From Pseudomonas arsenicoxydans (GTDB lineage Bacteria; Pseudomonadota; Gammaproteobacteria; Pseudomonadales; Pseudomonadaceae): DNA of 64,000 bases. The position numbers were made by a program, and so were the translations under genes. The notes beneath the pieces are model-generated. The model saw nothing but the letters and a program-made list of their open reading frames with translations. It was not told where the DNA came from and did not search any database. The stretch lies in the NCBI RefSeq assembly GCF_900103875.1, contig NZ_LT629705.1, positions 5,279,001 to 5,343,000 of the forward strand, written 5' to 3'. The number at the start of each line of letters is the position of its first letter. Within the stretch, counting starts at the first letter, position 1. This document shows positions 1-64,000 of this stretch, one piece after another.

Positions 1-1027
1 ACACCGCGTTGCTTTTCGGCGCGCACGCCAGATAAGTGATGGCCTGGGCCACTGCCAACTCGCCTTCAGGGCTGCCGAGGCGCTCCTGCACTTCCCACGC
101 TGCCAGGCACAGGCTCAGGGCACGCGGGTCAGCGTTGCCGATGTCTTCGCTGGCCATGCGCACCACGCGCCGGGCCAGGTACAACGGGTCGCAACCGCCA
201 TCGATCATCCGCGCGAACCAGTACAGCGCGCCATCTGGATTGGAGCCGCGTACCGATTTATGCAGCGCCGATATCTGGTCGTAGAACGCCTCGCCGCCCT
301 TGTCGAAACGCCGCCGCGTATCGCCGAGCAGGCTTTGCAGCAGGTCGATACCGATCTCGCTGTTGTCTTCCGCCAGGTCCGAGGCGTTCTCCAACAGGTT
401 GAGCAAACGACGGCCATCGCCATCGGCGGCAGACAGCAGCATCTGGAAGCCTTCATCGCTGAGGGTCAGTTGCCGCTTGCCCAAGCCACGCTCTTCGGTC
501 AGCGCGCGATGCACCAACTTGCGCAGGGCCGCTTCGTCGAGGCTTTTGAGCACGTAGACACGCGCCCGCGAGAGCAAGGCGTTGTTGAGTTCGAACGAGG
601 GGTTTTCAGTGGTCGCGCCGATGAAAATCAGCGTGCCGTCTTCAACGTAGGGCAGAAACGCATCCTGCTGCGACTTGTTGAAACGATGCACTTCATCGAC
701 GAACAGGATGGTCCGCTTGCCGTATTGCCCGGCCTGCTGCTTGGCGATTTCCACCGCCTGACGGATCTCCTTCACGCCGGCCAGCACCGCCGAGACCGTT
801 TCGAAGTGCGCATCCGAGACTTCCGCCAGCAACCGCGCCAGGGTGGTCTTGCCCACCCCCGGCGGTCCCCAGAAAATCATCGAGTGCAGGGCACCCTGCT
901 CCAGGGCTTCGCGCAAAGGCTTGCCGCGAGCGAGCAGGTGTTCCTGACCGACGTACTCGTCCAGATTGGCCGCACGCAGGCGAGCGGCCAGGGGCTGAGC
1001 TATCGGGGCACTGCGAAACAGGTCCAT
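1..1027 (-). CDS. rarA: Replication-associated recombination protein A (RarA/MgsA), 3' end cut by window
   Basis: AAA+ ATPase of the RarA/MgsA/WRNIP1 family, acting at stalled replication forks and related to clamp-loader subunits. About 342 N-terminal residues are visible of a family near 440; the C-terminus lies outside the window. The start MDLFRSAP is at 1027, with a TAA stop three codons upstream and GTGAGG as a distant ribosome site. Walker [10 protein letters not shown] lies near residue 55 and Walker [11 protein letters not shown] near residue 107, followed by sensor-1 [10 protein letters not shown]. It follows lolA by 33 bases on the same strand, so it is probably the last visible gene of an ftsK-lolA-rarA operon, the usual Pseudomonas order. 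Confidence 0.95.
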
Positions 1028-1060
1028 CACTACTTATGAAACCTCACTGGGGACTGCGTT

Positions 1061-1684
1061 TTATTCCTGGATCACGTCCGCACCCTTGGGGATGTCGAAC
1101 TTGAACTTGGATGCAGGGATCGGCTCGTTGGCCTTCACGCCGGTGAACAGGATGTTGGTGCGCTGGCCGACACTGTCGATCAGTTGCATGTCATTGACCA
1201 GACCGTTACGGAACGACAGGCGCAGGCTGTCAAACAGCGTGTCTTTGGTTTTCGGCTTCAAGGTGAAGTCGATCACGCCGCCGGCTTCCTTGGCGCTGAT
1301 GTCGAAGCTCTGGCTGATCTTGGACACGTCACCCGACAACAACAGGGCTGGAGTCTGGGTCAAGCGCAGGTCGAGGGTCTTGATGGTGACCTGTTCAAGA
1401 TCCGGGTCCCACAGGGTGACCTTCTTGCCGTCGGAAACCATCGTTTGTTCAGCGGGTGCATTGGTGTGCCAGTAAAACAGGCCTGGACGCTGCAGCGACA
1501 TGTCACCGGCGGTTTCCTGCAATTGGGTGCCGCTGCCATCGAGGGTCAGTTGCGAAAAGCGTGCAGTCAGGGTCTTGGATGTTTCCAGCAATTGGGTCAG
1601 ACGCGCCACGTCCTTGTCATCGGCGTGAGCCGAGAGCGTGGTCAAAGCCAGTACCGGCAGCAACAGCATGCGGATAAGACGCAT
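1061..1684 (-). CDS. lolA: Outer-membrane lipoprotein carrier protein LolA
   Basis: Periplasmic chaperone that takes lipoproteins from the LolCDE transporter and hands them to LolB at the outer membrane. The 207-residue product starts with a signal peptide ([21 protein letters not shown], then DDKD) followed by the LolA half-barrel; conserved stretches include a TARFSQ-like segment and [12 protein letters not shown] chose the ATG at 1684 over one four codons upstream because AGGAC sits about seven bases before it and the signal peptide then has normal length. Sits 64 bases after ftsK and 33 before rarA, same strand. Confidence 0.95.
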
Positions 1685-1748
1685 GGGAGTCCTCATAACA
1701 TTCGTGGGAGTACGGGCATCGCATGTCGCGACGCCCTTTCAATTCAAA

Positions 1749-4154
1749 TCAGTCGCGTACCGGGCCTGGAGCCAGGACTTCACGCGAACCGTTGGTATTC
1801 ATGGACGTCACGACCCCGGCCATTTCCATGGCTTCGATCATGCGCGCGGCGCGGTTGTAGCCGATTTTCAGCTTGCGCTGAACTGCAGAGATGGAGGCAC
1901 GGCGGCTTTCCAGAACGAACTGGACGGCTTCGTCGTACAAGGCATCGGTTTCAGCATCGTCGTCACCGCCACTGCCGCCATTTTCAAAGCCACTGCCGGC
2001 CTCTTCGACACCGGCCAGGATCTCGTCGTTGTATTCCGGCGCTCCACGCAGCTTCCAGGCTTCAACCACCCGGTGAACCTCGTCATCGGATACGAACGCA
2101 CCGTGAACACGAATCGGCAGGCTGGTGCCCGGCGGCATGTAGAGCATGTCACCGTGGCCCAGCAATTGCTCGGCGCCGCCCTGGTCGATGATGGTCCGCG
2201 AATCGATCTTGCTCGACACCTGGAACGCCATGCGCGTCGGGATGTTCGCCTTGATAAGACCGGTGATCACGTCAACCGACGGACGCTGGGTCGCGAGGAT
2301 CAAGTGGATACCGGCCGCACGGGCCTTCTGGGCGATACGGGCGATCAGTTCTTCAACCTTCTTGCCGACGATCATCATCATGTCGGCGAATTCGTCGACC
2401 ACTACGACGATGGTTGGCAGCTTGGTCAGCAACGGTGCTTCGTCGTGAATGCTTTCGCGCTTGTACAAAGGATCGGTCAACGGTGTGCCGGCGTCCTGGG
2501 CTTCCTTGACCTTGGCGTTGAAGCCCGACAGGTTTCGTACGCCCATCTTTGCCATCAGTTTGTAGCGACGTTCCATCTCCGCCACGCTCCAGCGCAGGGC
2601 GTTGGCGGCATCCTTCATGTCGGTAACCACCGGGCACAGCAGGTGCGGAATGCCTTCGTAGATCGACAGCTCAAGCATTTTCGGGTCGATCATGATCAGC
2701 TTGGCGTCTTCCGGGCCGGACTTGAACAGGATCGACAGGATCATCGCGTTCACACCCACCGACTTACCGGAACCGGTCGTACCGGCCACCAGCAAGTGAG
2801 GCATTTTCGCCAAGTCGGTGATGACCGGCTTGCCGCCGATGTCGTGGCCCAGGGCCAGGGTGACGGGCGACTTGAAGTTGTCGTACTCGGGCGTCGACAG
2901 CACTTCGGAGAAGCGCACGATCTGACGATCTTCGTTCGGGATCTCGATACCGACGGTGGTCTTGCCGGGAATCACTTCCACCACCCGCACACTGGTCACG
3001 GCCAGGGAACGCGCCAAGTCTTTTGCCAGGTTGGAAATGCGGCTGACTTTGACGCCAGCAGCGGGCTGGATTTCGTAACGGGTAATCACCGGCCCCGGGT
3101 GAATCGAATCCACCGAGACTTCGACGCCGAATTCCTTGAGCTTGATTTCCAGCAAATGGCCGACGGCCGCCAGGGATTCCGGGGAATAATTGAGTTGTTT
3201 CTTTTCTGCCGGGTCGAGGATCGAGATCGGCGGCAAGGTGCCTTCGACGGCGCTGTCGACGAACAGCGGGGCCTGCTTCTCTTTTTCCACGCGTTTGCTC
3301 GGCGCTGCCGGTTTTGGCGGCGCGGGCGCGATCACAGGCGGCACCTGCTTCTCGCGGTCCGACATGTGTTTGCTCAACGCTTGCTCGCGCTCGATCAAGC
3401 GCTCCTTGACCTTGGCCTGCTCGCGTTTGTCGGTGACAGTCGGCGCAACCACGTCATGAACGCGATCATCGACTTCACGCAACTGCGCAACCAGCTGCTT
3501 GCGTTCGACACGGGCGGCCCACCAGCGATTGGCCGCGCCCTGGAACAGTTCCAGCAGGTCGAGGGTAATCTTGCCGGTGACGTCCATCACCTTGAACCAT
3601 GACAGGTCGGTGAACACGGTCAGGCCGAACAGGAACAGCGCGATGAACAACAACGTGCTGCCCTGAATGTTCAGGGCGTTCCTGGCCAGATCGCCAAGGC
3701 TTTCGCCCAACGCACCGCCAGCGCCGGCCGGCAGACCGGTTGCCGCGTGAAAATGGATATGTGCCAGGGCCGCGCCAGACAGCACCAGAAACACCAGGCC
3801 GATCAGGCGCCAGGAGAACAGCCAGCCGCTCCACTCCCACGCCTCGTGGCGCTGACGGAAGATCTGATACGCCTTGATCGCCAGCAGCAGCGGGAAGATA
3901 TAGGCGAAATAACCCAGCACCATGAACAGGATATCGGCGCTGTAGGAACCGACCGGTCCGCCGAAGTTCTGCACGTCCTCGATCTTGCTGTTATGGCTCC
4001 AGCCCGGATCGTCCTTGCCATACGTCAACAAGGCCATCATCAGGAACAGGCACAGGCCGCCGATGGCGATCAATGCACCTTCCTTGAGCCGGTAGTGCAA
4101 ATGCTGGCGCCAGAGCGGAACGACTGTCTTGGGTGCTGCGGTGGATTTCTTCAA
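1749..4154 (-). CDS. ftsK: DNA translocase FtsK
   Basis: Septum-anchored DNA pump that clears the chromosome terminus and activates XerCD at dif. 801 residues: N-terminal hydrophobic segments within about residues 25-190, a short charged/proline-rich linker (about 215-300), the alpha-beta motor with Walker [10 protein letters not shown] and Walker [13 protein letters not shown], and the C-terminal winged-helix gamma domain (about 735-790, [18 protein letters not shown]) that reads KOPS. The linker is much shorter than in E. coli FtsK, as in other Pseudomonas. The reading frame appears to start at TTG (4154) with AGGAAAAGAAG upstream; no in-frame ATG gives the conserved MKKSTAAPK start. First gene of the run into lolA and rarA. 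Confidence 0.96.
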
Positions 4155-5422
<1,268 letters not shown>

Positions 5423-5435
5423 CGGCAAACTTGAC

Positions 5436-5455
5436 GGCGGGCCCACCGGCCCGCC
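5436..5455 (+). other. GC-rich hairpin between trxB and aat
   Basis: GGCGGGCC and GGCCCGCC form a perfect 8-bp stem around loop CACC, 14 bases after the trxB stop. No T-run follows (the next bases are C-rich), so it is not a standard intrinsic terminator. It may stabilise the trxB mRNA 3' end or attenuate read-through into aat. Confidence 0.5.
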
Positions 5456-5486
5456 CCCGCCCTCCCCTTCTGCAAGCCCGGATGCC

Positions 5487-6167
5487 ATGCTGACTTGGTT
5501 ACAACGCAATACCCTGACCTTCCCGCCGCTGGAAAAAGCCATGCGCGACCCCAACGGTCTGCTGGCCGCCGGCGGCGACCTGTCTGCCGATCGTCTGATT
5601 CAGGCGTATCGCCACGGCTGCTTTCCGTGGTTCTCGGAAGGACAGCCGATTCTCTGGTGGTCGCCGGATCCACGCACAGTGCTGTTTCCCGACGAACTGC
5701 ATGTCTCGCGCAGCCTGAACAAATTATTGCGCCAGCAACGCTATCAAGTGACCTTCGATCAGGATTTCGCCTCGGTCATTGCGGCCTGCGCCGCACCACG
5801 CGATTACGCCGACGGCACCTGGATCACTGACGCGATGCAGACGGCGTATCTGGAGCTGCACAGACGCGGCTACGCGCATTCCGTTGAGGTCTGGGACGAT
5901 GGTGTGCTGGTTGGCGGGCTCTATGGCCTGGCGATGGGTCAGCTGTTTTTCGGCGAATCCATGTTCAGCCGCGCTGACAATGCCTCGAAATTTGGTTTTG
6001 CCACACTGGTGCGACATCTGAAAGACTCAGGTTTTGTGCTGATCGATTGCCAGATGCCGACTGACCACCTGCACAGCCTGGGGGCCAGGGCCATTCCCCG
6101 CCGCGAGTTTGCCGGCTACCTTGCGCAGCATCTGGATCAACCCAACCGTGCCACCTGGGTTTGCTGA
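5487..6167 (+). CDS. aat: Leucyl/phenylalanyl-tRNA--protein transferase
   Basis: Transfers Leu or Phe from tRNA to proteins with N-terminal Lys or Arg, marking them for ClpS-ClpAP. 226 residues, normal for the Aat family. Visible family signatures include [20 protein letters not shown] near the N-terminus, YRHGCFPWF, and the acceptor-binding region [20 protein letters not shown] (about 149-168). The start [14 protein letters not shown] is typical. Its partners clpS and clpA lie 2-5 kb downstream on the other strand. Confidence 0.97.
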
Positions 6168-6224
6168 GCGACATTTGCGCGCGTGGCTTACACTTAATGC
6201 AAAAGCTTATCCCGAGGGTTGATC

Positions 6225-6932
6225 ATGACCGAGTTGGCGCGTTTGAAGTTCTATGCCACTCAGCCCCACTCTTGCAGTTATCTGCCCGAGGAGCAGGCCA
6301 CCACGCTGTTCCTCGACCCTAGTCAGCCCATGGATGTGCATGTCTACGCAGATCTGTCTGAAATGGGTTTTCGTCGTAGCGGCGATCATCTTTACCGGCC
6401 TCATTGCCAGAATTGCAATGCGTGCGTACCGGCGCGCATCCCCGTGGCGCAATTTACGCCCAACCGTCAGCAGAAACGCATTTTCAAACGCAACGCCGAC
6501 CTGCAAGTGCGCCCTGCCAGACCGCAATACAGCGAAGAGTACTTCGACCTCTACCAGCGCTACATCGAACAGCGGCACGCCGACGGCGACATGTACCCGC
6601 CGAGCCGTGACCAATTTTCGACCTTCCTGGTGCGTGACCTGCCGTTTTCACGCTTCTACGAATTTCGCCTCGAAGGCCGGCTGGTGGCGGTAGCTGTCAC
6701 TGACCTACTGCCAAACGGTTTGTCGGCGGTCTACACCTTCTACGAACCTGAAGAAGAACGCCGCAGCCTGGGGCGCTACGCGATCCTCTGGCAGATTGCC
6801 GAGGCCAAACGTCTCGGCCTGGAAGCCGTCTACCTCGGCTATTGGATCAAGAACTGCAAAAAGATGAGCTACAAGACCCAATATCGCCCCATCGAACTGC
6901 TGATTAATCAACGTTGGGTCATCCTGAACTAG
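6225..6932 (+). CDS. bpt: Aspartate/glutamate leucyltransferase (Bpt, Ate1-related)
   Basis: Member of the Ate1-like aminoacyl-tRNA-protein transferase family. By the Vibrio precedent, Bpt adds Leu to N-terminal Asp or Glu; many Pseudomonas entries are still labelled arginyltransferase. 235 residues, with the N-terminal cysteine cluster CQNCNAC (about 62-68) and the C-terminal domain containing [16 protein letters not shown] start at ATG 6225, not an in-frame TTG six bases earlier, because GAGG is properly spaced for the ATG. It follows aat by 57 bases, so both N-degron transferases are probably co-expressed. Confidence 0.93.
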
Positions 6933-7032
6933 AACCCCTTGGCTTAAACCCCATTTTTCGGGCACAATGCACGCCGCTTTTGCCTGGCGCAGTTGCACCG
7001 GGCCATTCATTGGACACCGAGGGCTTTACTGC

Positions 7033-7251
7033 ATGTCGAAAGAAGACAGCTTCGAAATGGAAGGCACTGTCGTCGACACCCTGCCCAACACCATGTTTCG
7101 TGTGGAGTTGGAAAATGGGCACGTCGTAACCGCGCATATCTCCGGCAAGATGCGCAAGAACTACATTCGTATTCTTACCGGTGACAAAGTGCGCGTCGAG
7201 CTGACGCCCTATGACTTGAGCAAAGGGCGCATCACTTACCGCGCTCGCTAA
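7033..7251 (+). CDS. infA: Translation initiation factor IF-1
   Basis: Single S1/OB-fold protein that binds the 30S A site during initiation. 72 residues ([11 protein letters not shown]), with the usual [19 protein letters not shown] core, ending KGRITYRAR. It is 100 bases beyond bpt and followed at once by a strong intrinsic terminator, so it ends this rightward group. The infA-aat-clpA neighbourhood is shared with enterobacteria. Confidence 0.98.
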
Positions 7252-7263
7252 TCAAGTCAATAC

Positions 7264-7292
7264 AAAACGCCCGGTTTATGCCGGGCGTTTTT
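7264..7292 (+). terminator. Intrinsic terminator after infA
   Basis: AAACGCCCGG and CCGGGCGTTT form a 10-bp stem around TTTATG, followed by further T residues. It begins 13 bases past the infA stop. Confidence 0.9.
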
Positions 7293-7345
7293 GTTTGTCT
7301 GCGATTTGGTGGGGGCCTGGGTTTTGGGTTCTTGGGTTCTTGGGT

Positions 7346-8078
7346 TTTGGGTGTATATCCGTTGCTGCGGTAACGGCTGCTGGCGGTTTCGCTTTTACAG
7401 CGACTCACTTTTCCAGACGCCGAAAAGTAAGCAAAAGGCTTCGCCCCGGCGTACGGCGCCTCGCTGAGGCTCCGCGTTCCCTCGCTACGGTGTCCATCAG
7501 GGGGCATCGCCTCCGGTCTGCTTCGCGACGACCTCCTCTCGATGTGTGCGGCTTCGCCGCACGGCGCTACGCGCCTAACCCCCTGATGAACACCTACGCT
7601 CGGCCTGCCGAAGGGGCGAAAGATCAAAAGCAGATCAAGATCAAGATCTAAAGCCACAGCCACAGCCACAGCAAGATCAAAAGATCGCAGCCTCGTTTCA
7701 CTCGACAGCTCCTACAGGGGGATCGGTGTGCATCCGCTTCTCACCACTCAACAGGATGAGCGTTAGCTCGGCTGCAGCTCTTGATCTTGATCCACGGGCG
7801 ACGTCGGAAGGCTGAGAGGAGGGATTCATCCGGGGTGGGAGCGCAGCGAGCGTTCGACGAAGTCGAACACATCGAGAGGAGGTGCAGCGAAGCAAACCGG
7901 AGGCGATGCCCCCCGGATGGATCCCGGAGCGAAGGAACCCCGAGCCTCAGCGAGCGGGCCGAACGTAGGAGCAAGCGTTTTTTTGCTTACTTTTTTTAGG
8001 CGTTTGTAAAAAAAGTGAGTCGCCGTAAGGGCGAAACCATAAGCAGCCGTTACCGCAGCAACGGATATACACCCAAAC
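7346..8078. repeat. Large imperfect inverted repeat, no credible gene
   Basis: The stretch from the infA terminator to the clpA terminator has no convincing gene. Its left part (about 7346-7570) is repeated inverted on the right (about 7855-8078). Shared landmarks, read inward, are a GGGTGTATATCCGTTGCTGCGG edge (20 bases: GTGTATATCCGTTGCTGCGG), GCGACTCACTTTT, AAGTAAGCAAAA, CTCGCTGAGGCTC, GGGGCATCGCCTCCGGT and CACCTCCTCTCGATGTGT-like blocks. The arms differ by substitutions and small indels. The centre (about 7620-7850) holds AGCCAC hexamer copies (about 7651-7672), AGATCA repeats and a 39-bp element also found at 51109-51210. Short frames here are by-products of the repeat. Confidence 0.8.
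7678..7716 (+). repeat. 39-bp repeat unit, same as the arms at 51109-51210
   Basis: This 39-base stretch (CAAAAGATCGCAGCC ... CGACAGCTCCTACA) is identical, as far as I can read, to the right arm of the inverted repeat at 51172-51210. Here it is a solo copy inside the large repeat region downstream of infA. It resembles dispersed intergenic repeats of fluorescent pseudomonads. Confidence 0.8.
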
Positions 8079-8086
8079 CCCAAACA

Positions 8087-8113
8087 GCAAAAAGGCGCCC
8101 GAAGGCGCCTCTA
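8087..8113 (-). terminator. Intrinsic terminator after clpA
   Basis: Read on the minus strand, AGGCGCC, loop TTCG, GGCGCCT and a T-run form a compact terminator about 25 bases beyond the clpA stop. It also marks the edge of the large inverted repeat. Confidence 0.85.
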
Positions 8114-8136
8114 GCTTTACAACAGATCAACAACCG

Positions 8137-10407
8137 TCAGGCCATCTCAGCCGTGGTCTCGAAATCGAAGGTCAGCTCGCCATCCTTCAAATCGATATGA
8201 ACCACGCCACCATGGTCAGCCAGTTCGCCAAACAGAATCTCTTCCGCCAGCGGACGCTTGATCTTGTCCTGGATCAAACGCGCCATTGGACGAGCGCCCA
8301 TCGCCGTGTCGTAGCCACTTGCCGCCAGCCAGCCACGCGCAGCGTCGGTCACTTCCAACTGCACGCGCTTGTCTTCCAACTGCGCCTGAAGCTCGGTAAG
8401 GAACTTGTCCACCACACTTTTGATGACCTCGTGACTGAGGCGACCAAACTGGATAATGGTGTCCAGACGGTTGCGGAACTCCGGCGTGAAGCTCTTCTTG
8501 ATCACTTCCATCGCATCGGACGAGTGGTCCTGATGGGTGAAACCGATCGAAGCGCGAGCCGCTGTTTCGGCACCGGCGTTGGTCGTCATGATGACGATCA
8601 CGTTACGGAAGTCCGCCTTGCGCCCGTTGTTATCGGTCAGCGTACCGTGGTCCATGACCTGCAGCAGCAGGTTGAAGACTTCCGGATGCGCCTTCTCGAT
8701 CTCATCGAGCAACAGCACGCAGTGAGGCTGCTTGGTGATGGCTTCGGTCAGCAAACCGCCCTGATCGAACCCGACATAGCCTGGAGGTGCACCGATCAGA
8801 CGCGATACGGTGTGGCGCTCCATGTACTCGGACATGTCGAAACGAACCAGCTCGATCCCCAAGGCCTTGGCCAGCTGACGCGCCGCTTCGGTTTTACCGA
8901 CACCGGTCGGCCCTGCAAACAGGAACGAACCGACAGGCTTGTCAGGCGACTTGAGACCGGCACGGGACAGTTTGATCGCAGTCGACAGCGAATCGATCGC
9001 GGCATCCTGGCCGAATACGGTCAGCTTCAGGTCACGCTCAAGGTTACGCAGCAGCTCTTTGTCGGAGCTGGTGACGTGTTTTGGCGGAATCCGCGCGATT
9101 TTCGCAACGATGTCCTCGACCTGAGGCACTTCGATGCGTTTCACGCGTTTCTCGATCGGCTGCAGACGCTGATAGGCGCCCGCCTCGTCGATGACATCGA
9201 TGGCTTTGTCCGGCATGTGCCGGTCATTGATGTAGCGCGACGCCAGTTCTGCAGCGGCACGCAACGCCTCATCACTGTATTCGATGTTGTGGTGCGCTTC
9301 GAAACGACCTTTCAGGCCGCGCAGGATGCCGATGGTGTCTTCCACCGACGGCTCCGACACATCGACCTTCTGGAAGCGCCGAGCCAAGGCACGGTCCTTC
9401 TCGAAGATCCCGCGGAATTCCTGGAACGTGGTCGATCCGATGCAACGGATATCGCCCGACGACAGCAGTGGCTTGAGCAGGTTCGAGGCATCCATGACGC
9501 CACCGGACGCAGCACCCGCACCGATGATGGTGTGGATTTCGTCGATGAACAGGATCGCCTGCGGACGTTTTTTCAGCTCATTGAGCAACGCCTTGAAGCG
9601 CTTCTCGAAATCACCACGGTATTTGGTCCCGGCCAGCAGGGCTCCCAGATCGAGGGAATACACCACGCTGTTGGCCAGCAGGTCCGGCACCTGGTTGTCG
9701 ACAATACGCTTGGCCAGGCCTTCGGCAATCGCGGTTTTACCCACGCCCGCCTCGCCAACCAACAGCGGATTGTTTTTGCGACGACGCGCCAGGATCTGCG
9801 CGACACGCTCGACTTCCAGCTCACGGCCGACCAATGGATCGATACGACCCTGGCGCGCGAGTTCGTTGAGGTTGCTGGCATAAGCATCCAGAGGATTGCC
9901 TGAAGAAGAAGACTCACCGCCCTCGTCGTCCTGCATATCTTGCTCACCTTCAGAGTGATCGCCATGCCCAGGCACTTTGGAAATGCCATGAGCGATGTAG
10001 TTGACGACATCAATGCGCGCAACGCTCTGCTGTTTCAGCAGGAACACTGCCTGACTCTCTTGCTCACTGAAGATTGCGACCAGCACGTTGGCGCCAGTCA
10101 CTTCGCGTTTGCCCGAGCTCTGTACGTGGAAAACAGCACGCTGCAGGACACGCTGGAAGCCCAGGGTTGGCTGGGTTTCGCGATCCTCGTCATGGATAGG
10201 AATCAATGGCGTGGTGGAGTCGATGAACTCCTGCAGATCATGCTTGAGTTTGTCGAGGTTTGCGCCGCAGGCACGCAAAACGGTGGCGGCAGCCTCATTA
10301 TCCAATAGGGCCAGCAGGAGGTGTTCGACGGTCATGAATTCATGACGCTTCGATCGAGCCTCCTTGAAGGCTAAATTGAGGGTGACTTCGAGCTCGCGGT
10401 TTAACAT
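8137..10407 (-). CDS. clpA: ATP-dependent Clp protease ATP-binding subunit ClpA
   Basis: Hexameric unfoldase that feeds substrates to ClpP, including N-degron proteins delivered by ClpS. 756 residues, normal length. Order: N-terminal Clp repeat domain (about 1-140, the ClpS docking site), an acidic/serine linker (about 150-170), AAA D1 with Walker A GEAGVGKTAI and Walker B ILFIDEIHTI, AAA D2 with GPTGVGKTE and VLLLDEIEKAHPEV, and the C-terminal domain ending TTAEMA. The start MLNRELEVTLNLAF is typical. It follows clpS on the same strand after about 30 bases. Confidence 0.98.
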   Translation of the reverse strand: MLNRELEVTLNLAFKEARSKRHEFMTVEHLLLALLDNEAAATVLRACGANLDKLKHDLQEFIDSTTPLIPIHDEDRETQPTLGFQRVLQRAVFHVQSSGKREVTGANVLVAIFSEQESQAVFLLKQQSVARIDVVNYIAHGISKVPGHGDHSEGEQDMQDDEGGESSSSGNPLDAYASNLNELARQGRIDPLVGRELEVERVAQILARRRKNNPLLVGEAGVGKTAIAEGLAKRIVDNQVPDLLANSVVYSLDLGALLAGTKYRGDFEKRFKALLNELKKRPQAILFIDEIHTIIGAGAASGGVMDASNLLKPLLSSGDIRCIGSTTFQEFRGIFEKDRALARRFQKVDVSEPSVEDTIGILRGLKGRFEAHHNIEYSDEALRAAAELASRYINDRHMPDKAIDVIDEAGAYQRLQPIEKRVKRIEVPQVEDIVAKIARIPPKHVTSSDKELLRNLERDLKLTVFGQDAAIDSLSTAIKLSRAGLKSPDKPVGSFLFAGPTGVGKTEAARQLAKALGIELVRFDMSEYMERHTVSRLIGAPPGYVGFDQGGLLTEAITKQPHCVLLLDEIEKAHPEVFNLLLQVMDHGTLTDNNGRKADFRNVIVIMTTNAGAETAARASIGFTHQDHSSDAMEVIKKSFTPEFRNRLDTIIQFGRLSHEVIKSVVDKFLTELQAQLEDKRVQLEVTDAARGWLAASGYDTAMGARPMARLIQDKIKRPLAEEILFGELADHGGVVHIDLKDGELTFDFETTAEMA

Positions 10408-10437
10408 AGCTTCACCTCATACCCAAGTGGTCGGCGA

Positions 10438-10821
10438 TTAACCGTCCTTCTCGATTTCACAGAGTAGCGGATGCTGGCTTTCCCTGGCGTACTGGTTGAC
10501 CTGCATGGCCTTAGTCTCGGCGATGTCGCGGGTAAACACTCCACATACTGCCCGTCCTTCTGTGTGGACGGCCAGCATGACCTTGGTCGCCAGCTCCCGA
10601 TTCAGGTTAAAAAACACCTCGAGCACTTCGACGACGAAATCCATCGGTGTGTAGTCATCATTGAACAAAACCACCTTGTACATCGGCGGCGCCTGTAGTG
10701 CAGGCTTTGCCTCCTGAACAGCAATGCCTGCGGAATCGTCGTCTTGAGCTCCCGGGTGTTCTTTTTGGAGAGCCGGGCGATCCTGATTGAATGTTAGTCG
10801 AATCTGGCTGATTGCATGCAT
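10438..10821 (-). CDS. clpS: ATP-dependent Clp protease adaptor ClpS
   Basis: Adaptor that recognises N-terminal Leu, Phe, Tyr or Trp and hands proteins to ClpA. 127 residues: a variable N-terminal extension (about 1-40) that is threaded into ClpA, then the ClpS core with [20 protein letters not shown] and [19 protein letters not shown]. The start [16 protein letters not shown] is well conserved in Pseudomonas. Transcribed toward clpA; divergent from cspD. Confidence 0.97.
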
Positions 10822-10999
10822 GGAAAGAAAGGTTCGTCAGTTGTTCAAATACAGTGGTGGGGGCGGCCAACGTCGATTTCAACTCCGACTGCCTGGTCAC
10901 CTTGACTATCGGGAAATCAGTGTTACAACCAATAGAGCCCACAGTGGGTAAAAAAGGTCCGCGGAGTCAATCTTAATTATAGAGACTGACTGCGGATGT

Positions 11000-11025
11000 A
11001 CTGGATGATACTCCAGTGATGGAGT
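11000..11025 (+). promoter_or_regulatory. Two competing hairpins in the cspD leader
   Basis: ACTGGA/TCCAGT (11000-11005 with 11012-11017) and ACTCCA/TGGAGT (11010-11015 with 11020-11025) are both perfect 6-bp stems, and they share bases, so only one can form at a time. They end 7 bases before the AGAGGG ribosome site of cspD. This is the layout of a switchable leader, but no function is shown. Confidence 0.45.
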
Positions 11026-11046
11026 CTGTTGCAGAGGGATATGGGT

Positions 11047-11328
11047 ATGCCAGTCGGTAAGGTGAAGTGGTTCAACAATGCCAAGGGATTCGGTTTCATT
11101 AACACCGACGCCAGAGAAGGACGCGACGAGGACGGCAAGGACATCGATTTCTTTGCCCACTACTCGGCCATTGAGATGGGCGGCTACAAGACCCTCAAGG
11201 CCGGACAAGCCGTGAACTTCGATATCGTCCAGGGGCCCAAAGGCTTGCACGCCGTGAAGATCACGGCTGCCGTCCCCGCCACCGAACAGGCGATACCCTC
11301 CGTCAAACAGGAATCGGTGTCGAGCTGA
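11047..11328 (+). CDS. cspD: Cold-shock domain protein CspD
   Basis: 93 residues. The cold-shock domain carries KVKWFNNAKGFGFI (RNP1) and DIDFFAHYSAI (RNP2 variant), followed by a short Ala/Ser/Gln-rich tail. The insert AREGRDEDGKD lengthens the loop after RNP1. CspD-type proteins bind single-stranded nucleic acid; in E. coli CspD inhibits replication in stationary phase. Of two in-frame ATGs six bases apart I chose 11047, because AGAGGG is then about eight bases away. Divergent from clpS. Confidence 0.9.
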   Translation: MPVGKVKWFNNAKGFGFINTDAREGRDEDGKDIDFFAHYSAIEMGGYKTLKAGQAVNFDIVQGPKGLHAVKITAAVPATEQAIPSVKQESVSS

Positions 11329-11350
11329 CGCAACAGATCATCCAGTCATT

Positions 11351-11378
11351 AAAAAACCGCCCGAAGGCGGTTTTTTTT
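11351..11378. terminator. Bidirectional terminator between cspD and icd
   Basis: AAAACCGCC and GGCGGTTTT enclose CGAA, with an A-run before and a T-run after, so it can stop both cspD (plus strand) and icd (minus strand, stop 13 bases away). Confidence 0.88.
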
Positions 11379-11390
11379 ATGCCGATTCGC

Positions 11391-12647
11391 TTACATATGC
11401 GAGATGAGCGCATCACCGAACGCGGACGAAGACAGCAGCTTCGCGCCTTCCATCAAACGGTGGAAGTCATAGGTCACGGTCTTGGCGGAAATCGCGCCGT
11501 TGGTGCCCTTGATGATCAGATCAGCCGCTTCGGTCCAGCCCATGTGACGCAGCATCATCTCTGCGGACAGGATCAGCGAGCCCGGGTTGACCTGGTCCTT
11601 GCCGGCGTATTTCGGCGCAGTACCGTGGGTCGCTTCGAACATCGCAATGGTGTCGGACAGGTTGGCACCCGGCGCGATACCGATACCGCCCACTTCGGCC
11701 GCCAGGGCGTCGGAGAGGTAGTCACCGTTCAGGTTCAGGGTCGCGATCACATCGTACTCGGCCGGGCGCAGCAGGATCTGCTGGAGCATGGCGTCGGCGA
11801 TTGCGTCTTTGACGATAACGTTCTTACCGGTTTTCGGGTTCTTGAACTGCATCCACGGACCGCCGTCGAGCAGGGTCGCGCCGAACTCTTCAGCCGCCAC
11901 TTCGTAGGCCCATTCCTTGAAGGCACCTTCGGTGAACTTCATGATGTTGCCTTTGTGCACGATGGTCAGCGAATCGCGGTCGTTGTCGACCACATATTGC
12001 AGAGCCTTGCGCGCCAGACGCTTGGTGCCTTGCAGGGAAACCGGCTTGATGCCGATGCCGCAATTTTCGTCGAAACGGATCTTGGTGACGCCCATTTCAT
12101 CTTTCAGGAACTTGATGACCTTGGTCGCTTCCGGCGAACCGGCTTTCCACTCGATACCGGCGTAGATGTCTTCCGAGTTCTCGCGGAAGATCGTCATGTC
12201 GACATCGCCTGGCTTCTTGACCGGGCTCGGCACACCTTCGAACCAGCGTACCGGACGCAGGCAGACATACAGGTCGAGCTGCTGACGCAGGGCCACGTTC
12301 AGCGAACGGATGCCGCCACCGACCGGAGTGGTCAGAGGGCCCTTGATGGAAACCACGTAATCTTTAACTGCGTCCAGGGTTTCCTGAGGTAGCCAGGTGT
12401 CCTGATCGTAAACCTGAGTCGCTTTCTCCCCGGCATAGACTTCCATCCAGGAAATTTTGCGCTCGCCGCCGTAAGCCTTCTTAACAGCAGCATCGACAAC
12501 CTTGATCATGACCGGGCTGATATCAACGCCAATACCATCGCCTTCGATGAAGGGGATGATCGGGTTGTTAGGAACATTGAGAGAATGGTCTGCGTTGACG
12601 GTGATTTTGTCGCCGACTGCTGGAACCTGAATCTTCTTGTATCCCAT
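11391..12647 (-). CDS. icd: NADP-dependent isocitrate dehydrogenase, homodimeric type
   Basis: TCA-cycle enzyme converting isocitrate to 2-oxoglutarate. 418 residues, the usual length of E. coli-type Icd. Visible are [13 protein letters not shown] near residue 30, the substrate loop [13 protein letters not shown], whose Ser is the residue AceK phosphorylates in E. coli, [13 protein letters not shown], and the NADP region [13 protein letters not shown] start at [13 protein letters not shown] (12647), with GGAG upstream, rather than at longer in-frame starts. It is divergent from a second, unrelated isocitrate dehydrogenase (idh). Confidence 0.95.
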
Positions 12648-15382
<2,735 letters not shown>

Positions 15383-15399
15383 GGTTGTAAGGATGCAAA

Positions 15400-15428
15400 G
15401 AAGCCCCGGCCCAGTGCCGGGGTTTCTG
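15400..15428 (+). terminator. Intrinsic terminator after idh
   Basis: GCCCCGGC/GCCGGGG-type stem around CAGT, followed by TTTCTGTTT, about 18 bases past the idh stop. Confidence 0.75.
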
Positions 15429-15451
15429 TTTCCGAGCCGCACACAAAGCAA

Positions 15452-15545
15452 ATGTGGGAGCGAGCCTGCTCGCGATAGCGATATATCATTCAACATTGAT
15501 GTCGACTGACCTACCACTATCGCGAGCAGGCTCACTCCCACATTG
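15452..15545. repeat. Paired REP element (REPIN)
   Basis: Two inverted copies of a REP unit, ATGTGGGAGCGAGCCTGCTC and its complement, flank about 45 bases. This REP variant (GAGCCTGCTCGC core) differs from the GGGCTTGCCCGC variant at the other three REP sites in the window. Lies between idh and nudJ. Confidence 0.85.
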
Positions 15546-15580
15546 ATCTATGTTCCAACATTAGAAATCGAGGAAGCTCT

Positions 15581-16027
15581 ATGGATTGGCTACCCCACAT
15601 CACCGTCGCCACCATCGTCGAAGACAACGGCCGCTTCCTGATGGTCGAAGAAACCAAGCACGGACGAACAGTGCTCAACCAACCCGCCGGCCACCTCGAC
15701 CCGGACGAAACCCTGATCGAAGCCGCCGTGCGTGAAACCCTTGAAGAAACCGGCTGGGACGTCGAACCGACCGGCGTGGTGGGCATTTACCTCTACACCG
15801 CCCCGAGCAACGGCGTGACCTACCAGCGCGTCTGCTTCACCGCAAAACCGCTCAAACACCACCCGGACTATCAACTGGACGACGGTATCGTCGGTGCAAA
15901 GTGGCTGACGCGTGACGAACTGCTGGCACAGCGCGCAAACTGGCGCAGTGAGCTGATCATCCGCTGTATCGATGATTATCTGGACGGTAAACACTTCGGT
16001 CTCGAACTGATCCGCCCTTCTCTTTAG
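15581..16027 (+). CDS. nudJ: Nudix hydrolase, NudJ-type phosphatase
   Basis: 148 residues. The Nudix box is complete: GHLDPDETLIEAAVRETLEE followed by TGW (about residues 38-60), with the metal-binding REtleE glutamates. The family hydrolyses nucleoside and thiamine (HMP-PP) diphosphates. Gene order NudJ-MnmA-HflD-PurB matches E. coli, where nudJ (ymfB) also precedes mnmA. GAGGAAG lies about five bases before the ATG. Confidence 0.9.
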   Translation: MDWLPHITVATIVEDNGRFLMVEETKHGRTVLNQPAGHLDPDETLIEAAVRETLEETGWDVEPTGVVGIYLYTAPSNGVTYQRVCFTAKPLKHHPDYQLDDGIVGAKWLTRDELLAQRANWRSELIIRCIDDYLDGKHFGLELIRPSL

Positions 16028-16086
16028 CCTTGCGGGCTTCGGCCTGCTAGAATCGCGTCCTTTTTCAAGACACTCATTGAATCCCT

Positions 16087-17211
16087 ATGCGTGATCCAGC
16101 CCCTTCTGACACACAAAAGAAGCGCGTCATTGTCGGCATGTCCGGCGGCGTGGACTCTTCCGTTTCCGCTCTCCTGCTGATCGAGCAGGGTTATGAGGTG
16201 GAAGGCCTGTTCATGAAGAACTGGGAAGAAGACGATGGAACGGAATACTGCACCGCCATGGATGACCTGGCGGATGCCCAGGCCGTGTGCGACAAGATTG
16301 GCATCAAGCTGCACACCGCCAACTTCGCCGCCGAGTACTGGGACAACGTGTTCGAGCACTTCCTGGCCGAATACAAGGCCGGGCGCACGCCAAACCCGGA
16401 CATCCTGTGCAACCGCGAGATCAAGTTCAAGGCGTTCCTCGACTACGCCATGGTGCTCGGCGCCGACCTGATTGCCACCGGCCACTACGTGCGCCGCCGC
16501 GACATCGATGGCCGCACCGAACTGCTCAAGGGCCTGGACCCGAACAAGGACCAGAGCTACTTCCTGCACGCTGTCGGCGGTGAACAGATCGCCAAGACCC
16601 TGTTCCCGGTCGGCGAGCTGGAAAAGCCCGAAGTGCGCGCGATTGCCGAGAAGCATGAGCTGGCAACCGCGAAGAAAAAGGACTCCACAGGGATTTGCTT
16701 TATCGGCGAACGCCGCTTCAGCGATTTCCTCAAGCAATACCTGCCGGCCCAGCCAGGCGAGATCAAGACCACCGAAGGTGAAGTCATCGGCCGCCACCAC
16801 GGCTTGATGTATCACACCATCGGCCAGCGCCAGGGCCTGGGCATCGGCGGCTTGAAAGACGCCGGTGACGAGCCGTGGTACGTGTTGATCAAGGATCTGG
16901 AACACAACGAGCTGATCGTTGGCCAGGGCAATGACCACCCTTACCTGTTCTCCCGCGCCCTGCTCGCCTCGGATATCTATTGGGTCAACCCGATCGATCT
17001 GAGCGAGCCGCGCAAGTTGACCGCCAAGGTCCGTTATCGCCAGAGCGATCAACCTTGCACACTGGAAAAGACCGCCACCGGTTACCGCGCAACCTTCGAT
17101 GACCCGCAACGCGCGGTCACCCCGGGCCAGTCGGTGGTGTTCTATGACGGTGAAATCTGCCTCGGCGGTGGCGTCATCGAAGTCGCAGAACCCTGGAGCA
17201 GCAAGGCATGA
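16087..17211 (+). CDS. mnmA: tRNA-specific 2-thiouridylase MnmA
   Basis: Installs the 2-thio group on U34 of tRNA Lys, Glu and Gln using sulfur from the Tus relay. 374 residues. PP-loop [13 protein letters not shown] lies near residue 18; the first catalytic Cys is in [13 protein letters not shown] and the second in [15 protein letters not shown] 16087 starts [20 protein letters not shown]. The stop overlaps the hflD start by four bases (ATGA), suggesting translational coupling. Confidence 0.97.
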
Positions 17212-17831
17212 GCCCCACTCAGGAGCAACTGACGGCGCTGGGCGGCGTGTTTCTCGCCGCCGTCCTCGTCGACAAGATTGCCAAGACCGGCCAGACCAGC
17301 GAAGCCGGTCTGACCTGCATGCTCGGCAGCCTGCTGATTCGTGACCCCAAGGACACCCTAGAAGTGTACGGCGGCGACGATCTCAACCTGCGTGAAGGCT
17401 ATCGCGCCTTGATCGGCGCCTTGGAACGCGATCCGAGCACCCTGCAGCGCGAGCCGCTGCGCTATGCCCTGGCCATGCTGGGCCTTGAGCGCCAACTGGC
17501 CAAGCGCGGCGACATGCTCGACGCGATCGGCAAGCGCCTGCCGCAGATTCAATCCCAGGTCGAACACTTCGGCCCGGCGCACGAAAACGTGATCGCCGCC
17601 TGCGGCGCACTGTACCAGGACACGCTGAGCACCCTGCGCCAACGGATTCAGGTCCACGGCGACATGCGCAACCTGCAGCAACCGAGCAACGCCTCGAAAA
17701 TCCGCGCCCTGTTGCTGGCCGGTATTCGTTCGGCGCGCCTGTGGCGGCAGTTGGGCGGTCATCGCTGGCAGCTGGTGATCAGCCGTCGCAAGTTGCTCAA
17801 AGAGCTTTACCCGCTGATGCGCAGCAGCTGA
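17208..17831 (+). CDS. hflD: High frequency lysogenization protein HflD homolog
   Basis: 207 residues, mostly helical, typical length of the HflD family. In E. coli HflD is a peripheral membrane protein that binds phage lambda CII; its housekeeping role is unclear. Recognised from [19 protein letters not shown] near the N-terminus and from its place between mnmA and purB, conserved in gammaproteobacteria. Overlaps mnmA by four bases; purB starts 126 bases on. Confidence 0.9.
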
Positions 17832-17870
17832 ACCGCGCCCGCAACACTGTTTTAGATCTGTAACGCGTAA

Positions 17871-19328
<1,458 letters not shown>

Positions 19329-19349
19329 TCGACCGCTGTACCCGTTTGA

Positions 19350-19376
19350 GACGCCCGGCAGCGCCGGGCGTTTTTA
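19350..19376 (+). terminator. Intrinsic terminator after purB
   Basis: ACGCCCGGC and GCCGGGCGT stem around AGC-type loop with TTTTT, about 22 bases past the purB stop. Confidence 0.9.
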
Positions 19377-19414
19377 TTCCCGTCTGAAAAGTGCTTTTTT
19401 TCAATAGGTTACAC

Positions 19415-20584
19415 ATGAATCCTGACATTCCTCTTCAACTCCTGGGCGGTATCACGGCGCGCGAATTCCTGCGCGACTACTGGCAGAAAAAACCTCTGCT
19501 GATCCGCCAGGCGATTCCTGAATTCGAAAGCCCGATCGATCCCGACGAATTGGCCGGCCTCGCGCTTGAAGAAGAAGTTGAATCGCGTCTGGTAATCGAG
19601 CACGGCGAGCGTCCTTGGGAATTGCGCCGCGGCCCGTTCGCCGAAGACGAATTCAGCAAACTGCCGGAAACCGAGTGGACCCTGCTGGTTCAAGCGGTTG
19701 ACCAGTTCGTGCCAGAAGTCGGCGAACTGCTGGAGAACTTCCGCTTCCTGCCGAGCTGGCGCGTCGACGACGTGATGATCAGCTTCGCCGCCCCAGGTGG
19801 CAGCGTCGGCCCGCACTTCGATAACTACGATGTGTTCCTGCTGCAAGGTCACGGCAAGCGCAATTGGAAAATCGGCCAAATGTGCGACTCCGAAAGCAAG
19901 CTGCTGCCACACGCGGACCTGCGCATTCTCGCCGACTTCGAAGCCACCGATGAGTGGGTTCTGGAACCGGGCGACATGCTCTATCTGCCGCCACGCCTGG
20001 CCCATTGCGGCGTCGCGATTGATGACTGCATGACCTACTCGGTCGGCTTCCGCGCCCCGAGCGCCTCCGAAGTGCTGACTCACTTCACCGACTTCCTCAG
20101 CCAATTCCTGACCGACGAAGAGCGCTACACCGATGCCGACGCCCTGCCGGCGGTCGATCCGCACCAGATTCAGCACGACGCTCTTGATCGCCTGAAAGCC
20201 TTGCTCGCCGAGCACATGAGCGACGAGCGACTGCTGTTGACCTGGTTCGGCCAGTACATGACCGAACCGCGTTATCCGGAACTGGTGGTCGGCCCGGAAG
20301 AAGTCGAAGAAGAAGACTTTCTCGCGAGCCTGGAACAAGGCGCCGTGCTAATCCGCAACCCGAGTGCGCGCCTGGCATGGTCGGAAGTGGATGACGATCT
20401 GCTGTTGTTCGCCAGCGGCCAGAGCCGCTACCTGCCGGGCAAACTGCGCGAACTGCTGAAGTTGATCTGCGCTGCCGACGCCCTGCACACCGACAACCTC
20501 GGTGACTGGCTGAACGACGAAGACGGTCGCGGCTTGCTGTGCGAACTGGTCAAACAAGGCAGCCTGGGGTTTGCCGATGAATAA
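19415..20584 (+). CDS. roxA: RoxA-type JmjC ribosomal oxygenase (50S L16 arginine hydroxylase)
   Basis: 2-oxoglutarate/Fe(II) oxygenase of the YcfD/RoxA family, which hydroxylates an Arg of ribosomal protein uL16 in E. coli. 389 residues. The N-terminal JmjC fold has PGGSVGPHFDNYDVFLLQ, giving the HxD metal pair, GKRNWKIG for the co-substrate, and a distal His in LAHCGVAIDD. The C-terminal half forms dimerisation and winged-helix regions. ATG 19415 is chosen on conservation of MNPDIPLQLLGG. It overlaps the next gene by eight bases. Confidence 0.92.
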   Translation: MNPDIPLQLLGGITAREFLRDYWQKKPLLIRQAIPEFESPIDPDELAGLALEEEVESRLVIEHGERPWELRRGPFAEDEFSKLPETEWTLLVQAVDQFVPEVGELLENFRFLPSWRVDDVMISFAAPGGSVGPHFDNYDVFLLQGHGKRNWKIGQMCDSESKLLPHADLRILADFEATDEWVLEPGDMLYLPPRLAHCGVAIDDCMTYSVGFRAPSASEVLTHFTDFLSQFLTDEERYTDADALPAVDPHQIQHDALDRLKALLAEHMSDERLLLTWFGQYMTEPRYPELVVGPEEVEEEDFLASLEQGAVLIRNPSARLAWSEVDDDLLLFASGQSRYLPGKLRELLKLICAADALHTDNLGDWLNDEDGRGLLCELVKQGSLGFADE

Positions 20585-21002
20585 AATTCACGTACGTGTC
20601 GCAGACTGGCAGAAGGATATCGCCGAGATCCGGCGCATTCGTGAGACGGTGTTCATCGCCGAGCAATCCGTTCCGCCTGAACTGGAATGGGATGCCGATG
20701 ACGCAACGGCGGTGCATTTCCTGGCCTACGAGGGCGACTTTCCGATTGGCACCGCCCGCCTGTTGCCCGACGGTCATGTCGGCCGGGTGTCGGTGCTCAA
20801 AGACTGGCGCGGCTTGAAAGTCGGCGATGCACTGATGCACGCGGTAATCGGTGAAGCCGAGAAACGCGGGCTGAAGCAGCAGATGCTGAGCGCGCAAGTG
20901 CAGGCCACGGCGTTCTATGAGCGCCTGGGCTTCAGCATGGTCAGTGAGGAATTCCTGGAAGCCGGAATTCCGCATGTGGACATGGTGCGGCACTCCGTCT
21001 GA
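20577..21002 (+). CDS. GNAT family N-acetyltransferase
   Basis: 141 residues, ElaA/YjdJ-like small GNAT: VFIAEQSVPPELEWD near the N-terminus, the acetyl-CoA pyrophosphate loop DWRGLKVGDALMHAVI (canonical R/Q-x-x-G-x-G/A) around residue 78, and FYERLGFSMVSEEFLEAGIP. Its substrate cannot be told from sequence. The ATG sits inside the last codons of roxA (ATGAATAA, eight-base overlap), so the two are translationally coupled; a link to ribosome modification is only suggestive. Confidence 0.85.
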   Translation: MNKIHVRVADWQKDIAEIRRIRETVFIAEQSVPPELEWDADDATAVHFLAYEGDFPIGTARLLPDGHVGRVSVLKDWRGLKVGDALMHAVIGEAEKRGLKQQMLSAQVQATAFYERLGFSMVSEEFLEAGIPHVDMVRHSV

Positions 21003-21031
21003 CGCCGCGATAGCGGCGGCAAGAACACCAC

Positions 21032-21069
21032 AAAACGCCCCGGCCATCTTCGGATACCGGGGCGTTTTG
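21032..21069 (+). terminator. Intrinsic terminator after the GNAT gene
   Basis: AAAACGCCCCGG and CCGGGGCGTTTT form a 12-bp perfect stem around a 14-base loop. The A-run on one side and T-run on the other make it potentially bidirectional. Confidence 0.88.
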
Positions 21070-21148
21070 CTGTCTACGATTCAACTTGCCCCACCCCGGG
21101 CCGACAAACTGGCAATATCAACACTTCAAGATGGCGGAGATAACGGAT

Positions 21149-21910
21149 ATGTCCCTACGCACCCTGCTCACCACGTTGCTGCTGAGCTGCAGTTTTTCGG
21201 CCATGGCAGCCACCGAGATCGTGCCCCTGAACTACCGCACCAGTGACGATATGCTGCCGATGGCGCAGAACTTCATCGGCAAGGACGGCCAGGTCAGCGC
21301 TTATGGCAACCAGCTCATTGTCAATGCCGATCAACGCAAGATCGACGAACTTAAGGCACTGATCTCGCAACTCGACGTTGCAGCCAAGCGCTTGCTGATT
21401 ACCGTCGATACCAACGAAAACAACTTCCAGGGCGACCAGGGATATTCAGTCAACGGTGCCAAACCGAGCCAGACGCGCATCATCAATCGCAGCACCGACA
21501 GCCGTGATGGCGGCATCCAGCAAATCCAGGCCAGTGAAGGTGCTCCAGCGCTGATTCAGGTCGGCCAAAGTGTACCGCTGACCAGCGCACAGACCGATTC
21601 CTACGGTGATCTGCGCAGCCAGACTGAATACCGAAACGTCACCCAAGGGTTCTATGTCACCGCCAGCGTCACCGGCGACATCGTTCACCTGGCGATCAGT
21701 ACCAACCGTGACCGCATGAGCCAGGAACGTCCCGATGTAGTGAATGTGCAAAGCACCGACACAACTGTCACGGGGCGCCTCGGCGAATGGATCACCCTGG
21801 CCGGAGTGAACCGCGAGACTCAAGCCGACAAACAGGGCCTGGCCCGCAGCTACTCGACTCAGGGCCGGGATGACATGACTCTGCGGGTGAAAGTCGATAC
21901 TTTGGACTAA
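21149..21910 (+). CDS. Small exported secretin-domain protein, function unknown
   Basis: 253 residues with a signal peptide (MSLRTLLTTLLLSCSFSAMA, then ATEIVPLNYR). Residues about 25-90 resemble a secretin N1/NolW ring-building domain (MLPMAQNFIGKDGQVSAYGN, then LIVNADQRKIDELKALISQL). The C-terminal half, about 150-253, resembles the first part of a secretin core (ITLAGV and a TQGFYVTASV strand), but the protein is far too short to make an outer-membrane channel. ATG 21149 has GGAG about ten bases upstream. It lies alone between a terminator and aceA; whether it assists a type II or type IV pilus secretin is not shown. Confidence 0.7.
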   Translation: MSLRTLLTTLLLSCSFSAMAATEIVPLNYRTSDDMLPMAQNFIGKDGQVSAYGNQLIVNADQRKIDELKALISQLDVAAKRLLITVDTNENNFQGDQGYSVNGAKPSQTRIINRSTDSRDGGIQQIQASEGAPALIQVGQSVPLTSAQTDSYGDLRSQTEYRNVTQGFYVTASVTGDIVHLAISTNRDRMSQERPDVVNVQSTDTTVTGRLGEWITLAGVNRETQADKQGLARSYSTQGRDDMTLRVKVDTLD

Positions 21911-21950
21911 ACCACCGAAAACTGACTGATTAGTCGTATTAGACCAAAGA

Positions 21951-21976
21951 TGTAGTGCCATAAAAAAAGCACTACA
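21951..21976. promoter_or_regulatory. RccR-like palindrome upstream of aceA
   Basis: TGTAGTGC and GCACTACA are perfect 8-base inverted arms around a 10-base A-rich spacer. The TGTAGT-spacer-ACTACA pattern resembles the operator I recall for RccR, the KDPG-responsive RpiR/HexR-family regulator that controls aceA in P. fluorescens. It lies 430 bases before the aceA start, so either the leader is long or the site acts at a distance. It could also serve as a weak terminator for the preceding gene. Confidence 0.55.
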
Positions 21977-22030
21977 AAACGTTTGACGATCGAAAAAAGC
22001 AAAGGCATGATGGCCTCGCTCCCGCTAATC

Positions 22031-22160
22031 AGGGGCCCTGGCAAGGGCCTTCGAAGCGTCGCTCGCAACTACCCCGCGAGCCGCTTCGTGTCTGTACCGC
22101 CCACAAGGTGTGTTTGACGAGGTTGCCGACTGGAACGAAGTTGTCCCGAGGGACGGAAGC
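22031..22160 (+). ncRNA. Structured leader or small RNA candidate upstream of aceA
   Basis: Within the 495-base gap before aceA, several stems fit close together: GGCCCT/AGGGCC with a GGCA loop (about 22033-22049), a 13-bp stem with a two-base bulge formed by CGAAGCG-TC-GCTCGC and GCGAGCCGCTTCG (22052-22087), and GTCCC/GGGAC (about 22143-22155). No open frame explains the conservation-like structure. It could be a cis-acting aceA leader or an independent sRNA; I cannot tell which. Confidence 0.4.
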
Positions 22161-22405
22161 GTAATTAGGTAACCCGGCTACACACTGAAGTTCGTATAAA
22201 GGCCCACGACGCCCGAATCCGCTCGCCAGTTTGCCCTTACCTGCTCACTTCCCCTCGAGCCCATCGTTCATCCCGTCGCCATCCCCGCCGAATCCGACTT
22301 GACCACCTAAGCTTCTGGTCAGCGAGCAGCCTCTTACGTTTGATTTGCGTAGTAGGCAGGAGCAGGAATTTTCCACCCCAGACCTATGCGACGAGGTTTA
22401 TCTCC

Positions 22406-23731
22406 ATGGCACTGACACGCGAACAGCAAATTGCAGCCCTCGAAAAAGATTGGGCTGAAAACCCACGCTGGAAAGGCGTGACACGCGCTTACTCCGCTGC
22501 TGACGTCGTCCGCCTGCGTGGCTCGGTTCAACCTGAGCACACCCTTGCAAGAATGGGCGCCGAGAAGCTGTGGAACCTGGTCACCCAGGGCGCCAAGCCG
22601 TCCTTCCGTCCTGAGAAAGATTTCGTCAACTGCATGGGCGCCCTGACCGGCGGCCAGGCTGTACAACAAGTTAAAGCCGGTATCCAGGCGATCTACCTGT
22701 CGGGCTGGCAGGTTGCTGCGGACAACAACTCCGCAGAATCGATGTACCCGGACCAGTCGCTGTACCCGGTGGATTCGGTTCCTACCGTGGTCAAGCGCAT
22801 CAACAACTCGTTCCGTCGCGCCGACCAGATCCAGTGGAAAGCCGGCAAGAACCCGGGCGACGAAGGTTACATCGACTACTTCGCGCCGATCGTAGCTGAC
22901 GCTGAAGCCGGTTTCGGCGGCGTTCTGAACGCTTACGAGCTGATGAAGAGCATGATCGAAGCAGGCGCCGCCGGCGTTCACTTCGAAGACCAACTGGCTT
23001 CCGTGAAAAAATGCGGCCACATGGGCGGCAAGGTACTGGTTCCTACCCAGGAAGCTGTACAGAAGCTGACCGCTGCTCGTTTGGCAGCTGACGTTGCCGG
23101 CACGCCGACCATCATCCTGGCCCGTACCGACGCAAACGCTGCTGACCTGCTGACTTCGGACTGCGACCCGTACGACCAGCCATTCGTGACTGGCGAACGC
23201 ACCCAGGAAGGCTTCTATAAAGTGCGCGCCGGTCTCGACCAGGCGATCGCTCGCGGCCTGGCTTACGCGCCGTACGCCGACCTGATCTGGTGCGAAACCG
23301 CCAAGCCGGATCTGGACGAGGCTCGTCGCTTCGCTGAAGCGATCAAGAAGGAATACCCGGACCAACTGCTGTCGTACAACTGCTCGCCTTCCTTCAACTG
23401 GAAGAAAAACCTGGACGACGCGACCATCGCCAAGTTCCAGCGCGAACTGTCCGCCATGGGTTACAAGCACCAGTTCATCACCCTGGCCGGCATTCACAAC
23501 ATGTGGCACAGCATGTTCAACCTGGCGCACGACTACGCCCGCAACGACATGACTGCCTACGTGAAGCTGCAAGAGCAAGAGTTCGCTGACGCCGCCAAGG
23601 GTTACACCTTCGTGGCTCACCAGCAGGAAGTGGGCACCGGCTACTTCGACGACATGACTACTGTGATCCAAGGTGGCTCGTCCTCGGTAACCGCACTGAC
23701 CGGTTCGACCGAAGAAGAACAGTTCCACTGA
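22406..23731 (+). CDS. aceA: Isocitrate lyase
   Basis: First enzyme of the glyoxylate shunt: isocitrate to succinate and glyoxylate. 441 residues, the shorter bacterial class, beginning [20 protein letters not shown]. The signature [17 protein letters not shown] holds the catalytic Cys; substrate and metal residues are in [27 protein letters not shown] and [19 protein letters not shown] precedes the ATG. It competes with the two isocitrate dehydrogenases encoded 7-11 kb upstream. Stand-alone transcript with its own terminator. Confidence 0.97.
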
Positions 23732-23799
23732 TCTGCTTCGCCTGAGCAAACGGCCGCTGCGGATCGAATAGAAAGCTAACCGCAACGCCGCACATCTGA

Positions 23800-23827
23800 C
23801 GCCCCGACTGGTTCGGGGCGTTTTTTT
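23800..23827 (+). terminator. Intrinsic terminator after aceA
   Basis: CGCCCCGA and a TCGGGGCG-type arm enclose a short loop (ACTGGTT region), followed by seven T residues, about 70 bases past the stop. Confidence 0.9.
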
Positions 23828-23857
23828 GCCCACGATTTAGCAAACACTGCTACTCCC

Positions 23858-23947
23858 TGTGGGAGCGGGCTTGCCCGCGATGGCAGTCTGTCAGTCAATT
23901 CTGCAGCACCTGACACACCCTCATCGCGGGCAAGCCCGCTCCCACAG
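23858..23947. repeat. Paired REP element (REPIN)
   Basis: Inverted copies of CTGTGGGAGCGGGCTTGCCC (plus GCGATG) flank about 40 bases between aceA and the nuo operon. Same REP variant as at 44788 and 58871. Confidence 0.88.
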
Positions 23948-24106
23948 AGAACGCGCCATGGCGCAAAACCATCTGAAAAATCTTGATCCAGAGCAGTTTC
24001 CCCACCAGAAAAACAGGGTAAAACGACCCCGCCCGCTACTTGCAGTAACGCGCATATAAGACAACTTCCCGGTCGTCATCCCGTTAAGCAGTTTAAAAAC
24101 CAACTC

Positions 24107-24171
24107 AAACAATATTGATTATCATTTAGCGACAGCTATGTTCGTTACATTTCTTACAAAACAATATTGAT
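24107..24171 (+). promoter_or_regulatory. Repeated AAACAATATTGAT sites and candidate promoter of the nuo operon
   Basis: AAACAATATTGAT occurs at 24107-24119 and again at 24159-24171, 52 bases apart (about five helical turns); each has the palindrome CAATATTG. A weak promoter candidate, TTGATT (24115-24120), 16-base spacer, TATGTT (24137-24142), is bracketed by the two copies. The following 230 bases to nuoA hold no gene. This looks like a two-site operator, but the regulator is unknown. Confidence 0.4.
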
Positions 24172-24379
24172 GAAATGCCGGCTAATGCCCGCAGCGCATG
24201 GGCTACGGGCCTTCGGAGGTGCGCTATGTCCTTATTCCTATAAATAATTTCGCTATAGGAATTTTACTTGCAGAGTGTTGTGCCATAAAATCAGCGGGAT
24301 TGATTGCTGCGACATATCGTCACTGCTTTGTTTCTTTATCAAGCTCAGAGACCTTTGCTCTCTGTTAAGGATTACCAGC

Positions 24380-24793
24380 ATGCCCGAAGCGACAGGACTC
24401 ATGGCCCACAACTGGGGCTTTGCCATTTTCCTTCTGGGCGTTGTCGGCCTCTGTGCCTTCATGCTCGGCGTCTCCAGCCTTCTCGGGTCAAAAGCCTGGG
24501 GTCGCAGCAAAAACGAACCGTTCGAGTCCGGCATGCTACCTACAGGTGGCGCCCGCTTGCGGCTCTCAGCCAAATTCTATCTGGTCGCGATGCTCTTCGT
24601 GATCTTCGATATCGAAGCCCTCTTTCTCTTTGCCTGGTCTGTGTCCGTCCGCGAAAGCGGCTGGACCGGATTCGTCGAAGCTCTCGTTTTCATAGCAATT
24701 CTGTTGGCAGGTCTTGTCTACCTGTTCCGAGTGGGCGCCCTTGACTGGGCTCCGGAAGCTCGTCGCAAGCGGCAGGCGAAGCTGAAACAATGA
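24380..24793 (+). CDS. nuoA: NADH-quinone oxidoreductase subunit A
   Basis: Small membrane subunit of complex I. 137 residues with three predicted membrane helices (about 12-34, 68-90, 98-118) and the conserved loop [19 protein letters not shown] containing the acidic quinone-channel residues; [20 protein letters not shown] is the second helix. I chose ATG 24380 ([14 protein letters not shown]) over an upstream frame extension that resembles nothing. First gene of the nuo operon; nuoB begins 10 bases later. Confidence 0.95.
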
Positions 24794-24803
24794 GGCTTTG
24801 GCA

Positions 24804-25478
24804 ATGCAATACAATCTCACCAGGATCGACCCCGATGCTCCTAACGAGCAGTATCCGATTGGCGAACGGGAAACCGTTTCCGATCCGTTAGAAGATCAAG
24901 TCCACAAAAACATCTTCATGGGCAAGCTCGAAGACGTGCTTAACGGCACGATCAACTGGGGGCGCAAGAACTCCCTGTGGCCGTATAACTTCGGTCTTTC
25001 GTGCTGCTACGTGGAAATGACCACCGCCTTCACGGCGCCCCACGACATCGCGCGCTTTGGCGCCGAGGTTATCCGGGCATCGCCGCGTCAGGCGGACTTC
25101 ATGGTTATCGCCGGTACCTGCTTCATCAAGATGGCGCCGATCATTCAGCGTCTCTACGAGCAAATGCTCGAACCTAAATGGGTTATTTCCATGGGTTCGT
25201 GCGCCAACTCCGGTGGCATGTACGACATCTACTCTGTCGTTCAAGGGGTGGACAAGTTCCTGCCCGTGGACGTCTACGTGCCTGGCTGCCCGCCCCGTCC
25301 TGAAGCGTTCCTGCAAGGCTTGATGCTCTTGCAAGAGTCGATTGGACAGGAGCGTCGTCCGCTTTCCTGGGTCGTCGGCGATCAAGGCGTATACCGCGCC
25401 GAGATGCCTTCCGAGAAGGAAAAGCGCCGCGAACAGCGAATCGCAGTCACCAACCTGCGCAGCCCCGACGAAGTCTGA
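24804..25478 (+). CDS. nuoB: NADH-quinone oxidoreductase subunit B
   Basis: Peripheral-arm subunit carrying cluster N2, the last iron-sulfur centre before quinone. 224 residues. The four cysteine ligands are visible in [17 protein letters not shown] and [12 protein letters not shown] 24804 is preceded by TGAGG, which overlaps the nuoA stop. A 72-base gap separates it from nuoCD. Confidence 0.97.
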
Positions 25479-25544
25479 TCCAGATCTGCTTCTTTAATAG
25501 AAAAAGACACTGGCTTCATTCTTTACGTTGACCGAAAGCGATAA

Positions 25545-27335
<1,791 letters not shown>

Positions 27336-27337
27336 GC

Positions 27338-27835
27338 ATGAATAGCACGCTTATCCAGACAGACCGTTTCACCTTGAGTGAAACCGAGCGCTCGGCCATC
27401 GAGCACGAGCTGCATCACTACGAAGACCCGCGCGCGGCGTCGATCGAAGCCCTGAAGATCGTCCAGAAGGAACGTGGCTGGGTGCCTGACGGCGCGCTCT
27501 ACGCCATCGGCGAGATCCTCGGCATTCCGGCCAGCGACGTTGAAGGGGTGGCGACGTTCTATAGCCAGATCTTCCGTCAGCCAGTCGGTCGCCACATCAT
27601 TCGCGTCTGCGACAGCATGGTCTGCTACATCGGCGGCCACGAGTCGGTTGTCAGCGAAATCCAGAGCAATCTGGGCATCGGCCTGGGACAGACCACTGCC
27701 GACGGTCGTTTCACCCTGCTGCCGGTCTGCTGCCTCGGCAACTGTGACAAGGCGCCGGCGTTGATGATCGACGACGACACTTTCGGTGATGTGCAGCCTG
27801 CCGGCGTTGCCAAATTGCTCGAGGGCTACGTATGA
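27338..27835 (+). CDS. nuoE: NADH-quinone oxidoreductase subunit E
   Basis: 165-residue thioredoxin-fold subunit holding the [2Fe-2S] cluster N1a in the NADH dehydrogenase module. Ligand cysteines are in [10 protein letters not shown] (first pair) and [10 protein letters not shown] (second pair). Starts [13 protein letters not shown]; the stop overlaps the nuoF ATG by four bases. Confidence 0.96.
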
Positions 27836-29187
27836 CCCTGACTTCCTTCGGTCCAGCTAACCGCATCAAGCGTTCGGCCGAGACCCACCCGCTCACCTGG
27901 CGTCTGCGTGATGACGGCGAAGCCGTCTGGCTCGACGAGTACCAGGCCAAGAACGGCTACGCCGCTGCGCGCAAAGCCTTCGCTGACATGGCTCAGGACG
28001 ACATCGTCCAGACCGTTAAGGATTCGGGCCTTAAAGGTCGCGGCGGCGCAGGCTTCCCCACTGGCGTTAAGTGGGGCCTGATGCCCAAAGACGAATCCAT
28101 CAACATCCGCTACCTGCTGTGCAACGCGGACGAGATGGAACCGAACACCTGGAAAGACCGCATGCTGATGGAGCAACTGCCCCATCTGCTGATCGAAGGC
28201 ATGCTGATCAGTGCTCGCGCGCTGAAAACCTACCGTGGCTACATCTTCCTGCGTGGCGAATACACCACCGCCGCCAAGCACTTGAACCGTGCCGTGGAAG
28301 AAGCCAAGGCCGCAGGGCTGTTGGGTAAAAACATTTTGGGCAGCGGCTTCGATTTCGAGCTGTTCGTCCACACCGGCGCCGGGCGTTACATCTGCGGTGA
28401 AGAAACCGCACTGATCAACTCCCTCGAAGGCCGCCGCGCCAATCCGCGTTCCAAGCCGCCCTTCCCTGCCGCCGTTGGCGTGTGGGGCAAGCCGACGTGT
28501 GTGAACAACGTTGAAACCCTGTGCAACGTGCCGGCGATCATTGCCGACGGCGTGGACTGGTACAAATCGTTGGCGCGCCCGGGCAGTGAAGACATGGGCA
28601 CCAAGCTCATGGGCTTCTCCGGCAAGGTCAAGAACCCGGGCCTGTGGGAATTGCCATTCGGCGTCACCGGTCGCGAGTTGTTCGAAGACTACGCCGGCGG
28701 CATGCGCGATGGTTACACGCTCAAGTGCTGGCAGCCAGGCGGCGCCGGTACCGGTTTCCTGTTGCCGGAACACCTCGACGCACAAATGTACGCCGGCGGC
28801 ATCGCCAAAGTGGGCACCCGTATGGGTACTGGCCTGGCCATGGCGGTGGACGACAGCGTCAACATGGTTTCCCTGCTGCGCAACATGGAAGAGTTCTTCT
28901 CCCGTGAATCCTGCGGCTTCTGCACCCCGTGCCGTGACGGTCTGCCGTGGAGCGTCAAGCTACTGCGTGCAATCGAGAACGGTGAAGGGCAAGCCGGCGA
29001 CATCGAGACCCTGCTGGGTCTGGTCGGTTTCCTCGGCCCGGGCAAGACCTTCTGTGCTCACGCACCGGGCGCCGTGGAGCCATTGGGCAGCGCAATCAAA
29101 TACTTCCGCCATGAGTTCGAAGCCGGCATCGCGCCCACCAGCGCCGTCGTCCCGCCTCTGGCAAGGCCGATCGTAGTCGGCGCGTAA
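27832..29187 (+). CDS. nuoF: NADH-quinone oxidoreductase subunit F
   Basis: NADH- and FMN-binding subunit, the entry point for electrons. 451 residues. NADH loop [15 protein letters not shown] near residue 65, FMN region [19 protein letters not shown], and the N3 [4Fe-4S] ligands [12 protein letters not shown] with a fourth Cys in KTFCAHAPG. Coupled to nuoE by an ATGA overlap. A 137-base gap with a hairpin follows before nuoG, unusual in this otherwise tight operon. Confidence 0.97.
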
Positions 29188-29196
29188 ACGCTTAAA

Positions 29197-29224
29197 AAAG
29201 CGAAGGGTCCGTGCCCTTCGCTTT
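29197..29224 (+). other. Hairpin between nuoF and nuoG
   Basis: AAAGCGAAGGG and CCCTTCGCTTT form an 11-bp perfect stem around TCCGTG, 9 bases past the nuoF stop. Only a broken T-run (CTTTGTCG) follows, so termination would be partial. It may set the nuoG-N to nuoA-F ratio or mark an RNase processing site. Confidence 0.6.
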
Positions 29225-29324
29225 GTCGTGTGATGACGCCGCAAGCGGCTGTTTTGACTCACGCGAACAACAAGATTCCATTAGCCACGCCCGCTGACAC
29301 CGGGCCAACGAAGAACTTTGAACC

Positions 29325-32039
29325 ATGGCCACTATCCACGTAGACGGCAAAGAGCTCGAAGTCGATGGGGCAGACAACCTGTTACAGGCATGTCTGTCGC
29401 TAGGCCTCGATATCCCTTATTTCTGCTGGCACCCAGCCCTTGGCAGCGTTGGCGCTTGCCGCCAGTGCGCGGTCAAGCAGTACACCGACGAGAACGACAA
29501 GCGTGGTCGGATCGTCATGTCCTGCATGACCCCCGCCACCGACGGCAGCTGGATCTCCATCGACGACGAAGAAGCGAAAGTGTTTCGCGCCAGCGTCGTT
29601 GAATGGCTGATGACCAACCACCCTCACGACTGCCCGGTCTGTGAAGAAGGCGGTCACTGCCACCTGCAAGACATGACCGTGATGACCGGCCACAACGAGC
29701 GCCGTTATCGCTTCACCAAGCGCACCCACCAGAACCAGCAACTGGGCCCGTTCATTTCCCACGAAATGAACCGCTGCATCGCTTGCTACCGCTGCGTGCG
29801 CTTCTATAAGGACTACGCCGGCGGCACCGACCTCGGTGTATTCGGCGCCCACGACAACGTGTACTTCGGTCGCGTTGAAGACGGCACCCTGGAAAGCGAG
29901 TTCTCCGGCAACCTCACCGAGGTCTGCCCGACCGGTGTGTTCACCGACAAGACTCACTCCGAGCGCTACAACCGCAAGTGGGACATGCAGTTCTCGCCGA
30001 GCATCTGCCATGGCTGCTCCAGCGGTTGCAACATCTCCCCGGGCGAACGCTACGGTGAACTGCGTCGTATCGAAAACCGCTTCAACGGTTCGGTCAACCA
30101 GTACTTCCTGTGCGACCGTGGCCGTTTCGGCTATGGCTACGTCAACCGCGAGGATCGCCCGCGTCAGCCATTGCTGGCCAACGGTGCCAAGCTGACCCTG
30201 GACGAAGCGCTGGATAAAGCCGCTGACCTGCTGCGCGGTCGCAACATCGTCGGTATCGGTTCGCCGCGTGCCAGCCTCGAAAGCAACCACGCGTTGCGCG
30301 AGCTGGTCGGCGCCGAGCACTTCTACTCCGGTATCGAAGCTGCAGAGCTGGACCGCATTCGTCTGGTCATGCAAGTTCTGAAAGACAGCCCGCTGCCGAT
30401 CCCGAACATGCGCGACATCGAAGACCACGACGCGATTTTCGTCCTCGGCGAAGACCTGACCCAGACCGCTGCGCGCATGGCCCTGTCCCTGCGTCAATCG
30501 GTCAAGGGCAAAGCCGAAGACATGGCCGACGCGATGCGCGTTCAGCCTTGGCTCGACGCCGCCGTTAAGAACATCGGTCAGCACGCGCTGAACCCGTTGT
30601 TCATCGCCAGCCTGGCTGAAACCAAGCTCGACGACGTCGCCGAAGAATGCGTTCACGCAGCACCGGACGACCTGGCCCGCATCGGTTTCGCCGTGGCTCA
30701 CGCCCTCGACGCCAGCGCACCGGCCGTCGAAGGCCTGGATGCTGAAGCCCTTGAATTGGCCAAGCGCATCGCCGACGCCCTGCTCGCTGCCAAGCGTCCA
30801 TTGATCATTGCCGGCACCTCGTTGGGTTCCAAGGCGCTGATCGAAGCCGCCGCGAACATCGCCAAAGCCTTGAAGCTGCGTGAGAAGAACGGTTCCATCA
30901 GCCTGATCGTGCCAGAGGCCAACAGCCTCGGCTTGGCCATGCTCGGTGGCGACTCGGTCGACGACGCCCTGCAAGCGGTGATCGATGGCCGTGCCGACGC
31001 CCTCGTCGTGCTGGAAAACGATCTGTACACCCGCACCGATAAAGCCAAGGTTGATGCCGCCCTGAACGCCGCGAAAGTGGTGATCGTTGCGGACCATCAG
31101 AAGACTGCCACCAGCGATCGCGCGCACCTGGTTCTGCCAGCCGCCAGCTTCGCTGAAGGCGACGGTACGCTGGTCAGCCAGGAAGGTCGCGCCCAGCGCT
31201 TCTTCCAGGTCTTCGATCCGAAGTACATGGACGCGAGCATCCTGGTTCACGAAGGCTGGCGCTGGCTGCATGCCCTGCGCGCGACCCTGTTGAACCAGCC
31301 GATCGACTGGACCCAACTGGACCACGTCACCGCTGCCGTCGCTTCGAGCACGCCGCAACTGGCGCGTATCGTCGATGCCGCACCGTCCGCCTCGTTCCGC
31401 ATCAAGGGCATGAAACTGGCCCGCGAACCGCTGCGTTACTCCGGCCGTACCGCCATGCGCGCTGACATCAACGTGCACGAACCGCGTACCCCGCAAGACA
31501 ACGACACCGCGTTCAACTTCTCGATGGAAGGCTACTCGGGCTCGGTCGAACCGCGTCAGCAAGTGCCATTCGCCTGGTCTCCGGGCTGGAACTCGCCGCA
31601 AGCCTGGAACAAGTTCCAGGACGAAGTCGGTGGTCACATCCGCGCTGGCGACCCGGGCACCCGCCTGATTGAAAGCACCGGTGATTCGCTGAACTGGTTC
31701 GCCGCTGTTCCACGTGCGTTCAATCCGGCACCGGGCACCTGGCAGGTCGTGCCGTTCTTCCACCTGTTCGGCAGCGAAGAGAACTCTTCCAAAGCCGCAC
31801 CGGTTCAGGAGCGCATCGAGGCCGCTTACGTGTCGCTGGCCAAGTCCGAAGCCGACCGCCTGGGTGTCAATGACGGCGCCATGCTCAGCTTGAGCGTCGC
31901 TGGCCAGACCTTGCGTCTGCCGCTGCGCATCAACGAAGAGCTGGGTGCTGGCCTGGTGGCATTGCCGGCCGGTTTCGCCGGCATTCCGCCCGCGATCTTT
32001 GGCAAAACCGTTGACGGTCTGCAGGAGGCAGCTCAATGA
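29325..32039 (+). CDS. nuoG: NADH-quinone oxidoreductase subunit G
   Basis: Largest peripheral subunit, 904 residues, carrying most of the iron-sulfur chain. N-terminal [2Fe-2S] ligands in [19 protein letters not shown] and CMTP; His-Cys3 and N4/N5 ligands in [19 protein letters not shown] and [13 protein letters not shown], then [14 protein letters not shown] [12 protein letters not shown]; the extra N7 cluster ligands CHGCSSGCN near residue 228. The rest is a molybdopterin-oxidoreductase-like fold without cofactor. The stop overlaps nuoH by four bases. Confidence 0.96.
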
Positions 32040-33043
32040 CTTGGTTCACTCCTGAAGTGATCGCCGTGATCATCTCGGTCATCCAGGCCATCGTGATTCT
32101 GCTCGCCGTGGTGGTCTGCGGCGCGCTGCTGAGCTGGGTCGAGCGTCGTCTGCTCGCCCTCTGGCAGGACCGTTACGGTCCGAACCGCGTCGGTCCGTTC
32201 GGCGCGTTCCAGATCGCGGCCGACATGATCAAGATGTTCTTCAAGGAAGACTGGACGCCGCCGTTCGCCGACAAGATGATCTTCACCCTGGCACCGGTCG
32301 TGGCCATGAGCGCCCTGCTGATTGCCTTCGCGATCATCCCGATCACCCCGACCTGGGGCGTGGCGGACCTGAACATCGGCATCCTGTTCTTCTTCGCCAT
32401 GGCCGGTCTGTCGGTCTACGCGGTGTTGTTCGCCGGCTGGTCGAGTAACAACAAGTTCGCCCTGCTGGGCAGCTTGCGGGCCTCGGCACAGACCGTGTCG
32501 TACGAAGTGTTCATGGGCCTGTCGCTGATGGGCATCGTGATCCAGGTCGGCTCGTTCAACATGCGCGACATCGTTGATTATCAAGCGCAGCACCTGTGGT
32601 TCATCATTCCGCAGATCTTCGGTTTCCTGACCTTCTTCATCGCTGGCGTCGCCGTGACTCACCGTCACCCGTTCGACCAGCCGGAAGCGGAACAGGAACT
32701 GGCCGATGGTTACCACATTGAATACGCCGGCATGAAATGGGGCATGTTCTTCGTCGGCGAGTACATCGGCATCGTGTTGATTTCGGCGCTGCTGGTGACC
32801 TTGTTCTTCGGTGGCTGGCACGGTCCGTTCGACATTCTGCCGCAGATTCCTTTCATCTGGTTCGCGCTCAAGACCGCGTTCTTCATCATGATCTTCATCC
32901 TGCTGCGCGCCTCGATTCCGCGCCCACGGTATGACCAAGTGATGGATTTCAGCTGGAAGTTCTGCCTGCCGCTGACCCTCGTCAACATGCTGGTGACCGC
33001 TGCGGTCGTGTTGCTCAACACGCCCGCCGTCGCGGCTCAGTGA
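32036..33043 (+). CDS. nuoH: NADH-quinone oxidoreductase subunit H
   Basis: 335-residue, about eight-helix membrane subunit at the junction of the two arms, forming much of the quinone chamber. Typical segments: [30 protein letters not shown] [20 protein letters not shown], and [20 protein letters not shown] with the acidic residues of the E-channel. Overlaps nuoG (ATGA). Confidence 0.97.
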
Positions 33044-33055
33044 GGATAGAGAATC

Positions 33056-33601
33056 ATGAAGTACATATTTGACATCGTGCATGGCTTCTTCACCCAGCTT
33101 CGCAGCCTGGTGATGATTTTCAGCCACGCCTTCCGCAAGCGCGACACGCTGCAGTATCCGGAAGAAGCCGTGTACCTGCCGCCGCGCTACCGTGGCCGTA
33201 TCGTCCTGACCCGCGACCCTGATGGCGAAGAGCGTTGTGTAGCCTGCAACCTGTGCGCCGTGGCGTGCCCGGTCGGTTGCATCTCGCTGCAGAAAGCCGA
33301 AACCGAAGACGGTCGCTGGTACCCGGACTTCTTCCGCATCAACTTCTCGCGCTGCATTTTCTGCGGCCTCTGCGAGGAAGCCTGCCCGACCACCGCGATC
33401 CAGCTGACACCGGATTTCGAGATGGCCGAGTTCAAACGTCAGGACCTGGTTTACGAGAAAGAAGATCTGCTGATCTCCGGCCCCGGCAAAAACCCTGATT
33501 ACAACTTCTATCGTGTTGCAGGTATGGCGATTGCCGGTAAGCCGAAAGGCGCCGCGCAAAATGAAGCCGAACCGATCAACGTGAAGAGCTTGCTGCCTTA
33601 A
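33056..33601 (+). CDS. nuoI: NADH-quinone oxidoreductase subunit I
   Basis: 181-residue ferredoxin-like subunit with two [4Fe-4S] clusters, N6a and N6b: [12 protein letters not shown] (about 60-71) and [12 protein letters not shown] (about 99-110). The amphipathic N-terminus ([12 protein letters not shown]) lies along the membrane. Twelve bases after nuoH, nine before nuoJ. Confidence 0.97.
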
Positions 33602-33610
33602 GGAAGAAAG

Positions 33611-34114
33611 ATGGAATTCGCTTTCTATTTCGCATCGGGTATCGCTGTGGTTTCCACGCTTCGCGTGGTCACCCATACCAACCCTGTGCACGCCCTGCTC
33701 TACCTGATCATTTCGCTGATTGCCGTGGCGATGACGTTCTTCGCCCTCGGCGCACCGTTTGCCGGTGTGCTGGAAGTGATCGCCTACGCTGGCGCCATCA
33801 TGGTGCTGTTCGTGTTTGTGGTGATGATGCTGAACCTGGGGCCCGCCTCGGTTCAGCAAGAGCGTGTCTGGCTCAAGCCCGGCATCTGGCTCGGCCCGGT
33901 AATTCTCGGTGCCCTGCTGCTGGCCGAGTTGCTGTACGTGCTGTTCAGCCACCAGACCGGTCAGGCCATCGGCCACACCACCGTAGACGCGAAGGCCGTG
34001 GGCATCAGCCTGTTCGGTCCTTATCTGCTGGTGGTCGAACTCGCCTCGATGTTGCTGCTTGCGGCAGCCGTCACGGCGTTCCACTTGGGCCGCAACGAAG
34101 CCAAGGAGCAATGA
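33611..34114 (+). CDS. nuoJ: NADH-quinone oxidoreductase subunit J
   Basis: 167-residue membrane subunit with about five helices. The third helix [20 protein letters not shown] is the pi-bulge segment central to coupling. AAGGA-type ribosome site (GGAAGAAAG) precedes the ATG. The coding end runs into the nuoK ribosome site. Confidence 0.95.
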
Positions 34115-34116
34115 CG

Positions 34117-34425
34117 ATGCCTGCTATCCCTATGGAGCATGGTCTGGCGGTCGCCGGCATCCTGTTCTGCCTCGGTCTGGTCGGCCTGATGGTCCGGCGC
34201 AACATTCTTTTCGTGCTGATGAGCCTGGAGGTCATGATGAATGCCTCCGCTTTGGCGTTCATCGTTGCCGGTAGCCGCTGGGCGCAGCCGGATGGACAGA
34301 TCATGTTCATCCTGGTGATCAGCCTGGCAGCCGCCGAGGCCAGTATTGGCCTGGCGATTCTGTTGCAGCTGTATCGCCGCTTCCACACTCTCGATATCGA
34401 CGCTGCCAGCGAGATGCGCGGATGA
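34117..34425 (+). CDS. nuoK: NADH-quinone oxidoreductase subunit K
   Basis: 102-residue, three-helix membrane subunit (MrpC-like) with the two conserved buried glutamates in LMSLEVMMN and [12 protein letters not shown]. Two ATGs are six bases apart. I prefer 34117 because AAGGAG (34103-34108) is then eight bases away instead of two, and the length matches the family. The stop overlaps nuoL by four bases. Confidence 0.93.
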
Positions 34426-36275
34426 ATCTTCTCTATCTGACTTTCGTATTCCCTCTCATAGGTTTTCTGCTGCTGTCGTTCTCACGCGGTCGCTTTTCGG
34501 AAAACCTGTCGGCGCTGATCGGCGTCGGTTCCATCGGCCTGTCTGCCATCGTCGCGGCCTACGTGATCTGGCAATTCAACGTCGCCCCGCCGGAAGGCGG
34601 CCACTACACCCAGGTGTTGTGGCAGTGGATGGCGGTGGAAGGCTTCACGCCTAACTTCGCGCTGTATCTGGACGGCCTGTCCGTGACCATGCTCGGTGTG
34701 GTTGTCGGCGTCGGCTTCCTGATCCACCTGTTCGCGTCCTGGTACATGCGCGGTGAAGCCGGTTACTCGCGCTTCTTCGCCTACACCAACCTGTTTATCG
34801 CCAGCATGCTGTTCCTGGTCCTGGGCGATAACCTGTTGTTCCTGTACTTCGGCTGGGAAGGCGTGGGCCTGTGCTCGTACCTGTTGATCGGTTTCTACTA
34901 CAGCAACCGCAACAACGGTAACGCGGCACTCAAAGCCTTTATCGTCACCCGTATCGGCGACGTGTTCATGGCCATCGGCCTGTTCATTCTGTTCCAACAG
35001 TTGGGCACGCTGAACATCCAGGAGCTGCTGGTCAAGGCACCTCAGCACTTCCAGTCCGGTGACTTCTGGATCGTTCTGGCAACCCTGATGCTGCTGGGTG
35101 GCGCTGTCGGTAAATCCGCGCAACTGCCACTGCAAACCTGGCTGGCGGATGCGATGGCCGGTCCTACCCCGGTTTCGGCACTGATCCACGCTGCAACCAT
35201 GGTGACCGCCGGTGTCTACCTGATCGCCCGTACCCACGGTCTGTTTGCGTTGGCGCCAGACATCCTGCACCTCGTCGGTGTGGTCGGTGGCGTGACCCTG
35301 GTGCTGGCCGGTTTTGCCGCGCTGGTGCAGACCGACATCAAACGTATCCTCGCCTATTCGACCATGAGCCAGATCGGCTACATGTTCCTGGCCCTGGGCG
35401 TTGGCGCATGGGATGGCGCGATTTTCCACCTGATGACCCACGCCTTCTTCAAGGCACTGTTGTTCCTTGCCTCCGGTGCGGTGATCGTTGCCTGCCACCA
35501 CGAGCAGAACATCTTCAAGATGGGCGGCCTGTGGAAGAAACTGCCGCTGGCCTACGCCAGCTTCATTGTCGGCGGCGCGGCATTGTCTGCCCTGCCTCTG
35601 GTGACCGCAGGCTTCTACTCCAAGGACGAAATCCTCTGGGAAGCGTTCGCCAGCGGCAACCACGGTCTGCTGTATGCAGGTCTGGTCGGCGCATTCATGA
35701 CCTCGCTGTACACCTTCCGCCTGATCTTCATCACGTTCCACGGTGAAGCGAAGACCGAAGCGCACGCCGGTCACGGCATCGCTCACTGGTTGCCACTGTC
35801 GGTGCTGATCGTGCTGTCGACCTTCGTCGGCGCCATGATCGTTCCACCGCTGCACGGCGTGCTGCCGGAAAGCGTTGGCCATGCCGGCGGCGAAGCCAAG
35901 CACAGTCTGGAAATCGCCTCGGGCGCCATCGCCCTGTCCGGTATCCTGCTGGCCGCGCTGCTGTTCCTCGGCAAGCGTCGTTTCGTCACTGCAATCGCCA
36001 ACAGCGGCATCGGCCGCTTCCTTTCGGCCTGGTGGTTCGCTGCCTGGGGCTTCGACTGGATCTACGACAAACTGTTCGTCAAGCCATACCTTGCGATCAG
36101 CCACGCACTGCGCAAAGACCCGCTCGACCAGACCATCGGTCTGATCCCGCGTATGGCCAAAGGCGGTCACACCGCCCTGAGCCGTACCGAAACCGGTCAA
36201 CTGCGTTGGTACGCGGCATCGATGGCAGCCGGCTCCGTGCTGGTCATCGGCGCCATCGTGCTGGTAGCGGTCTGA
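34422..36275 (+). CDS. nuoL: NADH-quinone oxidoreductase subunit L
   Basis: 617-residue Mrp-antiporter-like proton-pumping subunit at the distal end of the membrane arm, with the long lateral helix at its C-terminus. Segments: [23 protein letters not shown] [19 protein letters not shown] with the key Glu, [20 protein letters not shown], and [19 protein letters not shown]. Overlaps nuoK (ATGA). nuoM begins 40 bases later. Confidence 0.97.
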
Positions 36276-36315
36276 ATATGAACCTTGCGAACTTGCGAAA
36301 GGAATTGAGCCCGTC

Positions 36316-37848
36316 ATGATTCTGCCTTGGCTAATCCTGATCCCCTTCATCGGCGGCCTGCTGTGCTGGATGGGTGAGCGCTTCGGCGCTACCCTCCCCC
36401 GCTGGATTGCGCTGTTGACCATGACCCTGGAACTCGCGCTCGGCCTCTGGCTGTGGGCCCACGGTAATTATTCATTTGCTCCGGCGCCTGGCGCCGATCC
36501 GGTCTGGGCGCTTGAGTTCAAGCACATCTGGATCCAGCGCTTCGGCATCAGCGTGCACCTGGCCCTCGACGGCCTGTCGCTGCTGATGATCCTGCTGACC
36601 GGTCTGCTGGGTATCCTCTCGGTGCTCTGCTCGTGGAAAGAAATCCAGCGTCACGTTGGCTTCTTCCACTTGAACCTGATGTGGATCCTGGGCGGTGTCG
36701 TCGGCGTGTTCCTCGCCCTCGACCTGTTCATGTTCTTCTTCTTCTGGGAAATGATGCTGGTGCCGATGTACTTCCTCATCGCGCTCTGGGGTCACAGTTC
36801 TTCGGACGGCAAGAAAACCCGGATCTACGCGGCGACCAAGTTCTTCATCTTCACCCAGGCTTCCGGCCTGATCATGTTGGTGGCGATCCTGGGCCTGGTG
36901 CTGGTCAACTTCAACGCTACCGGTGTGATTACCTTCAATTACTCCGATCTGTTGAAAACCAAGATGTCGCTCACCACCGAGTACATCCTGATGCTCGGCT
37001 TCTTCATCGCGTTCGCGGTGAAGCTGCCAGTGGTGCCGTTCCACTCCTGGCTGCCTGACGCTCACGCCCAGGCACCAACCGCGGGTTCCGTCGACCTGGC
37101 GGGTATCTTGTTGAAGACCGCGGCTTACGGTCTGTTGCGTTTCGCCCTGCCGTTGTTCCCGAATGCCTCGGCCGAGTTCGCGCCGATCGCCATGACCCTG
37201 GGTCTGATCGGGATCTTCTACGGTGCTTTCCTGGCCTTCGCGCAAACCGACATCAAGCGTCTGATCGCCTACTCCTCGGTTTCCCACATGGGCTTCGTGC
37301 TGATCGGCATCTACTCCGGCAGCCAACTGGCGCTGCAGGGCGCAGTGATGCAGATGCTGGCTCACGGTCTGTCGGCGGCGGCACTCTTTATCCTCAGTGG
37401 TCAGCTGTACGAGCGCACTCACACCCGCGACATGCGTGAAATGGGTGGCCTGTGGTCGAAGATCGCTTACCTGCCTGCCATCAGCCTGTTCTTCGCGGCT
37501 GCGTCCCTGGGCTTGCCGGGTACCGGTAACTTCGTCGGTGAGTTCCTGATCCTGATCGGCACCTTCGCCGCTGCACCGTGGATCACCGCGATCGCGACGT
37601 CGGGCCTGGTGTTCGGTTCGGTCTACTCGCTGATCATGATCCACCGTGCCTACTTCGGCCCGTCCAAATCGGACGCGGTGCTGCATGGCATGGACGGTCG
37701 CGAACTGATCATGGTGGTCGGCCTGGCGGCGCTGCTGATTTACATCGGCGTGTACCCGCAGCCGTTCCTCGACACTTCTGCCGCGACGATGCATGGCGTG
37801 CAGCAGTGGCTTGGCTCCGCCTTCACTCAACTCGCTTCGGCCCGGTAA
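36316..37848 (+). CDS. nuoM: NADH-quinone oxidoreductase subunit M
   Basis: 510-residue antiporter-like proton channel subunit with about 14 helices. [20 protein letters not shown] has the essential Glu on helix 5; [20 protein letters not shown] and [17 protein letters not shown] are the usual later helices. nuoN starts seven bases after the stop. Confidence 0.97.
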
Positions 37849-37855
37849 GAGCGCT

Positions 37856-39319
37856 ATGGAATTCACGACTCAACACTTTATCGCGCTAGCGCCGTTGTTG
37901 ATCACCAGCGCCACGATCATCGTGGTGATGCTGGCAATCGCCTGGCGCCGCAACCACTCGCAGACCTTCCTGATTTCCGTGGCGGGTCTGAACCTGGCAT
38001 TGCTGTCGATCCTGCCAGCCTTGAAAGTCGCGCCTCTGGCCGTGACTCCTTTGCTGCAGATCGACACCTTCGCCTGCCTGTACATGGCGCTGATCCTGGT
38101 CGCCACCCTCGCCTGTGTCACCCTCGCTCACGCCTACCTCGGCGATGGCGGTTCGGGTTACCCGGGCAACCGTGAAGAACTTTACCTGCTGATCCTCATG
38201 TCCGCTGCTGGCGGCCTGGTACTGGTCAGCGCGCAACACCTGGCCGGTTTGTTCGTCGGTCTGGAGCTGCTCTCGGTACCGGTCTACGGTCTGGTGGCTT
38301 ACGCCTTCTTCAACAAGCGTTCGCTGGAAGCCGGTATCAAGTACATGGTGCTGTCGGCCGCAGGTTCCGCGTTCCTGTTGTTCGGTATGGCGCTGCTTTA
38401 TGCCGACTCCGGTAGCCTGAGCTTCGTTGGCATCGGCCAGGCCCTCGCGGCCACCGGCCTGCCAAGCTCGCTGGCGCAACTGGGCCTGGGCATGATGCTG
38501 ATCGGCCTGGCGTTCAAGCTGTCGCTGGTGCCGTTCCACCTCTGGACCCCGGACGTTTACGAAGGGGCTCCGGCGCCGGTGGCGGCGTTCCTGGCCACCG
38601 CCTCCAAAGTCGCGGTGTTCGCGGTGATGGTGCGTCTGTTCCAGATCTCCCCGGCGGCGAGCAGCGGTGTACTGAGCGACGTACTGACCATCATCGCCAT
38701 CGCGTCGATCCTGTTCGGTAACCTGCTGGCACTGACCCAAAGCAACCTCAAGCGTCTGCTGGGTTACTCGTCCATCGCCCACTTCGGTTACCTGCTGATC
38801 GCCCTGGTGGCGAGCAAAGGTCTGGCCGTTGAAGCCATCGGCGTGTACCTCGTCACCTACGTCATCACCAGCCTCGGCGCGTTCGGCGTGATCACGCTGA
38901 TGTCCTCGCCGTACAACGGCCGTGACGCCGATGCGCTGTACGAGTACCGCGGCCTGTTCTGGCGTCGTCCGTACCTGACCGCCGTACTGACCGTGATGAT
39001 GCTGTCCCTGGCCGGTATCCCGCTGACCGCGGGCTTCATCGGCAAGTTCTACATCATCGCCACCGGTGTCGAATCGCATCAATGGTGGCTGGTCGGCTCT
39101 CTGGTACTGGGCAGCGCCATCGGCGTCTTCTACTACCTGCGCGTCATGGTCACCCTGTACCTGATCGAGCCAAACCTGCGTCGCCACGATGCGCAACTGC
39201 ATTGGGAACAACGTGCAGGCGGCGTGATGCTGCTGGCCATCGCCGCACTGGCGTTCTTCCTGGGTCTGTATCCGCAGCCATTGCTGGTGCTGGTTCAGCA
39301 GGCAGGCCTGGCGGGTTGA
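37856..39319 (+). CDS. nuoN: NADH-quinone oxidoreductase subunit N
   Basis: 487-residue antiporter-like subunit, third of the three related pumps. Typical parts: [20 protein letters not shown] with the helix-5 Glu, [20 protein letters not shown], and [18 protein letters not shown] start at [13 protein letters not shown] (37856); a longer frame runs back into nuoM and looks spurious. Last gene of the operon; a terminator follows after 30 bases. Confidence 0.96.
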
Positions 39320-39348
39320 TCGTTTAGTCGATACTCGGTAGAAAACAC

Positions 39349-39376
39349 AAACGGCACCTTCGGGTGCCGTTTTTGC
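39349..39376 (+). terminator. Intrinsic terminator of the nuo operon
   Basis: AACGGCACC, loop TTCG, GGTGCCGTTTTTG: a stem of at least eight pairs with a T-run, 30 bases past nuoN. Confidence 0.92.
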
Positions 39377-39488
39377 GTTTGTAGGATTTGTTACTGTTGC
39401 CCTCCCCTCCTTCCGCAATCCACGAAAGCTCTCGCCGGATTATCCGCTTCGTCCTACGGTCAAAATTCGCCCATTGGGCTTATCTTGA

Positions 39489-39716
39489 ATGATCCGCAGG
39501 ATGGAAAAATCGAGGCGTGGGCGAACAATAAAACGAGAAGATCCGAGCGAAAAACGAATTGGAGCCATGAAGGGAAAACTTGCGCTTCCCGCTGACTTCG
39601 ATGCCCCTGGGTCAGACGATCTACTGGATGCCTTCGAAGGGTCGCTGCCACCACTTCCCTCATGCGCTTTGAAATACGAGAAGCACCAAATAGATAAACC
39701 AATACGAGATTGCGCC
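39489..39716 (+). pseudogene. Antitoxin remnant (C-terminal part of a Phd/YefM-like protein?)
   Basis: The frame running into the next gene encodes, around 39558-39650, SEKRIGAMKGKLALPADF then DAPGSDDLLDAFEG. This resembles the C-terminal tail of Phd/YefM-type antitoxins, in which RFGxxKGxxxxxxDFDAPL is common. The N-terminal DNA-binding part is missing and no toxin partner is present. The frame stays open into the XRE gene without a stop, so either a chance fusion or decay is possible. Recognition is by eye only. Confidence 0.4.
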
Positions 39717-40031
39717 ATGGAACGTGACATTTTTTCCGAACTGATGGATGGCCTCGAAGCCCTGGCGGATGAGCGCCAAGGCAAAATCACGTTGCGAACC
39801 CACAAGGTTCAGTTGCCAAAACTGGTGCCCATCACTGCCGAGGAAGTGGTAGCCATCCGCCAACAGCTCAACCTCTCCCGGTCCGTGTTCGCCATGTATC
39901 TGCGCACCAACACCCGAACCCTCGAGAATTGGGAGCAGGGACGGGCAATTCCCAATGCCCAAGCCACGACACTGATCCGCCTGGTTGAGCGTTTTCCGGA
40001 GACAGTAGCGCAACTGGCGGCACTGACTTGA
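39717..40031 (+). CDS. Orphan XRE-family antitoxin-like regulator
   Basis: 104 residues from MERDIFSELMDGLEALADER. The helix-turn-helix spans about residues 48-90 (ITAEEVVAIRQQLNLSRSVF, then TLENWEQG), the HigA/NadS-like type usually encoded next to a RelE/HigB toxin. No toxin gene is found on either side, only the remnant upstream. ATG 39717 is chosen because proteins of this kind begin MERD; the same frame extends 76 codons further upstream. The region is less GC-rich than nuo and looks like accessory DNA. Confidence 0.7.
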   Translation: MERDIFSELMDGLEALADERQGKITLRTHKVQLPKLVPITAEEVVAIRQQLNLSRSVFAMYLRTNTRTLENWEQGRAIPNAQATTLIRLVERFPETVAQLAALT

Positions 40032-40172
40032 ATTGTCTGCACCATTTTTAATTGCTCCTTCATTGGATCGTCGCCCGCAGTGACGGACTTGCTCGCTAAA
40101 GCGCTGGAACTGGCACAAACAAAAACGGCACCTCTCAAGGCTGAGTGAAAAGGCACTGAAAGTGGTCTCAAG

Positions 40173-40201
40173 CAAACGCCCCGATTTGTTCGGGGCGTTT
40201 G
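40173..40201 (+). terminator. Intrinsic terminator downstream of the orphan antitoxin
   Basis: AAACGCCCCGA and a TCGGGGCGTTT arm form an 11-bp stem around TTTGT, 140 bases past the stop. The bases between (40032-40172) and the next 310 bases to 40512 hold no gene I can support. Confidence 0.8.
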
Positions 40202-40512
40202 CATTTGTGCAGAAAGGAAAGGTTTCTGCCGGTTGAATTCGAGGGGTAAATCCGAGCTGCGTCTGAAGATCCTTCAAACGCGATAGGAAAAATCTCCGCG
40301 TACTACCTGTAAAGGAACGAAAACAGACTCATCATTGCGATTTGGCTACCCAACTATCTGAATTTTCCCACGTCTCATTTCCCCCATCGCGGCAGCGAAT
40401 GCGGTGTTTACTCGGCGTCCGCCCCTGTTTACGAATAAAAGTCGTCAATCGCGGATTAATGTGTATGTGTTTCCTGACACCAGAAATAACGACACTGTAA
40501 CTTCCCGTCATT

Positions 40513-40564
40513 TTTGACCGACCCACTTCCAACTTATACAGTTGCTCCGTGCTTGATTAAGCAC
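40513..40564 (+). promoter_or_regulatory. Promoter-like sequence and dyad of the YcaO cassette
   Basis: TTTGAC (40513-40518), a 16-base spacer and TATACA (40535-40540) make a sigma-70-like promoter 56 bases before the peptide gene. Just after it, GTGCTT/AAGCAC around GATT (40549-40564) is a perfect 6-bp dyad near the expected +10 to +25, usable as an operator or leader hairpin. Sequence-only prediction. Confidence 0.45.
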
Positions 40565-40595
40565 TTCACCAACCAACAATAAAGAGAGTCTACCT

Positions 40596-40724
40596 ATGGG
40601 TTACCTTGTCAGCTGGAACGCAAACAAAGTTATCGACCTGAAACAACAGGACACCCCCACAGCAGAACAAATTGAACAACTGCAACTGACCGAGGATGAA
40701 CAGGCAGAACTGGAAGCCGTTTAA
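40596..40724 (+). CDS. Putative RiPP precursor peptide, 42 residues
   Basis: Short reading frame with ribosome site AAAGAGAG about ten bases before its ATG. The N-terminal part, MGYLVSWNANKVIDLK, is mixed hydrophobic/aromatic; the C-terminal part, TAEQIEQLQLTEDEQAELEA plus V, is acidic, helix-prone and lacks Cys, Ser and Gly. It has no Cys at all and one Ser (position 6). In ordinary azole peptides the core is C-terminal and rich in Cys, Ser and Thr; here the C-terminus looks like a recognition segment, so a bottromycin-like arrangement with an N-terminal core and a follower is possible. The next genes encode a YcaO enzyme, a methyltransferase and a peptidase-like hydrolase. I do not recognise the product. 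Confidence 0.7.
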   Translation: MGYLVSWNANKVIDLKQQDTPTAEQIEQLQLTEDEQAELEAV

Positions 40725-40726
40725 GA

Positions 40727-40754
40727 AAACGGGGGGCAAATGCCCCCCGTTTTT
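40727..40754 (+). terminator. Terminator-like attenuator between precursor and YcaO genes
   Basis: AAACGGGGGGC and GCCCCCCGTTT pair perfectly (11 bp) around AAAT and are followed by more T. It starts two bases after the peptide stop and ends 15 bases before the YcaO start. Partial read-through would give much peptide and little enzyme, the usual need in RiPP operons. Confidence 0.8.
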
Positions 40755-40768
40755 CAAGGGAGGGAACA

Positions 40769-42004
40769 ATGGATAACTTTACACGTGCAGAACGAGAACT
40801 TACCCTCGCGCAGGCCGAAAAGAGGATTCATGCCGAACTGAAAAACCTGGGACTTCGCCCGGAACCCCGGATACTCGGGCAACAGATCGTCGCGGTGCAT
40901 GTCTCGGCGAGTGTTGGCAATCAACAGAGCATCGCCAGGGGAGCGGGAAAAGGTTACCTCCATCACGCCCAGGTGGGTGCACTTTACGAAACACTGGAAC
41001 ATTATCTAAGTGATCACTTCAGCTCCTGCGATATTCACTGCATCGCCCCGCACTACTTTTCCGACTCGCCACTATTTATCGATGACACTGTTCTTTCTGC
41101 TCTTATCGACCAACTCGATGCCTTGACAGCGTGCAGAACTTATACGGACATTTTCAAAAAAACTTCATTCTCTTACCCCGTTGCGTTATGCACTCCCAAC
41201 TATTCACGCCAGCCACTGGAACAAGACACTACGAACTACGGCGTATTACAGCGATATGCCTCTAACAGTGGAACGGCCATTGGCGCGAGTTACGACGAAG
41301 CGGTCTTGCATGCGGCAAATGAATGCATTGAGCGCGATGCGGTCTCGCTGTTTCTGCTGGAGCATTTTTACTACGAGAACCGGCCTGCGTTGCGCCGGGT
41401 CGCTCGCGTGGCAGATCACGAAGAGTTGGGTCAACTGTGGTCGGACGCCGAAGCGGAGATCGGAGCGGAAATCATCCTGATCGACATCAGCGCTGAATTC
41501 CTGCCACGCACCTTTCTGGCGTTCTCAACCGAACCTGGTCCCCATCCTCGCGTGTTCGGCAGCGGTAGCTCGATCAGCGCCCGACATGGCGCGTGGCGGG
41601 CGCTGACCGAACTCGTCCAACTGCATCACGGGGCCTCGGAACCAGAACTGCAACACTACCTGAGTAATGCGCAACGGCACCTGAGCAAATTTCCTCGCCT
41701 GCTCCGCTGCCTGCAATTCGATCTGTATCCACTGCTGACCCTGTGCGAGCAATTCACCGTCGAATTACCCGAAACGACCAATGAGCGACCGTTGGCCGAG
41801 CAAATCAACTTGCTGGCAGAAGATCTCCAAAAACATGGGCGCGTGCTGGGGGTCACCCAACTACATCAGACGCCGCTGGGGACCACGCTGGTCAACGTCG
41901 TCATTCCGGGGCTGGAGCGGTTTTTTGTGGTGTCCAGTGGCAATGTGGTGATACCAAAGGCACGAGGACGGCGCCTGCAAAGGAATCAGGGAGTGCCAGC
42001 ATGA
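40769..42004 (+). CDS. YcaO-family peptide-modifying enzyme
   Basis: 411-residue single-domain YcaO protein. YcaO enzymes use ATP to activate peptide backbone amides, making azolines, thioamides or amidines. The ATP/Mg signature is present: RGAGKG (57-62) with glutamates at 74 and 77, SNSGTA (165-170) with glutamates at 177, 185 and 188 before RD, and ALTELVQL (E281, Q284). The 8- and 3-residue Glu spacings match E. coli YcaO. VVIPGLERFF closes the domain; there is no Pro-rich C-terminal tail. No E1-like/RRE partner, flavin dehydrogenase or TfuA is encoded nearby, so it acts alone, as in bottromycin pathways. Strong AGGGAGGG ribosome site; four-base overlap with the next gene. Codons around 41050-41250 are AT-richer than the flanks, hinting at transfer. 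Confidence 0.88.
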   Translation: MDNFTRAERELTLAQAEKRIHAELKNLGLRPEPRILGQQIVAVHVSASVGNQQSIARGAGKGYLHHAQVGALYETLEHYLSDHFSSCDIHCIAPHYFSDSPLFIDDTVLSALIDQLDALTACRTYTDIFKKTSFSYPVALCTPNYSRQPLEQDTTNYGVLQRYASNSGTAIGASYDEAVLHAANECIERDAVSLFLLEHFYYENRPALRRVARVADHEELGQLWSDAEAEIGAEIILIDISAEFLPRTFLAFSTEPGPHPRVFGSGSSISARHGAWRALTELVQLHHGASEPELQHYLSNAQRHLSKFPRLLRCLQFDLYPLLTLCEQFTVELPETTNERPLAEQINLLAEDLQKHGRVLGVTQLHQTPLGTTLVNVVIPGLERFFVVSSGNVVIPKARGRRLQRNQGVPA

Positions 42005-42945
42005 CCCCTGCCCTTCGTCGAGAACACCGCCTCGCTCGATCATTCCCCCGGAGCAAGGCATCGCCGGGCGAGCTCGATCGCTTCATCGAACCCTTCGGCT
42101 CGGGCCTGCATCATTTGTTTGTCTTGCGTGTCGGCGGCAAAGAATGGGTCGGCCGCAAAGTCCTGCAACACAGCGAGACGGTCGGCTGGTACATCAGCAG
42201 CGTACTCCAACCCTGGATGCTGCTCGGACCGCTGGCGGAGTGGCACTGGGGCAATCAAGGCGCCGTGATCTATTTCCATGCGGTATCTGCGCAGGAGAAA
42301 GAAACCGCGTTCCACAACGCATTGACGCAGTCGGCCAGCGAAGTGCGTTTTCCGTTTCCTGCCATGGATGACAACGGCCGAGAGTGCGTCTGCCCGCCCG
42401 AGTACTGGCAATGTAATGAGTCGCTCGCCACACAGCTGGATGCTGATGAACAGCATTTTCGCCAGCATTGCACAAGCCTGCTCAGATCCCTGTCTTCTCC
42501 CGGCGCGGTGATCCATGACCCCGCGTGTTCGACGGGCGAGTTCATCGCGCACCTCGCTGGCGAACTCCCGGATCGCCAATGCCTGGGGTCTGATCGCTCA
42601 GCGTCGATGATCGAATATGCCAAAAAGCTTCATGGCACTTCAGCCGCCCGGTTCTACCTGGCCGATGCCCGCGACATCGCGACAACAGGTATTCAATGCG
42701 ATGTGCTGATCCTGCGCTTCCTCAATGCCGAAGTGATGTCGCGCAAGGACGCGCAGCGAGCGTTCCTCGATATGGCAGCCGGCGTTAAACCGGGAGGCAC
42801 GATTCTCCTTTTCGGCCATACGCCGGTGCTGATCGCCGTGCCCTATATGGCTCAGGTGCTGAAGCTTGAACTGATATCCAGCGTAGCGGCCCGTCCCGGC
42901 CACACGGAACTGTTTCAATTCTACAGGCTGAGGAAAACCGCCTAA
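42001..42945 (+). CDS. Class I SAM-dependent methyltransferase with N-terminal extra domain
   Basis: 314 residues in two parts. The C-terminal half (about 150-314) is a Rossmann methyltransferase: motif I IHDPACSTGEF (172-181), acidic residue after strand 2 in CLGSDRS (D198), ADARDI (221-226), and GVKPGGTILLFGH after strand 5. The N-terminal half (about 1-145; FGSGLHHLFVLRVGGKEWVG and CPPEYWQCNE) is not a domain I recognise and could bind the peptide or partner. The target atom is unknown; N-terminal amine, carboxylate or side chain are all possible. Starts inside the YcaO stop (ATGA) and shares one base with the hydrolase start (TAATG). Confidence 0.82.
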   Translation: MTPALRREHRLARSFPRSKASPGELDRFIEPFGSGLHHLFVLRVGGKEWVGRKVLQHSETVGWYISSVLQPWMLLGPLAEWHWGNQGAVIYFHAVSAQEKETAFHNALTQSASEVRFPFPAMDDNGRECVCPPEYWQCNESLATQLDADEQHFRQHCTSLLRSLSSPGAVIHDPACSTGEFIAHLAGELPDRQCLGSDRSASMIEYAKKLHGTSAARFYLADARDIATTGIQCDVLILRFLNAEVMSRKDAQRAFLDMAAGVKPGGTILLFGHTPVLIAVPYMAQVLKLELISSVAARPGHTELFQFYRLRKTA

Positions 42946-43811
42946 TGGTGAACAGTGGCTACTTCTCGACCGGCGACGGTCACCAACTCTATTGGGAACG
43001 GCACGGCACACCAGGGGGCGAACCGATATTTTTCCTGCATGGCGGGCCGGGGGGGTGCTGCGACAGACGTCATCTGGAGTTCTTCGATGAGCGCTGTTTC
43101 GACATTATCCTGTTCGATCAGCGTGGCTGCGGGCGCTCCGTTCCCCACGGCGAACTCCAATACAACGACACCGGGCTATGCGTCGAAGACATCGAAGCCC
43201 TGCGGCAGCACCTGGGGTTCGAAACGATCAGCATGCTCGGCGTCTCCTGGGGCAGCTGGCTGGCCATTCAATACCAGCAACGCTATCCAGAGGCCGTCCT
43301 GAAAACCACACTGGTCTCAGTATTCGTGCCGTTTGCAGCCAACGTAAGTGCCTACGATCAAACCTTGAATGGCGGTCTCTCGGCCATTGACCATGGGGAG
43401 TGCGCCGTCAGTGCCGGTGCGATCTACCAGATCCTGAACAATGGCTGCGCAATCCAGCAGCGCCAGGCGGCTCTCCACTGGTTAAGGGCGACTTTGCAAT
43501 TGAGCGGACAATCGATGCAGCCGAGCGCACTCGAAGAATTCGTTGACGACGAAGCCGTGCGCGCTATCCGCCTGGAATTGCATTACCACGTAAACCAGTA
43601 CTTCTTCACGCGCGCGGACGAAGCGCCTTCGCTTGATGCCCATACTGAAGTGATCCAAGGCATCAGCGATACCTTCGGCATGGCCAGCGTTCGCTGGCTT
43701 CGGCAGCACCAGCCGCTGCGATGCCGGCTACTCAACGCCGGGCACAACGCCTTCGAACTGGCAATTCTGAAAACCGTGCGCCAGTCGTTGAAACGTGCAT
43801 ATCTGCGCTGA
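42945..43811 (+). CDS. Alpha/beta hydrolase, proline iminopeptidase-like (S33)
   Basis: 288 residues, slightly shorter than typical prolyl aminopeptidases (about 310-320), mainly in the cap. Oxyanion loop HGGPGG (32-37), DQRGCGRS (58-65), nucleophile Ser101 in GVSWGSW, Asp242 in GISDTFG and His267 in NAGHNAFE, so the triad looks intact. Glu211 in LELHYH aligns with the cap Glu that holds the substrate's free N-terminus in prolyl aminopeptidases. It therefore probably trims an N-terminus, plausibly that of the modified peptide, rather than acting like the triad-lacking BotH epimerase. Last gene of the cassette; a terminator follows. No transporter or immunity gene is adjacent. Confidence 0.82.
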   Translation: MVNSGYFSTGDGHQLYWERHGTPGGEPIFFLHGGPGGCCDRRHLEFFDERCFDIILFDQRGCGRSVPHGELQYNDTGLCVEDIEALRQHLGFETISMLGVSWGSWLAIQYQQRYPEAVLKTTLVSVFVPFAANVSAYDQTLNGGLSAIDHGECAVSAGAIYQILNNGCAIQQRQAALHWLRATLQLSGQSMQPSALEEFVDDEAVRAIRLELHYHVNQYFFTRADEAPSLDAHTEVIQGISDTFGMASVRWLRQHQPLRCRLLNAGHNAFELAILKTVRQSLKRAYLR

Positions 43812-43927
43812 CAAGGTGAATCTTTTGGTGTCCTTCAGGGCGCCATTTTTTGCCCTCGGCTTCGGCTCGCAGGCAAATCGGATTTACCCTACTCCCTAAC
43901 TGGAAACCGATTGTCAGCTTTTCAATA

Positions 43928-43957
43928 AAAACGCGGCCCTTCTAGCGCCGCGTTTTT
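43928..43957 (+). terminator. Intrinsic terminator of the YcaO cassette
   Basis: ACGCGGC and GCCGCGT stem around a 9-base loop, with flanking A-run and a six-T run, 116 bases past the hydrolase stop. It can also act for the opposing gene at 43980. Confidence 0.8.
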
Positions 43958-43979
43958 TGTGTCTGCTCAGTCCCGTTGA

Positions 43980-44360
43980 TCAGCCCGCAGGGTCAACGTT
44001 ATCCAACGCCTTGTTCACTGCCAGTTCGCCGAGCATCACCACCTGCGCAATCCCCAATAACGTCTGACGGTGCGTGCCTTCCAGCAGCGCGGCAAAGTCA
44101 CCGAGCATGACCGTGGCCGAGGCCAGGGATTCGCAGGCATTTGCCAACAGGGACTCGGTGTCGGCTTTGGGATTGACGAAGAACATTTCGTTGGGGGTAT
44201 ATGGCGTGGCCATGATTTTGGCGCTGGGGTTGAGGTAATAGTCGAGGGCGCGGTCGGCGGCTTCGTGGAGTTTTCGGGTGTCCACGCAGACGTAGGGGGA
44301 TGTTGGGTCGGCGTCCGTAGCGGTATCTGCTTCGGGAGGGTTGGGGGTTGGTTTTTTCAT
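43980..44360 (-). CDS. DUF6124-like (formerly DUF3077-type) hypothetical protein
   Basis: 126 residues, start MKKPTPNPPEADTATDADP at 44360 with AAGGAAA upstream. The central DTRKLHEAADRALDYYLNP segment and the helical C-terminal part (LLANACESLASATVML, then VVMLGELAVNKALDNV) match a small protein family abundant and multi-copy in Pseudomonas. Function unknown; no signal peptide or membrane helix. A longer in-frame extension upstream overlaps the structured leader and is not believed. Convergent with the YcaO cassette. Confidence 0.75.
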   Translation of the reverse strand: MKKPTPNPPEADTATDADPTSPYVCVDTRKLHEAADRALDYYLNPSAKIMATPYTPNEMFFVNPKADTESLLANACESLASATVMLGDFAALLEGTHRQTLLGIAQVVMLGELAVNKALDNVDPAG

Positions 44361-44385
44361 AGGGTATTTCCTTTGCCTGAAAGTT

Positions 44386-44596
44386 GTAGCTGCCCCTTTC
44401 GGTTCCACGCGAAGGGTGGCAGCTGTACGCAGGTTGGAACCCGGGGGCAAAGAACCCGGCAGACCCGAAGGTCTCCCGCGCACAGCCGCCATAAACGGAG
44501 TGCACACATTGAAGGTGTGCAAGCATACGTTATGAAAGGCGCCTTGGCGCTGTATTGCCCTCGGGGTTCCAATCCCGATCGCTGAATTGGCAGCGA
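44386..44596 (-). ncRNA. Highly structured leader upstream of the DUF6124-like gene
   Basis: Plus-strand positions. A long hairpin lies next to the gene: GTAGCTGCC region with GGCAGCTGTAC (44386-44427), extended inside by CCTTTCG/CGAAGG. Beyond it, TTGGAACCC (44434-44442) can pair with GGGTTCCAA (44564-44572), enclosing AGACC-CGAA-GGTCT (44461-44474) and TGCACAC/GTGTGCA (44501-44507 with 44515-44521). TCGCTG/CAGCGA (44579-44596) lies outside. A closing stem around several hairpins suggests a multibranch RNA in the 5' leader, possibly cis-regulatory. Confidence 0.5.
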
Positions 44597-44787
44597 CGTG
44601 CACAGGCTAGAGAGCGGACGTCCGACGGACAACCTGAAAACATTGTGGGAAGGTTCTGCTCTTTCACCTAAACGCTTAAACATCCAGCATTGAAATACGA
44701 ACTGTGGTGCACGAAATTATCAGGCCAGTTCTGGCCTACCCACGAAAAAGCCGACCCATCCAGCATCTTCATTGACTGTCCCCACCG

Positions 44788-44880
44788 CTATCGCGGGCAA
44801 GCCCGCTCCCACAGGTTTAGCGGTGTACACAACGTTTGCCGGCACTGCGCAATACTGTGGGAGCGGGCTTGCCCGCGATG
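44788..44880. repeat. Paired REP element (REPIN)
   Basis: Inverted copies of TATCGCGGGCAAGCCCGCTC (then CCACAG) and its complement flank about 45 bases, between the DUF6124-like gene and the ABC transporter operon. Confidence 0.88.
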
Positions 44881-44896
44881 GCGGACTATCAAGCAC

Positions 44897-44925
44897 AAAA
44901 AAAAACGGCACCTTTCGGTGCCGTT
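44897..44925 (-). terminator. Intrinsic terminator of the ABC transporter operon
   Basis: Read on the minus strand: ACGGCACC, loop GAAA, GGTGCCGT, then a run of nine T. Lies 20 bases beyond the solute-binding protein stop. Confidence 0.92.
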
Positions 44926-44946
44926 CCTCTTTCTCAGTACAAAAGC

Positions 44947-46689
44947 TTATTTACGCGCGTCCGCCCACGATTTCAGCAGTTCGTTGTAGCTCACGGTTTC
45001 GCCTTTCGGTTTCTCGTTCGCCAGTTTCGGCTTTGGTGCACCCGGTTGATCGAACCAGTACTGCGCATCACGCTCGGGGTTCATTTTCGGTGCGCACACG
45101 GCTTGCGCTTTCGAGCGTTCCAGACGGGACATGATTGCGTCCTGATCCTTGGCCAGGCCATCCAGCGCCTGTTGCGGAGTTTTGTCGCCGCTGGCAGCTT
45201 CGGCGATGTGGCTCCACCACAGTTGTGCCAGACGCGGATAGTCCGGCACGTTGGTCCCGGTCGGGGTCCATTGCACGCGGGCCGGGCTGCGGTAGAACTC
45301 CACCAGGCCACCGAGTTTTGGCGCCAGGTCGGTCATCGCCTGCGAGTTGATGTCCGACTCGCGGATTGGCGTCAGGCCGACGATGGTTTTCTTCAACGAT
45401 ACGGTTTTCGAGGTCACGAACTGCGCGTACAGCCAGGCCGCCAGTTTCTGTTTCTCAGGCGTGGATTTCATGAACGTCCACGAACCCACGTCCTGATACC
45501 CAAGCTTCATGCCCTCTTCCCAATACGGTCCGCGTGGCGATGGCGCCATGCGCCATTTTGGCGTGCCGTCGGCATTCACCACCGGCAGGCCCGGTTTGGT
45601 CATGTCTGCGGTGAACGCGGTGTACCAGAAAATTTGCTGGGCGATGTTGCCTTGGGACGGCACCGGGCCGGATTCGGAGAAGGTCATGCCTGCCGCTTCC
45701 GGTGGCGCGTATTTCTTCATCCAGTCGACGTATTTGGTGGTGGCAAAAACCGCTGCCGGGCCGTTGGTATCACCGCCACGGGTCACGCTGGAGCCGACCG
45801 GATGGCAGTCTTCGACACGAATGCCCCACTCATCCACCGGCAAACCGTTGGGCAAGCCCTTGTCACCGCCGCCGGCCATGGAGAACCAGGCATCGGTAAA
45901 GCGCCAGCCCAGGGACGGGTCTTTCTTGCCGTAGTCCATGTGCCCGTAGATACGCTTGCCGTCGATTTCCTTGACGTCTTCGCTGAAGAATTTTGCGATG
46001 TCTTCATAGGCCGACCAGTTCACCGGCACGCCCAACTCGTAGCCGTATTTTTCCTTGAACTTGGCTTTCAGCTCCGGGCGCTCGAACCAGTCGGCGCGGA
46101 ACCAGTAGAGGTTGGCGAACTGTTGATCGGGCAATTGATAGAGCTTGCCGTCGGGCGCGGTGGTGAAGGAGGTGCCGATGAAATCCTTGAGGTCCAGGGT
46201 CGGCGAGGTGAAGTTTTTTCCCTCATTGGCCATCAGGTCGGTGATGGCTTCGGCCTTGCCGTAACGGAAATGGGTACCGATCAGGTCCGAGTCGTTGACC
46301 CAGCCGTCATAGATGCTCTTGTCCGACTGCATCACGGTCTGCAGTTTCTCCACGACGTCGCCTTCTTGCAGCAGGTCGTGGGTGACTTTGATCCCGGTGA
46401 TCTCGGTAAAGGCCTTGGCCAAGACCTTGGATTCATACTCGTGGGTGGTCAGGGTTTCGGAAACAACCTTGATGTCCATCCCGCGAAACGGCTCTGCCGC
46501 CTTGATGAACCACTTCAGTTCTTCAAGCTGTTGATCCGCCGTCAACGTGGACGGTTTGAACTCGCTGCCAATCCATTTCTTCGCCGCGTCTTCATAGGCA
46601 TCGGCCCAGGCCGATGCGCTCAAACCGCTGAGTGCCAGCATGGCTGCCAATGAAATGCTATGTCGCAGCTTATTGTTTTTGTCGAACAT
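44947..46689 (-). CDS. ABC transporter solute-binding protein, GlpV-like (glycerol/polyol)
   Basis: 580 residues, large for a sugar-type binding protein, with a signal peptide (ends SGLSASAWA, then DAYED). Family-type stretches: LTTHEYESKVLAKAFTEITG, YGKAEAITDLMANEG, LPDQQFANLYWFRADWFERP, and SGPVPSQGNIAQQIFWYTAF. Size, the DUF2160 neighbour and two ATPases match the glpSTPQV glycerol importer of Rhizobium; glycerol or another small polyol is therefore the best guess, not a proof. Last gene of the six-gene operon. Confidence 0.82.
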   Translation of the reverse strand: MFDKNNKLRHSISLAAMLALSGLSASAWADAYEDAAKKWIGSEFKPSTLTADQQLEELKWFIKAAEPFRGMDIKVVSETLTTHEYESKVLAKAFTEITGIKVTHDLLQEGDVVEKLQTVMQSDKSIYDGWVNDSDLIGTHFRYGKAEAITDLMANEGKNFTSPTLDLKDFIGTSFTTAPDGKLYQLPDQQFANLYWFRADWFERPELKAKFKEKYGYELGVPVNWSAYEDIAKFFSEDVKEIDGKRIYGHMDYGKKDPSLGWRFTDAWFSMAGGGDKGLPNGLPVDEWGIRVEDCHPVGSSVTRGGDTNGPAAVFATTKYVDWMKKYAPPEAAGMTFSESGPVPSQGNIAQQIFWYTAFTADMTKPGLPVVNADGTPKWRMAPSPRGPYWEEGMKLGYQDVGSWTFMKSTPEKQKLAAWLYAQFVTSKTVSLKKTIVGLTPIRESDINSQAMTDLAPKLGGLVEFYRSPARVQWTPTGTNVPDYPRLAQLWWSHIAEAASGDKTPQQALDGLAKDQDAIMSRLERSKAQAVCAPKMNPERDAQYWFDQPGAPKPKLANEKPKGETVSYNELLKSWADARK

Positions 46690-46736
46690 AGAGACCTCCT
46701 GTTTAGGTTTTGGAGCACGATTGCCGAGCGATTCGA

Positions 46737-47009
46737 CTAGCCCCACCGCATCACAGCCAACAGCCACACCAGGGACAACGCGAACGCAACCCAGATGCTC
46801 CAGTCGGTGGCGCCAATGACCAGCAAATGCAGGTAGGCGCTGCCGAGAAGACCGATAAACAGCCGGTCGCCACGGGTCGTGGCAATCGGCAAAAAGCCAC
46901 GCCGAGGAACACTCGGCGAGCGTAATTCCCAGGTCGTCATGCCGACCAGCATCAAGGCAATGACGCCGAAGAACGCCGCTGTGGGGCCAGTCCAACTCAT
47001 CCATTCCAT
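46737..47009 (-). CDS. DUF2160 small membrane protein of the ABC importer
   Basis: 90 residues with three hydrophobic segments (about 9-24, 45-64, 68-86): MEWMSWTGPTAAFFGVIALM at the start and WIWVAFALSLVWLL-like ATDWSIWVAFALSLVWLL near the end. DUF2160 proteins occur specifically in GlpSTPQV-type operons between permease and binding protein; their role is unknown. A second ATG three bases upstream is possible; GAGG spacing slightly favours 47009. Confidence 0.82.
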   Translation of the reverse strand: MEWMSWTGPTAAFFGVIALMLVGMTTWELRSPSVPRRGFLPIATTRGDRLFIGLLGSAYLHLLVIGATDWSIWVAFALSLVWLLAVMRWG

Positions 47010-47019
47010 CATCAGTTCC

Positions 47020-47820
<801 letters not shown>

Positions 47821-47828
47821 GGCAGACC

Positions 47829-48695
47829 TCAGCGGTTGGCGTCAGAGTGAGTCATGGCGGTGTAGAACAGCCAGGACACCAACAGGATGATCAGGAAGTA
47901 CACCAGCGAGAACGCGGCGGCCGGCCCCAGGTCGAATTGCCCTACAGCCATCTGGGTCAGGGTCTGACTCAGGAAGGTGGTGGCATTGCCCGGGCCGCCG
48001 CCGGTGAGCACGAACGGTTCGGTGTAGATCATGAAACTGTCCATGAACCGCAGCATCACCGCGATCAACAGCACGCTCTTGAGCTTGGGCAACTGGATGT
48101 GGCGAAACACGGCCCAGGCCGAGGCCCGATCGATCCGCGCCGCCTGGTAATACACGTCAGGAATGGCCCGCAACCCGGAGAAACACAACAGCGCCACCAG
48201 CGAGGTCCAGTGCCAGACGTCCATCACCAGCACCGTGACCCAGGCGTCCATGGTGTTCGCCGCGTAGTTGTAACTGATGCCCATGGCGTTGAGGCTCGAC
48301 CCCAGCAAACCAATATCGGCGCGACCGAAGATCTGCCAGATGGTGCCGACCACGTTCCATGGAATCAGCAGCGGAATCGCCAGGATAATCAGCACCAGCG
48401 AAGACCATCGACCCTTGGTCGGCATGGTCAGGGCGATGGCGATACCCAGCGGGATTTCGATCAGCAACACGCAGCCCGAATAGATGAATTGGCGCAGCAG
48501 CGACTCGTGCAGCCGTGGGTCCAGCAGCACTTGTTTGTACCAGTCGGCACCGACGAAGTAGCGGCTGGACTGGTCGAAGATGTCCTGCACCGAATAGTTG
48601 ACCACGGTCATCATCGGGATCACCGCACTGAACGCCACCAGCAGGAACACCGGCAGGACCAGCCACCAGGCCTTGTTTTTTTGCACCTTGTTCAT
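47829..48695 (-). CDS. ABC transporter permease, GlpP-like (MalF type)
   Basis: 288 residues, about six membrane helices. EAA-loop IPDVYYQAARIDRASAWAVF (about 190-210). Start MNKVQKNKAWWLVLPVFLLV at 48695; its ATG overlaps the stop of the upstream ATPase by four bases. With the MalG-type permease it forms the heterodimeric channel. Confidence 0.88.
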   Translation of the reverse strand: MNKVQKNKAWWLVLPVFLLVAFSAVIPMMTVVNYSVQDIFDQSSRYFVGADWYKQVLLDPRLHESLLRQFIYSGCVLLIEIPLGIAIALTMPTKGRWSSLVLIILAIPLLIPWNVVGTIWQIFGRADIGLLGSSLNAMGISYNYAANTMDAWVTVLVMDVWHWTSLVALLCFSGLRAIPDVYYQAARIDRASAWAVFRHIQLPKLKSVLLIAVMLRFMDSFMIYTEPFVLTGGGPGNATTFLSQTLTQMAVGQFDLGPAAAFSLVYFLIILLVSWLFYTAMTHSDANR

Positions 48696-49789
48696 GGCTG
48701 CGCCTCCAGCAAGTAATCGTCGGCATAGACCATCAACCACTGCGCCGGAAAGCTGATGTAAGCCGTGCCTTCAGGCACTGGCTTGTCTTCGGCCAGGCGC
48801 ACTTTCAGCGGCGCGCCGTCGAGGTTCAGGGTCATGATCTTGTAGGTGCCGAGGTCTTCGACGTGTACGACGTGTGCCTGCATCGCGTCATCAACCGGTT
48901 CGTCCCACACATGCACGAACTCGGGACGGATGCCGACCTTCAGGGTTTTCCATTGCGATTCGGCGATGCGTTTCTGTTGCGCGTCAGACAACGGCAGATG
49001 CGTCGAAGCAAAACCGACACCGCCCGGTTGTGGCTGCACCTGAATCAGGTTCATGCCGGGGCTGCCGATGAAGTAGCCGACAAAGGTGTGGCTGGGCCGC
49101 TCGAACAATTCGCGCGGCGTACCGAACTGCACGATTTGCCCGCCGTACATCACCGCAATCTTGTCGGCGAAAGTCGACGCTTCCAGTTGATCGTGGGTGA
49201 CGTAGACCATGGTGATGTTGAACTGCTCGTGGATCTGCTTGAGCTTGCGCCGCAGCTTCCACTTCAGGTGCGGGTCGATCACCGTCAGCGGCTCATCGAA
49301 GAGGATCGCCGAGACGTCATCGCGCACCAGCCCGCGGCCCATGGAGACTTTCTGCTTTTCATCGGCGGTGAGGTTGCGCGCCTTCTTGCTCAGCAGCGCC
49401 TGGAGGTCGAGGACCTCGGCAATTTCCTGCACCTTGCTGTGAATTTTCGCCTCGGCCATGCCCTGGTTACGCAGCGGGAAGGCCAGGTTGTCGAACACCG
49501 TCATGGTGTCGTAGACCACCGGAAACTGGAAAACCTGGGCGATGTTGCGCTTCTCCGGGGTGAGATCATTGACCGCTTTGCCGTCGAACAAGACATGGCC
49601 TTGGGACGGGCTGAGCAACCCGGAAATGATATTGAGCAACGTCGATTTGCCGCAGCCCGAAGGACCGAGCAAGGCGTAGGCCCCACCCTGCTCCCAGATG
49701 TGGTCCATCTCGCGAATGGCGTAATCCTCGGGACCGGTCGGCGTGCGGGTGTAGCTGTGGGCGAGATTCTGCAATCGTATTTCGGCCAT
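48692..49789 (-). CDS. ABC transporter ATP-binding protein, GlpT-like, with degenerate signature motif
   Basis: 365 residues of the MalK/UgpC type: ABC domain (1-240), then an OB-like regulatory domain (to 365). Walker A GPSGCGKST is canonical and Walker B ILFDEPLTVIDPHLKW is present, but the LSGGQ signature is replaced by LTADEKQKVSMGRGL. Paired with the ATPase encoded just upstream, this would leave one composite site altered. Starts one base inside the stop of that gene. Confidence 0.9.
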   Translation of the reverse strand: MAEIRLQNLAHSYTRTPTGPEDYAIREMDHIWEQGGAYALLGPSGCGKSTLLNIISGLLSPSQGHVLFDGKAVNDLTPEKRNIAQVFQFPVVYDTMTVFDNLAFPLRNQGMAEAKIHSKVQEIAEVLDLQALLSKKARNLTADEKQKVSMGRGLVRDDVSAILFDEPLTVIDPHLKWKLRRKLKQIHEQFNITMVYVTHDQLEASTFADKIAVMYGGQIVQFGTPRELFERPSHTFVGYFIGSPGMNLIQVQPQPGGVGFASTHLPLSDAQQKRIAESQWKTLKVGIRPEFVHVWDEPVDDAMQAHVVHVEDLGTYKIMTLNLDGAPLKVRLAEDKPVPEGTAYISFPAQWLMVYADDYLLEAQP

Positions 49790-50883
49790 CAGGCAACCCT
49801 CGCGATGCGGCGACCGGGCGCCTGGACCAGCCGCCCCTGCGCATCGAACACAAACAGTTTATGGGTCGGGATATAGATGCGGATCGGCGCATCGACGTCG
49901 TACTCGTGCACGCCGGGCAGGTGCAGCACCAACAGGAAATGCTCGTTGCGTACGTGCAAGAACGTTTCGGAGCCGCTGATCTCGGCCACCTCGACAGTTA
50001 CCGCCAGTTCCAGGTCATCGTCGTTGCTCGGCACCAGCGAAATATGGCTGGGGCGCACGCCGAAGCGGAACTCGCCCTCGCCCACCGGGCGCAAATCCAC
50101 GTTCAACGGAAAGTGCACGAAGTTGGCGAAACTGACCTCGTTGCCAGCGATACGCCCCGGCATCAGGTTAATCGGCGGCTCGGAGAACAACTCTGCGGCC
50201 AACACCGTTTGTGGCTGGTGATAGACCTGCGAAGACTTGCCGCTCTGGATCACCCGGCCTTCGTGAAGAATGGTCGTGGTGCCACCCAGCGCCAGCGCTT
50301 CGTTGGGTTCGGTGGTGGCGTAAATGGCGATGGTGTGGCGGGCCTTGAACAGCTCGCGCATTTCCTGGCGCAGCTCCTCGCGCAGTTTGTAGTCCAGGTT
50401 CACCAGCGGTTCGTCGAACAGAATCAGCTCGGCATCCTTGACCAGCGCCCGGGCCATTGCCGTGCGCTGTTGCTGGCCGCCAGACAGTTCGAGGGGATGG
50501 CGCTGGAGGAACTTCTCGATGCGCAGCATCTTCGCGGTTTCCAGCACTTTGCTCTGGATCAGCTCGTTGGAAACGCCGCCCTGGCGCAACGGCGAAGCGA
50601 TGTTCTCGAACACCGTCATGGTCGGGTAATTGATGAACTGCTGATACACCATCGACACGTTGCGCAAACGCACCGGGCGCTGCGTGACGTCGACGCCATT
50701 CATCAGGATGCGGCCGCTGTCGGGCTTGTCCAGACCGGCCATCAGGCGCATGAGACTGGTTTTGCCGGACAGCGTGCGCCCGAGCAAAACGTTGAAGGAT
50801 CCGGGTTCGAAACTCAGGTTCGCATCGTCGATCCAGGTCTGGCCCTCGACGGTACGGCTGACGTGCTCCAGGGTTAATGACAT
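49789..50883 (-). CDS. ABC transporter ATP-binding protein, GlpS-like
   Basis: 364 residues, first gene of the operon. Walker A has the unusual form GRTLSGKTS; the signature LSGGQQQR and Walker B LILFDEPLVNLD are normal. The C-terminal MalK-like domain contains FRFGVRPSHISLV. ATG 50883 (MSLTLEHVSRTVEGQ) has AAGG about ten bases upstream; a longer frame crosses the sigma-54 promoter region and is rejected. It lies about 50 bases downstream of that promoter. Confidence 0.9.
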   Translation of the reverse strand: MSLTLEHVSRTVEGQTWIDDANLSFEPGSFNVLLGRTLSGKTSLMRLMAGLDKPDSGRILMNGVDVTQRPVRLRNVSMVYQQFINYPTMTVFENIASPLRQGGVSNELIQSKVLETAKMLRIEKFLQRHPLELSGGQQQRTAMARALVKDAELILFDEPLVNLDYKLREELRQEMRELFKARHTIAIYATTEPNEALALGGTTTILHEGRVIQSGKSSQVYHQPQTVLAAELFSEPPINLMPGRIAGNEVSFANFVHFPLNVDLRPVGEGEFRFGVRPSHISLVPSNDDDLELAVTVEVAEISGSETFLHVRNEHFLLVLHLPGVHEYDVDAPIRIYIPTHKLFVFDAQGRLVQAPGRRIARVA

Positions 50884-50930
50884 GGCTCGGCCTTTTTTAT
50901 TATTTGGAGTCAAGCGACCCCAGGCACAGA

Positions 50931-50945
50931 GCGAGTTTCATGCCA
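50931..50945 (-). promoter_or_regulatory. Sigma-54 (-24/-12) promoter of the ABC importer operon
   Basis: Read on the minus strand: TGGCATGAAACTCGC, against the consensus TGGCAC-N5-TTGC. GG and GC are exactly ten bases apart, and only two other consensus positions differ. It lies 48 bases before the first ATPase start and faces a gene for a sigma-54-dependent activator, which supports it. Confidence 0.75.
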
Positions 50946-51009
50946 GAAAATGCAAACTATTGATCCGCCTTGAAAAACCTCGAAACAGCGGCAAACCTGC
51001 TTTCGTTGC

Positions 51010-51081
51010 TGAACAGAAATGAACAATCACGATTGAACAACTGAACAATTGAACCGTTGACAATGAACAATAGTGAACAAC
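51010..51081. promoter_or_regulatory. Cluster of TGAACAA repeats, candidate activator-binding sites
   Basis: TGAACAA occurs at 51020, 51034, 51042, 51064 and 51074, with near copies TGAACAG at 51010 and TGAACC at 51050. Part of the spacing gives TTCAAT/ATTGAA-type dyads. The cluster is 65-135 bases upstream of the sigma-54 promoter, the normal place for enhancer sites of an AcoR-like activator. Confidence 0.6.
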
Positions 51082-51108
51082 ACTCTACCAACCGTTCTGT
51101 AGGAGCTG

Positions 51109-51210
51109 TGTAGGAGCTGTCGAGTGAAACGAGGCTGCGATCTTTTGACTTTGATTTTTTAAAAACAAGATCAAAAGATCGCAGCCTCGTTTCACTCGAC
51201 AGCTCCTACA
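51109..51210. repeat. Inverted repeat with 39-bp perfect arms
   Basis: Arms 51109-51147 and 51172-51210 (TGTAGGAGCTGTCGAG ... GATCTTTTG and its complement) flank a 24-base AT-rich centre. A solo copy of the same 39 bases is at 7678-7716. TGTAGGAGCTG is also partly duplicated just outside (51099-51110). It lies between the enhancer-like cluster and the activator gene. A likely dispersed intergenic repeat of the REP kind. Confidence 0.85.
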
Positions 51211-51289
51211 CATCTCCTACAGGTATTGTTTTCGACGCTGTGCAAAACCCATAACAACAATAAAAAACGATATTCAGAGGCTGACCTTC

Positions 51290-53167
51290 ATGGCCGCACC
51301 TGCCCCCGGTTTATCCCACGACGCCATCATCCAGGACTCCTGGTCACGTTGCCGTGCGTTTGGCCTCAATCATCAGAGCGCCCCGGCGTTCGATCAGTTA
51401 CCGGCGGCAGACATCGCGCACTTGCTGGAGAGCCAGCATTCACTGGTGCAGACCACGCATCAGGAAGTCCTGCCGTATTACGAAAACATTCTGAGCAACT
51501 CCAATTGCCTGATCATGCTCGCCAACAAACAGGGCCAGGTACTGACCTCATGGGGCACCCAGCGGTTCATCGAGCCGAGCCTGACCCGCGGTTTCAACGC
51601 TGGCGCCAGCTGGATGGAGCGCTGCAGCGGGACCAATGCAATCGGCACCGCGCTGGCCTGCGAGCAAGCCGTGCACATCGAGCACGATGAGCACTTCCTC
51701 AAGGCCAACCGTTTCATGACCGGGTCTGCCGCGCCCATCTTCGATGCCGAGCGCAAGGTGATCGCCGTGCTGGACGTGTCCAGCGACAGCTACCTGCCGC
51801 CGTCCCACACCCTTGGCATGGTCAAGATGATGAGCCAGACCGTGGAGAACCGGCTGATCCTCAACCTGTTCCACGGCCAGCACTTTCAATTGACGTTCAA
51901 TACCGGGTTGAACAACCTCGACAGCCAATGGGCCGGGTTGTTGATCTTCGATGAAAGCGGTCAAGTGCTGTCGGCCAACCGCCGTGCGGATAATTTGCTG
52001 GGCATCAGCCTGTCGCGGGTCAGCATCGAAAGTCTGTTCAAAGTCTCGCTGCTGGAACTGCTGAACCAGCCCGAAGGCCTGCCTTTTTCCCTGCAAGCCG
52101 CCGGTCGCAACCGCTTTCAGTGCGTGCTGAAACGGCCGAAGCAGGCACCGATTCAGGCGCGGCTTTTCGCTGACATGAAGAGCACTGAGCCGAAGAATGC
52201 TGAAGCCCAGCGCGCTGAACCTGCCGAAACCGCTCCTGCCGCGATCAGCCTCAACACCCTGCACTTCGGCGACAGCCGCGTGGAAAAAGCCGTACGACAG
52301 GCCGAGCGTTTACTGGAAAAGGACATTCCGCTGTTGATTCACGGTGAAACCGGGGTCGGCAAGGAAGTGTTCGTCAAAGCGCTGCATCAGGCCAGTTCGC
52401 GCAGCAAACAGGCGTTCATTGCCGTCAACTGTGCAGCGATCCCCGCTGAACTGGTGGAGTCCGAGCTGTTTGGCTACGAGAAAGGCGCGTTCACCGGCGC
52501 CAACCAGAAAGGCAGCATCGGTCTGATCCGCAAGGCCGACAAAGGCACCCTCTTTCTCGATGAAATCGGCGACATGCCGCTGCCGACCCAGGCGCGGCTG
52601 TTGAGGGTGTTGCAGGAACGTTGCGTGCAACCGGTGGGCAGCAGCGATTTGTTCCCGGTGGACCTGCGGATCATCTCGGCGACTAACCGCTCGTTGCGCG
52701 AGCAAGTGCAACTTGGGCGCTTTCGCGAAGACCTGTATTACCGCATCGGCGGCCTGACCCTGGAGTTGCCGCCACTACGGGAACGCAGTGACAAGCAGGC
52801 GCTGTTCAAGCGCTTGTGGGAGCAACACCGCGAGCCCTCGCAATGGGCCGGGTTAAGTCGCGAGGTGATGGAATTGTTCGGTCGTCATCCGTGGCCGGGG
52901 AATTTACGCCAGGTCAGCAGCGTGATGCAGGTGGCGCTGGCCATGGCCGAGGAACAGCCGGTGCGGCCGGAGCATTTGCCGGATGATTTTTTTGTGGATC
53001 TGGAGATGGAGCCGGTTGAGACGGCGGAGCCGCTGGCGGCTGACTTGAATGATGCCGAGGATTTGAATCGGTTGTTGCAGGCGGCCGGGGGGAATATTTC
53101 GCATCTGGCGCGGCGGTTGGGGGTGAGCCGAAATACCCTTTACAAGCGATTGCGTCAGGCTGAGTGA
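51290..53167 (+). CDS. Sigma-54-dependent activator, AcoR-like (GAF-AAA-Fis)
   Basis: 625 residues. N-terminal sensory region with a GAF-like domain (about 60-190; NCLIMLANKQGQVLTSWG, ERCSGTNAIGTALACEQ), a PAS-like stretch (about 210-290), the AAA+ domain (about 325-550) with Walker A GETGVGKEV, GAFTGA contact loop for sigma-54 and Walker B GTLFLDEIGD, and a Fis-type helix-turn-helix at the end (NISHLARRLGVSRNTLYKRL). Divergent from the ABC importer, whose promoter is of sigma-54 type, so it almost certainly controls that operon; the inducer is probably the transported compound or a metabolite. Confidence 0.92.
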   Translation: MAAPAPGLSHDAIIQDSWSRCRAFGLNHQSAPAFDQLPAADIAHLLESQHSLVQTTHQEVLPYYENILSNSNCLIMLANKQGQVLTSWGTQRFIEPSLTRGFNAGASWMERCSGTNAIGTALACEQAVHIEHDEHFLKANRFMTGSAAPIFDAERKVIAVLDVSSDSYLPPSHTLGMVKMMSQTVENRLILNLFHGQHFQLTFNTGLNNLDSQWAGLLIFDESGQVLSANRRADNLLGISLSRVSIESLFKVSLLELLNQPEGLPFSLQAAGRNRFQCVLKRPKQAPIQARLFADMKSTEPKNAEAQRAEPAETAPAAISLNTLHFGDSRVEKAVRQAERLLEKDIPLLIHGETGVGKEVFVKALHQASSRSKQAFIAVNCAAIPAELVESELFGYEKGAFTGANQKGSIGLIRKADKGTLFLDEIGDMPLPTQARLLRVLQERCVQPVGSSDLFPVDLRIISATNRSLREQVQLGRFREDLYYRIGGLTLELPPLRERSDKQALFKRLWEQHREPSQWAGLSREVMELFGRHPWPGNLRQVSSVMQVALAMAEEQPVRPEHLPDDFFVDLEMEPVETAEPLAADLNDAEDLNRLLQAAGGNISHLARRLGVSRNTLYKRLRQAE

Positions 53168-53256
53168 CAGGTTGGCTGGGAGGGCCTTCAAAACCATCAA
53201 CTGAACCATTGACCGAACAGACCAAACTGTGACGAAATGTTTCAGCTTTTCACCTC

Positions 53257-54180
53257 ATGTCTTTGATTCAGAACTTCCCTCCTCCTGATCCTCACAGGAT
53301 AAGCGCTTTGACCAACATCTGTTCTACCGGCCTTGATATCGGCTTCGCCTCACTGGATTACCTGCAAATCGGCTTCCTGGGTATCGTTCAGGGCATCACT
53401 GAGTTGTTGCCCGTGTCCTCCACCGCGCACATGCGCATCGTGCCCGCCCTGCTCGGCTGGCCGGATCCCGGCTCGGCGTTTTCCGCGGCCATGCAGTTGG
53501 CCGCACTGGCGGCGGTGGTCAGTTATTTCTGGCGTGACGTCAGACAGCTCGTCAGCGGCAGTATCGGCGCCGTACGCCAACGCGATTACAGCAACCAGTG
53601 GTTCGTCCTCGCGGTGGCCATCGTACTGGCGACCATCCCTATCGGTATTGCCGGCATTGCGTTGTCCTCGACGCTCAACGCGTGCAACTCGCCGTTGCGC
53701 GGACTGATGGTGATCGGGATTTCCTGCGTGGTCATGGCGGTGTTGTTGGCGGCCGCCGAACTCAGTTGCCGACATCGCCGCACCGTGGGCGAAATGCGCC
53801 TGCGCGATGCGCTGATCGTCGGCATTGCGCAGATCGGCGCGCTGATTCCAGGGGTGTCGCGTTCGGGCTCTACACTCACAGCAGCGCTGTTCCTCAACTT
53901 CAAACGTGAAGAGGCTGCACGGTTCTCCTTTTTGCTGGGGCTGCCCGCCATCGCCCTGGCCGGTTTGAAGGAGCTGTGGGTGTTGTTCCATGCCGACCTG
54001 CCCGCGCAAGCCTGGGCGCATCTGATTTTCGGCCTGGTGATCGCCAGCATTTCGGCATTTTTCGCCATCTGGGGCCTGATGCGTTTCCTGGAGAAGTTCT
54101 CCACCTGGCCGTTTGTCATCTACCGCGCTGTGCTCGGGATCTTCCTGATTGTCGCGGTCAGCACCGGTCTGCTGAGCTGA
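53257..54180 (+). CDS. uppP: Undecaprenyl-diphosphate phosphatase (UppP/BacA)
   Basis: Integral membrane enzyme that recycles the C55 lipid carrier of cell-wall synthesis. Two signature motifs: GITELLPVSSTAHMRI and LIPGVSRSGSTLTAALFL, with about eight helices. 307 residues from ATG 53257, which lacks a clear ribosome site. An in-frame TTG at 53308, with AGGAT seven bases before it, would give 290 residues and may be the true start. Followed by a strong terminator facing cysS. Confidence 0.9.
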   Translation: MSLIQNFPPPDPHRISALTNICSTGLDIGFASLDYLQIGFLGIVQGITELLPVSSTAHMRIVPALLGWPDPGSAFSAAMQLAALAAVVSYFWRDVRQLVSGSIGAVRQRDYSNQWFVLAVAIVLATIPIGIAGIALSSTLNACNSPLRGLMVIGISCVVMAVLLAAAELSCRHRRTVGEMRLRDALIVGIAQIGALIPGVSRSGSTLTAALFLNFKREEAARFSFLLGLPAIALAGLKELWVLFHADLPAQAWAHLIFGLVIASISAFFAIWGLMRFLEKFSTWPFVIYRAVLGIFLIVAVSTGLLS

Positions 54181-54190
54181 CACCCGCCTG

Positions 54191-54227
54191 AAAAAACAAA
54201 ACCCGCACGAGGCGGGTTTTGTTTTTT
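54191..54227. terminator. Bidirectional terminator between uppP and cysS
   Basis: AAAACCCGC and GCGGGTTTT around ACGAG, extended by AAAAAAC and GTTTTTT on the outside; serves uppP on the plus strand and cysS on the minus strand. Confidence 0.9.
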
Positions 54228-54240
54228 ACGGATCGGACAA

Positions 54241-55623
54241 TCAGTCAGCCAGACGCCAGGTCGTGCCGCCCTTGCCGTCTTCCAGCACCACGCCCATGGC
54301 GGTGAGCTGGTCGCGGATGCGGTCGGATTCGGCCCAGTCCTTGTTGGCTCGCGCATTCAGGCGAGCCTGAATCAGCGCATCGACTTCAGCCGCATCGACC
54401 CGCCCTTCGGCGCCGGCCTGCAGGAAGTCATCCGCCTCAAGCTGCAACACACCCAGCACGCTGGCCAGCTCTTTCAAGCGCGCCGCCAGACCGGCCGCCG
54501 CCTCAAGATCGCTCTCGCGCAGACGGTTGATCTCGCGAACCATCTCGAACAGCACCGCGCAGGCTTCCGGTGTGCCGAAGTCGTCGTTCATCACCTGGGT
54601 GAAACGCTCGACAAAGGCTTCGCCGCCAGCAGGCGCCACGTTCGGCAGGCCTTTCAACGCATGGTAGAAACGCTCGAGTGCGCCTTTGGCGTCCTTGAGG
54701 TTGTCTTCCGAATAGTTGATCGCGCTGCGGTAATGGCTCGACACCAGCAGGTAACGCACGACTTCCGGGTGGTACTTTTCCAGCACGTCGCGAATGGTGA
54801 AGAAGTTGTTCAAGGACTTGGACATCTTCTCGCCATTGATGCGAATCATGCCGCAATGCATCCACGCGTTGGCGTAGGTCTTACCGGTCGCCGCTTCGCT
54901 CTGGGCGATTTCGTTTTCGTGGTGCGGAAACTCCAGGTCGCTGCCGCCGCCATGAATGTCGAAGGTCTCGCCCAGGCAGCAGGTCGACATCACCGAGCAT
55001 TCAATGTGCCAGCCCGGACGACCGTCGCCCCACGGCGATGGCCAGCTCGGCTCACCCGGTTTGGCGCCTTTCCACAACACGAAGTCCAGCGGGTCCTGTT
55101 TGGACTCGTCGACTTCGATCCGCGCGCCAATGCGCAGGTCTTCGATTTTCTTGCGCGACAGCTTGCCGTAGCCCATGAACTTGGCCACGCGGTAGTACAC
55201 GTCGCCATTGCCCGGTGCGTAGGCGTAACCCTTGTCGATCAGGGTCTGGATCATCGCGTGCATGCCGGGAATATGACCGGTGGCGCGCGGTTCCATGTCC
55301 GGCTTCTTGATGTTCAGGCGCGCTTCGTCTTCGTGCATCGCCGCGATCATGCGCTCGGTCAAGGCTTCGAACGACTCGCCGTTCTCGTTGGCCCGATTGA
55401 TGATCTTGTCGTCAATGTCGGTGATGTTGCGCACATAAGTCAGGTCATAGCCGCTGAACCGCAACCAGCGGGTCACCAGGTCGAACGCGACCATGCTGCG
55501 GCCGTGGCCCAGGTGGCAGTAGTCGTACACGGTCATCCCGCAGACGTACATGCGCACCTTGTTGCCATCCAGCGGCTTGAAGACTTCTTTGCTCTTGGTG
55601 AGCGTGTTGTAGATCGTCAGCAC
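54241..55623 (-). CDS. cysS: Cysteine--tRNA ligase
   Basis: 460-residue class I synthetase. HIGH-type [10 protein letters not shown] near residue 36, zinc ligands at Cys in VCGMTVYDY and in [11 protein letters not shown] plus [13 protein letters not shown], and [10 protein letters not shown] near residue 267. Starts [20 protein letters not shown]. Sits 15 bases after the glnS stop on the same strand, so glnS-cysS form an operon. Confidence 0.98.
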
Positions 55624-55638
55624 TTTAGGTTCCTTGAA

Positions 55639-57339
55639 TCACTGGCCCCACGAATCACGCAGGGTCACGGTACGGTTGAATACCGGTGCGCCCGGTTTCG
55701 AGTCCTTGATATCCGCGACGAAGTAGCCTTCGCGCTCGAACTGGAAACGGTCTTCCGGCTGTGCGTTGCCCAACGAGGGTTCAGCACGACAACCGGTGAG
55801 GACCTGCAGTGAGTCAGGGTTGATGTTGTCCAGGAAACTGGCGCTGTCTTCGGCCTTCTCCGGGTTCGCAGAGCGGAACAGACGATCGTACAGACGCACT
55901 TCGCACTCGACGCTTGCAGCCGCCGGCACCCAGTGCACCACGCCTTTGACCTTGCGGCCTTCAGGGTTCTTGCCGAGGGTTTCCGGGTCGTAGGAGCAAC
56001 GCAGTTCGACGACGTTGCCATCGGCGTCCTTGATCGCTTCGTCGGCACGGATCACGTAGCTGCCGCGCAGACGCACTTCGCCGTTGGGTTCCAGGCGTTT
56101 GTAGCCTTTTGGCGGCTCTTCCATGAAGTCATCGTGGTCGATGTAGATTTCACGGGCGAACGGCAGCTTGCGCACACCCAGTTCTTCTTTCTGCGGATGA
56201 CGCGGCAGTTCGAGGTTCTCGACCTGGTCTTCCGGGTAGTTGGTGATCACCACCTTCAACGGACGCAGCACGCACATGGCGCGCGGAGCGTTCTGGTCCA
56301 GATCCTGACGGATGCTGAATTCGAGCATGCCGAAATCGACGACGCCGTCAGAACGGTTGGTGCCGACCATGTCGCAGAAATTGCGGATCGACGCAGGCGT
56401 GTAGCCACGGCGGCGGAAGCCCGACAGCGTGGACATACGCGGATCGTCCCAGCCGAACACGTGCTTTTCATCGACCAGTTGCTTGAGCTTGCGCTTGCTG
56501 GTGATCGTGTAGTTCAGGTTCAGACGGCTGAATTCGTACTGACGCGGTTGCGCCGGCACAGGCAGGTTTTCGAGGAACCATTCGTACAGCGGACGATGGC
56601 TTTCGAACTCCAGGGTGCAGATCGAGTGGGTGATGCCTTCGATGGCGTCCGACTGACCATGGGTGAAGTCATAGTTCGGGTAGATGCACCATTTGTCGCC
56701 GGTCTGGTGGTGATGCGCGTGACGGATGCGATACATGATCGGATCGCGCAGGTTCATGTTCGGCGAGGCCATGTCGATCTTGGCGCGCAGCACACGAGCA
56801 CCGTCCGGGAATTCGCCGGCACGCATGCGGGCGAACCAGTCGAGGTTTTCTTCCACGGAGCGGTCACGGAACGGGCTGTTCTTGCCCGGCTCGGTCAGGC
56901 TGCCACGGTATTCCTTGGCCTGTTCAGGGCTCAGGTCGTCGACGTAGGCCTTGCCGGCCTTGATCAGCTCGACGGCCCAGTCGTGCAACTGGTCGAAATA
57001 CTGCGAGGCGTAGCGCACTTCGCCGGACCATTCAAAGCCCAGCCATTTGACGTCGCTTTCGATCGCGTCGATGTATTCCTGGTCTTCCTTGGCCGGGTTG
57101 GTGTCGTCGAAACGCAGGTGCGTGACGCCGCCAAATTCCTGGGCCAGACCGAAGTTCACGCAAATCGACTTGGCGTGACCGATGTGCAGGTAACCGTTGG
57201 GCTCAGGCGGGAAACGAGTGACGATCTGCGTGTGCTTACCCGAGTCCAGGTCCGCCTGGATGATCGGGCGCAGGAAATTGACCGGCACGGCAGGGCCGGT
57301 CTTGGAATTCGAGGTAGGGTCGACAGTGGGCTTGCTCAT
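55639..57339 (-). CDS. glnS: Glutamine--tRNA ligase
   Basis: 566-residue class I synthetase. [15 protein letters not shown] (HIGH) near residue 42 and ITSKRKL (KMSKS equivalent) near residue 270, followed by the C-terminal beta-barrel anticodon-binding domains. ATG 57339 ([15 protein letters not shown]) has AGGA about six bases upstream; longer in-frame starts are rejected. Divergent from ppiB across a 260-base region in which I see no other gene. Confidence 0.97.
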
Positions 57340-57599
57340 AGGATCCTTGAACGTACAAGTGCGCGGCCAGTTGGCCAAATCAAAGCGGCTGTTAAATCAA
57401 AGGGGCTTATCATAGCCGATGCCGTCAAGTCGCTGACAGAGCAGGCCCGAAAACGGCTGCATTTAATCGGATGCAAATGAAAAACAGCCTCGAAATTCGC
57501 GCCCGGCACGCTAAACTGCGCACCTTGGCCGAATCTGGCCGGACCGGTTGAGGGCTTCAATGCCTCGAAACCCACGAATTCATTGATAGAGTACCGATC

Positions 57600-58106
57600 A
57601 TGACCCAAGTCAAACTGACCACCAACCATGGCGACATCGTCCTGGAACTGAACGCTGAAAAGGCACCGCTCACCGTTGCCAACTTCATCGAGTACGTCAA
57701 AGCCGGTCACTACGAAAACACCGTTTTCCACCGCGTCATCGGTAACTTCATGATCCAGGGCGGCGGTTTTGAGCCAGGCATGAAAGAAAAGAAAGACAAG
57801 CGCCCAAGCATCCAGAACGAAGCCGACAACGGCCTGCCGAACGTGAAATACAGCGTTGCCATGGCTCGCACCATGGAGCCGCATTCGGCTTCCGCCCAGT
57901 TCTTCATCAACGTGGCTGACAACAGCTTCCTGAACCACAGCGCCAAGACCACTCAGGGCTGGGGCTACGCCGTGTTCGCCAAAGTCGTTGAAGGCACCGA
58001 CGTTGTCGACAAGATCAAAGGCGTTTCCACCACCTCCAAAGCTGGCCACCAAGACGTACCTGCAGACGACGTGATCATCGAGAAAGCCGAGATCATCGAA
58101 GCGTGA
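57600..58106 (+). CDS. ppiB: Peptidyl-prolyl cis-trans isomerase B, cyclophilin type
   Basis: 168-residue cytosolic cyclophilin without signal peptide. Active-site segments [15 protein letters not shown] and [17 protein letters not shown] (catalytic Arg and the QFF strand) are intact. Its stop overlaps the lpxH GTG start by four bases (GTGA). Order glnS/ppiB/lpxH is standard for gammaproteobacteria. Confidence 0.96.
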
Positions 58107-58855
58107 TACTGCTGATTTCAGACTTGCATCTGGAAGAGGAGCGCCCGGACATTACCCGGGCGTTTCTGGATTTGCTCGCCGGACGTGCCCGCTCGGCGAG
58201 TGCGTTGTACATCCTGGGCGACTTTTTCGAGGCGTGGATTGGCGACGATGCCATGACGCCCTTTCAGCGTTCCATCTGCCAGGCCCTGCGCGATCTCAGC
58301 GACAGCGGCACGGCCATTTTTCTGATGCACGGCAATCGCGACTTCCTGCTCGGCCAGGCCTTTTGCAAACAGGCCGGCTGCACGTTGTTGAAAGACCCGA
58401 GCATCGTAGAGCTTTACGGCGAGCCAGTGCTCTTGATGCACGGCGACAGCCTCTGCACCCGCGACGAAGCCTATATGAAGCTGCGTCGCTACCTGCGCAA
58501 CCCCGTCACCCTGTTCATCCTGCGCTACCTGCCCTTGGGCACCCGGCACAAACTGGCGCGCAAGCTGCGCAGCGAAAGCCGTGCGCAAACGCGGATGAAA
58601 GCCAATGACATCGTCGATGTCACACCGCAGGAAGTGCCGCGGATCATGCAGGAATATGGCGTAAAGACCTTGATCCACGGGCACACCCATCGCCCGGCGA
58701 TTCACAAGTTGCAGATTGGCGAACAGGCGGCCAGGCGCATTGTGCTGGGAGATTGGGACCGCCAGGGCTGGGCGTTGCAGGTGGATGAGCAAGGGTTTGC
58801 ACTGGCGCCTTTCGACTTCGCCCCGCCGCCGCAACTGGCAGCCCCCGCTCCCTGA
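58103..58855 (+). CDS. lpxH: UDP-2,3-diacylglucosamine diphosphatase
   Basis: Lipid A enzyme that cleaves UDP-2,3-diacylglucosamine to lipid X at the inner membrane. 250 residues. Metallophosphoesterase motifs in order: [37 protein letters not shown] and GHTHRPAIH. The start is GTG at 58103, overlapping the ppiB stop, which gives the conserved [10 protein letters not shown]. Confidence 0.95.
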
Positions 58856-58870
58856 CTCGAACACAAGAAC

Positions 58871-58963
58871 CTGTGGGAGCGGGCTTGCCCGCGATGACAA
58901 TGGATCATTCAACAACGTTGTTGAATGTGATTCCGCTATCGCGGGCAAGCCCGCTCCCACAGG
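58871..58963. repeat. Paired REP element (REPIN)
   Basis: Inverted copies of CTGTGGGAGCGGGCTTGCCC flank a centre that is itself a dyad, ATTCAACAACGTTGTTGAAT. Located between lpxH and the efflux operon end, 16 bases past lpxH. Confidence 0.9.
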
Positions 58964-58975
58964 GATTGTGGTGGC

Positions 58976-60505
58976 TTAGTGGCCGGCGGCCGCAGGGCCT
59001 GCTTTAGCAGCGAACGGCGGTTTTGCCAGCCAGACAATCACGATCAACCCCATGAACGCCCACCCCAGCAATGTGAAGTAATCCACGGTGGACAGCATGT
59101 AGGCCTGACTGGTCAGCACGTGATCGAGCTGCGCATACGCCGGATTGCCCGCGCCGCCCAGATTGTTCAGCGCCTCACGGGTCGCCGGCTCGTACGTTGT
59201 AATGCTTTCACTCAAATATGCATGATGCTGGTCCGCCCGACGAATCCAGATCCACGTCGTCAACGACGCCGCGAAACTGCCGCCCAACGTTCGCAGGAAC
59301 GTCGCCAGGCCAGCGCCATCGGCGATCTGGCTCGGTGGCAAGTCCGACATCAGGATGCTCAAGGTCGGCATGAAGAACAGCGCCACGCCAATGCCCATGA
59401 ACAGCTGCACTAGCGCGATGTGCTGGAAGTCCACTTCGTTGGTGAACCCGGCACGCATGAAGCAGCTCAGGCCAATCGCCAGGAAGGCCAGCCCGGCCAG
59501 CAACCGCAGGTCGAATTTGTGCGCATATTTGCCGACAAACGGTGACATCAGCACCGGCAGAATCCCGATGGGCGCCACCGCCAGACCGGCCCATGTCGCC
59601 GTGTAGCCCATCTGCGTTTGCAACCATTGCGGCAGAATCAGGTTAATGCCGAAGAAGCCGGCGTAGCCCAATACCAGCACTATCGTGCCGATGCGGAAGT
59701 TGCGATAGGCAAACAGCCGCAGGTTGACCACCGGGTGTTGGTCGGTCATTTCCCAGATCACGAACACCGCCAGCGCGATCACCGAAATTGCCGCGCCGAT
59801 GAGGATGAAGTTCGACTCGAACCAATCCAGGTCGTTGCCTTTGTCGAGGATCACCTGCAACGCGCCGACGCCAATGATCAGCGTGATCAATCCGACGTAG
59901 TCCATCGGCTGACGACTGGTTTCCACCGGGCGCGTCTTCAGTTGCTGGCGCACTACCATCGCCGCAAAGATCCCGATCGGTACGTTGATAAAGAAAATCC
60001 ACGGCCAGCTGTAACTGTCGGTGATCCAGCCACCAAGAATCGGCCCGGCAATCGGCGCCACCACCGTGACCATCGCCAGCAACGCCAAGGCCATGCCGCG
60101 CCTGGCGGGCGGATAGACCGCGATCAGCAACGTCTGCGTCATCGGGTACAACGGCCCCGCGACCAGACCTTGCAGCACCCGAAACCCGATCAGTTCCGGC
60201 ATCGAGGTCGAGATACCGCACAGAAACGAAGCCAGTACGAACAGGATGGTCGCCCAGAGAAACAGCTTCACCTCACCGAAACGCCGGCTCAGCCAACCGG
60301 TCAGCGGCAAGGCGATGGCGTTGCTCACGGCAAATGAAGTGATCACCCACGTGCCCTGCTCCGAGCTCACGCCCAGGTTGCCGGAAATGGTCGGCAGCGC
60401 CACGTTGGCGATGGTGGTGTCGAGCACTTGCATGAAGGTCGCCAGCGACAGGCCGATGGTGCTGAGCAGCAGGCTGGGCGGGGTGAAAGACGCGTTATTG
60501 CTCAT
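58976..60505 (-). CDS. emrB: DHA2-family multidrug efflux MFS transporter (EmrB-like)
   Basis: 509-residue inner-membrane drug/proton antiporter with about 14 helices. Family stretches: MQVLDTTIANVALPTISGNL (motif D1), WLSRRFGEVKLFLWAT (motif A), and RVLQGLVAGPLYPMTQTLLI followed by motif C-like VAPIAGPILGGWI. Last gene of the marR-OMF-emrA-emrB operon, 65 bases after emrA. Substrate not predictable. Confidence 0.93.
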   Translation of the reverse strand: MSNNASFTPPSLLLSTIGLSLATFMQVLDTTIANVALPTISGNLGVSSEQGTWVITSFAVSNAIALPLTGWLSRRFGEVKLFLWATILFVLASFLCGISTSMPELIGFRVLQGLVAGPLYPMTQTLLIAVYPPARRGMALALLAMVTVVAPIAGPILGGWITDSYSWPWIFFINVPIGIFAAMVVRQQLKTRPVETSRQPMDYVGLITLIIGVGALQVILDKGNDLDWFESNFILIGAAISVIALAVFVIWEMTDQHPVVNLRLFAYRNFRIGTIVLVLGYAGFFGINLILPQWLQTQMGYTATWAGLAVAPIGILPVLMSPFVGKYAHKFDLRLLAGLAFLAIGLSCFMRAGFTNEVDFQHIALVQLFMGIGVALFFMPTLSILMSDLPPSQIADGAGLATFLRTLGGSFAASLTTWIWIRRADQHHAYLSESITTYEPATREALNNLGGAGNPAYAQLDHVLTSQAYMLSTVDYFTLLGWAFMGLIVIVWLAKPPFAAKAGPAAAGH

Positions 60506-60570
60506 CGCGAATCCTTTGAAACCGGGCTGTCGCGGCGCCGTTCAACGGGCGCCGCGTGGGGATTGGCGAA

Positions 60571-61773
60571 TCAGCGTTGAACGGTTTTGCTGACCGCAGC
60601 GCTGTTGTCGTGGATCAACTGCGTGATCATCGCGTCGGCCTCGGCCAACTGACGGTCATACACGTTGGTGCTGAACGAAGCCTTTTGTGGCGGCTGTTGC
60701 GCCAGCACCGGGCCACTCTGGTCATGCAGGTTCACATCGACCTGAGTCGAGAGGCCGACCCGCAGCGGATGCTTGGCCAGTTCTTCGGCGTTGATGTGAA
60801 TCCGCACCGGTACGCGCTGGACGATCTTGATCCAGTTGCCGGTGGCGTTCTGCGCTGGCAGCAAGGCGAACGCGCTGCCGGTCCCGGCGCCGAGGCTGTC
60901 GATGGTGCCGCTGAATTTAACGTCGCTGCCGTACAGGTCGGCTTCGATGTCCACCGGCTGGCCGATGCGCATGTCACGCAGTTGGGTTTCCTTGAAGTTG
61001 GCGTCGATCCACAGCTGATCCAGCGGAATCACCGCCATCAGCGCAGTGCCTGGCTGAACCCGTTGACCCAGTTGCACGGAGCGCTTGGCCACATAACCGG
61101 TGACCGGCGCGATCAAGGTGCTGCGCGAATTGTTCAGGTAGGCCTGACGCAGCTGCGCGGCAGCCGCCATTACGTCTGGATGCGACGACACCACAGTGTC
61201 ATCCACCAACGCGCTGGTGGTTTTCAGTTGTTGCTTGGCGTTGGCCAGGGCGTTTTGTGCCGAGGTCAGGTCGTCGCGAGCGTGGGACAGTTCTTCCTGG
61301 GAAATCGCCCCGCCAGCGGCAAGGTTTTTCCGCCGATTGAAGTTGTCTTGCGCCTTTTGCACTTCTGCCTGCTGGGCGTTGACTTGGGCTTTCATGCCGT
61401 CGACGTTGCTATACAAGCCGCGAACCTGACGCACGGTGCGGGCCAGGTTGGCCTGGGCACTTTGCAGACCGACTTCGGCATCGTTCGGGTCAAAGTTGAT
61501 CAGCACCTGGCCTTCGTGGACCAGGTCGCCGTCGTCAGCACCGATGCTGACTACGGTGCCGGTGACCAGCGGGGTGATTTCCACCACATTGCCGTTCACA
61601 TAGGCGTCGTCAGTGCTTTCATTCCAGCGCCCGTAGAATTCGTGATAACCCCAGACACCGATGCCGGCGAGGATTACCACGATGGCGAGCACCACCAACA
61701 TGATTTTGCGTTTGCGCGGATTGCTCGTGTCTTGAGCATTGTCCGGGGCTTGAGATGTATCGGCAGTGGCCAT
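60571..61773 (-). CDS. emrA: HlyD-family efflux periplasmic adaptor (EmrA-like)
   Basis: 400 residues: short cytoplasmic N-terminus, one membrane helix (about 24-42), barrel-sandwich/lipoyl halves (TDDAYVNGNVVEITPLVTGT and SRSTLIAPVTGYVAKRSVQL), and a long coiled-coil hairpin between them (about 115-200). Links EmrB in the inner membrane to the outer-membrane channel encoded just upstream. 15 bases separate it from that gene. Confidence 0.94.
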   Translation of the reverse strand: MATADTSQAPDNAQDTSNPRKRKIMLVVLAIVVILAGIGVWGYHEFYGRWNESTDDAYVNGNVVEITPLVTGTVVSIGADDGDLVHEGQVLINFDPNDAEVGLQSAQANLARTVRQVRGLYSNVDGMKAQVNAQQAEVQKAQDNFNRRKNLAAGGAISQEELSHARDDLTSAQNALANAKQQLKTTSALVDDTVVSSHPDVMAAAAQLRQAYLNNSRSTLIAPVTGYVAKRSVQLGQRVQPGTALMAVIPLDQLWIDANFKETQLRDMRIGQPVDIEADLYGSDVKFSGTIDSLGAGTGSAFALLPAQNATGNWIKIVQRVPVRIHINAEELAKHPLRVGLSTQVDVNLHDQSGPVLAQQPPQKASFSTNVYDRQLAEADAMITQLIHDNSAAVSKTVQR

Positions 61774-61788
61774 GACAAATACCTTGAA

Positions 61789-63258
61789 TTAGTTGTGCTG
61801 TGTGGCTGGGGTTGCGTTGGCTGCGGTCAGGGTTTCGCCTTGGAAGCCACCGCCCAGCGCCTGCATCAGTTGGATCGACAAGTCGATCTGCTCGGCATTC
61901 AGGTTGGCCAGCTGACGCTGGGCCTGGAGCAATTGCTGCTCGATGCTGAGCACGTCCAGGTAGTTGCCGATGCCGGAACCGTACCGCTGGACCACGGTGT
62001 TGTAAGAATCCTGGGCAATGTCGGTGGCGTGTTGCTGAGCCCCGATCTGCCGGCCGATATCGCGCAACTGGTTGATGGTGTCGCTGACATCGCCCAGCGC
62101 TTTCACCAGGCTTTTGTTGTACTGCGCCACGGCGAGGTCGTAATCGGCGTCGCGCGAGTCGAGGTTGGCACGCAGGCGGCCACCATCGAAAATCGGCACG
62201 GAAATGGTCGGCGCGATGTTGAAGAAACGGCTCGCCGAACCAAACATCGCATCGCCCAGTAAAGATTCGGCACCCGCCGCCGCGCTCAAGTTCAAGTTGG
62301 GATAGAACTGGGTTTTGCCCGCGGCGATGTTCTTGCTCGCGGCCTCGACCCGCCAGCGCGCGGCCACCAGGTCAGGACGACGACCAAGCAATTCGGCCGG
62401 CAACACCGACGGCAAAGCAACGGCGCTGGCCTGAAGGACTTTCGGCCGGGCGATTTCGTTACCGCGGTCCGGGCCTTTGCCCAGCAGCACGGCCAAGGCG
62501 ATTTTCGCGCTTTGCAGGCGTTTTTCGGCTTCGATCAGGCTGGCTTCGGAGGTGGCTTCCAGGCTTTCGGTTTGCTGGAACTGGTACTGGCTATCGATCC
62601 CCGAACTCAAGCGACGCTGGCTCAGGTTGAGCATTTGCCGAGTACGCTTGAGGTCTTCATTTGCCAGGTCATAGACGATGTGAGCCTGGCCCAGATCGCT
62701 ATAGGCGCGGGCGACATCGGCAGACAAGGTCAGCTGAGCGGCCTGCTGGTCGACTTCGGCCGCACGGGCCTGGCCCAGCGCCGCTTCCCAGGCGTCACGC
62801 TGACCGCCCCAGAGGTCGAAGTTGTAATTGAAGCTGGCGCCGATATTGCGCACGGTGGCGTAAGTGCCGCCCTGCCCGCTCGGGTCTTGATCGCGGGACA
62901 GACGCGAACGGCTGACACCGGCGCTGGCGTCGAGGGTCGGCATGCGCGCAGCGTCGGCGGCATAGGCAGCGGCGCTGGCCTGATGCGCACGGGCGTCGGC
63001 GATTTGCATGTCTGGGCTGTCGTGCAGGGCTTCGCGGATCAGACCATCGAGTTGCGGATCGCCCAGGCTGGTCCACCAGTCGCTTTTCGGCCAGGCCGCC
63101 GGCGACAGGGTCACGCCGCTGAGGGATTGTCCGGCCTTGAGGTTTTTCGCATCGAGGCTGACGCCTTCGGTGGTCAGGCCGCTATAGCTGGCGCATCCGG
63201 CCAGGGTCATGGCCACCAGCACCAGGCTCAAACCGGCACGCAGGGTTTTACTGCTCAT
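61789..63258 (-). CDS. Outer-membrane efflux lipoprotein (NodT/OprM family)
   Basis: 489-residue TolC-like channel with a lipoprotein signal (lipobox LAGC, Cys about residue 22). Two OEP repeats; typical parts are GLTTEGVSLDAKNLKAG, LLGRRPDLVAARWRVEAASK and FDGGRLRANLDSRDADYDLA. It completes the tripartite pump with emrA and emrB. Its ATG overlaps the marR stop by four bases. Confidence 0.93.
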   Translation of the reverse strand: MSSKTLRAGLSLVLVAMTLAGCASYSGLTTEGVSLDAKNLKAGQSLSGVTLSPAAWPKSDWWTSLGDPQLDGLIREALHDSPDMQIADARAHQASAAAYAADAARMPTLDASAGVSRSRLSRDQDPSGQGGTYATVRNIGASFNYNFDLWGGQRDAWEAALGQARAAEVDQQAAQLTLSADVARAYSDLGQAHIVYDLANEDLKRTRQMLNLSQRRLSSGIDSQYQFQQTESLEATSEASLIEAEKRLQSAKIALAVLLGKGPDRGNEIARPKVLQASAVALPSVLPAELLGRRPDLVAARWRVEAASKNIAAGKTQFYPNLNLSAAAGAESLLGDAMFGSASRFFNIAPTISVPIFDGGRLRANLDSRDADYDLAVAQYNKSLVKALGDVSDTINQLRDIGRQIGAQQHATDIAQDSYNTVVQRYGSGIGNYLDVLSIEQQLLQAQRQLANLNAEQIDLSIQLMQALGGGFQGETLTAANATPATQHN

Positions 63259-63728
63259 TTGTCACCTACCCGCAGCAAGGTGATCGAGTCACCCGCCGCC
63301 ACCAATATTTTCTTGAGGATCTGTTCCAGGGTTTTCAGCTCATCCGGTGTGATCGCGCCAGCCAGTTCATTCATGGCGTCGGCGCCGATGTGCGGCAGCC
63401 GGTCGGCGAGCTTCTGGCCTTCTTCGGTCAGCACCAGTTGCACCTGACGGCGATCCGCCTCGGAACGCTGGCGGGCGAGGAAACCTTTCTGTTCCAGACG
63501 ATCGAGCATGCGGGTCATCGAACCGCTGTCCAGCGACAGGTGCCGGCACAGCTCGGCCGGCGTATCGACACCGAACTGGGCCATGATGATCAGCACTTTG
63601 AACTGCGCGGCGGTGATGCCGTGGGGCTCCATGTGCGTGTCGATGATCCGGTCCTTGAGCAGCGCAGCGCGCCCGAGCAGGAGGCCGAGATGGCAATTCT
63701 GGAATTCGTCTGGCGTGAAATGTTTCAT
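63255..63728 (-). CDS. MarR-family repressor of the efflux operon (EmrR-like)
   Basis: 157 residues: MarR winged helix with LCRHLSLDSGSMTRMLDRLE (recognition region) and the wing GFLARQRSEADRRQVQLVLT. First gene of the operon and translationally coupled to the next. Two perfect palindromes cover its promoter, so it very likely represses itself and the pump, released by ligands of the pump, as EmrR does in E. coli. Confidence 0.93.
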   Translation of the reverse strand: MKHFTPDEFQNCHLGLLLGRAALLKDRIIDTHMEPHGITAAQFKVLIIMAQFGVDTPAELCRHLSLDSGSMTRMLDRLEQKGFLARQRSEADRRQVQLVLTEEGQKLADRLPHIGADAMNELAGAITPDELKTLEQILKKILVAAGDSITLLRVGDK

Positions 63729-63743
63729 CTGACCACCAATTAG

Positions 63744-63798
63744 CTGCCTAGGCAGAGAATGTATGACGAGATGTTACTGCCTAGGCAGCGAATGTCAA
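63744..63798 (-). promoter_or_regulatory. Promoter and two MarR operators of the efflux operon
   Basis: On the minus strand, -35 TTGACA (63798-63793), 16-base spacer and -10 TAACAT (63776-63771). The perfect palindrome CTGCCTAGGCAG at 63777-63788 fills the spacer; an identical copy at 63744-63755 lies around +9 to +20. Centres are 33 bases apart, about three helical turns, so both dimers bind the same face. Confidence 0.82.
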
Positions 63799-63868
63799 CG
63801 TAATAGTTAGGTTGCTTTGTATTTAGCTGATCGGCGGCGGGGGGATAGAGGGGTCAATCGTCGGCAGG

Positions 63869-63900
63869 AACAGATTCACGCACATGATCGTGAACCTGTT
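63869..63900. terminator. Long hairpin after the porin gene
   Basis: GAACAGATTCACG and CGTGAACCTGTTC pair over 13 positions with one mismatch around ACATGAT-type loop. It lies 24 bases beyond the porin stop on the minus strand. No T-run follows, so terminator function is uncertain. Confidence 0.5.
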
Positions 63901-63923
63901 CGCCGATGGGCTTGAAGGCGGGC

Positions 63924-64000
63924 TTACATCAGAGGAATGGAATAGCTCACGATCAGGCGATTCTGATCCTGATTGCGGGCGATATCGCTGCGTGACATTG
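63924..64000 (-). CDS. OprD-family porin, C-terminal end only
   Basis: The last 25 codons of a minus-strand gene end MSRSDIARNQDQNRLIVSYS then IPLM and TAA. A terminal beta-strand with alternating hydrophobic residues and the ARNQDQNRLIVxY pattern is typical of OprD-like porins of Pseudomonas. The rest is outside the window, so the call rests on this short tail. Confidence 0.6.
   Translation of the reverse strand, partial: MSRSDIARNQDQNRLIVSYSIPLM

Follow-up and report, generated by a model that had tools for sequence, protein, structure and literature searches.

A four-gene cassette in the soil bacterium Pseudomonas arsenicoxydans, located in a 64,000-nucleotide stretch of DNA that was analysed as a whole (the window), is a real and recurrent RiPP cassette. 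A YcaO enzyme with its peptide is the ordinary part of this unit. What is unusual is an apparently leaderless precursor plan in Pseudomonas, together with a partner enzyme that resembles isonocardicin synthase. The cassette as a whole is best explained as a follower-type YcaO system in which a backbone amide of the precursor is activated and the tyrosine at position 2 (Tyr2, numbered without the initiator methionine) is alkylated, a reading to which a probability of about 0.6 is given. No description of the cassette was found in the literature searched, which included the available portions of PMC8719888, PMC7136475, PMC13063428, PMC12636437, PMC5103208, PMC7113386, PMC10885120, PMC10491745 and PMC8442711; subscription papers lay mostly outside this search, and absence from the literature is unproven.

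Organization of the cassette and its flanks

The first-pass annotation described a four-gene unit, and the order and coordinates of its open reading frames were confirmed, including the 4-base and 1-base overlaps. The features of the region are the following.

40514..40542, plus strand: promoter-like site TTGACC-17-TACAGT (motif scan; related loci aligned by eye)
40549..40564, plus strand: dyad GTGCTTGATTAAGCAC, directly 3' of the -10 element, a candidate operator or 5' UTR hairpin
40596..40724, plus strand: precursor peptide gene, 42 aa (ORF list, homologues, conservation)
40725..40754, plus strand: attenuator-like hairpin in the gap between precursor and YcaO genes (scan and folding)
40769..42004, plus strand: stand-alone YcaO enzyme, 411 aa (Pfam YcaO, 3.7e-28)
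42001..42945, plus strand: isonocardicin-synthase-like SAM-dependent transferase, predicted 3-amino-3-carboxypropyl transferase, 314 aa
42945..43811, plus strand: alpha/beta hydrolase, 288 aa, a divergent prolyl aminopeptidase relative with Ser, Asp and His positions kept
43826..43845, plus strand: terminator-like stem directly 3' of the hydrolase gene (scan)
43930..43957, plus strand: second terminator-like stem, followed by a T run (by eye; unlisted by the scan)

Only four genes were read between 40596 and 43811, with no exporter inside the window cassette, and the Pfam families represented are YcaO, the class I SAM fold and the alpha/beta hydrolases. As read in the window, the cassette sits between the nuo operon and a gene for a solute-binding protein, in a host genome of 6.5 Mb. 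The antitoxin debris reported beside it is partly borne out: the ORF at 39489-40031 carries a VapB-like antitoxin stretch (residues 17-40) fused to an MqsA/NadS-like antitoxin part, both scoring below curated cut-offs; the latter part starts at 39717 and is possibly a complete orphan antitoxin. A close relative of the MqsA/NadS-like part occurs at the equivalent place in loci L004 and L005, and L003 and L073 have two ORFs that resemble an antitoxin/toxin pair by eye. A gene for a DUF6124 protein (43980-44603, minus strand) adjoins the cassette, and a similar ORF was seen by eye near the L004 cassette.

The precursor peptide

The cassette is almost certainly a RiPP locus, as was proposed from the short peptide lying beside YcaO as its presumed substrate, and peptide, YcaO and SAM enzyme occur as a unit in other loci too. 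YcaO neighbourhoods were compared in a table of 61 loci, related to one another, which consists of 54 loci from a search of the genus, three more from Pseudomonas and four plasmid-collection records (four of eight plasmid matches were taken in). The genus search had given 58 places, from which G322, G115 and G146 were left out, and the two pieces in G125 were counted as one gene. Of the 61 loci, 57 have an MG-starting ORF with a ribosome-binding site (RBS) no more than 480 bases ahead of YcaO, vs 2 of 218 control ORFs, the controls being long ORFs taken by an automatic rule from the DNA retrieved for these loci, some of which may not be genes; any small RBS-bearing ATG ORF is found upstream of 67 of these 218. 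Among the four misses, G106 does have the peptide, which the script overlooked and which was added by hand (it is counted inside the 27 MGY loci and outside the 57 of 61), G092 has a shortened remnant starting MSYMLSW, and G238 and G188 belong to a separate deep branch. The invariant glycine is partly built in, since the peptide search asked for an MG start. Small ATG ORFs with an RBS were also listed without this restriction and inspected by eye, and no other recurring small-ORF family was seen in class A, B or D loci. These classes are defined by the first residues (MGY; CCMY; MGx[KR]R[ST]E), so that the finding lies in how they sort with partner genes.

Class A (window type): starts MGY, mostly MGYxx[S]xNAN; ends mostly like LQLTExEQAELxA
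Class B: starts MGxxCCMYINEF; ends like FTPEEAAVLAE
Class D: starts MGx[KR]R[ST]E; ends mostly like LATExNFFASL or FTESEIDFL

The peptide frame is conserved at the protein level. Nineteen public proteins match the window peptide, at up to 98 percent identity, and 17 comparisons with it, within a sample of 18 peptides of exactly 42 residues from the 27 MGY loci, gave dN/dS values of 0.08-0.36, indicating purifying selection on window-type peptides. The first-pass annotation named homologous loci consistently lacking the peptide, or a frame not conserved as protein, as outcomes that would count against it; since the unit recurs and the frame is conserved, neither was found. No NCBIfam model matched the window peptide or five others, and Pfam gave a single match, at E 0.23. 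It could be supposed that YcaO modifies a cellular protein and that the small ORF ahead of it encodes a regulator or arose by chance, as the E. coli YcaO thioamidates uL16 with no small ORF beside it according to the accessible part of PMC13063428. The window YcaO differs from that enzyme in having a conserved peptide gene that ends 44 bases upstream, and the frequency of the MG peptide, the sorting of peptide type with partner type and the purifying selection make this explanation hardly credible.

The window precursor begins MGYLVSWNAN... and ends ...LQLTEDEQAELEAV, and the MG start and a conserved C-terminus are present both in it and in related loci. The precursor is very probably leaderless, with a predicted N-terminal core and a predicted C-terminal follower, a plan that had not been proposed in the first-pass annotation.

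The SAM-dependent enzyme and its pairing with tyrosine

The gene following that for YcaO had been called a methyltransferase. Its product is indeed a SAM enzyme, but its closest relative is isonocardicin synthase, a 3-amino-3-carboxypropyl transferase, which it resembles over its full length, N-terminal domain included, in both sequence and fold. Since the identity is 26 percent, the enzyme may have switched to methyl transfer. It might then be an ordinary O- or N-methyltransferase of isonocardicin-synthase-like shape that acts within the same RiPP cassette, on Tyr2 or elsewhere, and Pfam does give Methyltransf_25/11/31 and the source-given names are mostly methyltransferase; this alternative is regarded as unlikely. 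Transfer of an aminocarboxypropyl group to Tyr2 is considered probable.

As the peptide classes are defined by first residues, pairing with tyrosine was counted by presence of the transferase instead. A tyrosine follows MG in all 26 loci with the transferase (G106's peptide included), and the MG-peptide loci without it have MGY in 1 of 32 cases, G074, whose YcaO is a fragment. G092, a genome with a window-type YcaO and no transferase, has the shortened peptide.

The known acceptor of isonocardicin synthase (NAT), an enzyme of nocardicin biosynthesis, is a phenol, and the tyrosine of the window peptide pairs with the NAT-like enzyme. Microcin C provides a second system for comparison, in which MccD modifies the nucleotide part of the molecule, unlike the tyrosine proposed here. 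As far as the available text of PMC10491745 goes, MccD puts a SAM-derived aminocarboxypropyl or aminopropyl group on a RiPP and NAT is apparently not homologous to it; the same text gives a small molecule as the substrate of NAT, whereas the neighbour of the transferase in the cassette is a ribosomal peptide.

Chemistry of the YcaO enzyme

A search with the window YcaO gave one match in its own genome, and its sequence matches a single YcaO of solved structure, MJ1094, at E 0.01. Formation of an amidine, rather than an azoline or a thioamide, is put at even odds. YcaO could instead convert residue 5 of the des-Met peptide to an oxazoline or thiazoline and form no amidine, for Ser, Thr or Cys occupies that position in 47/56 distinct MG peptides (MGY, 18/25; class B, 4/4; class D, 25/25, residue 5 being part of the class definition; actinomycete, 0/2). 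This is rather unlikely: the cassette has no E1-like or dehydrogenase gene, the score against TIGR03604 (SagD-type, azol(in)e peptides) is 59.9 bits vs a cut-off of 219.25, and an azoline alone would not need the conserved Gly1. An azoline at residue 5 cannot be general, as 7 of 25 distinct MGY peptides lack Ser, Thr and Cys there, and it was rejected as a feature of all members.

The shared Gly1, the missing E1 partner and the Ser, Thr or Cys at residue 5 fit either a direct amidine or an azoline captured by Gly1. For class A the direct amidine route is favoured by the seven MGY peptides just mentioned. A thioamide on the peptide is quite improbable. The match to MJ1094 and the presence of the McrA-glycine thioamidation model among the weak matches point towards it, and the PLP enzyme of class B loci (see below) could supply sulfide, but no TfuA gene is present in the cassette and the thioamidation model scores 50.1 bits vs a cut-off of 365.

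The hydrolase

The last gene had been read as prolyl-aminopeptidase-like. Its product is a divergent relative of prolyl aminopeptidase (S33, TIGR01249), belonging to the same fold family and keeping the Ser, Asp and His positions. It was rejected as a true prolyl aminopeptidase, with 154.7 bits vs the curated cut-off of 259.75 and a real one, at 438.8 bits, elsewhere in the window genome. A glutamate of that second enzyme, one of the two that hold the substrate amine, is replaced in the window hydrolase and in 7/7 aligned orthologues. Among 23 window-type genus loci, 18 have the hydrolase, in one of them as a fragment (G121) and in another upstream of the peptide (G388), and several fetched loci end inside the gene, where it appears only as a partial gene. 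It was not found in the other five of the 23 (G107, G047, G092, G257 and G106, whose upstream region is cut by the contig end), so that some strains must manage with other proteases. Removal of the follower is the likeliest role. Removal of the initiator methionine by this enzyme is possible but not needed; the consulted part of PMC5103208 indicates that host aminopeptidases usually remove it, MGP being a poor case.

Regulatory signals

The hairpin that had been noted behind the peptide gene was recovered by scan and by folding at 40725-40754, and comparable structures are widespread. A stem of at least 9 pairs lies 3' of the peptide gene in 49 of the 57 loci. Best stems average 10.5, vs 5.9 in shuffled sequences, and in 45 of 57 loci at most 1 of 60 shuffles reaches the observed stem. 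No 9-pair stem was found in the remaining eight (G159, G156, G331, G245, G074 and the Vibrio, Nonomuraea and Streptomyces loci), and the hairpin sequence varies between loci. Imperfect terminators after precursor genes are common in RiPP operons, one having been predicted after the bottromycin precursor gene, according to the accessible portion of PMC7113386.

The promoter-like site is present as sequence, but a single match of this kind is not above chance (1 found, 2.1 expected). By eye, comparable sequence lines up with it ahead of related peptide genes, next to the dyad GTGCT-N6-AGCAC. A fixed-spacing promoter pattern matched 4 of 26 upstream regions, the window's own not among them, and a dyad with second arm [AG]GC[AG]C precedes the start codon in 21 of 26 MGY loci, one of them with a 7-base spacer. 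As for the proposed terminator, a stem near 43930-43957 can be seen by eye, but the scan (loop limit 8) listed the one at 43826-43845 instead; terminator-like sites numbered 9 vs 5.4 expected in that scan.

Relation to known systems and a proposed pathway

The closest architectural parallel is the bottromycin system of Streptomyces (BotA/BtmD), a link that comes from the gene plan rather than from the YcaO sequences. Bottromycin has an MG precursor with no leader, an N-terminal core and a C-terminal follower, the plan predicted for the cassette, and like the cassette it has YcaO without an E1-type partner (PMC10885120 and PMC5103208, in the parts available), as well as a putative terminator 3' of the precursor gene (PMC7113386, likewise in part). 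In the available text its methionine is lost ahead of glycine (PMC10885120), and its ring is thought to close by attack of Gly1 on the Val4/Val5 amide (PMC5103208). Bottromycin differs in having two YcaO enzymes instead of one, and the cassette lacks the radical SAM methylases, P450, amidohydrolase and M17 aminopeptidase found there and has a transferase and an alpha/beta hydrolase. The streptamidine family of Actinobacteria and Firmicutes also consists of YcaO RiPPs with a hydrolase gene beside YcaO, and an amidine in the cassette would be by analogy only. Streptamidine has leader, core and follower, and its locus encodes the E1-like AmiB, the dehydrogenase AmiE and FecBCDE-like proteins, going by the accessible part of PMC8442711, none of which is present in the cassette. 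Membership in this family, considered for the stand-alone YcaO with a hydrolase, was rejected on gene content.

Gene order, conservation, co-occurrence, homology and fold were observed directly, and the chemical steps of the following pathway are our reading of them. Host methionine aminopeptidase would expose Gly1, and the acidic C-terminal part of the peptide would serve as the follower recognised by YcaO, leaving the N-terminal residues as core. YcaO and ATP would activate a backbone amide within the first residues, and the amine of Gly1 would attack it to form an amidine like that of bottromycin, with the bond between residues 4 and 5 as the likeliest site. From homology and co-variation, the transferase is predicted to move 3-amino-3-carboxypropyl from SAM to the Tyr2 phenol with release of methylthioadenosine. 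Follower removal would then fall to the hydrolase or, in strains without it, to a host protease. The hairpin, which is conserved among loci, may allow the precursor to outnumber the enzyme.

Peptide classes, partner genes and distribution

In class B loci (L045-L048) a PLP enzyme related to cystathionine gamma-synthase adjoins YcaO in four of four cases; it may provide a sulfur or gamma-substitution tailoring step. An ABC transporter adjoins in 25 of 25 class D loci (L049-L072, L135), of which 24 are in Pseudomonas and one is on a Vibrio conjugative plasmid, and class D is about as common as the window type in the genus sample. Of 14 wide class A loci, of which two come from one genome and one is decayed, 13 lie at the nuoN and/or solute-binding-protein site, and nuoN is found in 0 of 28 class B/D loci. 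The decayed class A cassette (L073) lies at the same site, with an intact-looking MGY peptide, a YcaO fragment and no transferase found, so the cassette can be lost.

In genome surveys, which scored only a few candidates per genome, YcaO matched in 56 of 398 genus genomes, with at least 41 percent identity along the gene in 23, and in a class survey of 369 genomes YcaO matched in nine apart from the window's own, the strongest match showing 24 percent identity. In the genus sample, 22 of 398 genomes have a transferase orthologue (E below 1e-60), all among the 23 with a close YcaO, and ten further genus genomes have transferase matches only at E 3e-5 or weaker. A phylum sample of 398 genomes contained the transferase in the window's own genome only, the next best match being at E 2e-8 over residues 150-275.

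A Pantoea plasmid locus (L134, 5808-9035) combines an MGY peptide, YcaO and transferase with a FeeM-type N-acyl amino acid synthase, and isonocardicin synthase is the sole PDB match of its transferase at E 0.01. In a YcaO tree of 57 of the 61 sequences (four were too short), the Pantoea YcaO groups with class B at 100/100 support, though this grouping joins long branches; it would place the pair of Tyr2 and transferase on separate YcaO branches. As a suggestion only, an aminocarboxypropyl arm in Pantoea would offer a free alpha-amine to the neighbouring FeeM-like enzyme.

A reading that joins these observations is put forward tentatively, at somewhat less than even odds. Leaderless MG precursors and related stand-alone YcaO enzymes would form a cross-phylum group in which the follower is tied to YcaO and the opening core residues to an exchangeable partner: Tyr2 to an isonocardicin-synthase-like aminocarboxypropyl transferase, Cys-Cys to a PLP enzyme of the cystathionine-synthase type, and R-[ST]-E to a dedicated exporter. 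The window product would carry a free alpha-amino-acid arm on tyrosine beside an N-terminal amidine, and in Pantoea this arm could be N-acylated by the FeeM-type enzyme to an acyl-homoserine-like appendage. If the proposed reading of the cassette is right, isonocardicin-synthase-type aminocarboxypropyl transfer would enter ribosomal peptides, and the follower-only, bottromycin-like plan would extend to Pseudomonas, Pantoea and Vibrio. Four-gene systems of this kind would be small enough for reconstitution, and many YcaO loci would become testable by a simple rule in which the first core residues predict the partner enzyme.

A TonB receptor gene lies beside the cassette in four window-type loci (G388, G106, G092 and G257). 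The idea of a receptor for metallophore uptake was dropped, and the gene was set aside as functional evidence, because homologues (E 1e-120 or better) are far commoner than the YcaO genomes, occurring in 264 of 398 genus genomes vs 23 in a count that scored two candidates per genome and in which none reached E 1e-120 in G000. YcaO loci with MG peptides are also present in Streptomyces (L133, 6566-9755), where a SagB-family dehydrogenase gene is present, and in Nonomuraea (L132, around 6600-8100). Loci L074 and L075 have a distant YcaO and a different, non-MG small ORF (MNxTNETFALDASAVEAF...).
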